Source of the DNA: Rhizoclosmatium globosum | Lineage: Eukaryota; Chytridiomycota; Chytridiomycetes; Chytridiales; Chytriomycetaceae | Direction of reading: 5' to 3' | DNA: 64,000 bases | Assembly (NCBI GenBank): GCA_002104985.1 | Contig: MCGO01000027.1 | Span: forward strand, 124,001-188,000 | Program-made: the position numbers and the translations under genes | Part shown: positions 1 to 64,000 of the stretch, piece by piece | Position numbering within the stretch: the stretch's first letter is position 1 | Layout of the letters: each line of letters begins with the position of its first letter | The notes under the pieces: model-generated | What the model saw: the letters and a program-made list of their open reading frames with translations, nothing else | Database searches by the model: none | Told to the model about the DNA's origin: nothing

Positions 1-3000
1 AAACTCCTTTCAGAGAAGACTGCAAAAATTGACGAGCTACTCAAACAAGACTCAACACAACAAAAGACTATTTACTCATTGGAAGAACATTTGCGTCGAA
101 ACGAAGCTAAATTGAAAGCTTTGAACATTGAGAATAAGGCGTTAGTCGCTAAGTTGGATACTCACCAAGTTGAATACCATTCTTTGAAACAAGTGGTAAG
201 CTTGTAATGACCTCGTTAGATGTTTAACATGTCTGTAGGCGCAATCCACATCAAAATCTCTTGACGACTTGAACTCGTCAAATGGAGCGGAAATAGCGCG
301 TCTGCATTCTGTCATCAAATCCGTTAAAGCTGAACGAGAAGTTTTGGTTGAAAAGTTGTCAAACAAGGCTCATGAGATCAACACTCTCCAAATTGAGTTT
401 GGTGCAACTCAAAAAGCCTTATTTGCAAATGAAACTAGGTTTAAAGAAGCCGAAAGAGAGTTAAAGGCGTTGCAAAATCAGGTTCGGGTTCTTGGGTCAA
501 CTATTGCCGAAAAAGAAGCACGCGTGTCTGAACTTGAGGGAAGTGTGCATTCGCTCCAAGAAGAAAAAATGCAATACTCCCACAAGTTAGAAAAAAAGCT
601 GGCCGAAGTGGATTCGTTGGAGAAAAAGGTGACATCCACGATATGTATTTGTCGGCCGTTCTGACACTAGTTTGTTCAGGTACTTTTACAACAATCCGCT
701 ATCAAATCTGTCGAATCATTACTTCGAGAGCAGACAGCGACTTCAAAAGAGTTGGAGAAGAGTCTTTTGGCACTTCAATCCGAACATCACACTAAAATGA
801 GAGACAGAGTCGCCGAAATTGACTCATTGGAATCAAAGGTATTTATCATCAAGTCATTATAGGTTTCTGATTTATTGCATCTAGCTTCAGTCCCACAAAG
901 CTCTGATTGAATCTTTGGAATCAGTTGTCTTAGAGAATGACAACGTTCTGCGAGGATCTCAACAGAATTTGTCGATTGCTGCAAGAGACCATGATTTAGT
1001 ATCAAATGATTTAGTGACCAAGGTTCAAGAAATTGCAAACCTCAAAAAAGAGTTGCATAGGAATATCATCGTACTTGCAGAGCGAGATGCCCAGCTACAG
1101 GAGACTTCGGAACAGCTTGTGTTTCACAAAGACAAGGTTAGTTCTCTTGAAGCTGCAGTTGCCGAACGAGAAACGTCTCTGAAGACGATGGAAAAACGGG
1201 TAAAGATGTTAGCAGAAGAGAAGCGAGTTGCCCTGGATGAACTTTCAATGAGCTCTGCCGATCTCGATGCTTTGATTCGTGAACGTGATTCTTTAAAAAG
1301 TCTCGTAGAACTCAAGGAAATGGAATGGAATTCAACAAAAAGTAGCATGGAATCTGTCCTCGATGAAACATACTCGAAAACTAGTCGGGACAAGAGTGCG
1401 CTTTTATCTCAGTTGGAATCAGTTCAGGCCGTTAATAAGGATATGACAAAGAAAGTTCGTTGACCTTGAAGCTAAAACTATATGTACTAATATTTTATAG
1501 GTTTCAGAGTACCGACAGCAGGTACTATCTCTTGAAGCAACCATTGCAGCAAAAGACATTGAGTTAAATCGCCTGGGTTCAGAGTTCTCTGGGTTGACCT
1601 CCAGCAAACTGGCGCTAGCAGAAGACCTTGGACAAAAGCATTGTGAAATTGAAGCTCTTAGATTTGAACTGGATTCTCTTCGCAACGTCTTTGAGCAATC
1701 AAAAGAAATGCGAGACTCTCAAATCGCATTGCATTTATCGCAAATAGAAAGTCTGGAAAAATCAGTGATTGAAAAGGAAACAGCGGCAAGGTTGCTTGAA
1801 GAAAGTCTTGCAAATTCAGTGTCTGCACGCGGTTCTATTGTGGCTGATCTCGAATCATTGAGTCGCGACTACGCAGCCACAAAAGACATTGTAAGTATGA
1901 AAGAAGCAGAAACACCCTCGCTCTTGGGCCAAATTTTCTCTCTCAACGGATTATTGGAAGACAAAAATGCCATGGAAAAGAATTTACGTGAACATAACGC
2001 AGAATTGAAAGACGCCCTGAGAATTCTGAATATTGAAGCCACAAAGACTCTGTCAAGTATCAAGGACGAACTGAGTTCCCGTACTATGAAATTGAACCAA
2101 AAGGAAGCAGAATGTGAAGAACTAAAGCGGTTAACTGAAATCCAACAAAAGCAAATCGAAAAATTGAATGATGACATCAAGTCTCAAATTAACTCAATTA
2201 ATCATAATCAAGATTCAGAGCTCCGAAAAAAGCTATCGCAGCTAGTATCATCATGTGAAGAACTAGAAACCAAACTCAAAGCAAAGGAGTCCGAAGTCTC
2301 CAATCTTCAACTTAACTTCAATCAGATCGCCGATGAAAACAATGATATTATGTTGATGGTTGACAAGATTAAACTTGAAAAAGACAAGTCAGTTCTTCTG
2401 GTAAACCAGCTTTCCAGCGAGAAAGACACGCTTATGGCTCGGTTAGCTTCCCAGGATGCAGAAATCGTCCTCCTGAAAGAATCTTATGATGCACTTAGCT
2501 CAAATTTCAAAGCCTCTTTCGAGAAATTATCTTCTGCTGATTCGGAAATCGCGAAGCTACAATTGGAAATTCGGACTGCTAAAGCTGAGAAGCAGAAGCT
2601 GGAAACATCGCAATTAGACGGCAGCGGAAATATTCGCGGACGACTAGAAAAGCAAGAATCTGAAGTGGCAATTTTAAAAGATGCATTGAATGCAAGTTTA
2701 AAGAAAATGACTGACTCTGATGCTTTAGTTGCAGCAAATAATCTGATAAAGAGTTTGAAAGAAGAAGCTACAAAGCAAGATTTTGTGATATCCAGTCTGC
2801 ATCAAGAAAATGCTCGAATCAAAAGCGTTTATGAAGGATTACAAACCGATCATCGTTCTTTGATTGAATCTCGCGAAAATCTATGGGCTAACTTGAACGC
2901 GAAATTAAATGAACTGAAATTGCTGCGTGATGAAAAAATTATCACAGAACATGCTTTGTCTAAGTTAACCGCGGAATATAATACATTGAGCGAGAATAAT

Positions 3001-6000
3001 GCCCTTCTCCATCAAGTCAAAATTGACAGCAGCAATAGTCTACTTGCTGTAAAAGCTGATTGTGAAGCTCTTAAAGAGTCATATAACGTTTTGAAGTTGA
3101 CCTTGGAATCAAAATCTCGTCAATTGGATGTTGCGGTGGAGGAGAACAAAGCAATTGTGAACTCCAATACAAGACTCGTATCTGAAATCAATTCCTTGAT
3201 CGAAGAACGATCTCAACTTAAAGAAAAGGCAACAGACTTTCGCATAGGCTCGGATGAGAAGATAAAGTCTTTAATGGAAGAAAATGCAACCTTAGTAGTG
3301 AAAATTCAAGACTTCGAAAGTCAATGCCAAACATTATCTGAATTACTGAAAACATCATCTTCAGAACTCAAGGATAAAACACAAGAGTACGAGGAGTTAT
3401 TGCGCGAAAAGTCTTCATTGGAGAAAACTCACTCCAAACTTGTTGCTGATCAGAAAATTTGGTTTCTTGAACTTGAATATGCCAAGAAAGAAAGGGACTC
3501 TTTCAAATCAGATATGGAGCGATTATCAGCAATTTCCAAGAATAGTGAAGGCATATCAAGTGAATACCACAAACTCGTCGAACTCATGGAACAGAAGAAC
3601 AACGAAGCGCTGAAATTCCAATCGACGTTGAATGAAAAATTATTTGAGCTAAATCAACTTCGCGATTTACATGATCGCATGCTGTTGAGTCACGATGAAA
3701 CGGTTTCTCGGCTGAAAGAAGTGACGGAAGCACAGAATGCAGATTTACTTAAACTTCAAAGTGAATATTCCTTACTAATCACTGAAAATGAACAATATAT
3801 GGCCGTATTAGCTCAAAACAAATCAGATAAAGCCAAAATGTTGGATGCCATGGCAGCCTTGGAATCGAGGGTGTCAACAGCTCAATCTCGAATGCTTGAA
3901 GATCAACATGAATGCCGTAAATTAAGAGAGGCTTTGACCTCAGTTTCAGCCGAATATGAGAGGACTGTATTAGAACTATCAAATTGCAACGTTAAATGCT
4001 CCAATCTATCGGATTCTTTGGCTGCAGTGCAAAAGAAGCTTGAAGTATCAATATTGAATCAAGAACGGGATCAATATCAATGGAAAAATGATATGGAGAC
4101 TTCTAGTGCACAGTTTCAGACGAAGAAAGATGAATTGAATGCAGAATTGACTCGTATCCGTTCTGCAAATTTGGCCATGGAGGAAGCGGTTTCAAATTTG
4201 GCTGCGCTATTAGAAGAAAAGAAGGAAGAACTGAAGCAAACTCAAAACCGACTGCAAGAACTGACAGACGGCGTTATCCGTCGTACTGACAGTGAAGTCT
4301 TAAACATACGAACATATGAGCGAAAGAACGGAGAATTGAAAGAAGAGCTCATTCGTCTTCAATTTGAACTTTCTGAAATTCGAAGCGAGAAAGAGCAACT
4401 GGATTTGTTCCTTTACACCCGCAACCAGGATTTGAAAGGGCTCCAACTTCAAATAGTTGAAACATGTAACGACAAGGACCAACTAACTCTCAATTTAACT
4501 TCTCGAGATCAAGAGATAAAAGAGTTGAAAACTATGGTGTCTCTTTTGCAAGATGATTTGAAGCACACTTCAGTAACTCTTGAGGAAAGAAACGAAAGTT
4601 ATCACGAGCTTCAAGCTGTTGTATCAGGTTTAACGACTGAAAACGAAAGATTGATTGATAGTTTGTCCGTTCGAAGTCGCGAATTGAGTGAGTTAAATGA
4701 AAGGTTGATGGGTCAAACTGAAATTGCAAGCACCACTGAACACAACATTCTTAACGGTTTAACGAGAGCGATCGATTTGTACGAAAAAGATCATATTGTG
4801 ACTGAGTTGGTCCCAGGAAATCAAGTGATGAACTCCATTATATCTCGACTTCTTGATGTATCTTCGGCAAGATTAGTACAGGAACATTCTGTGCTATTAT
4901 CTGACATAAATTTGTTTGGAAAAGAGCTGGCTGTGCTTCTAGCTCTTGAATCGTTCAGCTGGCCAAAGGTTGTATCAGCTGTCAAGACGTTACGTCATAA
5001 TTTAGACAAATCTGAGACTGCATTCAAATCTGCCACAAATCGTTTGAATCAACTTCAAGAAGACAAAGAAAGTCTTCTGTCCAAAGAGGTTTATTCTTAA
5101 TGACGACAGTCGTGTACTTACTTGTTTAATTATAGAGGGACAAGCTCAGATTATCGTGCTTGAGAATAGAGGAGCTTGAGACGCTGATTGACGAAACTTC
5201 TTCTGGTTGGCGAATCAAATGCAATAAGTTAGAGGTTAGACCATGTATAGCTGTCGACTGCTAATACCATATCTTAGACCAAAACAGCGGCTCTTCAATC
5301 TCAATTGGTTCAAAAAGAAAATGAGGCTTTGTCGCTTGAAGAACAGTTGACGTTTGAGTTATCAAAAAGAACCGAATCCCACAGTCACGCAGATCACGGA
5401 TCAACCAGTGATAAAGCTATGATTCTTGCTCCATCCATAAGATCTATTGGCGTACAATCCGAATCAGTTAGGAATGTCGACGTTTCAATTGAAGCCAAAA
5501 CTTCAATCAAAAACAAAAACACTCAAACGATTGCACCAATCACTGAACCCGCTCTTCTTCCACTTTCGACGACTACAAATGATGAAAAAAACTTTGGAGT
5601 CCATGAAAACAAAGTGATGGTAGATTTGATTGCAGAAGTTTCCCACTCACGAGGACGTCTCCAAGTTTTGGAACAAGATCTCGCTCGTTTATCCAGGGAA
5701 AAGAAGAACTTATCAGATGTTCTGCATTCTCGACATAAAGAAGCTGCACGATTGATTAAAGAACTAGACACGGAACGATTATTTAAAGGTGCCGGTCTAC
5801 TTTTGAGCTTGACAGATTTCTCACCCTAAATCCAACAGATTCTGCTTTATCTGAAACATTTTCTCTTCGAAATAAGTTGCTGGAAATGCAGCAACTGAAA
5901 GATGCGGAAATTGAACACTATCATGATGCGGACACCATAACATCACTTCTGCTTGTTTTCCAACAAATTGTGAATGCACAATATTCGTTATCTGACTACA

Positions 6001-8411
6001 TGGAATCGAAGTTGGCATCACTTACCATTGAGAATAAGGAGCTCAAAACAGCGTGCTCAAACTTTGATGCCTTGGCAAAAGAGGTTGAAAAGCTACATGC
6101 AGCTTGTGATAATTGGAGCCAATCGTACAATGAATTGCGTCTTGAGTCCAATGATGCTTTAGAAATCAAAATGGGAGAAATCAAAGACCTGAAATCTGTG
6201 ATTAATCAAAAAAATGCTGAATTGGAGGAGTTAAAGATATCAAATACGAGTTTGACCGAAGCTGTGGATCTTGTTAAAGAATCTGACGAGTTGCACAAAA
6301 CGAAATGCCACGAGCTCACGCTAATTATTTCTGAATCCGATCTTCAACATAAGGAAAGAATTCAAGCTTTGAATGACGACATTAATCAACTGACACATGA
6401 TCGTGACACTTTCGAGCTCAAATTTATTGAATCTGAGAAGCGTGCCCAACAACTTTCAAAAGAGTGGGACGATTCTTTCCGACAGCTTCGCATTGTTGCT
6501 GCGAAAGAAAAAGATGCCTTGGTAACGGAGCATAAAAGCACAGTTTTAAAGCTTGAGGAGCGATTTGAAAGCGAAATTGCTGTTTTAAATAAGGAAATCT
6601 GGACACATCAGACAAAGTGGGAAGACTTAAAGAATCGCCTGAATGTTTGTGAAGCCTCTGCACTAGAAAAACAAAAGGAAATGGAAGAGGCTAATATTAA
6701 GCTCCGAAAGTCGTTTGATAAGGAGGCCATGAGCCTGCGATTGGAGAAAAAGAAGTCGGACTCACTTCACACTATCATTCAAGCTGATCGTGACAAGAAT
6801 TCCAAACTCCAAACAAAGCTGGAAGAATATCAGCTACGTGCGCAAACTCTTGGAGAATCTTTAAATGCCCTTAGTGCTGCCGAACAGGCCCTAAAGAAAC
6901 AGATTTCTTTTTTACAATCCGAATTAGAGACAGCCAAACGTGAAAAGTCTATGCAGCAACGTCAGCACGAGCTCCGATCAAAACGGTATTCTGAGTCAGA
7001 AGCCTATCTCCGGAAACAACTTGCCGATGTTCGGGAGGAGTTCCATCAAAAAGAAATGGATTGGGTTGCGAGTCGAAGCCGTCTGGAAAAACATCGGGAT
7101 TCGTACACAAACATACCTGGTTCCGACTATCAACAACTTCTAAAAGACAAAAATTCACTGGAGTCTCAGGTTAAAGTTCTCACTGATACTTTGGCTCTTA
7201 AGTCAGCCGAATGGGAGGCTACAAATGCTGAAATGCAAGTGTTATTGTCAAGTGAACGAGCTCTTGCCACAGAAAGAGATGTCCAACTGGTTCGCCTTCA
7301 ATCCGATGGAGAAAATGATCAAATTGAACGAATCCGGCGCGTTGGACAATTGGAAACGGAAAATAATTCGATGACGGAAAAGATCAACGATCTATTGAGC
7401 AATGAAGTTCAACTTCGTCGACAGTTGGTAATTTTGGAAGCAGATTTAAGAACCAGTGTCTTGGAGTGGGAACAGGAACGGAAATCCTTTGAAGATGAAA
7501 TCTCAAGCCTTCAAGCCGTCTCACGGCAACAAGTAGATAATCTAAACGCAGCTTTGACTGATTCCTACAATCAGTTTCAAGAGAAGCAAAGTCAATGGAT
7601 GACTGCGGAAAGCGAGCTACAGAATCGACTTCAATACGAAGCCCAACGTTTCGATAACGCTTCAGCGGAAGTCTATCGCCTCACAGAAACGGTGAATTCT
7701 CTCGAATATGAAATATCTAACAGTCAAATGAAACGGATTGAGCTTGAATCGCACCTACAACATCTTGAAAAGCTGATTGATATAGATGCCCAGAATATGG
7801 ATCGATTAGCTTCGGAAAACACAGATCTTCGGTTTCAACTCTCCTCATCGCAAACTTACATCCAGTCTTTGGAGCGCAGTACTCGGGAAGTTTTATCACC
7901 ATCCCGAGGATCCCAGATACTTGCCAAAAACTCTGAGCTTACACACCATATCCGTGAAATACGTACCACAGCAGAAGATCTTGTGTCACGAAAAAGTTTG
8001 GTATCTATCGGAACGCAAACAACAAGGAATGCTGTTAATCGAAGCTCTATGACAACAAGTGATCTCTTGCTGGGATTCAAACCTCCTTCTATTCTCAATT
8101 TAGACCATTTACCGAAGATCGAAACTGGCTCATCTATTGGAAGTTCGAATTTCAGCCAAAAGCCTGTTGCTGCTTCAAAGTCAGTATCTTTTGCAAACAA
8201 TGAAATGTTTGATGAGGAGGTGGAAGAAACCATCACTTATTACGAAACGAGGGCAAAGAAGGAAAACAAAGATCCCAGTCATCAACCAAAAGGAAGTACC
8301 TTGCAGAGTGCAGACGCTGACCTTGATTTCATTCGTGCTGCAACAAAACGGTCTGTTATTGGAACTGCGAAAAAGGTACAAACTGCGATTGACCGCCAAG
8401 CCGTGAAATAA
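1..8411 (+). CDS. Giant coiled-coil protein, 5' truncated
   Basis: The 3' part of a very large gene that enters from the left edge. Exons 1-195, 239-628, 680-838, 885-1454, 1501-5088, 5136-5234, 5278-5788 and 5839-8411 join in frame (2,694 residues) and end in TAA. The protein is almost entirely charged heptad-repeat coiled coil, rich in Glu, Lys, Leu, Ser and Gln. No motor, kinase or other folded domain is visible in the part present. Three short TQT-like motifs break the coil: SIGVQSE and KNTQT near 5446-5529, and SIGTQT near 8004-8021. They resemble dynein light chain LC8 binding sites (KxTQT). The last about 130 residues are less coiled and contain a KEN sequence. Scaffold proteins of centrosomes, basal bodies, Golgi or spindle poles look like this, but I cannot assign a family. 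The intron at 1455 has a weak GTTCGT donor. Confidence 0.8.
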
Positions 8412-8471
8412 AAAAAATAATAATTGAGATTGACTTTATTACGATTGATCAGCACAGATCAAAATACGGCC

Positions 8472-9196
8472 TTAGACAAGGGCCTCGTATGGGACAGGGG
8501 CAACAGTAACTGGAGCGTTGTTCTTGGAGGAAACGTAGTGAGCGGCACGTGGCTGGGCTGGCTGACGCTTGATGACGACAGTCTTTCCAGCAGCCTTAGC
8601 CTCGGTCAAAGCCTTGGCGTTGGCCTTAACACGGTTCAAGAAGTCCTGACGGCACTTGGAGTGCTTGATGTGCTCAACACGGATGTTGACACGCTTCTCA
8701 ATGTAACGGGTTCCAACAATCTTGTTGACGATAACACCGACGGAGGACTTGGTAACGTTGTAGACGATACCGGTCTTTCCGTGGTAGAACTTGTGTGGCA
8801 TACCCTTCTGGACAGCACCGTTGGCCTTGATGTCAACGATGTCTCCGACCTTGTAGTTGGTCAAGTAGGTAGACAACTTGATTGGACCCTGGGTTCTGAA
8901 GTCACGGGAGAACAAGTGACGGGTACGGGCACGGAGACCTGTGTTTCATAGATTAGGCTTCTGTCAAGTATTCTAGATTGAGGATATTTGATGCGCCACT
9001 TCGACTATTCCTTCGTGCATTCGTTGTATGCTACAATTCGAATGTGTATATTTCTAGTTTGGCTATTGCTCCCAAGTCTGACCCAAGTCAGCTTTCCAAC
9101 TCCTTCAAGTTATCCAACATTCCATACGACTTCCTCCGTCTAAGGCATTCATATTCGAGTAATTGCGCAATTGAACGTACCAAAGGAGTGTGGCAT
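8472..9196 (-). CDS. RPL21: 60S ribosomal protein eL21
   Basis: Protein of the large ribosomal subunit. Exon 2 (8472-8938) carries the family signature HKFYHGKTGIVYNV and the RVEHIKHSK block, and ends in a PVPYEALV tail like that of other eL21 proteins. The start is not in that exon. The usual fungal N terminus MPHSxG is found in a 16-nt first exon at 9181-9196 (ATGCCACACTCCTTTG). It is followed by a GTACGT donor and a 242-nt intron, long for this window, ending at 8939. Splicing gives 160 residues, the same length as yeast eL21. A long intron right after a tiny first exon is common in fungal ribosomal protein genes. The neighbouring eS19 gene is on the same strand. Confidence 0.96.
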
Positions 9197-9870
9197 TTTG
9201 GATTAAAGTCTAGTGAAGCAAAGGAGTTAGAATCCAGTCTCAGACAGTGAACAGAAATGAAAAGGATCTATAGTTCAAGCCAGCGAAATCAGTTCTCAGT
9301 AGTCCCTTGTCCGCGGCGACATCGCTGTGCATAGGTGCACTTATGCTCAAGATTGGTGCATGTCCAACCAGGGCATCTGAACCACTCCATCAATCCCAGT
9401 CTCCCGATCCTTCCTACATGGCAACAATCCAGATAAGAACATTCACAGTGTGTTTGGTGACGTCTAGGCAGTTGATGATGTTCGATGATGGCTGTGGTGG
9501 GTGGGGATGGTGCTGAAGGACGAGTCGGATTCACGTACGTTTCGTGAGGGCCCAAAAAATTGCACCAACTCCCTCTTGACCAAACCAACCAAATCCAACA
9601 CAAACTTCCAAGTATTTAGCAAGTACGGGCAGTGGGAATAGATTTATTACGGGCAGTGGGAATACTAACGATTATACCGCCAATAGGACGATAAGACTTA
9701 GGTTTGCTTTTGTACCATAGCCATTATTTGCCTTTTTGGTTTCAACGTGATTCATAACTTTAGAAACGATTTTATTCATTCCTTTATGGATTTAGCCAAA
9801 CAACAGCTGAGATTCCCTTCATAACAAGCAACTATAAAAAATACAGAGCATTGAACGAGACTCCAATAGC
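9197..9870. other. Intergenic region between eL21 and eS19
   Basis: 674 bases without a gene I can support. It serves as the 5' flank of eL21 and the 3' flank of eS19 (both minus strand). A 16-base sequence, acgggcagtgggaata, occurs twice within about 40 bases (near 9625-9665). The short open frames here have no recognisable protein content and no plausible splice partners. No tRNA or snoRNA-like pattern was noticed. Confidence 0.5.
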
Positions 9871-10311
9871 TTAGAGGTCCTTCTGGGCAGCACGGACAAT
9901 CTGGGCAGCGATACGGTCCAAGTCCTTCTGACCGTCCTGGGAGATGGTACGGCCCTTAACCTCGTCCTTCTCCAAAACCTTGATCTTCTCAAGAGCCTGG
10001 AGAACCTTTCTCAAGACGGATCCAGAGGCATCGGCGTGGTGGTGTGGACGGTTTCCACGGTTCTTGGCACCACCGTAGTTCTTTCTCAAACCACCGACAC
10101 CGACACCGCGGCGGAGGTAGATGTGACGAGCGACGGAAGCAGCACGGATGTAGAACCAGTCTGGGTCGTATGGGGCAAGCTCCTTGTGGGTGGCAGTCTT
10201 GACGAGGTCAACCCACTTTGGAACCTCAAGCTTACCAGTACGCTTGAGGTAGGCGGCGTAAGCCTTAACGAAAGCTGGGGCGCTGACATCCTTGACGGTA
10301 ACTCCGGCCAT
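9871..10311 (-). CDS. RPS19: 40S ribosomal protein eS19
   Basis: Protein of the small ribosomal subunit, needed for 40S maturation. It is a single exon of 146 residues (yeast has 144). It starts MAGVTVKDV and contains the family blocks [25 protein letters not shown] and [16 protein letters not shown]. The ATG at 10311 gives the standard N terminus. An intron in the 5' UTR is possible but not resolved. Codon use is strongly biased, as in the other highly expressed genes of the window. Confidence 0.97.
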
Positions 10312-10946
10312 TTTAGGTTATTGAATCTAAGGAGAGGAGTTGTTAGCTAAACAGCTCATAGGTTGTAGGTGGCTTCGAGGAGTGTCCAGTCATATCTTTG
10401 AAACTCTCGAGCTCGGACTTCCAGCGAATGATGGTTGCGAGTGAACCAGCATAGTGTCAAAGATCCAGCTTCCAAGGAAGGAAGAGATGTAAGACATCCC
10501 GTGAACTGGGCTAGACCTTCCATCAGAGCCATCCAGAAATTACTGTCGTGCATGCGATGTACTGTCGTTCCGTGGTTGAGGCGTTTGATGCTGCTGTTGA
10601 TGGTTGTCGTTGAATGGGGAGGTGAGGATGGAGTTGGCAGGGTGCCGTCTCCGTTTACTCACAAATTCAGAGGGGGTGAGAAAATGATTCAAGTCCCCCT
10701 TTTCCAGCCTTTTCCACAGCCAACACCTCAATCCTCGAAACATATAGCCAACATATAAATAACAGTGATAAAAAGATGGAAGACTTTAAATAAGGATTCC
10801 TCTTGACCACTAGAACGATAAAATTAGAAAATTGTATAAACCTCTTTGATACTTAAAGTTAAGACGCTTAAGACGATAAAGATGAGAAAGATGATTGAAA
10901 AGAGAGGGGAAAAGCGAAGGTGTCGGGGGAAAAACATTCCACGGAG
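10312..10946. promoter_or_regulatory. Divergent intergenic region between eS19 and the MYST gene
   Basis: 635 bases between two divergently transcribed genes, so it should hold both promoters. No open frame with protein-like content was seen. An AT-rich TATA-like stretch (catataaataaca) lies near 10740-10765, about 190 bases upstream of the MYST start. I see no repeat or RNA gene. Confidence 0.4.
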
Positions 10947-12606
<1,660 letters not shown>

Positions 12607-12720
12607 ATATATTCTCTTGCTTTTGAATAGTAGTAACTTCGTTCTTTCTTTCTTCACATTAGTTTGGTTGGGTTTTTTCACTTCTCTTCGTCTCTCCCTT
12701 CGTTTTTCACAAAAGTCACG

Positions 12721-13668
12721 ATGTTCGCCTCCAAGGTTGGCTCCCACGCCTTAACCATTCTCATAGCGCGATCTAACGCATTCTCCAGGTCTTTGCCCGG
12801 TCTATGGCCACCGCCAGCGCTACCAAGGTACCTTGAAATCGTGGAGTGTCGAAAAGCTGCAGCCTAACCAACAACCAACCCAACCAACCACCCCCTCCCT
12901 AAACAGATCCCAGTGGTCCTCCACGGAATCGACGGTCGTTACGCCACCGCTCTCTACTCTGCCGCCTCCAAGAAGAACGTTCTTGACACTGTCGAGTCTG
13001 AGCTCAACAAGATTGGAAACGTGATTGAGAAGGATGCTCGTCTCCAGACCTTCCTCGAGACTCCAATCATTGACCGTGCCGCCAAGAAGGAGGGTGTTTC
13101 CCAGGTCCTTGCTGCCGGCAGATACTCGGACTTGACCACCAACTTCTTCCAGGTCCTTGCTGAGAACGGTCGTTTGGACCAGACCAAGAAGGTTGTTGCT
13201 GCCTTCCAGCAGTTGATGACTGCTCACCGTGGAGAGGTTGCTGTTACTGTTACTTCTACCAAGGTAAGCTGGCGTGATCGATTGTCGAAAGGAGGGATCG
13301 CGGTTTTTTCATGAGGAGGGGGAGAGAGGGCCTTCCCTTTTTCTTTGGGCACTGGAAACCAACAACCATAACTCTTGTATCTCACACCTTCTTCAACCAT
13401 TTCAGGAACTCGATGCCAGAGTCTTCCGTCAGCTCAAGGACATTCTCCAAAAGTCCAACTTGCTCGAGAAGAACCAGAAGCTCGTTTTGAGCAACAAGGT
13501 GAGTTTCGCATTACTGAAGCCCTTACTTCCCCAGTACTGACTTTAATTATTTAGATTGACGCTTCTATCATTGGTGGACTCGTTATTGAGGTTGGAGACA
13601 AGACCATTGACTTGTCCGTTTCCTCCAAGGTTGCCAAGCTCGACCGTTTGTTGAAGGAGACCATCTAA
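12721..13668 (+). CDS. ATP5: ATP synthase OSCP (delta) subunit, mitochondrial
   Basis: Peripheral stalk subunit linking F1 to the stator of mitochondrial ATP synthase. Five exons (12721-12735, 12789-12827, 12907-13263, 13406-13498, 13555-13668) encode 205 residues. The N terminus MFASKVFARSMATAS is a typical mitochondrial presequence (Arg, Ser, Ala, no acidic residues) and is spread over two tiny exons. The mature part has the OSCP signature: GRYATALYSAA, the FLETPII region, and the C-terminal IIGGLVIEVGDKTIDLSVSSKV. An AATAAA signal lies at 13696-13701. The MYST gene upstream is only about 115 bases away, so the promoter is very short and pyrimidine-rich. Confidence 0.96.
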
Positions 13669-13908
13669 ACAAATTGACTTGTTCGTATGAGTGGAAATAA
13701 ATCGCTCTTATTACCCCATGAACTTAAAATTCTGCAACAATAACCGTAACGTTGAATGTGCAGAGAATGAATGATCAAATTCCTAGATATCCTCTCTTCT
13801 CTTAAACTATCGCGAAGAAAGAGGACGGAACGCTGCTTTTTCTTTTTTTCCGTTGTTGGTGTTGCACCAATTTTGCGACTTGCCCTTTCATCTCAATCTT
13901 TCCCAAGA

Positions 13909-16385
13909 ATGCGCGAGCCACTCCTTAAGCGACGCATCAAGTTCAAGGAAGTTGCAACGATTGGAAACTGGGCCAAAATCCCTAAGCCATCATCTGCAAC
14001 GGGAGAAGATGCGGGAAAGAGTGGATCTGACCTTGGGATCAACACAAAGAAATTGGGCAGTGTCGATCAAACGTCAAGTTCTCGTCGCAAGTACGATGTC
14101 TTCCCGGAAGAAACTCTCCTTCTTGACTGGCCTAAGCCGATTACTGCGGGTCCTGGGCTTCAGAACCTCGGGAATACCTGCTTCTTGAACAGTACCCTCC
14201 AATGCCTGACATACACCCCCCCTCTTGCCCTGTATCTTCTCTCGCGATCGCATAGCCAAAAGTGTAAGTTGCGTCTCTGGGCTGTTTTATGACGGCTTGG
14301 TCGTTTTTGTCCGATTGTTGCTAGTGTTTTCGCTGACCTCCTCCTGTTTAAGGCCGACAAACGACGTTCTGCACTTTTTGTGAACTGGAGAAGCATGTCA
14401 TGAGATCTTTGTCGGGAATGCGCGGAAAGAACACTATTACTCCTAAATCGATTGTTGGGCGATTAAAGAGTATGTGCAATTTGGGTTTTTAGGTCTAGAC
14501 TGTGCTGATTCTAGCGACAACTAGGTATTGCCAAGCACTTCCGTGTGGGCCGTCAAGAAGATGCGCATGAATTCCTTCGGTACTTTATCGATTCGCTTCA
14601 AAACAGCTGTTTGGTTGGATTTGAAAAGTTGGATCACAAGCAGAAGGAAACGACTGTCATTCATCAAGTATTTGGCGGTTATACTCAGTCGCGTATTCTT
14701 TGCACTGTTTGTAAAGAGCCGTCATGTACTATCGAGCCATGTTTGGACATTAGCTTGGAAGTGAAGAACTGTGGTTCTGTGGAAAAGGCTTTGGCTCGAT
14801 TCACAAAGACTGAATCCTTGACTGGAGATAACAAGTATCGCTGCTCCAAGTGAGTTTTCCCCCCTTGGAACGTAGCAGTATGATAGCTAATTCGTTGTAA
14901 CTCGAAGGTGCAAAACTTTGGTGGATGCCACAAAGCAAATGACGATTTTGGAAGCGCCCAAAATTTTGGTTCTCCAACTCAAAAGATTCGAGTTTGGTGG
15001 ATTCTCTATGTTTGGAGGAGGCAAAATCAGCAAGATGATTACGTTCCCAGAGAAACTCGATATTCAGCCTTACATGTTCAAGACCAAGAAGAAGGTGTTG
15101 TACGAACTGTATGGAGTTCTTGTTCACGCCGGAGGCTCTTGCAACTCTGGACACTACTTTTCATATGTTAAGGCTCCAAATGGCGTGTGGTACTTGAAGA
15201 ATGATTCGGAGGTATGTGTCCCACTTTCTGCACGAAGGCAATTGGATATTGAAATGATTCTTCCAGGTTCGCCAAGTTAGCGTCAAGCAGGTCTTGGATC
15301 AACAAGCCTACATTTTGTTCTATTCTGCCGTACAACCTGTAAGTATTTGACTATTTTTTGGTCTATTGTTCTGTTGTTGAACATCGACTTCCATTCGCCA
15401 CCCTCCTTCCCCTCATCCTCTGGTTGTCGTTTTGCGTATTGATAGTCATCAACCCCTTTCAGTCCACGGGCAAAATTGTGACTCCGAGTTCTCCCATCAA
15501 GGCTGCCACTCCAACTTCTCCACTTTTTCCTGCCTCTGCTGCTCCTGCTGTTGCTGCTGCTCTTTCTGCTCTCGACGAACACTCAATGTCTCCTGAAAAG
15601 AGAAAAATCCTTCCTTACAACCCTGCTGTTGTGCGTAATGCCAACTTGATCCACTCAACAGACAGCTGGAAGGTTTCGCATAAGGACAGTTCCGAGTCTG
15701 CGGATGAAGCTGAGAAAAAGAAGATCAAGAAGGACGAGGGAACCTCCAAGATTTTGGAACCCACGCGAAAAGTATCTGCAAATGTGGATGTCGTTGTGGA
15801 CGAACCCAAAAAGTTTGGAACCAAGCCAGTGGAGAGAGTATTGCCACCAAAGAAGACTGAATTCAATGTCTCTGAAGTCGGTGCGGGTAAGTGATTGCCT
15901 ACTTTTTGTCAGTACTTCTCGCTGACTTTCATCTTGCAGCAATCACTTCTTGGGATATGGAGGAAACATCTGGATTAATCGAAAAGAGAGATGCATTGAT
16001 GCAGATGCTTGACCAAGAGCGAAAAGAAAAGCGACCCTCTCTGCATGACATTGAGTATGATCAAGGAAAGAAAAAGAAGAGGAAGAAGGCAGCTGATTTG
16101 GCGACTGATTTCTCTAATGCGTACAAGAAGGCCAAGTATTCTGATCACGGACATAATCATCACAAAGAAGGTTTCAAGAAGAGAGAGGACGGCGTAGCAG
16201 GACGGGGTGGTTTTGGCAGCCGCGGTGGATTCGGAAATCGCGGAGGGTTCAATGGCGGCGGAGGCAGAGGTGGATTTGGCGGACGTGGAGGGCACAGAGG
16301 TGGTGGCCATGGGGGACGAGGTGGATTTAGAGGAGGTGGTCGTGGGGGTTTCAACAATCGGGGGAGAGGAAGAGGAGGTTTTTGA
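13909..16385 (+). CDS. Ubiquitin-specific protease, USP36/Ubp10 type, with RGG tail
   Basis: Cysteine protease removing ubiquitin from proteins; this subtype acts mainly in the nucleolus. The USP core begins with [18 protein letters not shown] (catalytic Cys about residue 91) and continues with [15 protein letters not shown]. It ends with the His box [15 protein letters not shown] and [10 protein letters not shown] CxxC pair on each side of the mid-domain (CTVCK, YRCSKCK) fits the USP zinc site. Introns fall after QK, RLK, RCSK, DSE and QP and before AITSW; all phases match. The tail carries basic [14 protein letters not shown] and about 60 residues of Arg-Gly-Gly/Phe repeats (16195-16382), an RNA-binding and nucleolar type sequence. 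An in-frame ATG at 13771 would add 46 hydrophobic residues; I prefer 13909. The stop overlaps an AATAAA (16385-16390). Confidence 0.92.
16195..16382 (+). repeat. RGG/GGF-coding imperfect repeat
   Basis: G-rich imperfect repeat of units such as GGTGGATTTGGC and CGTGGAGG, translated as [12 protein letters not shown] and similar in the C terminus of the USP36-like protein. It belongs to the protein rather than being a separate element. The minus strand reads as a proline-rich shadow frame. Confidence 0.8.
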
Positions 16386-16467
16386 ATAAAATGAAATGTA
16401 TGGGGAAAATATAGAAAGAATATTTTGTTCTACATTGGTGGCCTCTCCTTTCTTTTTTCGTTCCAAA

Positions 16468-19400
16468 ATGGCCACAACCTCACCCGTCACTGCCGCAACC
16501 AAAGTCCTGGACGCCAAAATCGCGACGGACAGGTTCCTAATAATTCCGCACGCATGAAAGCAATTCATCTTACATATATGATACAGGAAGCCGGATTTGC
16601 TTGAGCTTTTGCGCAGTAGTGAGTTAGCCCCTCAGAGTTATGCAAACATGTGCTGACTGTACTCTACTCCAGAACAAGGAGCGTACCTGCATTCGACCGA
16701 AGCCCTGCTTGATGTCGTTGCTGCCGAGCGGATGATCCCTCTGCCAGACCAGCTGTATCGCGAGTACGACTGTGAGTTGTTGATGGATTCACTGAAAGAA
16801 GGTGCTGGACTAACCCGGGCCCAGTCCTCCAATGCCGCTGCTTCCTTGGCCTCTTCCCCGAAATTCACCGTGCCTGGATCACAATTGACCATCAGTTGTT
16901 TCTGTGGAACTTTGATTCTCCGTGAGCTGCTTTGCACTTTGTCCATGTCGTGTTTTGCTGACCATCCCTGCCTCTTTCTTAGTGAGGAGTTTGTTGTTTT
17001 TGACGAGCAGGACCAGGTTATTGTGAGCGTTGGTTTGGTGAAGCCGCTGCCAGGTTAGGCACTGTTTGCTTCTCTGAGTTTAGCTAAAACGCTTTGTAGG
17101 CGTGTTCTTGGACGAAATCAACTATTTGCTCGTTGTCGCTACTCCTATCGAAATAATGCTTGTTGCTGTGGCGTATAATGAAGCGAAGGGACCAGCTGCT
17201 CTTAATTTATACCGGACTGACATCACGATTGCTTCCGATAATGTTTCAATGACCTCGATTGTTGGCTCGAGTAACGGGCGTATCTTTATGTGTGGAAGCA
17301 ATGGTCGTCTATACGAGCTTCAGTATCAGGTTCGGAAATGTTAAGAACTTGGTGTCAAGCTCATTATTTCAATCAGTCTGAAGACGGGTGGTTCACCAGA
17401 AAGTGTCGAAAGATTGATTTGACAACGACAGCTTACTCGTTGTTTGTTCCAACCATCTTCAACTTTGTCGAAGAAGGTGTGTGTTCAGATGTTGCTTTGC
17501 TTGAAGTTGACATACCTATTCAAAGATCCTGTTCGTAAAATCATCATTGATGCTCAAAGGAATATCCTCTACGCTCTTACAGAACGATCTAACATCGAAG
17601 TACGTGAACATTTCTTCACTTGTAAAATTAACCAACATAACTTCAGTTGTTTTACTTGGGTGTCGATGGAAAGGACTTCAAAAAGCTTTTCAGACAAACC
17701 GATATCTTCTCTCAGGCCCAAAAGTGGTTGGAAAACAGTGGCGTATATCCTCATCCATACTTGGATCCACGAAACTTCCAAATTGTCTCTTTGCATATTA
17801 TCCCACCCTCTGAGTCCCATAACGTACACTTAATGGCAGTTTCGTCTTCTGGTAATGATTGTACATCCTATTTTCATGTAGGCTTACGCATATGGAAACA
17901 GGATACCGATTATACTTTGCCTGCCACAAGGAAGAATACTACAACCCTAACCGCGTGACCAATCGTACTCCAACCGCGTTCCTGTTACTATTTGTTCATG
18001 CCCCACCTCAAAACCGTGAACGTCTGAGAATCCACGAGTCGTGTTACGCGAATGGCGCTGTATTAGCCGCCAATGCTGTGAACGACGAGATGGATTCGAT
18101 CACCTGTTTTGCATCCGAGGTACAGTTATTGCAGCTCGGTTTTGTTTTCCTGACTTAACTCTGCAGCGTACCACTGGGGCTGAGTTGTTTGGCTTTGACA
18201 AAATCGAAGGAAAGACTTGGTCAATCTGTGAAAGTATTGTAAAGGGGAAGACTCCATCTACAGCTGAAGATTACATGATTGATGCTGCTTATGTCAAGCG
18301 GAACATCGTGTTGACGAATGCTGGTGAGGTTTTACCTTGGTTGCAAGTTGATGTCTGATGAAGGCAACAGGTATCACCGTCTTCCGGACTCACAGACCCA
18401 TTGATATCCTTGTGCGACTTTTGGAGAATTCTTCATCAGCTGGAAACTGGCACCCATCGTTCAGTGCTTTCCAGGGCTGGTTTTCTGTTGATCAAATTTG
18501 TGCAATGTCACTTGCCATTTTCTCTTCGTATGTCTTAAGGTTTAATTGTTTGGTAGTATATTAACACATTTATACAGGAAGGATTATGCCAACTCAAACG
18601 TTGCAACGTGGGCTCAGCGTCTGTACTTCCAAATTGGTGGAAAGCCATCTTTGCGTCAAGACAACGGCCAGCAACGCATCGTTCTTGGTAAAGAGTAGTG
18701 CATTAACTATCGCTTCGACTGAAAACTTAATTAGACAATGGACCTCTTGGTCGTCCTCTGACTACCAACGAATATGTACTGAGTGGTCGTCACGAAGGAC
18801 TGGTACTTTTTTTGGCAAGACTCTTGGCCCCGTTGTGGAAACAACCGATTGTTAAAAAGTGTGTTTTTGCGAATCATGTATCGGTTGCTAACATGTTCTG
18901 TTGCAGAGCTGCCGCTGGCCTTGCCTGGAAGCCATCTCCAGCCTTGCTTGGATCTATTTTCGAATCTTTGGTTACTATTGATACCTTATTGAACGAGTTG
19001 AGTCAATTACGGTCTTACAGACTGGCGCTAACTTGCTTACTCAGCACACCATCTTTGACATCTGCTCCAAATCCTAATGATATTGACTATACTAACATTG
19101 GAGGCGCTCAAAGTGTTGGAGAGAAGGAAGCATGGCAGGAAGAAAAGTTGTCAATGAGAAACTTGCATTCCTTGATCAAGATGACAATTGAGGGAATCTC
19201 GTTCGTCCTTATGTTGATGGATTTCAAGCTTTTGACTTTGACTGAAATGTGGGTTCATCGATTTTATAATATTCGTGGTTCCTGAACAACTTCACCTTTG
19301 CAGTCTTGAAGAACGTTTGGTCAAGTACCTCCTCGAGGAAACCTTCGAATCCCTTGTAACTTTGAAGATTGGAAAAGAGATTGGAAAGCAAATCTTCTCC

Positions 19401-21517
19401 AAAATTGTTCAAATCAAGATTGGACAAGGTGTTCGGGTGAGTTGTGATATGGTCATGAACTGAGGGAGATAACTGACAAGATATAATAGGTTTCAGAAAT
19501 CTGCGATTTGGCGCAATCCAAGTGCCCAACCTTCTGTTGTGTCGAAGATGTTGTCTTGTACAAGGTGAGAAGATATGAAATCAAATACGAAAACTAATAT
19601 CTTTGAAGGGTATGGAGTCTTTAAGTATGGCAAAGAGCGGAGATGGTCAGTTGGGCCGCCAACTCTTGACTGAATCATTGAAGTAAGCGAATTTCTGTTG
19701 TTGAAAATAACTCACTGTTTGTTGCAAAGCCTGTTTTTGAACATTCTTCCAACTCTGTCCTTTGAAAAAGTTGCCGAACTTGTTGAAGCCTACAAGAGTG
19801 TGCTTGCATTTACCGAGGCCATCACACTGGCTTTGTCGTTTGCACAAGCCGAAGATCCAAATGCTGGTGCATTTTCGTACTTTGTTGAAGGACAGCCAAC
19901 AAATGTAAGCTTTCTTTTCTTTTTGGACTTGCTTGGATCAAATTTTGACGTTTCGTTTTTAAGGACTACCGTGAAGCTCTCTTTGTGAAACGACAAAACT
20001 GTTACCAACTTGTCAAGAGTTTGATTTTGTCAATTGAGTATCCTGTTGACAATGGTGCCGGGGAAGTCGGGACTGTTGATATTCTGGAAGTCAACAGATA
20101 CCAAGCGGAATTGATTTCATTGGGTCTTCGATTTGATGATAAGTTGTTCCATTACTTTGTGTTTGACTGGTTTATGACTGCGGGGATGAATGATCGTTTG
20201 TTGGAGGTAAGGTGTAAGTTTGATATTGATTCGTTATTTTGACACGCGACATGACATAGCTCAACTCAAACTACTTGGAAGATTTCTTGGGTATGGAACC
20301 TGTTGCTTTCGAGCGGATTGACTTGTTGTGGAAGTTTTACGTGAGAAAAGAGTCGTTTATGAAGGCTGCCCACGTCTTGTATGCCATGGCCATTTCCAAG
20401 TGAGTGTCTGCAAGCTTTTATGATTTTGGCTGGTTACTAATGCTTGTCTCTCTGTCTTTTAGGGCTTATACCCTTGGTTTCCTCAAGCGTTTGGAACTCT
20501 TGCAACTCGCTGTGGCTAATGCCAAGAGTGCAAGCGTGACTGTGGTTGAGCACGACTTTATGCGGGATCTTGAAGACAAGAATGATGTTGCTTTGGTGCA
20601 AATGGAAGTGGTTAACGCAGTTTCGCGACTTGGGTTGCAGAATGATGTTGTCTTTGACTCACTCTTGTCCATTTCTGAGGTATGGGGGCTGATTTGTCAA
20701 ACTGTCTCTTGAAGTTAAACGTTGTACTATCAGCTCTACACTCACTATGCCAAGCAATACAACCTGTACGAAATTTCGCTCTTGATCTTCTATACTGCAG
20801 AGCATAGGGAAGGAAACCTGGTTTCCCAGACTTGGGTCAAGTTGATTAAAGAAGTGTTGGAAGCGGAGAATGAGCCATCAGAGAAATTGCTCGTGTTGGA
20901 GGAAAAGATGAAGAGTCTTGGGGCTAGATATTTGAGCGATGACCATATTTTCCCATTGGGTAAGTGCCGGAACTTTAACTGGTTATTTTACCTGATATTA
21001 ATTTGACTATACAGTGTTCCTCTGTACTTATTTGGAGACTGCCTTGTTCCAAAACCCATCGTTGAGTGGAAGCATTGGACCATTTGATTCATGGGTAATC
21101 CGTGTGATGCGATCTGTTGGAGTCACATTCAACAAGTTGTTTGAGATTTACTATGAAATGTTTGAAGCGAGGGTACGTTGATTGGTTGTTGTCCGAAATT
21201 TGTCTAACACGATGGAAAAAACAGAGCTCTCCATGGAACACATCTGCAGGAGAGCAGTATCTTGCGGCAAGATTGGGATCTCTTATTGGTCAATGGAGTG
21301 AAGCTGTTGAAGTGTCATTGATGGAACGGTAAGTCGTTTTACGTTAGAGTTTCTGTATGATCTGTTAAACTGACATGAAATGCGTTATAGAACACGCTTC
21401 CCTGCCAAGACTGTGGATGATGCGTTGTCTAAACTGTTGTTGGTGAGCGGACAGAACCATCAGCAGCAAGGAGTGTTGAAGGGACTGCAGGACCGAGTTC
21501 GTCGATCCTTTTTGTGA
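16468..21517 (+). CDS. NUP155: Nucleoporin Nup155/Nup170/Nup157 family
   Basis: Inner-ring scaffold nucleoporin that anchors the pore to the nuclear membrane and links inner ring to channel. The gene is split into about 26 short exons. Joined pieces show the family N-terminal beta-propeller: LGLFPEIHRAWITIDHQLFL, VGLVKPLPGVFLDEINYLLV, GRIFMCGSNGRLYELQYQ, then GWFTRKCRKID and LFVPTIFNF. Alpha-helical repeats follow, e.g. LDNGPLGRPLT, LTNLLTQHTIFDI and KDNYREALFVKRQNCYQLVKSL. The last exon ends GVLKGLQDRVRRSFL. Where I followed them, intron phases close and I saw no break. Start taken at ATG 16468, 30 bases after a pyrimidine tract. The stop is only 20 bases upstream of the next open frame. Confidence 0.93.
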
Positions 21518-21537
21518 GAAAGTATTCTGAATAATGA

Positions 21538-23492
21538 ATGAGAATGAGAATGAGAATTCAAAGAGAAGGAAGGTGTTTGCTTGAACACAAATTTCCGCCA
21601 AAAGCCAAGCACTTGACTTTGAGCAAAATGCCTCCTCGAAAGCCAACCATGTCTCGACAGCGACTCCTTGATCGCTGCTTCGGAGACTCTGAAAGCGGTG
21701 GCGGTGTTGCTCCGGCGTCGAACTCGGACGACAACGACAACGACAATGACGACATTGACGATGATGATGCTGCCTCGATTCGGTCAACATCGTCGTTGAG
21801 CAACTGTTCCGTCTCCGCCTCCGAACAAGAACAAGAACAAGAACAGGAACAAGACCAGGACCAGGCCGAAGATGAAGATGAAGAGGACATTGGACCTCTT
21901 GAAACAACTGACGTCAACAACGCCAATACCTCTCAATCACCCAATCTTATCCTGCCTTCGTCTCCAGTCCCGCCTTCTCCGCTCCAACAACAACAACTAC
22001 AACAACAACAGCAACAACAAACAAACGGACTCGATACCGCCGCTTCTGCTGCGTCCCCAGCCCCTGCTTCTTCCTCGGCCTCCCTGCTGCCAAAGCGTCC
22101 CGCAATCAGTATCATGTTTGGAAGCTCGGACCAGGACATCGAGGACGAAGAACTGTCCGATGATCTGATTGAAGACGACGATGACGACGATAATGCTGTG
22201 CAAGAGGATGAACAGCTGGAAAACGGGGTTGGGGAGGATGATGACGATGAAGCGGAGTTGGACAGCCAAGAGCCACAACAACACTTGAATCCTGCATCAA
22301 TCAAACCATCAAGCCCTACCTCTTCAGCTTCTTCCGCAATTATCGCTCAAACTTCTCTTGCATCTGCGGCTGCTACACATCACCACACACCATCAAATAA
22401 GGATGATTCAGTGTTCCGGAAACCTACTCTGCCGGCTGTGGCTGCTTTCGCCTCTTCAGATCGTACTGATGCAAAGAATGTCAAGCTGTCCGAAACTCAT
22501 GCGTTTAATCCGGATGCATCAACGAACAAAAGGGACTATGACGAACAAGGTTTGTTGGCTTCGCCTTCCCTCTACTAATGTACTAATGAAACACTGAATA
22601 GAAATTATTCGCAAGAAAGCGTACAAAGCATATCAAGAAATTGAAGCTGACTTTAAATTATTCCAAAATAGGTTTGTTAACCAACTTCGTCTGACATACT
22701 CATGGGACTCATTGTAATCTGATATGACATTGCTAGATATTACCAAGAACAGTCACATCAAATAGATTTGGAAATGAAAACGGTCAAGAATGGGACCCAT
22801 GAGAAAATCGCTACTCTCACTCTCGACATTGAACAGCGGAAACTTGCATTTGATAAACATGCCGCTGAGCGGTTACGAGTCATGAAGGATCGGTATCAAC
22901 GAGAATTTGAAGCTGCTGAAGAAATGGCTCATTTAGAATTTGTGGTATGGTATTTGGTTTATTGATCAAAGTTTTATTGACAACCAACCGTTTTTTTAAA
23001 ATTCAGAGGAAAAAAAGTGAGACGCGAAGTCAGTTGATGGAAGACGCTGTAAGGAATTGTTCTTTGCTGACAGAGGAGATGCGGCGATATCATATGCCAA
23101 GTAAGTTTGGACCTTACCGATCAAATTGTAACAACTGACTCATCCAAATCAAGACCGAGATCGAGGGGTTTCTCATAAGAGACGCAAGACCCGACGAAAC
23201 GATTGGCTTGAATGGAAAAACATTATGGAAGACTATTATGACTATGACGAAACAACAACAACAAACGAACCTCCCACAACAATCCAGCAACAGCAACAGC
23301 TACAACAGCAGCAGCAACAACAACAATACATGGCTGTTGCCAGTGTGACCCAATACTCTCTCAAACAAGAGTACCTCGTTGTTCCAATGAATGGAACATA
23401 CCATCCCCACCAGCATCACCACCACCACCACCACCAGCATCATCAACCCCAACAGCATCAGCAGCATCATCAACCCCAACAGCATCAGCAGC

Positions 23493-23562
<70 letters not shown>

Positions 23563-23773
23563 TCAAGTACAGCATACAGCACAAGTAAGGCGGCGGAAGA
23601 GTGGATATGGATACTTCCCGTCAGGGCACCTGAACGGCCTCTCATTACCAAGAATTGAAGAAGATTTGATGACGTTGGGGATCTCGAAGGCACCCGGTGG
23701 AGTTGCCGTTGCCGTTGCTGGTGAGGGAAGGAGTGGGAGCGTTAGTGCTAGTGTCACAGGTGATCACAAGTAA
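21538..23773 (+). CDS. SDS3: Sds3-like subunit of the Rpd3L histone deacetylase complex
   Basis: Sds3/BRMS1-family proteins dimerise through a coiled coil and hold together the Sin3-Rpd3 deacetylase complex. The diagnostic part is in exons 2-4: RKKAYKAYQEIEADFKLFQ, RYYQEQSHQIDLEMKTVKNG, then THEKIATLTLDIEQRK and a long helix to RKKSETRSQLMEDAV. The N-terminal exon (to about 22550) is acidic and low complexity (EQEQEQEQDQDQ, DDDDDN, poly-Q). A short motif RPAISIMFG sits ahead of it. The C-terminal exon has His- and Gln-rich repeats. Splices fall after EQ, NR, FV and MP, all consistent. The frame is open from 21538, but the ATG at 21628 (MPPRKPTMSRQRLL) is a more natural start. A polyadenylation signal AATAAA is at 23804-23809. 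Confidence 0.85.
23408..23565 (+). repeat. His/Gln-coding CAN repeats with a pure (CAA)n tract
   Basis: Runs of CAC/CAT (His), then CAG/CAA mixtures, then about 24 uninterrupted CAA codons from about 23488. They encode poly-His and poly-Gln in the Sds3-like protein. The inner unit ccccaacagcatcagcagcatcat is present twice, which suggests slippage. A pure trinucleotide tract like this is expected to vary in length between strains. Confidence 0.9.
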
Positions 23774-23870
23774 CGAACATATATGAGAATCAAGAAAACG
23801 TAAAATAAAGCCAATTTGTATTTTTTTGATTGCCCCACTTTCAAAAACTTGTCACATCTCTATAAACATT

Positions 23871-24915
23871 TCAATAGTGATCCGCAAGAATCTCCTCGGA
23901 GAACTGACTGAAAGTCTGTCCTTCTTGAGTCAGAACAAAGTCAACGTCTGGCTGAAGGAAGCACGCGAAAGTCGAACGTTCCACACCTCCAGCATCACTA
24001 CCCTTAACCAAGTGTGGAGTCGCTCTCAACACACCCTTGCTGAGGAGAGAAGCGGCCTGACCAACTTGGAACGCCATACAGTCCTCTGGAATCCCCACCT
24101 TTGTGAAAGACCCATCTGGAAGCTGGATATACAATCCAGATTGGTCGCCTTCTGGCAAAACAGCTGGATTCGTGATGGCACGTGTAAGCCCCGTCAAGAG
24201 AGAGTGATCAAGGTGCAAGCCGCACCAAGAATCCAAGCGCGACGAGTCTCTGGACACAGGAAAGTAATACAACAAACGACCCTTGTGGCAATTCAATGGC
24301 GACTTGAGTGCCTCCTGGAGCGACGACAAGTTTTCGTGTTTGGTAGCCAAGAACTGATCGAGTCGCTCAGCAAGCAACACACCGGTCTCAGTAATCGTCT
24401 TTCCGCATTCAACAAACGCTTGTTCCAGGGACTGGCCGTTGAGAATATCAGGAGATGGCCATACGTTCTTGAATCCGTAGGATGGGTTCTTTGCGGTGAA
24501 TTCTGGAGTCAAGTCTGGACGTTCGTAGACTTGGGCGTAGAAGGAGCCTTTGGCATCGTCTGGCACACCTTCCATCAGTTCCTTGCCGTGAGACCAGCCG
24601 AAGGAGTACTTCGAGGCAGGGTGTTCAAGGGCCTTCTTTTCGGCATCTGGGAGGGCAGCAAGGAGAGGGGCAAGGGAGAGGAGGTGCTTGCGTTGGGCGT
24701 GGTAAGGGTGGTCTGGCGGCATTCGAATGACTGGGTAAGTTGTTAAGTTTAGTTATAGGTGGTTCAGTATGAGAGCTTGTGTGTCACTGGCCAAAACAAT
24801 GGCACATACCAATGATTCCCAAGGAATCGGGGGTTCCGAATGCGGACTCAATGGCAGGGAAAAGCTCGTCTGGGTTGCCAGCGTGCAGTGATTCAAGAGT
24901 AAGGGTGGAGACCAT
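23871..24915 (-). CDS. 2-oxoglutarate/Fe(II) dioxygenase, isopenicillin N synthase-like
   Basis: Non-haem iron oxygenase of the IPNS/flavonol synthase superfamily; substrate unknown. Exon 1 (24810-24915) starts MVSTLTLESLHAG. Exon 2 (23871-24730) follows a 79-nt intron; the product has 321 residues, normal for the family. Visible motifs are the iron-binding pair in GLHLDHSLLTGL (His-x-Asp), a distal His in RATPHLVKG, and the Arg-x-Ser/Thr co-substrate site in VERSTFACF. The N-terminal part has the DIOX-type PASKYSFGWSHGKE. The Sen1-like helicase is divergent, with only 168 bases between the starts. Residues about 115-238 are present a second time at 63028-63395. Confidence 0.88.
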
Positions 24916-25083
24916 GTGGATTTTGAAGATGTTTCCAAATTATGATTCGGAACAGCCCGGGAAAGTGCCAGGAAAGTGCCACCTTTGAGCAATCTCCGAT
25001 GCGGCTTCCCTCTCTCTTTTGATTATTCTTTTTCCTTAATTTATTTATTTATTTACTTTTCTTTGTTTAAAACTTGTTCGAAA

Positions 25084-28000
25084 ATGCGGGTGCAAGCAGT
25101 TGGCAAACCATCAGAGCCACTCGGTGGCGAAGTTCTGATGGGTCTCCGCAAAGATCTTCTTCTTCATCCGGCACCGCTCTGGATTGACGCTGGCGGATTC
25201 GGTACGGATTCATCGGACACGCGGTCGACTCGGTCGGGGCGTTCTGGTCGTTCGTCTACGATTGGGGAGGTACGTACTCTCTCTCTTTATCTCGTGTTCG
25301 TGTGCATGCTCGCTCGTGCTGTTTACTTTGTTTGTTTTGTTTTAATTGAATGTTGAATGGAGTGGAATGGATGCGTATTGTTTGGGCAGCTGCGAAGGGA
25401 ACGCAAGCTGGACTGGTGGGCGCCAGGAGACTAACTGCATTCACACCCTTAATAGGACCCAGAAACACAGCGTGGGAAACGGGCTCTCAAAAGCAATCGC
25501 TACAGAGACTTTATCAACTCCGAATCGTCCGCATCGCCAATCGAAGAAGTCCCCCTTGTCTTTTCATCCTGGGAAGCGTATATCAACTGCTTCAGAGTAC
25601 CCGTTTTGGAGGACTGCAGAGCTCAGATTGCATCCCAGGCGGGTCTATATGCTCAGCAACAACCTCGGTTTCGTTTGCTGGATGTTGTGCAATGGGGCCG
25701 AGACAAGTCGTATGTGTCCCATCACTCATCACCTCCAAACTTACCCACCAATGTTTCTCACAGGAAATCTGATCTTGCAAGGGCTGCTCTCGTTGAAGAC
25801 GACTTTTATTCATTCCCTCTTGATATTCCCGAAGACGAGGATCCCATCACAAACCCTGCAATCAGTGTTCCACAAACTGACTACTCCTACGTTATTCTAA
25901 AATGTCGTCCCAAAGAATTGAAACCTGGAGATGTCATTCTCATCTCTGAACTCGATATATCCGACCCAGAAATCTCTGAACGCCTTTTTATGGAAAGTGG
26001 AGCGGACAGATCCTCGATCCACTTCAACTTCAACAGTCGCAACAAATCAAGTACATCAATCATATCTTCATCCAACGATATCCCTGCAAACCCATTGGTC
26101 GATAACGTCGGTGTCTTGATGGTCCTCAACGTCAAATCCAACCATTATGACAAGAAGCGCAAAAAGACTCACGAAGCCGTCGCTCATTGCACCGTCCATC
26201 ATTTTCCTACTCCACATTCAGGGCCTCCACAAAAACTATACGTCTCAGAAACACTTGGAACGGTCATTCCCTTGAATCGCATCTACATGTCATTGACACG
26301 TCCAGGGCACAAACATCTTCCCACACCAAACCTCAACGCCGCGATTCTCGAAGGAAAATTTCCATACGCTCGTAAAATTGCAGACGCGTCTATCACTGGT
26401 GTCCCCGTTGGTGGTTTGAACCGATCTCAACAAAAGGCCCACGATGCTGCGTTGGCTACGTGTAAAGAATCTGGAGTCTGTTTGATTCAAGGTAAGAAGA
26501 GTATATCCGAGAGTGCTAACATAAGACTCAAAAATAATGATTTTATTAAGGACCTCCTGGAACTGGAAAGACCAAAACCGTGGCTACAATCATGTGTTCT
26601 ATCCTCGAACGAATGCAAACAAAGATTCTTCAATGTGCACCGACAAACACGGCCATGTGTCAGGTCGCCTCTCGACTCGTCCAGGAACGCCGCACACAAC
26701 TGGGGCCGGACAACTTTGACCCTTGTGAAGTGATTATTCTTGGACATCGTGATAAAATGATGGAACTTCTTGCGGACTCGGATCGACAGTTTTCAATGGA
26801 GCTTCGTATTGAGATGGTTGCGCGGTGTGTAGATACTTTGGTGAAAGCTTTGGAAGCTGCTTTAGTTGTAAGTCAAAACCGGAATGGAGGAGGTGGAGGA
26901 GGCGTGGGGAGAGGTGGTACTGGTGCAGGCAATGGAAAGCGGGGCGGTAAAAAAGGTGGCTTAGCAGAAAGCAACCATTCTGCAACTATGGCAACACAAA
27001 AGAGTGTACAGATGGTATATGATGCCGTGAAAGTGTATTGTAAGGAGATGAAATTGCTCGTTGGTGAAAAGTTGTTCCGTTTGGATTTGCAGCTGATTCC
27101 TCCGTTTGATTCCATAACTCGATTCGTGGATATTGTGGTGGCTTTGCGTGGGCCTGACGGAGCTGGAGACAAGGGTGGAACTGGAAAGACTCCCATGGGA
27201 ATCGACGTCAGAGGAGATGGGACAAAGTCGTCACAACAAACTGTATTGGAAGCCGCTGAGCGTTTGCCTCAACAAGTACGACCTTTTATTATGTTTGACA
27301 AGAATGAATGTTTGGATCAAGGTACGATGGAAAGGCGTAACGTTACTACTGGATTGCAAGGATTATTCCTTATGAAGGCTCGATCAATCTTCTCAACTCT
27401 CAATGGAACATTCAGTAACCATTTAAGAGACGAAATTGCATTCAATATTGTGATTGTCGATGAAGCCGCCCAAGCAACTGAAGCCGAGACGACTTGTATA
27501 ATGCGTGAATGTGTGAAGACGGTCATTCTCGTGGGAGACCCAAAACAACTTGAATCTACAGTCATGAGTGCCGACTGTGAAAAAGCAAAGTTCGGGCGCA
27601 GTTTGATGGAACGATTGCTCACCCTCAAACATCCTTTTTACTTGCTGGAAACTCAGTATCGTATGCATCCTCGTATTGCGCAATTCTCTTCAAAAAACTT
27701 CTATGATGGTTGGCTTATGGACAGCGACCATGTCCAAGCCTACGATCCGCCATGGTACAAAACCCCTCAATTTAGCGCAGTTCAATTCGTTGCACACACA
27801 GGAACAATGCACAGTCGTGACAATGGCGGGAGCAGCATCAACGAACTCGAAGCAAATCTAATTTGTAGACGAATTCAAAGTTTCTTGACCGCAACGTCCT
27901 CCCACTCAACCAACCTATCGATCGGTATTATCTGTCCATACAAAGCCCAAAAGCATCTCCTCGAATCTTTGATCAAAACAACGTTCCGCCCACGCCAACA

Positions 28001-28601
28001 GAAGCAAATCAGTGTGAATACAGTCGACGGATTTCAAGGACAAGAGCGAGACGTCATCATCCTCAGTTTGACACGCGTTGGTTACGTATCTGATTTCTTG
28101 GACGACTTGAAACGTGTCAACGTCGCCTTAACGCGTGCAAAGTTCAATCTCTGGGTCTTTGGAGACCACAAAACGTATAACAGATGTTTGGGGCAATTTG
28201 GATCCTTTGGCTGGTTTTACTCGCATTGTGAAACACTTGGCTTTGTTAAATTCGTGAATGTGTCCAAGGCGGAACAGACTCAGTATCAACAGATTCAACA
28301 AGTTGAAAGAAATGGATCTGAAAACGGGAATAGCAGTGGAGTAGAAGACGACGAAGAAGAAGAGGAAGAAGTTGTAGGAATGGCGGAGGAGGATGAAGAG
28401 GAGGAGGAAGAAGATATCGAAGATCAACAGCATGGAAAGTTTGGAATTGTTGCTGTGGAAGTGCCAATGAGGCAAGCAAAACGTTTTCAGCCTGGTGGTC
28501 GTGGTGGGCACAACCAGAAATTGATGGCTACTCTTAGTGTTGGTACGCTGGAATCAACCGAAGCCAGTTTACTCGACGCATGGGATTCTGCTTTTGATTA
28601 A
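25084..28601 (+). CDS. Sen1/UPF1-type superfamily 1 RNA/DNA helicase
   Basis: ATP-dependent helicase of the Sen1/senataxin/UPF1 group, acting in transcription termination, R-loop removal or RNA decay. The upstream region has the family block FSSWEAYINCFRVPVLEDCRAQ. Motif I is GPPGTGKTKTVATIMCS, split by the intron at about 26493-26550. Motif II is VIVDEAAQATE. Others include GDPKQLESTV, ETQYRMHPRIAQFSS, ICPYKAQ, VNTVDGFQGQERDVI and VNVALTRAKFNLWVFGD. There is a Gly/Lys-rich insertion (residues coded at 26880-26965) between motifs I and II, and an acidic tail. The 5' end is spliced from short exons. A likely 54-nt in-frame intron lies at about 25708-25761. The exact junctions near 25270-25470 are uncertain; one solution uses an 18-nt exon. 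Sen1 or another member is not separable by eye. Confidence 0.88.
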
Positions 28602-28764
28602 AAATCAGTTTTGACAATAAATCCGAGTAACAAACTTTACTTGAAAAACAACAACATTAGAACCACATAGAAACCACAATATAGAAATGAAATAAAGCAG
28701 GGGAAAATTATAAGCTCCAAGAAGTCCCTTGACCTCTCAACAAAATCCATAAACAGTTGAAATC

Positions 28765-28765
<1 letters not shown>

Positions 28766-28802
<37 letters not shown>
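28766..28802. repeat. (CA)n microsatellite
   Basis: About 18 uninterrupted CA units in the 211-base gap between the convergent helicase and ankyrin genes. A simple-sequence repeat with no coding role seen. Confidence 0.95.
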
Positions 28803-28803
<1 letters not shown>

Positions 28804-28812
28804 TCAAAACGA

Positions 28813-31800
28813 TCACTTCTGAGGTAAAATATTATCTGAACTAGCAGCTTCCTCTTTGGCTGGAATCCCTTTTCCTGCATTCCCAACTTTGTTTGTGAGT
28901 GAGGGGAATGACCCCATTTTCTCACTTCCCGTGCCAGACCCTGAACCAAAAGCAGAAACGCCCGATTTCGGACGTTTCATCATATCCAACAGATTCAACC
29001 TCCCAATTGACGATGTTTTTGTTTCCAGTCCTGTGGTAACTCCCGCAATGTTCTTGTTGACAGGACCAGACCCAGGAGACGTGGCCGAATCAGGACTCGC
29101 AGCAGCGGATGAATCGTTGAAAGAGCTCGCAGTCACAGGGCTCGTGGCTGTTGCTTTTTTTTTTGTACAAAGAACATAAAAGATACGTCAGTCTCGTAAT
29201 CCCAGACAACGCGAAACAATAAACTTAAAATAGTTGCTCACCTAAAATATCATCCAATTCAGCTTTCGGAACCCCGAGCCTTGTAGCAAGAGCCTTGACA
29301 TTTTCGTTACTATTTGTAATCGCTTCCAAATTAGCACCCGCCCGAATCAGGTACTTTGACACATCAACGCGACGTAAACAGACAGATTCATGCAACGGCG
29401 TCCTAGAAAAACAACAATATAATATGTGAGTGCTCCCCCCACCGCCGCCCCGCATGAAAAACGAAAAACAAAAAACAAACCACTCATTCTGTCCTTTGCT
29501 ATTCACATCAAACTTTCCCGTCTCAATCAACGCGGTAACTAATTCCAAGTGTCCAGCCCGCGCAGCCAGGTGCAACGCAGTAGACCCATACGCGTCCTTC
29601 TGTGTTGCAGGAACTCCCGCACGTAGGAATAAAAGCGTGAGGTCGACATCTCGTTGGACAAGTAAAGCAAATGAACACTTTGCAAGCAGTTTTGCGTCCA
29701 TTCTATAAAATTGGGGCGGGGGGGGATGGAGAACTTTTTAGAAACAATGGGGGATGGGGAGGGAGGAGAAATTTTTCAAGAGTCGGACAAGGAGAAAAAA
29801 AGGGCAGCCAAACACACAACACAATCCTCTCTTACAAACATCTTCCACCGTGTACGCAAGCCAAAGAAACCCCCCTCAAGACGTATAACCCATACAAAAA
29901 CGGAGATAGTAGAGGGGAGGCATAACAAACAACAAACAAACAAACACCAGAAATACTCACCTAGCCAACAACAGCCTCGCCAAATCACAGTTCCCACACG
30001 CAGCAGCAAGTTCAACCGGAAAGATAACACGATCCTTCATGAAATCGTCATTCCACATGTGAAACACACTACTCCTCCTCTTCTCAGCTTCATTGTTGAA
30101 CAACCCCTTGTCCGTACTTCCAGCCTGTGGGTAAAAGACGTATCCCGTTTGTGGTTTGGTAGGTGTAGATGGGTCTCCTCTTGAGGCGTCTCTGTTGATG
30201 GAGCGGTTCGCGGAACGGATGCTTGTGCCGCCTGAAGACTGCTTTTTGAGGATTGCGCCGGGTGGACCGAGGGTGGTGGATTGGGTTGTTCCTGCGGCGG
30301 CGGTGGCGGTGGTGGTGCCCGTGGCGGTGGTTGATGGACCCATTGTTTTTAGGTTGTTTTCTACGAAGCTGACTCCTGTTGCAGCGCTGAGGGAGGAAGC
30401 TCGGGACCGTTCTGAAACGTTACTGGATAATGAGTTGTTTGCGGGTGTCGTGGAGTCTCCTGATGGAGACGGGGAACGGGAACGGTTTGATGCGGAGACG
30501 TTGGTGGCGGTGAGTGTTGTTCCAAGTGCTGTTGTGGAAGATGAAACAGGTGCTGCAGTTGCAGTTGCAGTTGTAGCGATTGAGAGACTTGGTGTATTGC
30601 TGGCTGAGGATATTGAGTTTGCACTACTTTGTACATTGGGAGTTGGGCTTGTATTTGTGATTGACGGCGCAGTTCCAGCTCCAGCTGCAGTGGCATTGAA
30701 TGAAGAAGTAGCAGAGACGGGAATATTGGTTGAAGTATTCGTTAGTGAAGGTTGCTGTAGCTTCAATGCAGGGGATATATTCGTGACATTATTTGCATTT
30801 ATAGACTTCAGCTTGCGGAGCAACGCGTATTGTGAGACAAGAATTCCAATCGAAGGGTCGGCACCCGCGTCCAATAAGAATTGTGTGAGACCAATCAAGT
30901 TTTTACATGCAGTGATATGTAACGGTGTCAGGCCATGCCAGTTTTGATTAACATCGGCACGCTAAAAAAAATCTGTAAGCATCCCTCGAAGCTTAAAGAG
31001 TAGAATTACCTTAACCATTCCTCTAACGACGTTTTCTAAACCAAGACCCACCGCGGCCATAAAATATGAGGGTAAATGAATAGACGGACTAGTCTGCGAG
31101 CCATCCTGAGACGGCGGTGCAAGATTTTTTGAATTTGCCGCAGTAGCTGATGCTTGGGAAATGCGTTTAAATTTACTAACAACATTTCCTGTTGTTGATT
31201 CCCTGGGCCCATATTTCCATAGATTTGCACTTCCTTTGATAATGATTGGAGCATTTACACTGATGGGGAAACCTTTTTCCAGCATCGAAAGACATAGAGG
31301 TTCCATACATTGACCAAGTGCTGAGTAGAAAGCCCTGTTTGCATGAAGAGGAAACTTTTTCCGCAAGGCAGAAGAAGACAGGTCATCCAAAAGTTGACAC
31401 GCGTAGGCAGGGCTTTGGTCAATGATGGCGAGGTTGATTAAATGGAATATTTCTGTTGGAAATATTAGATGGAATCAAGGCGAGCGAGATTGATGGGAAT
31501 ATACCAGTACGCGAACGCCGTCTCCGCTTCTTTTGCAGTAGGCCGCCAAGCTTTCCAAAAGCTAGACGTTTATCGTCCTTGAACTTGGGCTCTAGAGTGC
31601 AGAAAGAGTGGGAAAGGGTAAGGGTGGGAAAGGGTGAGAAAAGGAGGGAATCCAGTTAGATTGCAGATATGTTGAGAATAGCGAATAGAAATCATGCCTT
31701 TGAATGGCTTCTTTTGATGTGAAAGGGTGGCAGACACTCCGATTTGAACATTCTCCTGTCTGTATTTGATGAGTAGTTTCTGCAGGGCAAAGAGACAACG

Positions 31801-32328
31801 ACGCTGCTTCTGCTGCCGGGTATCCGCGAGTCTAAAGTCAGCAAAGGAGCGACGAGTTCCGGTTGAATTAGTCAGCAAAGACGGGGAGAGAGCCGTTGAG
31901 AGCAGCGGACCCGAGGCAGCGGAGGCCGAGGCATTTGAGGCTTTGCTTCTGGCTGAGAGCGAGCGAGAGTGGGCCACTGAGGCGGGCGAGGCGGGCGAGG
32001 CTGTTGAGTCGCCGATGTCTGTGTTGGTGTTGGTGTTGGCGTTGGCGTTCGAGGCGGCGGCGGAGGCACGGGCAAACAGCTTCTTGTTCGATGGAACACC
32101 ACTTAAAGAAGCAGTTGCAGACGACGACGACGACGACGATGGCGGCTCGTCTTTCGATCCGATTCGTTTGCGGATGTTCAAGAACGACAGTCCAATGCCC
32201 ATTCCTCCATTCGTTGACGATGATGATGACGATGCTGCAGAGGACACAGACGCGATGCTCTGCGCGTCGCCATCAATGTCCTTGCTCTTGTCCTTGTCTT
32301 TGTTGGCCGATGATGTCCGCGATCGCAT
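28813..32328 (-). CDS. Ankyrin-repeat protein with low-complexity N terminus
   Basis: Multi-exon minus-strand gene. Exon 1 starts at ATG 32328 (MRSRTSSANKDKDKSK) and encodes about 200 residues of Ser/Ala/Asn-rich sequence, including repeats ANANTNTNT and a Ser-rich run. It then gives LADTRQQKQRRCLFALQKLL. Next come a short exon (DDKRLAFGKLGGLLQKKRRR) and an exon with LSSSALRKKFPLHANRAFY. Ankyrin units follow: HGLTPLHITACKNLIGLTQF, then a Ser/Thr/Ala-rich insertion, then IFPVELAAACGNCDLARLLL, GSTALHLAARAGHLELVTAL and TPLHESVCLRRVDVSKYLIR. The tail is Ser/Gly-rich and ends at 28813. Ankyrin repeats bind proteins; nothing tells which. No kinase, RING, VPS9 or membrane segment was seen. Exon junctions in the 31.5-31.8 kb part are approximate. 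Confidence 0.75.
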
Positions 32329-32568
32329 CTCTCTCTCAATTCAAAGCTGTCGATGTAGGTAGATGCAGATGCTTGCAAAAATTCACCTCAAGTGCGACAA
32401 CCTCCCACAATGAACCCTTCCAGAACAAATCGACGTTTCTCTGCTTCTCTCTTTCTCTTCTTCTCTGCTTCTATACATTCGTTGAAATATTATCCTTAGA
32501 TTAAACATGTTCCGTCATTTCTTTTCCCCCCTTTCCTTCCATTCCTCTCACAAAACAAGAATCAAAAA
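32329..32568. promoter_or_regulatory. Divergent promoter region, ankyrin gene / IFT54
   Basis: 240 bases between divergent starts. Pyrimidine-rich (ctctctttctcttcttctctgcttc) on the IFT54 side. No X-box could be confirmed by eye. Confidence 0.35.
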
Positions 32569-34993
32569 ATGTCGGCAGCCCCTCCTGCTGGTGCTCCAGC
32601 TCCTGGCCCCGCCCCAGCTCTTCCGCCAGCTCTCGAAGAATCAATCAAAAAGACCATTGATCTTCTATCAAGAATTATCAAGAAACCTCCCCTGAATGCC
32701 AAACTACTCTCAAAACCTCCCTTCCGTTATCTCCATGACATTTTCTCCGAAGTCATTCGCGTTTCCGACGAAATTCAGTTCTGTAGAGGCCTGTATGATG
32801 AAAATGAAATGAATTCTGAGAATGTGAAGGTGTGTTTTGCGTTGATCGTGTTTTGACAGCTGGCCTTCGACTTCTCTTGGACATTTGGACAGCGAGAGAT
32901 TCGTTCCACTGACGACATGATCATATGAAATATTCTCACGCACAAAAGAAAGAGATCATATGTGTAGATGAATTCAAGATCCAACTCACCGAGTTGAGAG
33001 TTGCTGGATTCGTATGGGATTCTATGGTTCAACCAGCTTTCAATGGAAGAATCCTACAGGACATGATCATAACTTAAAGCAACTGGATCTTTCAATATGA
33101 AGATCAATCCCATCAAATACTTCTTGGCTTTTGATACCCAACCTACCAAATGCGTGCACCTTGTATTTAACGTACAAACTAAATAGGAAAAAGACGCTAA
33201 AGTGGCATATCTTTTCAAAATGATAGACGTGATTGGTATGCATGTACCAAGCCTTCGAATCTTTCTTAACTTGCAACTGCAAACATTAGGAATGGTTACA
33301 AACGTCGAAACCAAAGCGAATCCTCTCAAAATTGTTGCTGGAATGGATCCAGAAGATACAAACGCGTTTTTGCAGCTGCTCGCAAAAGTCGTCTTGAAAA
33401 AGGTAATGGGATCGCCATGGGGGGATCTGTATCAAACCTCATATTTCTGAGCACTTAGGCCGATACGTCGTTTGCTGTAAAGCGCGTACTTGCTGGAGAG
33501 CACTTCAAGAAGGTGGAAAAGGGTGCAGCCCAACCTGCCGCCGCTGCCTCCGCCGCCCCTTCTGCACCTGCCAAAGAAAACGCACCACCACCGCAACAGC
33601 AACAACAACAAAGAGAACGCGCCCAAAGTGGTGATCGGTCAAAAAACGCAACTGCCAAAACTCGGTAAAAATTACCAACCCCCCATCTTTCAAAAACATA
33701 CCCAAACCGCTGACTAACACTTGATGGCCACAAAGCGACCCACCACCACCCTCGAAATCCGATCCGAGACCCGCAGAAAAGTCCCGATCCACAGAAAACA
33801 TCCAGGAACCACCTGAACGCAATCGAGACCGAGACCGAGACCGAGATGCACCCCCACAGCGGGAACGTGAACGCGACCGAGACCGTGACCGCGATGGCGA
33901 GTTCCACTCCCTCCTCCATACGCGTCTAATCTGAGCTGTAAACACACAGATGATCGCGTCGAGGCATCTTCATCGAGCTCGGATGCTGAGGAAGACGAAC
34001 CAGGAAAGAAAACTTCATTGGTTCCAACACCTGCCGTGAAACGTCGTGAGCGGCCAACCACCGCCCGTGCTCCGCCCCCGAAAGTCAAAGGTGCTGCAGA
34101 CTTTGCAGCTGTTGAGGAAGCGGCTATGTAAGATCCCCTAATCTATTTCTGATAATATAAAACCTAGTCCAATGATAACCAAACTTCTGTCAGTGCGCCA
34201 TCAATTATCCAGGATGGAAATGGGGATGATGACTCTGAAGATGAAGGATACATTATAATTGGAAACGAAGAGGACGAGAGGGCGAAAGAGGAGGAAAAGG
34301 AGAGACGTGATAGTAAAGGGAGTGAGGAGGAGCTTCATGGTACGATTGAATTATGTGTTTAATTAATGGTGACTGTCTAACAAAAGACAACACCAGGCGG
34401 TTTGATGAGGAAAATCATGGAAACGAAAGACAAGCATATCAAGAAGGGCGAAGAGGAAGATCGAAAAGGCGATAAGGAGGAGAAACCTAAGGAAAAGTCG
34501 GTGGCTAAGAGAGAGGTGAATTTTCAGTATCGAAACATTAAATTCAACATCTAATCAATGAAACGCCGGGCTTTAGATTGAGGGTCTTCGTGAATCTATC
34601 CAAACTTTGTGTCGTAGCACCAACCCACTCGCCAAAACAATGGACTACATGCAAGAAGACGTTGATAGTATGAACAAAGAATTAGAGTTCTGGAGAAAGG
34701 AAAGTAAAAAGTACGGGTTGGCGTTGGACGAAGCATCAAGGTACCATATTGTAACATAACAATCTGAGGCTCACAAATTGTACAGAGACACAAACGACGC
34801 GTTAATGCCACTGGACATGAAATTGAAACAGATTGAAGCTAGCATTGACGATATGGTGGACAAGATAAGTAATCAAAAGGCTGGAATTATTCAAGTAAGT
34901 CTATTCCATAGCAAGCAAAACGACTAACATCGACTCTAGAATGAAGTTGCGTTACAAAGGCTCCTGAAAATGATATCGCATCCAATCAAGTAA
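32569..34993 (+). CDS. IFT54: Intraflagellar transport protein IFT54 (TRAF3IP1/MIP-T3)
   Basis: Subunit of the IFT-B complex that carries tubulin and other cargo along cilia. The N-terminal calponin-homology-like domain is clear: TIDLLSRIIKKPPLNAKLL, SKPPFRYLHDIFSEVIR, GLYDENEMNSENVK, then EKDAKVAYLFKMIDVI, ANPLKIVAGMDPEDTNAFLQ and VKRVLAGEHF. The middle is Lys/Glu- and Arg/Asp-rich (RDRDRDRD, REREHDR-like), as in animal and algal IFT54. The C-terminal coiled coil begins GLRESIQTLCRSTNPLAKTM and ends LLKMISHPIK. About nine introns; the first, of about 360 bases, is the longest here. One donor near 33878 is ambiguous. This gene is the strongest sign that the organism makes flagellated cells. 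Confidence 0.93.
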
Positions 34994-35116
34994 AAATACT
35001 CGATCTCAAGAGAATTTATTAGAAAGAAATACATTTTGTGTTAATTGGATTTTGGCCGGACCCTTGCTCTTGTCCCAAAAACAGATTTGCGGGTGATTTT
35101 CATCATTTCTGGACGC

Positions 35117-38100
35117 ATGTTGAAGACCATTCCACTCCGCCAAGCCAAATTACAAAGCGCCGACACAACCACTCGACGGAATACAGATCCAAACAACGCG
35201 TTAAAAAACATTACAACCATTTCCCTGATTTCTGACGACGGTAGAACCATTGAAGAAGTTGAAAGCACCAGCTCCTCCACCCACAAGCGATTCGACGGCA
35301 ACTGCGAAGAAGACTACGAAGATGTAGTGAGTGATTTGGAAGTAGGGGAAGTAGAACAAGACGCCGTTGCTCGTCCAAAGTCTGTAAAGAACTGGAAACG
35401 CGTTGTTCTTGAAACAGGGGAATCATCCGATGAAGACTCTTTGAACAGTGAACTCTGGGCATATAGATCATATGACCCTACCAAGCCTTGCACAAATCGG
35501 CTGATTCAACAGAAATGGGACGAAGAAACGAAGAGGGCCCATTTAGAGAAACTCAAAAAGGCAACCGCGACAATAGATACTGCTCCGCCCAAGAAATACA
35601 CACATTTAGTGTCTCAGCATAAACGGCATCAAATGAGAGTTGGTTGGTTTGGTTGTTGGTATTGGGAGGGGTCCAACTGACATACTCTAAAATAGAGGAA
35701 GCATTAAGGATTTATCACGATAATACTACTCTTGTGGAACGAATACGGCGACAAGTAAGGACGACTAATCAACCGTCTGGACGACCGACAGACCCACATC
35801 CTGTTATAATGGTGAACCCAGTTGTTCAACGAATGGGATTGAATGGACCTAGAAAGAGGATTCTCCAGGAGCAAATGGAATTTGAAAATGAGGTTTCTTA
35901 ATCTTCTTTTTGTTGAGTTAGCTGATTACGAAAAATAGGTGATTCTGCATCGATTGGAGAACTCAGATCCTTTTTACAAGCAGGAGCAATTCAGTAAGGA
36001 ACGAATCAACACGCTTCTCCATCTGCAAAATATTTCGAGGTTTCCAAAACGATATGTTCAGCAGTTGAAAGAAGCTGGAGTTCAGTTTCCTCGGGTTTCA
36101 GAAAAGAAACCTCGACCAATCAGTGCTCAAACAGATACTGCTGGAATCATATCCAAATCTGAATTAAAAGATCCTCACTTGTACAACTACGTGAAGAAGC
36201 AAGCCATCATTAAAGCGCCACCAAATCAAATTGAAAAGGGAAATTCAAGCGATAGTATCTCAGTACCTCCTCGATACCAACCAAAAGCTCCTTTAGTTCC
36301 ACGTGTTGCGAAACTACTTCCCCGTAAAATTATTCCTCTTGAGTCACTTCTACCACCAAAGCCCGTAAAACGAGTCCCCTTAGTTCCTCGATGTGCAAAA
36401 CTACCTCCTCGACCCGTAACAGCGCCTGAGCCCGTGAAACCAAAACCTCCACCTAAGCCGTCCGTGTATGACGAAGAGGATCCGCCTGGAAAATACATAT
36501 ATGAAGATGAGTTTCCTGGCGATGAGGATTTGATCATCACGAGTGACTCTTGGACGAAAGTGACGCATGGGAAAGCGTTGACGCGGTTGAATAATCAAGG
36601 GTTTGTGGAGGAAAGGCATCAAGCGACTCGATATAATTTTGGGGATGCGCCAGGGGAACAGAACTTGTTGACGGGTGTGCCTGCATTCGGATCTGGGTAC
36701 GAATATCCACGAATTAGTAATTATTCCTTCAAAATATATGTGAGCTCAATTGATGGTGACGCTGATGAGGAGCGATCATGCTGGAACAAAAACTATTTGC
36801 TTCAAGTAAGAATTAGCTTAATTTTCCTAATAACCAAAAACAATTACCACAGCTTCGACAATTTTGTATGTGCTTTGGGAAAGAAGTACTCTGGCGTGAC
36901 TACAAATTTGGGAGAGATAGTGTTGTAACAGATCTTGACAATGTAATCTACGGTTGTGCAAATTAGAGTATTAACTTCAAATACATACAGTATCGAAAGA
37001 TTTGTCTATCAGAGATGGAAACTTGTCAAAAGGTTTGTTACTTCTGGGCTTTTCGAGTCTAAAAATTACCGATTTAGGAATCCACGTTTATAAGTTCGAT
37101 GATATTCTTCAATAATACACACTATGGCGAACGGGCACTTCCAACTGATATAGATGCTGAAGTCTTTAAGAAACTGTTGAACCAAGCAAAACACATGGAC
37201 TTTCGAGAACTGATGTCTTCGACAAACAACAAATCCGCTGAGGAACTCTTAAAAAAATGGTATCGATTAGATGATAACTGTATTCCACGACGGTTTCTGT
37301 TGCGTAAAGTGAACGAAGTAGTGACCAACATTGACAGTCTTGACGAGCGTGAATCAGCGAAGAAAATATGGCTGTATGAGCGACTTTAAATATCAAGTAC
37401 GATGCTTATTTTCTAAATAGGGAACAAAACTTGGCACCGTTGAAACAGATTTTGCGTTCTGCTGCGGTTCGATTAGGTCGACATGGCTTATTGGAAGCGC
37501 ATATTGTGCAGCGATTCGTTCAATCAGATTTCCAGGAAGAAATAATTCGAGGAGTCGTTCAGGAATACAGGAGAGGGGGGTGGGAAAGAAGCGTTATGAT
37601 GATCAATGCAGAGGAGCTTCCAAAAATAATGATGCAGTCTCGCTCTAGTGATACAGATATAGAACAAGACGAACAGGAGGAACCAGAGCCAGTTACCGCC
37701 GAAGAACATCTAACTCAGGATCAAAAGCTGTTGAAAAAGATAATTTCGCCGTTGTTCACCGCCATTCCATACGAAAACAAAATTATTCCAGAGGTAAACG
37801 TTGATTTTTAAAGAAGAATTTAACAGTATTGTGCAGGCGAAAACAGATAAATCGACCAAATTTGATAAACATGAAAAAATAGTTCCAATGCTCGATAACC
37901 TGCTTGACAGATTTAAGCGCTTAATATCGCGTCATGTATTGAATCGACCGCGGCCGGATAATGTCCTCAACGAAATAATCACGCATATGAAAGTTTTCAA
38001 AGCGAAAGCTCGCGACCACAGTCATCGAGGGCACTTAGTTGACAAAATGATGGGATATCTCAACAGACCACAAAAATGCTCCATTCCTCCTTTCCTATTG

Positions 38101-41100
38101 GACGGTGATGCATCGATGGGGAAAACAGCAGTTCTTGGCAAAACCCTGCAAAAGTTTGTCAGAAAAGTCACTGAGGAAGCTTGGGAACGTGTCCGAGTCA
38201 CGAGGTTAAACGCAGACTCGGAAGAATTTATTACAGGGAGAATGTCTATATTGGCCTCCGAACCTGCGGATCCTGATCCAAATGTTGTCCCGTTTGAACC
38301 TGTTATCGTTGCCAGAATTTGTGGCTTAACTCCGGCTTCTTCCAATGCCAGACTTCTGATAGATTCCATATCGCGACAAATATTTGAAGCATTTTTTCAG
38401 CGTATTGAATCAACTGATTTGTTGACGGTCCATGACTACAGGAAAGCCATTTCGTTGGCTTCGTCAGAGCGACCAATAGTTATTGTTCTTGCCAAAATCG
38501 ACAGACTCTGTTCAGAAGGACCATTAAGCATGAAAATTTCATGGATTTTGGATCATATTCCCCCATTTGTTCGAATTGTGTTTTCTGCCCGATCAGATCT
38601 ATCAACAACAAGCCCATTCAGTGTTATCACTCACAAAATTAAATTGATGGCACCGGCTGTTTTGTACTCTGTGGCAGCTTCTGAGAATAGAGCACCACCA
38701 TCTCCAGCATTATTGGCCGTTTGTCATGAAGACTACTTTCTAAATGTGGGAACTATTATTGCACCTATTGCGAAGTCAAGCATTAAAAGGTTATTGGCTG
38801 TTGATTCTCGGAAGTTACGATTGGATCAAGAAGAAGCCCTGCGAAATGCGTTTTCAGAGGCAGAAATAGCCGAAAACGGCAAATACGTACCAATTCGCAT
38901 GCTTAAGCAAATTTATAAAATGTCAACGCGATGGGGCTCTTGGGAAAAAGTTGGGGATATCGAGTTTCCCAAAACTCTTAGTGAAGCATTTGATTTGGAG
39001 CTGTCCGAATTCGAAATTAATCACGGGTACTATTTTACGTTGACAATACTGTCATTGTTGGTATTGTCACGCGATGGTTTAACGATAAGTGAATTGGAGG
39101 ATATCATAAGTTTGGACAACCTCTGTCTGTGCGAATCACTTAAAGTAAGGAGTATGTAGGAAGGATTTGATATTTATTATATGTTCTAATTTAGGTGTTT
39201 GAAACTGATCTCGCACGGATTCCTCCATTGAAAGTTACACAATTCCTCCATGACATTAATGACTACGTTGTTCGTCGTCAAGACTTTGGAGGGGAGCTGA
39301 TAAGTATAGCACATGACCATGATTTGGTAAAATGCATAGAAGAGCGGTATCTGTCTGATCGTGAAATTGTCGATCGCATTTCAAACCTTCTTCTGGATTA
39401 TTTTTCTGACAAATTTTCAGAAGAATACCCATTTACTTCCATCAAGGGACGAGATTTTTTGCCATCTCGGTTGATTCTTGGAATGCCATGGAGGTATCCT
39501 CCAAACGAATTGTGCGAGAAAGCCTTCGGCACTGCGACCACATGGAATGTGCGAAAGCTTCGAGAATTGCCCCATGCATGTCTCATGGCTGACAACTGGA
39601 TTGAGTTTGACCGACTACTTCACGACGTCCATTATGTCACAGGAATATTGAGTGTTCAGGTAACAGTATTCATAATTATTTAACGAAATTAAAATCGTAA
39701 TGGATAGAGTACCGACCGAGCTATCGAAGAAGTATATAGCTTTTTCGTTCATGATCCCAAGAAATACAGGCCTGACCGACAATCTCGTTTTGCTCCACAA
39801 TCTGAGCCCAAACTTGAGACCGACGCTCCTAAACTTGAACTTGAAGATGGAGATATTAAGGTTGAAGAATCCGAGCCCGAGCAACACTTCGTTGTTACTC
39901 CACGGATAAAAGTCTTGATATTCCTAGAAACTTTCCTTGACTTTTTGGTTTGGTGTCGCCATATAATGGACCTGTCTCCCCAAGAGACTCGAAAAAGTGT
40001 TGTCTTTGATATGTTGTTTCGATTACCAGAATCCTCCAATTTAAAAGGGGTACTTTATCGGACAATCTCACAATCAGAATTGGTGAAATCTGGTAACTGG
40101 GATAAATTCAATTTACTTCAAAGTTGTGGCTATGGTATTCTTCAGTGCATATCGAGCTGGCGACCCATTATATCAGTGTCTGGGAAGGTATGGTCAGCCA
40201 GGTTACCACCACTGATAACCAATCCTGATGGTGAGACGAGATCAGATATTGACGTTTCCACAATGCCGGATTGGTCTAGTGCTCGACAGAAAAGTATGAC
40301 TCTGGGTTCCTCCATTTGCACTATAGATGGGGAATACAATTATGAACAATGGGACCAAACTCATATAAAGCCGTCCATGACAATTCTTCATAGAAATCAC
40401 ACACATTCAGCATGCTCCAGTGATGGTAAATACATAGCATCTTCTTCAAATGACGGATTCGTCAAAGTTTTTGATGCTAGTACTGGATTCGAGTTGGCAT
40501 CACTTAACACGATTGGAAAAGTCATGGCGATTGCATTTCAAGCGCAAGACAATGATAATCTTTTAATTAGCGTCGCTTTATCCTCGAGTATCAACAAACT
40601 CCTTGTGTGGTCAATGTCTAAATGTCAAGTAACACATGAAGTATCCGGAAAGTTGATGGGCCTCGGGGTTCCAATTGTGATTTGTGGATTTCTTAAAGAC
40701 ATAGCAAGTCAGAGAGATCACCATCATCACCAACAATTAATAATTTATGGACTTGGCTTGAATGGCGTTCTCACGATATGGGAGCTCAACACAAGCGTTA
40801 TAGTCAAGCAATTCTACCCAGATTCTGATGATAACAAAGTTCTCGCAACAGGAACCGCAACGGCATCGTCCGACGGAAAATTCATTGTGTATGGTATAAG
40901 AAGTCTGAATTTGATCAACGTGAAGGACTTGAGTTTAGTCTGGACCCTGAAAATCCAGCCTGATAAATCCGACTTGAAGAATCATGTTATGAACAGGCTT
41001 ATTTTCTCTCAGGACTCAAAAACTGTATTCATACTTAGCTCTTCGTATAAGACCAGCATCCAAAGCCCTTCTCCTGTTTTCCAAAAGTTTGATTTGACGA

Positions 41101-43193
41101 ACAAAGTCACATCGATGTTGTGGCCACTGGAAATCAATGCGAATGATATGGCAATAACTCCGGACGAGGAATGCGTCGCGTTCGGTAGTGAGTCAGGCAT
41201 CGCTCATATTGTATCATTGAAAAGTGGAAGCCTCCTCGTTTGCCAAGCTCTTGCAGAGCCTGTGAACTCGATGATCGTTATTCCAGAAATACCATCTAGT
41301 ACATATTCCTCCTCGACATACGCTCGCAAGACAAACTGGACAGGAAATATGAAAGAAGAAGACAAATGCTACATATTAGGGATTGGCTCATTCAAAACAG
41401 GAATCAATTTGTTCGGGTTTGAAAACTCTCGCGACAGCAAAATCAGGCATTCCATATCAACAGCTCAACTTAGTCCTGATGGCTCAATATTAGCAGTTGT
41501 TGGGGGCAGCGAAGTGCCTCACTTAAATTATGATGCTTCATGTTTCATCCAAGCCCCAAAATTAGTCCGAGTCGATGGAGAAGTTGTCAGCAGTCTTGAA
41601 GACATTCAGGCATTGACAAGACAAGCAAGATCTCTTCAAGCCGCAACATCAGTGCCTGGAAAATCAGGAACAACGCGTGGAAGATCTGTCTCATTAGAGC
41701 GCCGAGCTTCCAAAATTATGGCAAAAACCCAACAAACACCACTCTCAGATCCAACAAAGGAAAATGTCAAGAAATCCTACTTTGACGAGCCAAAAGATCG
41801 CTCCACAGTCACTCTTTGGGATGTTGAAACTGGTTCACGGCTCTTCAAAACTGACTACAAAGGCAAAGTTGTGTGGGTTGACTTTGAAACCAAAACGTTT
41901 GGAACCGATGTGAGCTCATTTGTGACGGGTGATACCGGAGGAGATGTCAAAATTTGGAATTGGAATACGATTGGACAAGTCAATGAAGGAAAGGTTTGCA
42001 GAAATTGGGCAAGTACTGCAGTCAGCACTGAAATTGAGACACTTTCTTTCAATGTGGCGAATGGATTATCGAATGCGACTGTGATGAACTATTGTTTGAA
42101 TCGGGAAAATGGCATTTTAGCAGTTTTAGTCATGGAAGAAACTGGTACACTGAAAGCCCAGTTCTGGACTACTGAAAAAGGGGAACGCGTTGAGTCCCAC
42201 GAAATACGCATTGAATCAGGTCCAATCTTTAACATGACAAAATCTGGATTGAGCATACCAATGTGTTGGGGAAATCCATCAGATGTTCTCCTTCGTTTCG
42301 TGAATACGCAGCATGCCGTTTCTGCTCATACCATTCGACCAGCTTGTCTTACAGTCGGATTAGATAGATTGCACATATCTATCGATTTTGCACAGTCAAG
42401 GAGCGAGTCTATAAAGGCAATGGTGGAATCCCGTATTGGTTCAACTTACACTGCTACTTGCCAAAGCAAAGCCGACCCGAGGCTAATGGTTATTGCCGTG
42501 AGCGATAAAATCTACTTAATTTACGAGGAAATGTTTCCCGTTGTTGGGAAGCCGACCCCTATTGCTCCGTATCATCGTTTGTCAATGGCAGTTCCATCAG
42601 CTCCTGACTCCCAACGAGCATCCGTCTCAGCAAAAGACAAAAAGAAAGGAAAAAGTCGTAACAATTTGGTTGATATAAAAAAGAGCTCATCGAACCTTTG
42701 CAAGAGCACCACGGCGATAAAGGAGAAAGAGAAGGATGGGGTTGATTCTGCATCCGATACATTCTCAGAGCCAGCAAGATCACACCGACCTTCTTTGGCG
42801 CCTATAGAAAAGGAGTATGTCCCATCTCCTTCAGACTTTTGCCGAATTCGAACTTTCAAAGCTGTAGAAGGAGAAACCGTTATTGGCCTTCACCATTTTA
42901 AGACAGACTTAAGTGATGTACTCATTTCAGCCACGAGCAATGGAACCGTTGTGGTATACGACTTGAAATTAAATACACGTAAAACTGGTATTCATCATCA
43001 AGTGATTGATGAACCAGTAAAAATTATTGGAATTTGGCATGCTCGAGCACCAATATCTGGAATGCAAGTTACGGAAGTGGTTCGACCAAAAAATGAGGAT
43101 GAGGAAGAATCTGATGATGAGGAATATAGTCGATGTCGAGTTGTGGTGTGGGGATTGAATGGATTTGTTTCCGTCTTAAATCTTCAGTTGTAA
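35117..43193 (+). CDS. NWD1-like NACHT-WD40 (STAND) protein
   Basis: Ten exons (35117-35638, 35698-35892, 35939-36805, 36853-36942, 36991-37032, 37078-37373, 37421-37793, 37837-39144, 39195-39659, 39708-43193) close at 2,547 residues. Residues about 1-450 are charged and Pro-rich, with repeats such as VPRVAKLLPRK and VPRCAKLPPRP. Next is the domain found before NACHT in animal NWD1/NWD2 (VSSIDGDADEERSCW, FFNNTHYGERALPTDID, KKWYRLDDNCIPRRFLL). The NACHT NTPase has Walker A GDASMGKT (residues 885-892) and a Walker B-like PIVIVLAKIDRL. A winged-helix/helical region and at least a dozen beta-propeller-type repeats fill the last about 1,100 residues. STAND NTPases act as signal-triggered switches in defence or cell death. 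Here the ligand is unknown, and a cilium-related role is equally possible. Closely follows IFT54 on the same strand (123 bases). Confidence 0.8.
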
Positions 43194-43246
43194 ATAGAGA
43201 ATAAAATTGAGTAATGAGAAAAAAAGCGGGAGAGGAAGGAGGAAGA

Positions 43247-45163
43247 ATGTTTCATGGAAAACGCGTTGAAGTGGCTTTGGTTTGTCGCCACAGTCTTTGC
43301 ACGTCATTACTCACCAACTCACACATCACCAGGCATTTGCGTTGCTTAAAGGCAAGCCAAGTTACGAATCGAATGCAGGTTGACGCCTCGCCTTGCACTA
43401 AAGTATTCTGCAACTAACGCACAAGTTACAACACAAGCTTTCCTCGGACGTCTTGCCGCACCCGCGACACCCGCAATCGCAACCGAAAGCCCGGACTCTG
43501 CTGAGTCAGCATCAGCATCAGCTTCAAAGAGCGAAGTGGCCGAATTGAGACAAAGACTGGTCCAACAAGGTTTGTCCTCTTGCTTAGTTCCGCCTGAGTC
43601 CCTGCTGACACACGCGGCCATCCAATCAGAAGTCGAGGCCGCCGCTCTTCGCCAATCTCTCGAATCCGAACTTGCTCAACTCCGCCAATCAAACTCAACT
43701 TCAAATTCAAATTCTAACTCAAACTCAAACTCAAATCCCGGTCCTGTTCCGCCACCCTCGGCAAAGAAATCTGCGAAAACAGCCGCTGCTGCAACGATCG
43801 CGTTTTCAAAGGCCGCTCAGGCAAAGGCTGAAAAGGGTTTGTTTGTCTGTGGTGGCATCTTGATTCCGGGCTAATTCCACCTCGATTAAAGCTTGTGCTG
43901 CGCTGAAAGTACGCGACAGCAGTCTCGTCAAAGATATTGAATTCATTGAGCTTATCAAGTCTGTTTTGCATTCTTCTGCAACTGTGAAACTGTCAGGTGG
44001 GCCTCAACACTTCTCGTAAACCAATTACAACCCTCCTCACCCTTCATAAAACAAAATAGAATCGCAATCGCGAATGGTTATGGAGACCAGTCATCGCATC
44101 ATCGCATCTTTAATTGTCAAGTTCAAAACTGCAGTGTCCAATTGGACGTCAGATGGAACCACTTTGTTAGCCTACCCAACGACAGAGATGGAACACTGCA
44201 AATTAATCTTCCTAATGCAAGAGATTGCGCGTAAACTGTTCGGTAACCGGTTGCTTCGATTCAGCCCCAATTCCAACAGCCTAAATAATATGCGGCAATT
44301 CTAGGTCTTCTCGAATCGCCCGCAACCATCACCATGGAAACTCGTTCCGATTTCACGATCCAAATCTTGCGCTCCATGACGACATTCCTCGGCTTAGTCC
44401 CCTTCATCACTCTCGAATCTGAAACTTCAACCACAAAGTTGAAACCAATTATCACTATGCCACCACTCTCCATCCCATCTCAACCAGTGGATCCAGATAT
44501 TGCATCCAAACAATCCTCCACTCCACCTCTATCTCGCACAACTCAACGTGACTTACGCCAAGAAATCTGCAAAATTGTGTCAAAGAGTGGAGTGCTTGTC
44601 CCTTGCATCTCTCACGTCTCTGTTTTTTGTCTCTTGAAGAAGAGCAATGCTTTGATTCGAGCCATGATTGAAAGTGAGGCGATTACCCCTGAAACAGCTC
44701 GGCAAACGCGAAAAGAGAGACGCTTGAATGAGGAAAACTTGTGTTATTACTTGTATGCTCTGGACGAGGCGGTTACGGTGGCCGTGAATGGTATCGGGAA
44801 GAGATTGAATTCTGTCTTGGATGAGGAAAACGATGTTGAGTTGATTGGTGAGGAGACTTTGGCTCGCGTTTGCACTATACTTGATTCAAAGTTATGGTTT
44901 TGTGGCTCATTTACTTTACTTTCTTCACTATAGAGGCTATTCGCGTGTTGGCAAAGTTGATTCTGGCGTCGATTCTGGATGCTGATTATGGAACCTTCTC
45001 GGCGGAAGTGGTCCACAAGGTTGCGGAGAGTGTGGGTAGAATTGATGAGCTTGTGCAACACGAAAGGGTATGGAGGTCTAAAGTTGAGATGCGATTCAAT
45101 TCTGATACGATTGTCGATGAAGTGGTTGCTGGAAAGTTGATGGAGGGAATGGATGAAAGTTGA
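43247..45163 (+). CDS. Putative Mei4/Rec24-like meiotic protein
   Basis: Seven or eight exons. The first three splice to MFHGKRVEVALAFALLKGKP, then SYESNAVTTQAFLGRLAAPA, then a coiled segment SEVAELRQRLVQQEVEAAAL. This order (a short helix of the KxALAxAIxRxKP type, an acidic/polar linker, then LRQxL coiled coil) resembles the N-terminal motifs of MEI4, a partner of Rec114 in forming meiotic double-strand breaks. The rest is helical and unremarkable (DIEFIELIKSVLHSS, RSMTTFLGLVPF, YYLYALDEAVTVAVNG). A simple repeat (SNSNSNSNSNSN, 43690-43735) lies in the linker. I rate the Mei4 idea as possible, not shown. An in-frame ATG at 43214 would add 11 residues. The last splice (near 44870-44937) is uncertain. 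The NWD1-like stop is only about 50 bases upstream. Confidence 0.5.
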
Positions 45164-45234
45164 TGATGATGATGAAGTAGCTTGTTTGAATTTTGCTATG
45201 AACATGTTTATTACGTATTGCTCGTTTTGGAAAA

Positions 45235-46252
45235 TCAATAATCCCCTCCTCCGTGATCACTTTCGTCACCCCCTACTCCGTCATGGTCGTCGTCGTAAAA
45301 GTCGTTGACATAATCATCCTCTTCTTCCTGATCTTCTTCATCGTATTCATTCGTTTCAGGCTGTTCCTCGTCATCATCAATGCCGCCAGTCTTTTGGCGT
45401 TTACTTGCAGAAGATTCCTCCTTTTCCAACTCTTTCAAACGTTTATCTAAATCCAGACCACCTTTCGCCATTTTGACAGCTAGTTGTACAAGAAAATGAG
45501 ACCTCAGTACTGAAGCGAAGTAGAGAATAGTGTACTCACAAGCTTTTTTGCTGGGATCTTTGACTTGATGCAGCTCTTCAGGGAAATATTTCAAGTCTGT
45601 ATATTGTAAGAATGTTAGAAGACTAGTATTTAGGGAACAGGATTTGATAAGCTCACCAGTTGGAATAGAAAACATTGATTTTGTTTTTGGCCTTGACCAT
45701 GACTTGAATCTATCCGAATACCGTTCGACATCTGTGTAAGAAGGAGCATGGAATCAATAACCTGACTATTGATTGAATTTGGAGATATTCCGGTCCCACG
45801 CGTCGATGCTTAGTTACAGTTGGTGAGCCCGTTGTAGGTTGAGTTTATAGCCAAAGGTTCCAACCCTTTTCCAGCATCCCACTTCTTCACTCCGAGAGTA
45901 CAGGTCGACGAATAGAGTGCATACCATCGCGTACAGGAGGTAGTTCGAGGTAGTAAGGCGAGTCTTTGAAGTCAGCCGCCCACTTTTTGTCAATGTCCAG
46001 CAGCAAGTGCTCTGAATCCTGCAGCTTTTTGAAGACAGGCGGGAACTTCATTTCCTGTAATATTCAAGGGAGTCAATTCGAACGACGACAGTCACAGCGA
46101 GTAAAAGAAAGACGAATACGCACAGGAAACAGTGGAATGTCGTGGAAGGAAACATCAAGGCCGTCGAGATCGGGACCACTGCCAACTTGCTGTCCACGTC
46201 CGAATCCTCCGCGTCCGCCGCCTCGTCCTCCTCGGAATCCACCGCGACTCAT
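45235..46252 (-). CDS. RPC31: RNA polymerase III subunit Rpc31 (RPC7)
   Basis: Subunit of the Pol III-specific heterotrimer needed for initiation at tRNA and 5S genes. Exon 1 (start ATG 46252) encodes a Gly/Arg-rich start MSRGGFRGGRGGGRGG and a short motif DVSFHDIPLFP. Following exons read EMKFPPVFKKLQDSEHLLLD, FKDSPYYLELPPVRDGM, DVERYSDRFKSWSR and DLKYFPEELHQVKDPSKK. The last exon is AVKMAKGGLDLDKRLKEL plus a long acidic tail (DDEEQPETNEYDEEDQEEED). The LFP motif, the PYYLE.P block, the DVERYSDR block and the acidic C terminus are the hallmarks of the family. Convergent with the gene upstream; divergent from Ssz1 with 153 bases between starts. Confidence 0.86.
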
Positions 46253-46405
46253 TTTGATTTGATTTGGTTTGGTTTGGTTTAAGTTAGGGTAGTTTTGGGT
46301 GGTTGGGAGTTGGTTGGCTGGTTGGTTTCTTTTGACGAACGAAACAACCCCTCCTTTTCTTTTTTTCTTTCTCCTTGCTCTTTTCCCAAAACCAAACAAA
46401 CTCAA

Positions 46406-48252
46406 ATGGCTGCCAACGACGTCTTCATTGGAATCGGATTCGGTACCCTCAACTCTACTATTGCTATTGTCGGAAAGGTGCGTATGGCCTTGGCGGCCTC
46501 CGTAAGCGTGGAATGCGTGTACTAACAGTCCACTGTTCACATGATGCAGGACCAAGGCGGTGAGACCATTGCCAACGAAGATGGTGACAGAATCATTCCT
46601 TCCTACGTTGCATACACCGGATACGAGACGGTACGATCTTCTCCCTCGTGCCAATAGTTCACTTTCACTCAGTGGGATTCTAACTAAACAAACTACCTAC
46701 TTCGTGTCGTACAGATCGTTGGATCCCAAGCAAAGATCCAGGCCATGTCCAACGCCAAGGGAACCATTGTTCAATTCAAGAGCTTGCTTGGTTTGAAGTG
46801 AGTTCGATTTTGATCTTGACTTTGTAGGCTCGTGTTGCTTTTGCTCACACACCACACCCTACCTAACTCAGGCTCGAGGACGAAGAAGTCCAGCACCACA
46901 TTGAGAAGCTCTCAACCACCATCGTTGCTCACCCATCCGATGCGCACCAGCCAGCATACGAAGTTGAGGAATACGAAAGCGAAGAGGCTGAGGAGTCTGT
47001 CACCAAGCACATTTCAGTCAATGCTGTCACTGCAACCTACCTTGCGAAGTTGAAGGAGACTGCCGAAGGTTACCTCGGAAAGTCTGTCAACGGTGCTGTC
47101 ATCTCTGTCCCAGCCCACTTTGCCGAAAAGTCCAAGGCTGCTCTCATCCAAAGTGCAAAAGAAGCTGGATTCAACAAGGTTCACACTGTTGTCGAGCCAG
47201 TTGCTGCCGCTTTGTGCTTTGACCACGCTTCCACTGTGAAGGCCTCTACCACTGCCTCCAAGCAGGACCGTCTCATCTTGGTTGTCGACTTGGGAGGTCA
47301 CCAATTCAACGTTACCCTCCTCTCCGCCAACAACGGTCTCTACAGCGTCATCAGCTCTTTGGACGACTACAAGCTCGGTGGTGTCCACTTTGACGAAGTC
47401 CTTGTCAACTACATCAAGGATGAATTCAAGCGCAAGACCAAGCAGGACATTTCTGGAAACCGTAGGGCGTTGGCTAAGCTCCGATCTGCCTGTGAGCAGA
47501 CAAAGCGTATGCTCTCTCAAAAGGACACTGCTCCTTGCTCGGTTGACTCTTTGTACGATGGTATTGACTTCCACGGACCTGTCGTTCGTGGACGTTTCGA
47601 AAACTTGGCCGAGCCATTGTTCCAGCGTTGCGCGGAATTGATCAAGCAGGCCTTGAAGGAGGGTGGTGCTTCTGCTGAGAGCATTGATGAGGTCTTGTTT
47701 GTTGGAGGATCTACTAGAATCCCAAGATTCCAACAGGTTATTCGCAACTTGTTCCCAGAGTCAACTGAAGTCCGTACTGATGTTGAGCCTGATGAGGCTA
47801 TCGGAAACGGTGCTGCCATCCAGGCTGGTATCATTGTTGCTGCTGAGGCTGAAGGCGTGGATTACGCTGCCGCTGCTGTCAACAAGGAGGTCGTCGAGCT
47901 CCCACACTTGAACCACAGCGTTGGTCTTGAAGTTGCCAACGGTGCCTTTGTCAAGATTATTCCAAGACTCACCCCAATTCCAGCCAGAAGGGCCTTTGAA
48001 TTCTCCAACTCCACCAAGGGCCAAACTGAGGTCTACTTGGCTGTCTACGAAGGAGAGGATGCTGTTGCAAAAAAGAACTCTCTCCTCGCTGAGATTGTTT
48101 TGACTGATCTGCCTGAAGGTCTTGCTGCCGGCGCTGCCAAGATTGATGTTACCTTTGTTATTGAGAAGGACGAAGTTCTCCAGGTTATCGCCAAGGAGCG
48201 AACTGAAGGAAAGCAATTGAAGGTCAAGGTGACACCTGCCAAGCAGGCTTAA
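46406..48252 (+). CDS. SSZ1: Ssz1-type Hsp70 of the ribosome-associated complex
   Basis: Atypical Hsp70 that pairs with zuotin at the ribosomal exit tunnel and stimulates the chaperone Ssb. Four exons (46406-46477, 46550-46630, 46715-46797, 46872-48252) give 538 residues, equal to yeast Ssz1. ATPase-domain blocks are visible: FIGIGFGTLNSTIAIV, NEDGDRIIPSYVAY, VISVPAHFAEKSKAAL, LILVVDLGGHQFNVTL and VLFVGGSTRIPRFQQV. The substrate-binding domain is shortened, and no EEVD-like tail is present, as expected for Ssz1. The phosphate-loop sequence FGTLNS differs from the canonical DLGTTNS of Hsp70, consistent with Ssz1 binding but not cycling ATP. Strong codon bias suggests high expression. Confidence 0.95.
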
Positions 48253-48410
48253 AGGGTTTTGGAAGGAGAAAGTCCAAGGGTTTGGTGAAGATGATGATAT
48301 CTTGCACAACACAAATACACTATTTGCTCTCTACTGTTACAACTGTTAAATTGTGTTTTATGAAGAAGAAATAGTAACTGATTAATCACCCGAAAAACAC
48401 CGCCAAAACC

Positions 48411-49060
48411 ATGTCACTTCACCAAGTCTCCACCAAAAACGCGCCAGCCGCTATCGGACCATACTCGCAAGGAATCGTCGCGAATGGACTCCTCTTCACT
48501 GCCGGTGAGAGTCATCGCCATGCAAACTCCATTTCCCCATACTGATTGATCCCTTTCCCAAAGGTCAAATCCCATTCGACCCAGTTACCATGGAAATCGT
48601 TGGAACTGAGATCCAAAGCCAGACTGCCCAGGCATTGAAGAACTTGAAAGCCGTTGTTGAGGCTAGTGGATCCTCCTTTGAGAAAGTGTGGGTTGTTGTT
48701 GTGCAACTAGTTCAATCATCAATGACGCCATCTTATCTTACTGTTATCTCTCCAGTGTCAAGACTACCGTTTTCTTGAAGGATATGAATGACTTCGTAAG
48801 CTCTCAATTTTAGAATTTGTGATTTGGTGAATGCGTATCATACTTGTGTATTGATTCTGGCTTCGTCTTTGACATTAGACTGGATAATCCACTAATTATA
48901 CATAAAAAATGTTCACAAAAAAAAGGCCAAGATGAACGAGATTTACGCTCAAGCTTTTGGATCCAACAAGTTCCCTCCAGCTCGTTCCGCTGTTGAAGTT
49001 GCTCGCCTCCCCCGTGACGTGTTGGTTGAAATCGAGTGTGTTGCCGTAGTTGACAAGTAA
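48411..49060 (+). CDS. RidA/YjgF (Mmf1/Hmf1) family protein, copy A
   Basis: Enamine/imine deaminase that removes reactive 2-aminoacrylate made by PLP enzymes. Exons 48411-48504, 48564-48687, 48756-48795 and 48926-49060 give 130 residues, the normal length. Family motifs: [64 protein letters not shown], and the substrate Arg in [21 protein letters not shown]. The second donor is read as GT|GTGGGT because that alone keeps frame and gives the expected VVKTT. No mitochondrial presequence is seen, so it is probably cytosolic. This copy is the left unit of a tandem duplication. Confidence 0.93.
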
Positions 49061-50032
49061 ATGCTACTTAAAAAAAATGAATAAAGTTTAAAACTTAAAT
49101 ATGAGAGAGAGGAATTCGGAGAAACCGGGACCAAAAACCCTTTCCGAAACTCGAATGTCTTTGCGCCAGATTGCGACCAAGTTTGCGCCAAAGGCGATCG
49201 GCCCATACAGTAACGGAGTTGTTGCGAATGGATTTGTTTACACTGCCGGTGAGGCTTACGCACGCGATCATCTGTCACTTCACCAAGTCTCCACCAAAAA
49301 CGCGCCAGCCGCTATCGGACCATACTCACAAGGAATCGTCGCGAATGGACTCCTCTTCACTGCCGGTGAGAGTCATCGCCATGCAAACTCCATTTCCCCA
49401 TACTGATTGATCCCTTTCCCAAAGGTCAAATCCCATTCGACCCAGTTACGATGGAAATCGTTGGAACTGAGATCCAAAGCCAGACTGCCCAGGCATTGAA
49501 GAACTTGAAAGCCGTTGTTGAGGCTAGTGGATCCTCCTTTGAGAAAGTGTGGGTTGTTGTTGTGCAACTAGTTCAATCATCAATGACGCCATCTTATCTT
49601 ACTGTTATCTCTCCAGTGTCAAGACTACCGTTTTCTTGAAGGATATGAATGATTTCGTAAGTTCTCAATTTTAGAATTTGTGATTTGGTGAATGCGTATC
49701 ATACTTGTGTATTGATTCTGGCTTCGTCTTTGACATTACACCGGATAATCCACTAATTATACATAAAATGTTCACAAAAAAAGGCCAAGATGAACGAGAT
49801 TTACGCTCAAGCTTTTGGATCCAACAAGTTCCCTCCAGCTCGTTCCGCTGTTGAAGTTGCTCGCCTCCCCCGTGACGTGTTGGTTGAAATCGAGTGTGTT
49901 GCCGTCGTTGTAAAAAAATGAATAAAGTTTAAAACTTAAATATGAGAGAGAGGAATTCGGAGAAACCGGGACCAAAACCCTTTTCCGAAACTCGAATGTC
50001 TTTGCGCCAGATTGTGACCAAGTTTGCGCCAA
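48412..50032 (+). repeat. Tandem duplication of an 861-bp RidA unit
   Basis: Positions 48412-49272 and 49273-50032 are the same sequence, offset 861 bases, with a few substitutions and small deletions. One is the loss of about 17 bases around the stop codon of copy A; another shortens the A-run before exon 4. The unit runs from the second base of copy A's start codon through exon 1 of a second RidA paralogue. The near-identity of introns as well as exons means the event is recent. The second unit stops abruptly at about 50032. Confidence 0.93.
49155..49921 (+). CDS. RidA/YjgF family protein, chimeric copy B
   Basis: Exon 1 (49155-49248) encodes a paralogous RidA start [20 protein letters not shown]. 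Its donor (GCCG|gtgagg) is in the same phase as copy A. It can splice to duplicated copy-A exons 49425-49548, 49617-49656 and 49784-49921 to give 131 residues, ending VAVVVKK at TGA. So the duplication has built a gene with a B-type start and an A-type body. The duplicated A exon 1 (49273-49365) lies inside its first intron; its ATG has become CTG, so it cannot start translation by itself. Whether this transcript is made is not known; the reading frame is intact. Confidence 0.7.
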
Positions 50033-50064
50033 GGTTTTCAGGACAATGCCCTTTCGACGCCGTG
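49996..50064 (+). pseudogene. Truncated RidA copy at the edge of the giant gene
   Basis: The second duplication unit carries B-type exon 1 again (MSLRQIVTKFAPR) but diverges at about 50032. The following bases ttttcag|GACAATGCCCTTTCGACGCCGTGACT look like the 3' splice site and first codons of a RidA exon 2 (GQxPFDxVT). Thus the rest of exon 1 and the intron are deleted. RidA similarity then ends at about 50060, where unrelated sequence with an in-frame TAG begins. No further RidA exon is found to the right in this window. Confidence 0.75.
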
Positions 50065-50118
50065 ACTTAGTTATAGAACGACACGATGGGGCATAAATGT
50101 TTCAAAAACTTACATCAG

Positions 50119-53100
50119 CTATACGTCACTAACGTGTCCAGCAGCTCCAAGGGAGGCCAAGTGCAAGATAGGAAAGTGTGTAGATTTGTTGTCCACTCGC
50201 TGAGATACTGGATAGTCATCCTCAGTCTGCCTCGAAGTGGGATCAATCCCACCTTCGTCCAATCTCCCTTCCACCTCCTCCACCACAACATACTCTAAAC
50301 GACCTTTAACAATACGCTGTTTCTTTGCCGGAGGAGGTTTGTTGTTGTTGTCACCACTTCGTCCTCCGCCTTCCCGTCTGTCTCTACCACTCCCTCCTCC
50401 TCTCCTTCCTCCATTCCCTCCACCGCTACCTCCACCCGGCCCTCCACCTCCTGGATCACCGTTGCCATCATTGTTTTCCGCACCTCCCGTCCCACCACCT
50501 CGAATGTGGTGATGGACCCGCATCAATGCAATCGCCCACGTTAGATTCTCAATGAACAGGCCACTCTTGATATCACGTGGGAGTCGGAAAGTGAGACTAT
50601 CACTTGAACATAATTCACGGCCACTGCAGCGTGGATTTGAACATTTGAATGTCTTGGCCTTCCCAATACGCGAGATGCGGCCGCAGAAGCACATGATTGT
50701 CGATCCAATCTATTTCAAAAATAACAGTGTACAAGTTAAATAAAGTAACATATAGAAGAGTGTTTACCTCAGTTACAATTACCACAGCCTTGATCCTCCC
50801 AATTCTACCACTGAGTGGAAACTTTGAATCAAAGCCTTCACCCATAATAGACTTGATGTTTGCTGCAGTTGGTAGAGGACTGCCAGTAGTAAAGAATGCG
50901 CCACCATTCTGCGACTTTTTGAAGGCCATGACCGTGGTCTGTTTCCTAATGGAGGCATGGGCCGCATATGAAAGGACAGTCTTGACCCATTCTAAATTAA
51001 AAAGGAAAATAGTTATTTAGAAACAAGAAACAAGACAAATCAATAAACTTACTTGGAATCCCATCTTTTCCAGAAGTGGATTTCTTGTTGGTGGTTTTTG
51101 AGTTGAAGTCGGATGTGGCATAAGAATCAGCACTTGAATTCCATTCTGCAGCAGATCGACGAACTCGTTGAGCATACTTGTTCAGTTTATCTTGTGCATT
51201 CTTGAGCAGCCGTGAGAACATGTTGGGGTCATCTCCATCACCATTTCCATCAAGAACAACCTCAAACTTACAGCACATCTTTTTCAACTCCTTGTCAACT
51301 CTCCCTACTTCATCCACCAGATCCTCGTCATCTACAAGCACATCCATATCTTGCACATTGGGTGTTGGCTTTGGAACCATTCTCGCTGATGCACGCAGAT
51401 CCTTCAACCTGAACTCCAGCGCCTGTTCCGCTTCAAGCACAAGTTTTTCCAGACGCAAAGTTTCCACCAATACAGCTCCATCACCCGCAGCGTATTCAAC
51501 AAGATCCAATTCAGCAGCAGCAACAAGACTCCGTAACTCCACCACTGACTCCAGTTGATCAATGGCTCTGTCTCGAAACGATTGAAGAGTGCTGATGCGT
51601 TTCTGAAGACGACAAATCACTGCTTCAAAGCCTACTCCAATCTGAACAACATGGCCTGTACTTGCCATCTGAGTTTCCACTGTCCTTCCACCTGGATCAC
51701 TGCTCAACAATAAACGAGTTGTTCCAAACACTTTTCGAAAGGCAGACTGAACAGCTTCTGAAGGATTTGTGATCCAAACATCAGGACTTTGAAAAGAACC
51801 CATATGAGATTCGAATAAAGCAGTATCTTCAGCATGAACTCCACCCAATTTGTTAGAGTCATATCGAAATGATCCAAAGTTGTGTTGACGAGCATAAACA
51901 GTCATGACATCTTCCAGTTTGCGTCGGTGCTTGGCAGAACACTCATTTTGAATTCGATGTCGAAGATATTGAACCAAATGCGATGCATGTCGATACTCTT
52001 CTCTGGCTTCAGGGTTGCCAGGATTTGAAGCATATAACTTTCGAGTGTCAGCCATAGCTTTGAAGGAATCAGACAGTAACTCTTGGACTGCATTGAAGTT
52101 GACATCAGAAGGATGGCGATTAACTCCAGGAGTTGTTGTTGTTGGATAGCGTCGAGGAGAACCACCATGAGAGAAGTTTGCTGTTATTTGTTTCAAGTCA
52201 GCTTCGGTCATGTGGTGACTTCGCAGAGGGAGCATTGTTTTGAAGACACCAGTTTCTCTGTCATATGTAATACTGATGGCACCGGGACGGTAGGTCAGAA
52301 ATCTATTCTTGGAAGTTGGGAAGTTGATGGTTGAGTTCTGTATCAACTGCAGCTCAATAATATTCTTGACACTAGCTTTGATTTTGTAACCAAGTGGATG
52401 GACAACAAGCCTTTTGTTTTTGTCAGAGCCCTTTTCTAACGCCATACGCATCAAGTTCAAGTGACACAAATTGATGGACGGGAACACAGGTGGCCATGGA
52501 ATGTCTGCACTGGGGGCATCACAGGAATCAAGAAAGTAAGCCTCAATTTTTCGTGATGACAACTTCTCATTTTGCTGATCAAAGATAGCAGATTGCAACC
52601 CCCGCACTTCAGAACCAGAGAGCTTTGGGAAAATAGTGTGGCCATCAACAGAGAGATAACGACGATTTGAATGACTGAACTGCTGATGGAATGGTTTTCC
52701 TGGTTGTTTGTATTGAATTTAGAGAAAAGTTGTTGAGAAGAAAACTAAAGAAGCTTACTCAATTTCAGGCCAACTTTGGTCCAAGTCTTGTATCGAGCAA
52801 TAGAACTTTGGACTGCTTGCTGCACAACACCATTGTTATTGAGCTGTTGACCAATTTCATTTTCCAAATAGCCATCCCTCCCAAACAACAGGTATTCATT
52901 GTTACTCAACTTGATAACATCCTCAAACAAATTTTTGAGATCATCACGGCAAATGAGATTGATGTTGATGTAGGGAGTTGAGGGCACCAGCCGCATTTCT
53001 TTCTTTATCGACAAGCCCCACTGCACTGGCTGGATATATTGAAGAATCAAAGTCTTAAAGGAGGTGCGCAGTTGAGCAAGAGTGAGCTGGGAAGTATCCT

Positions 53101-56100
53101 CTGGGACTTCATCGTCTTCCTCCACTCCCTCCACAGTTTGGTTTTGAACACCTTGAGCACCTTGAGCACCTTGAGCACCTTGAACACCTTGAGCACCTTG
53201 AGCACCTTGAGCACCTTGAGCACCTTGAGCACCTTGAGCACGACCAACACCTCTGACTTGAACATCTTCATCTACTTCCTTGACCGGATTGATAACAAAA
53301 GACACAACAAGTGCATCCAAAAACTGCAAAAGGGCTTTGGCATAAAAGTCACCACCAACAACAGGTTTGACTCCAGTGATGATGGCTGAATGCAAATAAG
53401 GCCGATACGTATTCTGTGACTGTTTCTCACGCTCATTCCGCAATACTCTCTTGTTTTCGTCCTCAAGTGTCCACACATGTCCAGGCAAATGCATCATATA
53501 CTCGTAGATGGAGCGCTCGTGCAGGCTCAGAGAATTCAAAGTTACTTGATGGTCTGTTCCGACCAGAAATCCATTCACCATGTTGAAAGGACCCGTCTCT
53601 ATAATAACATTCATGGCGTCTGTGGTGGTACTTTCGACAGCAGATAACAGAACACTGGAATCATAGAACCGAGGAAACAAGTTTTGTGAAAGCCTTTGGG
53701 CAGCATCATCAAGAGTGACATCATTTTGAACAGGTCGGACCCGATAGACAACCTCCCCAACCAATTTCTTCTTTTCATCTGATTTGAAAGGAACATAATC
53801 CTCCTTGTCACTTCCTTGATTGCTGTTGTCATCATCATCGCCGTCTGCATCCTCCTTTTCCTGACTCAAGTCATGTTCCAGTTGGTTGTACAGACTCACT
53901 TTCAGCGCTGATAAATCCTTATTCAAGAATGTATCCAGATAATGTTCCCTATAAGGGATATTGAAGCCAGATTTGGGATCCAATAGTAGAGTAATGATGC
54001 TGAAACGTAACAGAGCAAGCTGGTCCTTGGAATGCTCGGTGGGATAATACCAGAACTCTCCATCTTCTGTAATAAATCCAACAGCACCATCACTCATGGC
54101 TGCAGTCCAGACTTCATGTGAATCGTTCTTATTGACAGCTCCAAGCAATATGGCCAAAACAATCATACGATCCCAGCAACTAGATTTGGACACTTTCAGA
54201 CCATCAAGCTCCTTTACAATATCAAACAGTATTCTCAATGGATTTGAATTTGAAGCTGCAAAGAGATCACGAATAATGGCAAGTAGTTGGCCAGGTTGTT
54301 GGTTGGTACTTAGACGATTGTACTCAATCTCAGGGCTCTGATTTCGTTTGAAAGAGGGAGAATCCAGAAACGCCAAGATCCTCCAGTGGACTGGTTGCTG
54401 ATTCAGTTCATTGGGAGGTAGATCCTCAAGTTGGATGTTCAATGCGGCAGCATGCAACTTGTTGAAGAGATTGATGGTGCCAGGAACAAGAACCCGAACA
54501 GTATCAAACGCCAAAGTAGCAAGATCTACGTAGGCTTTGAGCAATATTCTTTCTTGTTCATCCTGGACAGTTCCTGCACACAGTTTTTAACATCAAAAGT
54601 TGAATCAAAACAGAAGGAGTCAAACACACATACCATGGGCAACATATGTGTTCAAGAAGTATTGTTGGTGGTCTTTTCCGTTTAACGTCATCATCTTGCG
54701 CTCAAGAATCATATCAGCTTGAGCCGCAGTCATATCCCTAAAAGTTACTCAGTGTTAGCTGACAGTCAAGTGAAGCCAAAGGAAAACACATACGCAATAT
54801 CAATCTGTTCTTTTGGTGCGTCATCAGCAAGGGTGCGGCGATTCTCAAACGCCTGTTTCAGCAACACTTCTTGTTCTTCCTTGATCCTCTTGGAAGGCAT
54901 CCTGCTCAATCTGTCCTTTGTCAGTTGAAACGTTGCAGTCTTTATCACGCGTCGGGGTTGTTTCTAAGAAATTGAATTTGAGTAAACAAACACCTTTGAA
55001 TCATCTCACCTCAACTTTGGCTCTGTCACTATTCATGCCTCCATTTTCACTTTCAGCCTCACTACTCCTTGTCTCAACACTTTCATCCTTTCCATCATCA
55101 CTCTGAGTCTCAACACTCCCAGCAACATCATGTTTGAACAGAGGCAGAAACAAAGCCTCATATTGATTGTTGTTGGACCATTTGGAAGGAATGGCATCAA
55201 GTTGAGGAACTCGTTGAGACGGCATAACCCCAGACATGTGGGCCCCCTTGTATCCATGAGTGTGTTTGAAATTGAAGCTGGTCCCATCCAAGGCAACTAC
55301 AAGTGGACGAACATTCAGGACTTTTGAATTCAATGGCTGCTCGTTGGTTTGAAGAGTGAGATTTTGAAAGGTGTGCTGTGGAAATACAAAGTCCCACGCG
55401 TCATCAGCAGAACGTTCCTGAAATCTTTGACTCAGTTGAAAGTCGAGAGTTAATGTTGCACCAATATCAACTTTTTGTTTGATATTTGGAACAGATTCTT
55501 TTAGTTGCAACCATTGTTGAACAGCTGCTCTCATGTAGATATATCCCAGTTTTGACATTGACTGAGGAGACGTCATTGGTTGAACAACACGACCATGACC
55601 AAAATGGGTTGAAATGGCAGCATTCAAGACAACATCATCAGAATCCTTCAACTTTGGGTGGCACAACAACAGTTTCTTTACGGTGGAGTTGAAATTGTTG
55701 CGGTAGATTGCGGCTTTGCTTCCAGTTACTGACACAGATACAAGAGATTCAGGCGCCTCAAGAATTGCACCAGAAACAAAGTCTTGAATCCCCATAGCAA
55801 GAGAGTAGCCCCAAACACGTCTCCGAGTATCATTCCAAGCTGGAGAAATCAGTTCGTTCCAAAGCACAGGATCATGGTCACCACCACCTGGTCTTATGAA
55901 TGAACGAGAAATAAATTGAAGTTTCTGATGAGAATGTTTGCCAACTGGGAGAAGATGAGTTGTCTGGTTTCGGAAATCCCGAAGAACCACCTTGTCTCCA
56001 AACAGAATAGAATGGAGGCCCAACACTTTGACCTTGGCTGTCACAGGTTGGTTCCTGGTAGGGTTGAATGTGGTAGTTGCCAACACTTGGAACAGTGGTA

Positions 56101-59100
56101 GAATCTATGTGTTGAATTACTATTAGTATCTATATAACTGAGGGGATAAAGCTCACATAAGATATCTTGGAATCACTATTCTTGAAAAACACCACTCCAA
56201 GCTCCGTTGCTCCAGAGAAGCTCATGGGTTCCTTGCCAAAATCCGGTGCTTTTGAGTACGACTTGAATAAGATTGACCCTGAACACCATTCCCCACCAGT
56301 AAAGGTGGGCAAAGTCTGAACAAATTCATTCAACGTAGTCAATGCTGACTGAAACACATGGTGCATCCCATTCTTCTGGATCTTGAAGCTCCTACCAATG
56401 ACTTTCTTGTTCACCATGGACAGGCCAATCAACAATATTTTGCTCAAGTCCATCAACTCTGTATAGAGTTCTGAGGAGAGTCGAAAAGAGGCAGGACTGA
56501 TTGGAGCTTTATCAAAGAACAGCTGACAGGGTACAGGATGTCCTAGTTGAAACATTGAGTCTTGATTCTTACTCAAGAAATCAAACAACTCACCAAACAT
56601 ATCTTTCATCTCAACATCTTCATTTTGGTCCAAAACATCCACATCTCCAACATCAACATTTCCAACATCATCGACTTGAACATTGAGTCGGTGTTGGTTG
56701 TCCTGCGCGACTTGAACTCGGTGTTGATGTATTGGTGTGTTCAACAACCTTGCACTATTTGTCCAGTGGAATGTTTGGACAATAACACCAGTCACATTCT
56801 TGATGCCGCCCTTCTTGTTGTACTGTTGAATGGTACCAAACAACTCCATAGCTTCACTGTCACTCAATTTGGACCTAGTGGCTGCAGCAAAATCACTTCG
56901 GTGAGCCAAGTACGGACCATAACTTTGAGTACTGTCTTGAGTCTTCAATGTACGATAAACTCGAGTCATGTCCGTGTCGCTTGGGTCTCCATTCGTGAAT
57001 GCCTGCCAAGTAGCCAGTAGTTGGCGAAGAACAATAAAGTCATGTAGTTTGAGTTCCCGATCAGTCATGGCTGTTCTTGGAGGCTTCAAAGTTTTCCCAT
57101 CAGGACCTTGGATCCAAATCGGATAACTTCCCGGACGCATGGAGCGAGCAGCAGTGGCAGGGTGATTCATGGAATACACGTAACTTGATCCCATTTCAAA
57201 AGCCTGGTTGACAAGAAGAGGGTCCATAATCCCAAGCGACGTGACACAGCGAGAAGCATCAGATCCAGCAACCAGCTGTCGGTTCACAACAGTGATAGTA
57301 CTTGTATCTGTAACTGGAACATCAGCATCTGCAAGATTGGGAGCAAGAGTGGCAGGAGCGGCTGGAGCAACTGGAGTGACAGGGATGACTGGAAAAGTCT
57401 GAACAGCGGGAGGAGTTGGGACAGTTGGAACTCCAGTGGCAACAGGAGGAACAAAGGTTGAGTGCGCATCAATCATATGTCGAAGCAAGTCTTGTGGGTG
57501 TCCTTGGAGTTGACAGATGGGACACGGTTCCTTTTATATGGATTAGTATAAAAATGACTTTCACGAGATTCAAGACATACCAATGATCCAGGTCCTGGTG
57601 AATCTGGGATGAGCACAGCCAGATTTTTGTTAAAGAGATTTATATCCGAATAAGAACCTCGAGATGGAAAGTGAGGTCGAGATGAATCAGGTCGATGGAA
57701 ATGACGAGTAATGATATGTTGTTCAAAGGCTAACAACGTTGCAGCGTCACTTGACCCTTTGTGTTCTGTAAAACAAAGTGGACAGAATCCGTTCTGATTG
57801 ACCTCGTTAGAAAAGACAAAGAAGTAATAATATACATACCAAAAAGTTTTGATCAGTAAACACCTCAGCAAGTCGATTATCCAAATTTTGTATTTTGTCC
57901 AGCAGAACGTAATGCTCCTTCTTCCAGAGTCCTAACTGAGGTCGTTCAGACCATTTTTCAATGTTAGAGTCAGCTGACTCATCACGACTGCTGCCACCAA
58001 GTACAGAGTATTTTTTGGGAACAGGCTTAACTCCACCTTGGACTGGACCTCGGACTGGACCTCGGACTGGACTACCTTGGACTGGAACCTGGACTGGACC
58101 TTGGACTGGACCTCGGACTGGACTACCTTGGACTGGAACCTGGACTGGACTACCTTGGACTGGAACCTGGACTGGACTTCCAACTAAACCTCCATCACCA
58201 TCACCATCACCATCACCATCTCCTTCTTCTTCGACAGAAGAAGGTGTACCCGCTTTGACTAAAAGCGCCAATGAGATTTTGTACATGGCTTCATGGATAG
58301 CATCAACGTTGACAATCTTGATTCCAAAAACAGGTTCGGCACAAACACCAAGATCAAAAAGTAGCTTTGGACAAAATAGGTATCTATACACCAAAACAAA
58401 GTCAAAACACCAAGAGTTCAAAACAACAACAGGCTTACCTATTCAGTGACAAAACAAACACAACACTTGGAACAATAGTACGTCCGCGCAACACCAACTC
58501 TTGCCTCAACTGATTCAAGTCAGCTCCGAGAGAGAAAACAGAGGCGCCATGTCTTTCTTGTAGCACATCAAACGTCGCTTGATTCACACTATAACTCCAA
58601 TCTCCAGTAAAACAGCTGCAGTGATCCAGTCCATCAACCATACCCTGAGGACACTTGTACAACTGAGGGACAATACTAAACACTGTTTCGCCTTCCATAT
58701 TATTGTCGGCATTATGTTTGGACACAGACTTGACACGTTCCTGAATAGCAATCATGGCGGCACCAGCAGGATGAATAAACCCAAATTGAGTTTCAAAGGC
58801 AACAAGAGCTTGACGGAGAGGCATTGCAGTCATGGTATTCAGAAACCTTTCACACTCAAGAATCGACTGCGACGTACTCAAGAACTTGTCGTAAATTCGA
58901 GCAAAGGACCGGTAACGGGGTTTTAACTCATGAGGAATCAATGATGTAGTGGCATTGATAAAGATTGACCCTTGAGGAACCTTGACACGGGGAAGTGGTG
59001 TTGGCGTCTATTACAAAACAGTGCGTTGGAATCTAATTTGAGCACAAGAGTAGAAACTCACTCCTGGTACTGGATCAGAAGGAGGCCCTTTGTCAATCTC

Positions 59101-62100
59101 GTCTGGTACATCATCTTCCTCGTCCTCCTCAATCAGTCGCTTTCCCTTTCCTTTCCTTGGTTTGGCTGCTTTTGCCTTGATAGGTTTTGTGGCTGGTTTC
59201 GACTGTTTTGCTTTCTTTGCTCCTTTTGCCTTCCCCGCGGCAGATATGAATGGAGCAGTGCCATACCCGAGATCCAGATCCGCCAGACTTTGTTCCAGTT
59301 CAAACAGATCGACTGCATCAAAGCTGTCCAGATTCAAACTTGAGGTTCCATTCAATAAATCTTCCAGTCCACCAACAGAGTCCAGGTCCGAAGCCGAATC
59401 CAGGTCCGAAGCCGAGTCATCGAAACCAAGACCTTGAAACTGATTGAGTAGTTCATAATCGATATCACCATCCTTTTTGTTGACAATTAAAACGAACCTT
59501 TGAACACCCAAGAATATTACCTCTCCGTCAGCCACAGAATCAAAGTCAGACTGAACAGACTGTGAAGACACACTATCAGCCTCAGAGTCAGACACTGTGT
59601 GCGGATCAAACAAAGATGGTTCCGGTGCAGTCAAAGCATCAAACAAATTTGAATCAGATCTGACAAAAGAAAGAGTGGGAGATACAGCAGAGGAGGCAGT
59701 GAGAGCGGCAGAGGAGGCAGCAACGACAGGAGTCTTGGGTTCCAAGAAAGGAGAGAACGTGAATCCTCTTGTTTCTGATATCGGATCTTGCTCTTGTACT
59801 TCGAGATTTGTTGGTGTAGATCCAGTGGACTCTTCGATATTTGAAGTCGTCACGGAAGTATCGTCAACACCAAGGTCGGAAACCTAAAGTAAAACGTTTA
59901 GAATATAACATAGTAATTTTGAACAAGGAACATACACTTGTAGATGATTCGCGAGAGTAACGGAATAGACGGCGGCTTTGGTGAGAATACGGGCTGACAC
60001 CAGGGTTGGACGAACCATCTACAGAAGAACCACCCAAGGATGGAGTTTCATGGGATTCATCACGAAGCGGAATTGGAGGTGGTGGATCTGATTGAGCACT
60101 ACGAGTTGATTGTTCGACAGATGAAGTAGTGTACAGTGTTGATGGTTCGACAGTTGAAGTAGTGGACAATGAACTTGGCTCGGTTGTTGGCTTCGCATTA
60201 TTTTGGGATGGCGGACTGGACCCCGAGCTAGTCAAAAATTCCTTCGTATCACTGCGTTGAGTTCGAGAGGCACGATCTGCTCCTCCACGTACTTGAACCA
60301 CAAACTTGAGAGTTGAGTCGGTTGGAATGTTGTACGCTGTTTTTGAAGGTTAGAATGAAATACATTTTCAAATTTAATACTTACAAGACAAAAGGCTCGA
60401 GTCTTCCAACTTGACCATTCCAAACACAAGAGTACAAGACAGAGCATAGATCACGTTCCGTTCTTGGTATAGAAACTCTCGAAGGTCACGAATAGTCAAC
60501 ATAGAAGGCATTTCGACAAACAGATGGTGGCCATCCACCAGTTCGACAAAGAAGCGTGAGAGCAAAGCCTGTTCAGGTCCAACAGTAGTTGTAGACAGAT
60601 CCAACGATTCAATTTGAGCAATAGATGGTGGACACTTGTCAAGCTGTGACCATGACTTGAATAAAGCAGACATAATGGCCCTTTTCTGAGAAACACAGCT
60701 GACGCTGTCCAAGAAACCAAATACGGCCAATGCGAGCTCGGGAGACGGAATCCAATCTTGATACGACATGGAATCCAGTGAATAACCGGCCACTTGAGTG
60801 TTCAATACAGTCACTGGTTCAAGAAGCGGTGGTGGTTCTGGCAGTGGACTGTCTCCTTGAGGGACAGTAATCACTTGAGTCAAAGTGGGGTCAATAAGCT
60901 CAGCCACTTTTGATAAACCTGTTAAATAAGATATAGGTTAGGGAAAATGTTAAGGGATTGAGTCAAAGTACTTACCAAGCTGAGTGATTACATGAGGTGG
61001 AATGAAGTCAAGCAGAGTAATTGGGGGGAATGGTGGATGGCGTATAGTTGGTTTGGGGGATTTTGATAGAGTGGGTAAACTGGGTTGATACTTGAGATTG
61101 AGATGTGAATGGGTGTGCTTTCCACCCAGAAGAGAATCACTTGACAACACAACACCACCAGTGTGAGTAGTGGCAACAGGGATAGACCAAGATGGAGAAA
61201 CTTGAGGATTTATATCCGCGAACCAAATCCCAGTGTGGTGGCAAACAACATTCTTGGCTGTCGCCTTGGTGGGGTCAGACTTGGTCCGCGTCTGTGACAG
61301 ACGAAGAATTGGAGACACAGTATTTTGGTCAATAACTGGATTGGTCAAGACGGGATCAAGTTGGCTGAAAGTAGTTGGTAGAACGGATGACTTGGTATTC
61401 CTTGATTGACTCCATGATTGACTCTGTGGACGAGGTCCAAGCTGCACAAGAGTACTGGGATTCAGACCAAGATCTATGAGCTTGATTAAGCAACAACGAA
61501 TACCAATGAACGCAATAAAAAATTACCATGGAGTAATCCAGTTGAGGGCAATCGCTTCCAACACCGGCCAGGTCGATAGAGCTGGAGACCCACAACAGAG
61601 AGACCAACAGCCAAAGTTGCAGCCTGCTTTGCTTCCAGCACAGTAGAATCATTGGAGACAAGAACAATAATGATTGATCCATTTGGCACGATCACAGAGA
61701 GATGGAACTTGTGATTGACAGACAGCGATGTAGACGGCACTAGCAACCAAGAGCAGTAGGCATACTTGACGAGGTCCAACAGCCCGCCAATCATAAAGCA
61801 ACAGAAGACCAGTAGTGAGTAGAGCGGGGTAACAAGGTTCTCATAACGAGCAAGTAGCTCGGCAACCTTGATCTCGTGGACAAGTCGTTCGTAACCAGAG
61901 AGCAGCTCCACCAGTTGAGCGAGCTTCAGTTCCTTCTCCACAGACTTGAGAGACTTCTTGGCATACGACTTGTGTCGGCGATGTTCTTTCCTTGTCTGTT
62001 CGTACTCGGCAGACCCAAAGAGAGAATGATTTCTCAGCCATTTTGAGTGGAACTTGAACTGGCGACGCAAAGAACGTTGATGTTGAGCTTTCTCCCAAAC

Positions 62101-62509
62101 GAGTAGAAAGAAGGGAAGAGGGCAGGAGATGTTCAAGGTAACCAGATTCCAGATTGACAGTGTCAGGGTAACCTATTGTGGTGGAAGGGACAAATGTTAG
62201 AATGAACAAGTTGCCAATGGATGCATTGAATACATACCTGAGTGTCAACAATGGGAAGGCAGTGTGCAAGAAGAAAGCCTCCGACGGTAGTGGGAGACCA
62301 GTGGTGAGAATTCGTGATTACGTCGACTTGAACCACAGTCATCAAGCAGTGGCAAATAAAGCCGGAAATATCGTGTAAAACATGGGATGCTTTGTGAATA
62401 GTATTGTCAGTGGTTGCGTGTTGCAGAAAGGGAACATACCTCCGACGACGACAACGTTGAATAGGAAGGAAAGAGCTGCGATGGCAGAGAAAGTGGACAC
62501 GTTGAACAT
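50119..62509 (-). CDS. Giant multidomain protein with Fanzor/TnpB-like RuvC C terminus
   Basis: Exons (high to low): 62509-62440, 62389-62238, 62172-61527, 61473-60976, 60918-60385, 60336-59936, 59883-59062 (minus a 48-nt in-frame intron 59520-59473), 59007-58439, 58383-57840, 57802-57581, 57530-56157, 56104-55010, 54963-54794, 54737-54634, 54573-52759, 52699-51053, 50991-50768, 50709-50119. All phases agree: 3,809 residues. In order: hydrophobic N terminus (about 1-240), Pro/Ser linker, ubiquitin-like domain (578-652), acidic and Lys-rich low-complexity region (KAAKPRKGKGKR), unknown globular parts, two C2H2 fingers (1403-1493), more unknown domains, GAQ repeats, then RuvC-I SSDPGGRT (Asp3324), RuvC-II VIVTE (Glu3613), a zinc ribbon and PRDIKSG (Asp3659), and a Gly-rich tail. 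Fanzors are RNA-guided eukaryotic TnpB relatives, usually 400-1,000 residues. An upstream ATG (62600) with a small intron would add six residues. Fusion of neighbouring genes cannot be excluded without RNA data. Confidence 0.7.
50480..51710 (-). other. RuvC-like nuclease core and zinc ribbon of the giant protein
   Basis: The DPGGRT segment (51698-51684) is followed by a beta-strand GHVVQIGVGFEA and a helix CRLQKRISTLQS. This is the order seen after the first RuvC motif of Fanzor1 and TnpB. After a long helical insertion, exon 18 reads KWVKTVLSYAAHASIRKQTT and then IKAVVIVTE. Exon 19 gives MCFCGRISRIGKAKTFKCSN, PRCSG and LPRDIKSGLFIENLTWAI. The four cysteines (3620, 3622, 3636, 3641) form a ribbon with CxC in place of the usual CxxC. 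The final Asp stands in an R-D context like the RDxNxAxNI motif. Match to the family is by motif order and spacing only. Confidence 0.65.
53146..53242. repeat. 9-bp tandem repeat coding Gly-Ala-Gln
   Basis: About ten copies of the unit caccttgag (plus strand) with a few single-base variants. On the coding minus strand they read GAQ/GVQ repeats within exon 16 of the giant protein. The unit is a multiple of three, so length changes keep the frame. Confidence 0.95.
57460..57785 (-). other. Two C2H2-type zinc fingers in the giant protein
   Basis: First finger: FCPLC ... EQHIITRH, with Cys1403, Cys1406, His1425 and His1430. Second finger: EPCPICQLQGHPQDLLRHMI, with Cys1473, Cys1476, His1488 and His1493. 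They lie on either side of a 48-nt intron. Such fingers bind DNA or protein; a DNA-binding role would suit a transposon-related nuclease. Confidence 0.7.
58030..58222. repeat. Pro-Val-Gln coding repeats and (CCATCA)n tract
   Basis: 58030-58170 holds nested repeats of ggactggacct and ccttggactggaacct. They read PVQVPVQGSPVRGP on the coding minus strand. 58191-58222 is (catcac)n, read as Gly-Asp repeats. All lie in one exon of the giant protein and keep the frame. Confidence 0.9.
60281..60553 (-). other. Ubiquitin-like domain ending in Arg-Gly-Gly
   Basis: Residues 578-652 of the giant protein, split by the intron at 60384-60337. It aligns with ubiquitin over its whole length with a single one-residue insertion. 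Beginning FFVELVDGHHLFVEMPSMLT matches the first two strands. FGMVKLEDSSLLSSYNI corresponds to FAGKQLEDGRTLSDYNI. STLKFVVQVRGG corresponds to STLHLVLRLRGG. The chain continues after the RGG (ADRASR), so a deubiquitinase could cut there. The lysine pattern of ubiquitin is largely not kept. Confidence 0.8.
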
Positions 62510-62600
62510 CTATTTAACATGATTAGCGTCAATGATATCATGATGATGAAGGAATAGGAGAGGAGAGCAAGGATTAGGTAACCTCTGTGGAGATTTCCAT

Positions 62601-63027
62601 CCTCCTTTCACAGACAATCAAACACGAGAGTCATAGAGACATCCACGAGAAGAAGCAATAGTGTAGTTGATGGTATGGAAAATGAAATAAAAGGAAGCGG
62701 GGAAGGAGGAAAGGTTATCGGGTTGTTGAGTGGGGTAAGTGGTCTGGGCCCTTGAAGGACCAGATCATCAAGGAAGTGTCTGCGGAATGATCGCAGATAG
62801 TACAAAGCTTATAGAGCACTCATAATGAAAGTGGACCACTATACACACCTCACAGATTGGGAAGGAAGGGATGAAGGGGATAAGGGATCAACTCACTTGC
62901 TTCAGAAATTTTGAGGGTTTATTGAAAAATATTATATAATTGGGCGACGTTCTTTGGAAACATGTATCCTATCCCCGCTTTTTCAAAAACGCCCTTTCTC
63001 ATTATATTACTCTAGACTATTGGGGTA
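62601..63027. promoter_or_regulatory. 5' flank of the giant gene
   Basis: About 430 bases with no supported gene. AT-rich near 62905-62945 (attgaaaaatattatataattg), which could serve as a promoter for the minus-strand gene. I compared this end with the other end (about 50065) and found no convincing terminal inverted repeat or target-site duplication by eye. Confidence 0.4.
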
Positions 63028-63395
63028 GGATATACAATCCAGATTGGTCGCCTTCTGGCAAAACAGCTGGATTCGTGATGGCACGTGTAAGCCCCGTCAA
63101 GAGAGAGTGATCAAGGTGCAAGCCGCACCAAGAATCCAAGCGCGACGACTCTCTGGACACAGGAAAGTAATACAACAAACGCCCCTTGTGGCAATTCAAT
63201 GGCGACTTGAGTGCCTCCTGGAGCGACGACAGGTTTTCGTGTTTGGTAGCCAAGAACTGATCGAGTCGCTCAGCAAGCAACACACCGGTCTCAGTAATCG
63301 TCTTTCCGCATTCAACAAACGCTTGTTCCAGGGACTGGCCGTTGAGAATATCAGGAGATGGCCATACGTTCTTGAATCCGTAGGATGGGTTCTTT
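63028..63395 (-). pseudogene. Duplicated internal fragment of the 2OG dioxygenase gene
   Basis: 368 bases almost identical to 24125-24492, with three substitutions noticed (about 99% identity) and the same orientation. It corresponds to residues about 115-238 of the dioxygenase, including the iron-binding His-x-Asp, but has neither start nor end of the gene. The edges are sharp on both sides. As the source stretch contains no intron, it cannot be told whether it came through DNA or RNA. It lies 60 bases beyond the malate synthase stop and next to the giant gene's 5' flank. Confidence 0.93.
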
Positions 63396-63455
63396 ACGAT
63401 ATTTCATCTTTGATTGCGAAAATAGAACGAAATAATAGTTGAAAATTAAATCAAA

Positions 63456-64000
63456 TCAGAGCTTGGCTCCTGGTGCCTTCAGAGTAAGAATGGAATCGTA
63501 GCAAAGAGTCTATGAACAGAACGTTAGAATTCATTAAGAACTCGTTATTAGGAAACTTACGGTCAAGAAGTCTGAGTAGTCTCCACCCTTGATGGTGCTG
63601 GCCAAGAACTTTTTGGCCAATGGGTACTTGGTCTCAGCAAAGCCCTTCTCACCCAAACGGGCTTGAATGGCAGCAACTTCGCCGTCCAACAACTGGTCAA
63701 TATATTCAGGGGTGATGACCTTTCCACTGGTAGTTGTGGCACGGTGACGAACCCATTGCCAGAGTTGAGAACGGGAAATCTCAGCGGTGGCAGCATCTTC
63801 CATCAAGTTGTGGATTGGAACACATCCGAGACCACGGAGCCAGGATTCCATATAGACCAAGGCAATTTCAATGTTGGTCTTGATTCCCTGCTCAGAAATC
63901 TTGACAACCATTCCCTTCAAGCTCAAGAGGTCAGCACCAGTAACGTGAACGTCTTCGCGGCGGACAAAGAGCTGGTTTGGCTGTGGCATGTGTTGGTTGA
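63456..64000 (-). CDS. Malate synthase, C-terminal part, peroxisomal
   Basis: Glyoxylate-cycle enzyme joining glyoxylate and acetyl-CoA to malate. The gene continues beyond the right edge. The exon to 63561 has the family blocks [34 protein letters not shown], and [18 protein letters not shown]. The latter contains the Asp that acts as catalytic base in this family. The last exon (63456-63508 approx.) reads [16 protein letters not shown]. The final Ala-Lys-Leu is a type 1 peroxisomal targeting signal, so the enzyme should be peroxisomal or glyoxysomal. The final intron is short with a GTAAGT donor. Confidence 0.95.

Follow-up and report, generated by a model that had tools for sequence, protein, structure and literature searches.

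The minus strand of the window, by which we mean the whole 64,000-nucleotide stretch of Rhizoclosmatium globosum DNA analysed here, carries a long, many-exon gene within an element that recurs elsewhere in the same genome. Searching that genome with one of the exons gave 20 near-full matches, eight short matches being left out of the count, and these fall into two subfamilies, with seven copies (A) at 94-100% and 13 copies (B) at 75-77% identity to the exon query. The copies share common ends, and their flanks differ in most cases, a few pairs having one flank in common. From the ~20 dispersed copies, the conserved ends and the mostly unlike flanks we conclude that the sequence is a mobile element of ~12.9 kb, which bears out the transposon reading offered in the first-pass annotation, whereas its alternative of a host gene that had taken up a Fanzor is rejected on the copy number and the flanks. 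The element, its gene and its flank are laid out as follows.

63028..63398, minus strand: flank outside the element, 371 bp from the interior of an oxygenase-like gene (named by eye)
50098..63027, minus strand: mobile element, ~12.9 kb, from a 5' end at ~63027 to a 3' end at ~50104, which a short T-rich tail follows
62440..62509, minus strand: exon 1 with the start codon; a stop lies here in the three compared B copies
62238..62389, minus strand: exon 2 (gene model, ten-copy comparison)
61527..62172, minus strand: exon 3, hydrophobic segments (gene model, hydropathy)
60976..61473, minus strand: exon 4 (gene model, ten-copy comparison)
60385..60918, minus strand: exon 5; the ubiquitin domain starts at ~60556
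59936..60336, minus strand: exon 6; the ubiquitin domain ends with Gly-Gly at ~60281 (residue 652)
59521..59883, minus strand: exon 7 (copy comparison)
59473..59520, minus strand: 48-nt intron, absent from the first-pass model (copy comparison)
59062..59472, minus strand: exon 8 (copy comparison)
58439..59007, minus strand: exon 9 (gene model, ten-copy comparison)
57840..58383, minus strand: exon 10; low-complexity linker with GSPVQVPVQ repeats
57581..57793, minus strand: exon 11; zinc-finger-like CPLC motif, residue 1400
56157..57530, minus strand: exon 12; C2H2-like finger, residue 1470
55010..56104, minus strand: exon 13 (gene model, ten-copy comparison)
54794..54963, minus strand: exon 14 (gene model)
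54634..54737, minus strand: exon 15 (gene model)
52759..54573, minus strand: exon 16; QGAQ repeat linker (residues ~2828-2855), in one open frame
51053..52699, minus strand: exon 17; RuvC-I DPG motif, Asp3321 at 51698-51696
50768..50991, minus strand: exon 18; alternative RuvC-II Glu3610 as its last codon
50119..50709, minus strand: exon 19; zinc ribbon Cys3617/3619/3633/3638 and Arg-Asp3656
50105..50298, minus strand: 3' terminal stretch whose nucleotide conservation spans the stop codon; a candidate for a guide-RNA (omega/reRNA) scaffold or for a cis-acting end

The gene model of the window copy was obtained with a conservation-guided gene finder, and five of its 22 introns were judged false and removed, since each falls in sequence that remains open and is either repetitive or poorly conserved. 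The resulting 18-exon model, which reproduces the 18 minus-strand exons in one frame of the first-pass annotation, runs from an ATG at 62509 to a TAG at 50121-50119 and encodes 3,822 residues with one terminal stop, all of its introns being GT-AG and 46-65 nt long. Comparison of copies revealed an additional 48-nt intron at 59520-59473, inside the former exon 7. This intron is frame-neutral in the window copy; we accepted it because two copies (C334 and C179) are one base shorter there and carry in-frame stops unless it is spliced out. On this comparison, 19 exons and 3,806 residues make the better model.

In ten copies compared exon by exon (seven A and three B of the 20), no stop, frame-changing indel or lost aligned GT or AG occurs in exons 2-9, 13 and 17 in any copy. 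All 19 exons are open in three of the seven A copies, the window copy included; the remaining four and all three compared B copies depart from the open frame somewhere. The longest gap between coding exons is 65 nt, and a single open frame runs through exon 16 and its linker in 9/10 copies, the indels in those nine being multiples of three. Judged from the sequence, the open frame of the gene is not a product of chance. A weak codon-position signal between the subfamilies over codons 1-800 had suggested a non-coding N terminus, a possibility ruled out by exons 2-9 being in frame in 10/10 copies. The true start of the protein may differ from the exon 1 ATG because of the B-copy stops in that exon.

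The 3' end of the element is its only constant end; the 5' ends vary among copies, and that of the window copy falls ~23 nt short of those in two sister copies. Neither terminal inverted repeats nor a fixed target-site duplication, the marks of a cut-and-paste DNA transposon, were found: no terminal inverted repeats occur at the ends of seven copies (the best matches were equalled by 10-134 of 300 shuffles, and pairing at both termini was seen in none), and direct repeats are present at two of the seven, without pattern or regular target duplication. Pfam searches detected no transposase and no reverse transcriptase in the element. The variable 5' ends and T-rich tails had also led us to consider 5'-truncated retroposition, which was rejected on the kept introns together with this lack of a reverse transcriptase match. 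When empty sites were sought, window positions 63400-64000 matched only themselves in the genome, and 49180-50096 matched only themselves and their own tandem repeat. Viral and plasmid collections held no relatives of the element, and Rfam gave no match over 49000-64000. An intact paralogue of the flanking oxygenase-like fragment lies at 23874-24752 of the window.

At the N terminus of the protein, five Kyte-Doolittle peaks within residues 4-250 confirm the hydrophobic character reported earlier. The ubiquitin-like domain also proved real, matching PF00240 at 2.8e-9 in a B copy and at 9e-5, below the Pfam cut-off, in the window copy; it terminates in Gly-Gly in all ten copies compared, ahead of the next module, as in a ubiquitin fusion. 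The ubiquitin-eS31 and ubiquitin-eL40 fusion precursors, which were among the PDB matches, similarly have a ubiquitin fold ending in Gly-Gly and followed by another polypeptide, whereas the domain here is internal and follows ~575 residues with hydrophobic segments. As read from its sequence, this internal ubiquitin domain is real and is a novel feature of the element. Its Gly-Gly ending suggests a polyprotein that would be cut by host deubiquitinases, and lends some support to the polyprotein reading of the first-pass annotation. Where C2H2 fingers had been claimed, we found a single C2H2-like finger at residue 1470; the second is only a CPLC motif at residue 1400, and PF05605 (7e-4) stays below the cut-off.

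The QGAQ linker in exon 16 joins a Fanzor-like module to the preceding protein. The three RuvC acidic motifs and the cysteine ribbon described earlier are present there in order (D3321, E3610, D3656; cysteines 3617, 3619, 3633 and 3638), and exon 19 further encodes a glycine-rich tail, a basic KKQR and the stop codon. DPG, the RuvC-I motif of Fanzor (PMC10711439), occurs in 20/20 loci and the core E-x6-C-x-C-x13-C-x4-C...RD in 18/20, the remaining two being without the C terminus. The E, cysteines and RD recur in a Podochytrium protein, and a third, 28%-identical relative has a DPG just past the matched stretch, at the expected place. DPG strings in proteins P0008 and P0009 lie in glycine-rich tails and are not RuvC-I. 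As in Fanzor, the catalytic Glu (E3610) is separated by six residues from the first zinc cysteine (C3617). The published strict zinc/RuvC-III spacing, ExxxxxxCxxCx(12,18)CxxCx(4,8)D, is not kept, the protein having CxC, x13 and Cx4C with 17 residues to the Asp. Against the Fanzor/TnpB pattern D-X(125,275)-[TS]-[TS]-X-X-C4 finger-X(5,50)-RD, given in PMC3627910, D and [TS][TS] lie 291 residues apart, more than the maximum of 275, with all other elements in order. When the published patterns were relaxed, after the sequence had been seen, into a looser signature, this was matched by 0/20,000 shuffles of the C-terminal 820 residues. At the residue level, the module agrees largely with the definition of Fanzor/TnpB, having DPG and a Glu that precedes the zinc ribbon by six residues.

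The Fanzor/TnpB identity proposed in the first-pass annotation is partly supported by this signature but was not confirmed by profile, PDB or structure methods. Pfam searches gave no match to Fanzor, TnpB or RuvC, including PF07282, and a PDB sequence search likewise gave none. In a full-length hhalign comparison with six TnpBs the alignment was out of register and lacked significance; for the C-terminal segment it had the expected register, but 59/200 column shuffles reached its score. The weight of these negatives is limited by the searching exon by exon and by the remoteness of the similarity. The AlphaFold model (pLDDT 35.4) was too poor for judging an RNase H fold, the proximity of the D-E-D residues or WED and REC domains. 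The full-length protein found no match among the 1,858 candidates scored, and two shorter queries (8,000 candidates each) returned at least nine proteins between them, all from Rhizoclosmatium or Podochytrium.

The C-terminal module is under strong purifying selection. Over codons 3601-3700 (18-exon numbering), codon position 3 accounts for 71-72% of changes between A and B copies, 83% among A and 90% among B copies. Two 20-codon windows, beginning at 3624 and 3664, show no amino-acid change while 33-60% of their four-fold sites differ; the intervening window shows 15-20% amino-acid change. Over the final ~180 coding nucleotides there also seems to be constraint on the nucleic acid itself, as a guide-RNA scaffold would lead one to expect: four-fold differences number 1/21, 1/24 and 0/12 in the last 60 codons and 461/920, 469/909 and 462/905 from codon 901 onward, the A-A comparison of the 3' end not being significant (0/27, p 0.16-0.26). 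Gene conversion between the subfamilies could account for the low 3' divergence, because 60-codon windows starting at ~121-361 and 861-881 likewise have few four-fold differences. Compared with column-shuffled controls, the sense strand of the 3' end folds better (z -2.2) and the antisense strand does not (+1.5); RNA covariation is almost nil in an alignment of 14 distinct sequences from the 20 loci, four having no match to both search patterns and two being duplicates.

Fanzor1 proteins are mostly of 600-700 residues, some reaching ~800, in the literature examined, so that the present protein, at ~3,806 residues, is far larger than those described there, in line with the size difference noted earlier. 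According to Bao and Jurka 2013 (PMC3627910) and Saito 2023 (PMC10432273), Fanzor1 elements such as that of SpuFz1 from Spizellomyces punctatus are similarly element-encoded, multicopy and found in a chytrid host, and share the DPG, the Glu six residues before the zinc ribbon, the C4 and the RD; the omegaRNA reported to overlap the gene end in some Fanzors would correspond to the candidate 3' scaffold. SpuFz1, however, is a 638-aa protein of a single ORF in a ~2.1-kb element with inverted repeats, whereas here a ~3,806-aa protein with a ubiquitin domain is encoded by 19 exons in 12.9 kb whose ends have no inverted repeat. MCi-2 of Mucor circinelloides, as described in PMC3627910, also has a Fanzor at its 3' side, a constant 3' region, fuzzy and differing 5' ends and no inverted repeats; its complete copies have 11-12 bp duplications of fixed pattern, unlike the patternless repeats found here. 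PpFz1 (PMC11423790) likewise has extra sequence within the RuvC region, an insertion of ~100 aa; here 291 residues separate the zinc-ribbon motif from the RuvC-I Asp and are predicted to be helical in a low-confidence model.

We consider it probable that the locus holds a chytrid DNA transposable element whose sole gene encodes a ~3,800-residue polyprotein with a Fanzor1-type C-terminal nuclease and a 3' guide scaffold. Host deubiquitinases would cut after Gly-Gly and free the remainder of the protein, of which the C-terminal ~800 residues, set off by the repeat linker and bearing a basic NLS-like tail, would be the RNA-guided nuclease. The guide-RNA scaffold would be a transcript of the final ~190 nt of the gene, flanking host DNA would supply the guide, and cutting of sister or empty target sites might then lead to repair that keeps or copies the element. 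An integration function may sit in the ~2,200 uncharacterised middle residues or act in trans. More tentatively, and with some doubt, one may picture a giant, self-contained element in which all proteins are made as one precursor; host deubiquitinases would part a membrane-seeking head from the rest at the internal ubiquitin, and the precursor would end in an RNA-guided nuclease that has the gene end for its guide scaffold; a ubiquitin-processed Fanzor polyprotein, possibly with an undescribed mode of transposition, forms part of that same doubtful picture.

The conserved 3' end could instead be the DNA site of a TnpB/Fanzor-fold RuvC-like nuclease that is no longer RNA-guided and serves as the element's own transposase or end-cutter, which would suit the lack of another transposase candidate in Pfam, the variable 5' ends, the zinc knuckles and spacing unlike those of Fanzor and the near-nil covariation. 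This is unlikely, as the rearranged Glu and the DPG that guided Fanzors typically have are strictly conserved here and the sense strand alone folds above its controls. The model might also have read through alternative starts or a pair of neighbouring genes, with an accessory or host-like protein upstream and an ordinary ~800-aa Fanzor gene at the 3' end, since the R. globosum database annotation has 549- and 536-aa models for copies and low-complexity linkers separate the parts; the short gaps between coding exons, the frame kept across the exon 16 linker and the mostly kept splice sites make this quite unlikely. It is highly improbable that the motifs are coincidental and that this is an unrelated, zinc-ribbon-bearing protein of a chytrid element: profile and structural support is absent, as such a coincidence would predict, but the catalytic and cysteine positions stand in an order that no shuffle matched (by a post hoc pattern), are fixed in 18/20 copies, and extend to the DPG of the third relative.

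If the reading of a Fanzor-type polyprotein is true, a five-fold larger, intron-rich and ubiquitin-fused Fanzor-like protein would extend the range of architectures known for eukaryotic RNA-guided nucleases and add a host-processed polyprotein strategy to this nuclease class. It would also provide a testable system for the spread of Fanzor elements without a recognisable transposase.

The window corresponds to C190:124001-188000 in the 56.9-Mb genome (420 contigs) of its host, a chytrid fungus. With one exon of the element as query, a search of this genome gave 28 matching places, 20 of them near full length and 15 of these 20 without an internal stop. Seven of the near-full matches are 94-100% identical (subfamily A, which includes the window copy) and 13 are 75-77% identical (subfamily B). 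The six other A copies match the window copy with 92-99% identity across up to 12.9 kb; their alignments stop at nearly one 5' point, and the 3' end is absent in two of these six sisters. The 12.9-kb unit is mobile. Its constant 3' end, ...AGCTGATGTAAG, is attained in 17 of 20 loci and is followed by short tails that are unlike between the subfamilies. Copies vary at the 5' end, where leaders can reach about 150 nt, and no inverted repeat linking both ends was found among the seven copies tested. In c413_129, a B copy in the region of locus L010, the equivalent of window 62.1-60.4 kb is much closer to A than are the two copies on contig C13 (the c13 copies), which suggests that the subfamilies have recombined or undergone gene conversion.

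The flanks of the copies are mostly dissimilar, although part of a flank is common to three pairs among nine copies, and some B copies have a right flank in common. Several copies on the smaller contigs C21, C38 and C253 share right flanks with copies on C13, a pattern that would fit if the smaller contigs represented a second haplotype of C13. About 23 nt found in two sister copies are missing from the window copy, which is directly adjoined by a 371-bp gene fragment with an intact paralogue at 23874-24752. We take this fragment, from its motif, to be oxygenase-like; a Pfam search with it gave no match. Another copy adjoins a truncated gene, named by eye as CCCH-type, whose intact paralogue lies at another place and whose remainder was not seen immediately past the element. 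Direct repeats surround two of seven copies (18 bp and 42 bp), the 42-bp repeat being 1.4 kb upstream of the element 5' end. Beyond the 3' end of the window copy lie:

48412-49191 and 49273-50032: tandem duplication, 780 bp, 96% identical, adjoining the element 3' end
Plus strand: RidA/YjgF-type gene (PF01042), its start near the tandem duplication

A genome search revealed no second site for the 780-bp duplication.

The first-pass annotation had proposed an 18-exon gene, a model that we could reproduce from an ATG at 62509 to a TAG at 50119 with 3,822 residues; it lacked one intron. The ten-copy alignment placed this intron at 59520-59473, where it had remained hidden because its 48 nt preserve the frame, and gave a corrected model of 19 exons and 3,806 residues. 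Among the ten copies, frame and splice sites are never lost in exons 2-9, 13 and 17; the gene is fully open in three of seven A copies, and no non-coding gap between coding exons exceeds 65 nt. The whole coding region is one gene. As the QGAQ linker is inside the single open frame of exon 16, the C-terminal module is joined to at least ~450 preceding residues without the need for splicing. Residues 1-900 evolve rapidly, and their codon-position signal is weak between subfamilies.

Within this N-terminal part, spliced residues ~577-652 of the window copy match ubiquitin (PF00240) at 9e-5, below the family cut-off, and the equivalent region of one B copy does so at 2.8e-9, above it. The alignment to PDB ubiquitins extends through the terminal Arg-Gly-Gly, and Gly-Gly-Ala-Asp is present in all ten copies compared; in the ubiquitin domain proper, the two c13 copies diverge strongly from the others. 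The conserved Gly-Gly-Ala-Asp is what a deubiquitinase would require, from which we infer cleavage.

Yoon et al. (PMC10711439) describe Fanzors by a RuvC-I DPG and a glutamate six residues ahead of a zinc finger, and Bao and Jurka (PMC3627910) by the pattern D-X(125,275)-[TS][TS]XX-C4-X(5,50)-RD. The RuvC acidic motifs and cysteine ribbon noticed earlier are indeed present in order: D3321, E3610, six residues, C3617, C3619, C3633, C3638 and D3656. The module departs from the published pattern in its knuckles (CxC and Cx4C) and in the 291 residues following D, compared with 125-275. DPG is present in 20/20 loci and the remaining signature in 18/20; the E, the cysteines and RD also occur in a protein from Podochytrium that shows 42-45% identity across the aligned part. 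A third relative of the element protein in the same genome (L059, C334:104240-105540; 28% identical) has its DPG directly outside the matched stretch. Pfam, PDB sequences, profile comparison with TnpBs and an AlphaFold model were all negative or without support either way for a Fanzor assignment, therefore "Fanzor-like" is based on residues, order, spacing and selection. Altogether, there is good residue-level evidence that the module is a Fanzor-type nuclease. Judged by titles and abstract openings, searches of open-access full texts listed neither a several-thousand-residue nor a ubiquitin-fused Fanzor. An annotated Rhizoclosmatium hyalinum protein (P0008) has the element C terminus fused to a glycosidase domain (PF00150); either the element inserted beside a gene of the host or the annotation is wrong.

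About half of four-fold sites generally differ between subfamilies, whereas in the last 60 codons only 1/21, 1/24 and 0/12 do in three comparisons (Fisher p 1.8e-5, 1.0e-6 and 2e-4); residue differences there are 9/60, 7/59 and 9/37. In some B copies, as seen in L008 and L016, the final ~20-25 residues are in a different reading frame, with the nucleotides still alike. Gene conversion is the alternative explanation for the low divergence. Counting against 3'-specific constraint, two further patches of the gene are likewise low in four-fold differences, and the A-A comparison of the 3' end is not significant; a double change occurs at only 1/60 predicted base pairs. Saito et al. (PMC10432273) indicate that omegaRNAs overlap the gene in some Fanzors, which, together with the nucleotide conservation, makes a guide scaffold the leading reading of the conserved 3' end. 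The evidence is strong both for the element and for the giant gene that it carries, and the sequence is suggestive of ubiquitin-based processing of the protein and of a guide RNA overlapping the gene end.
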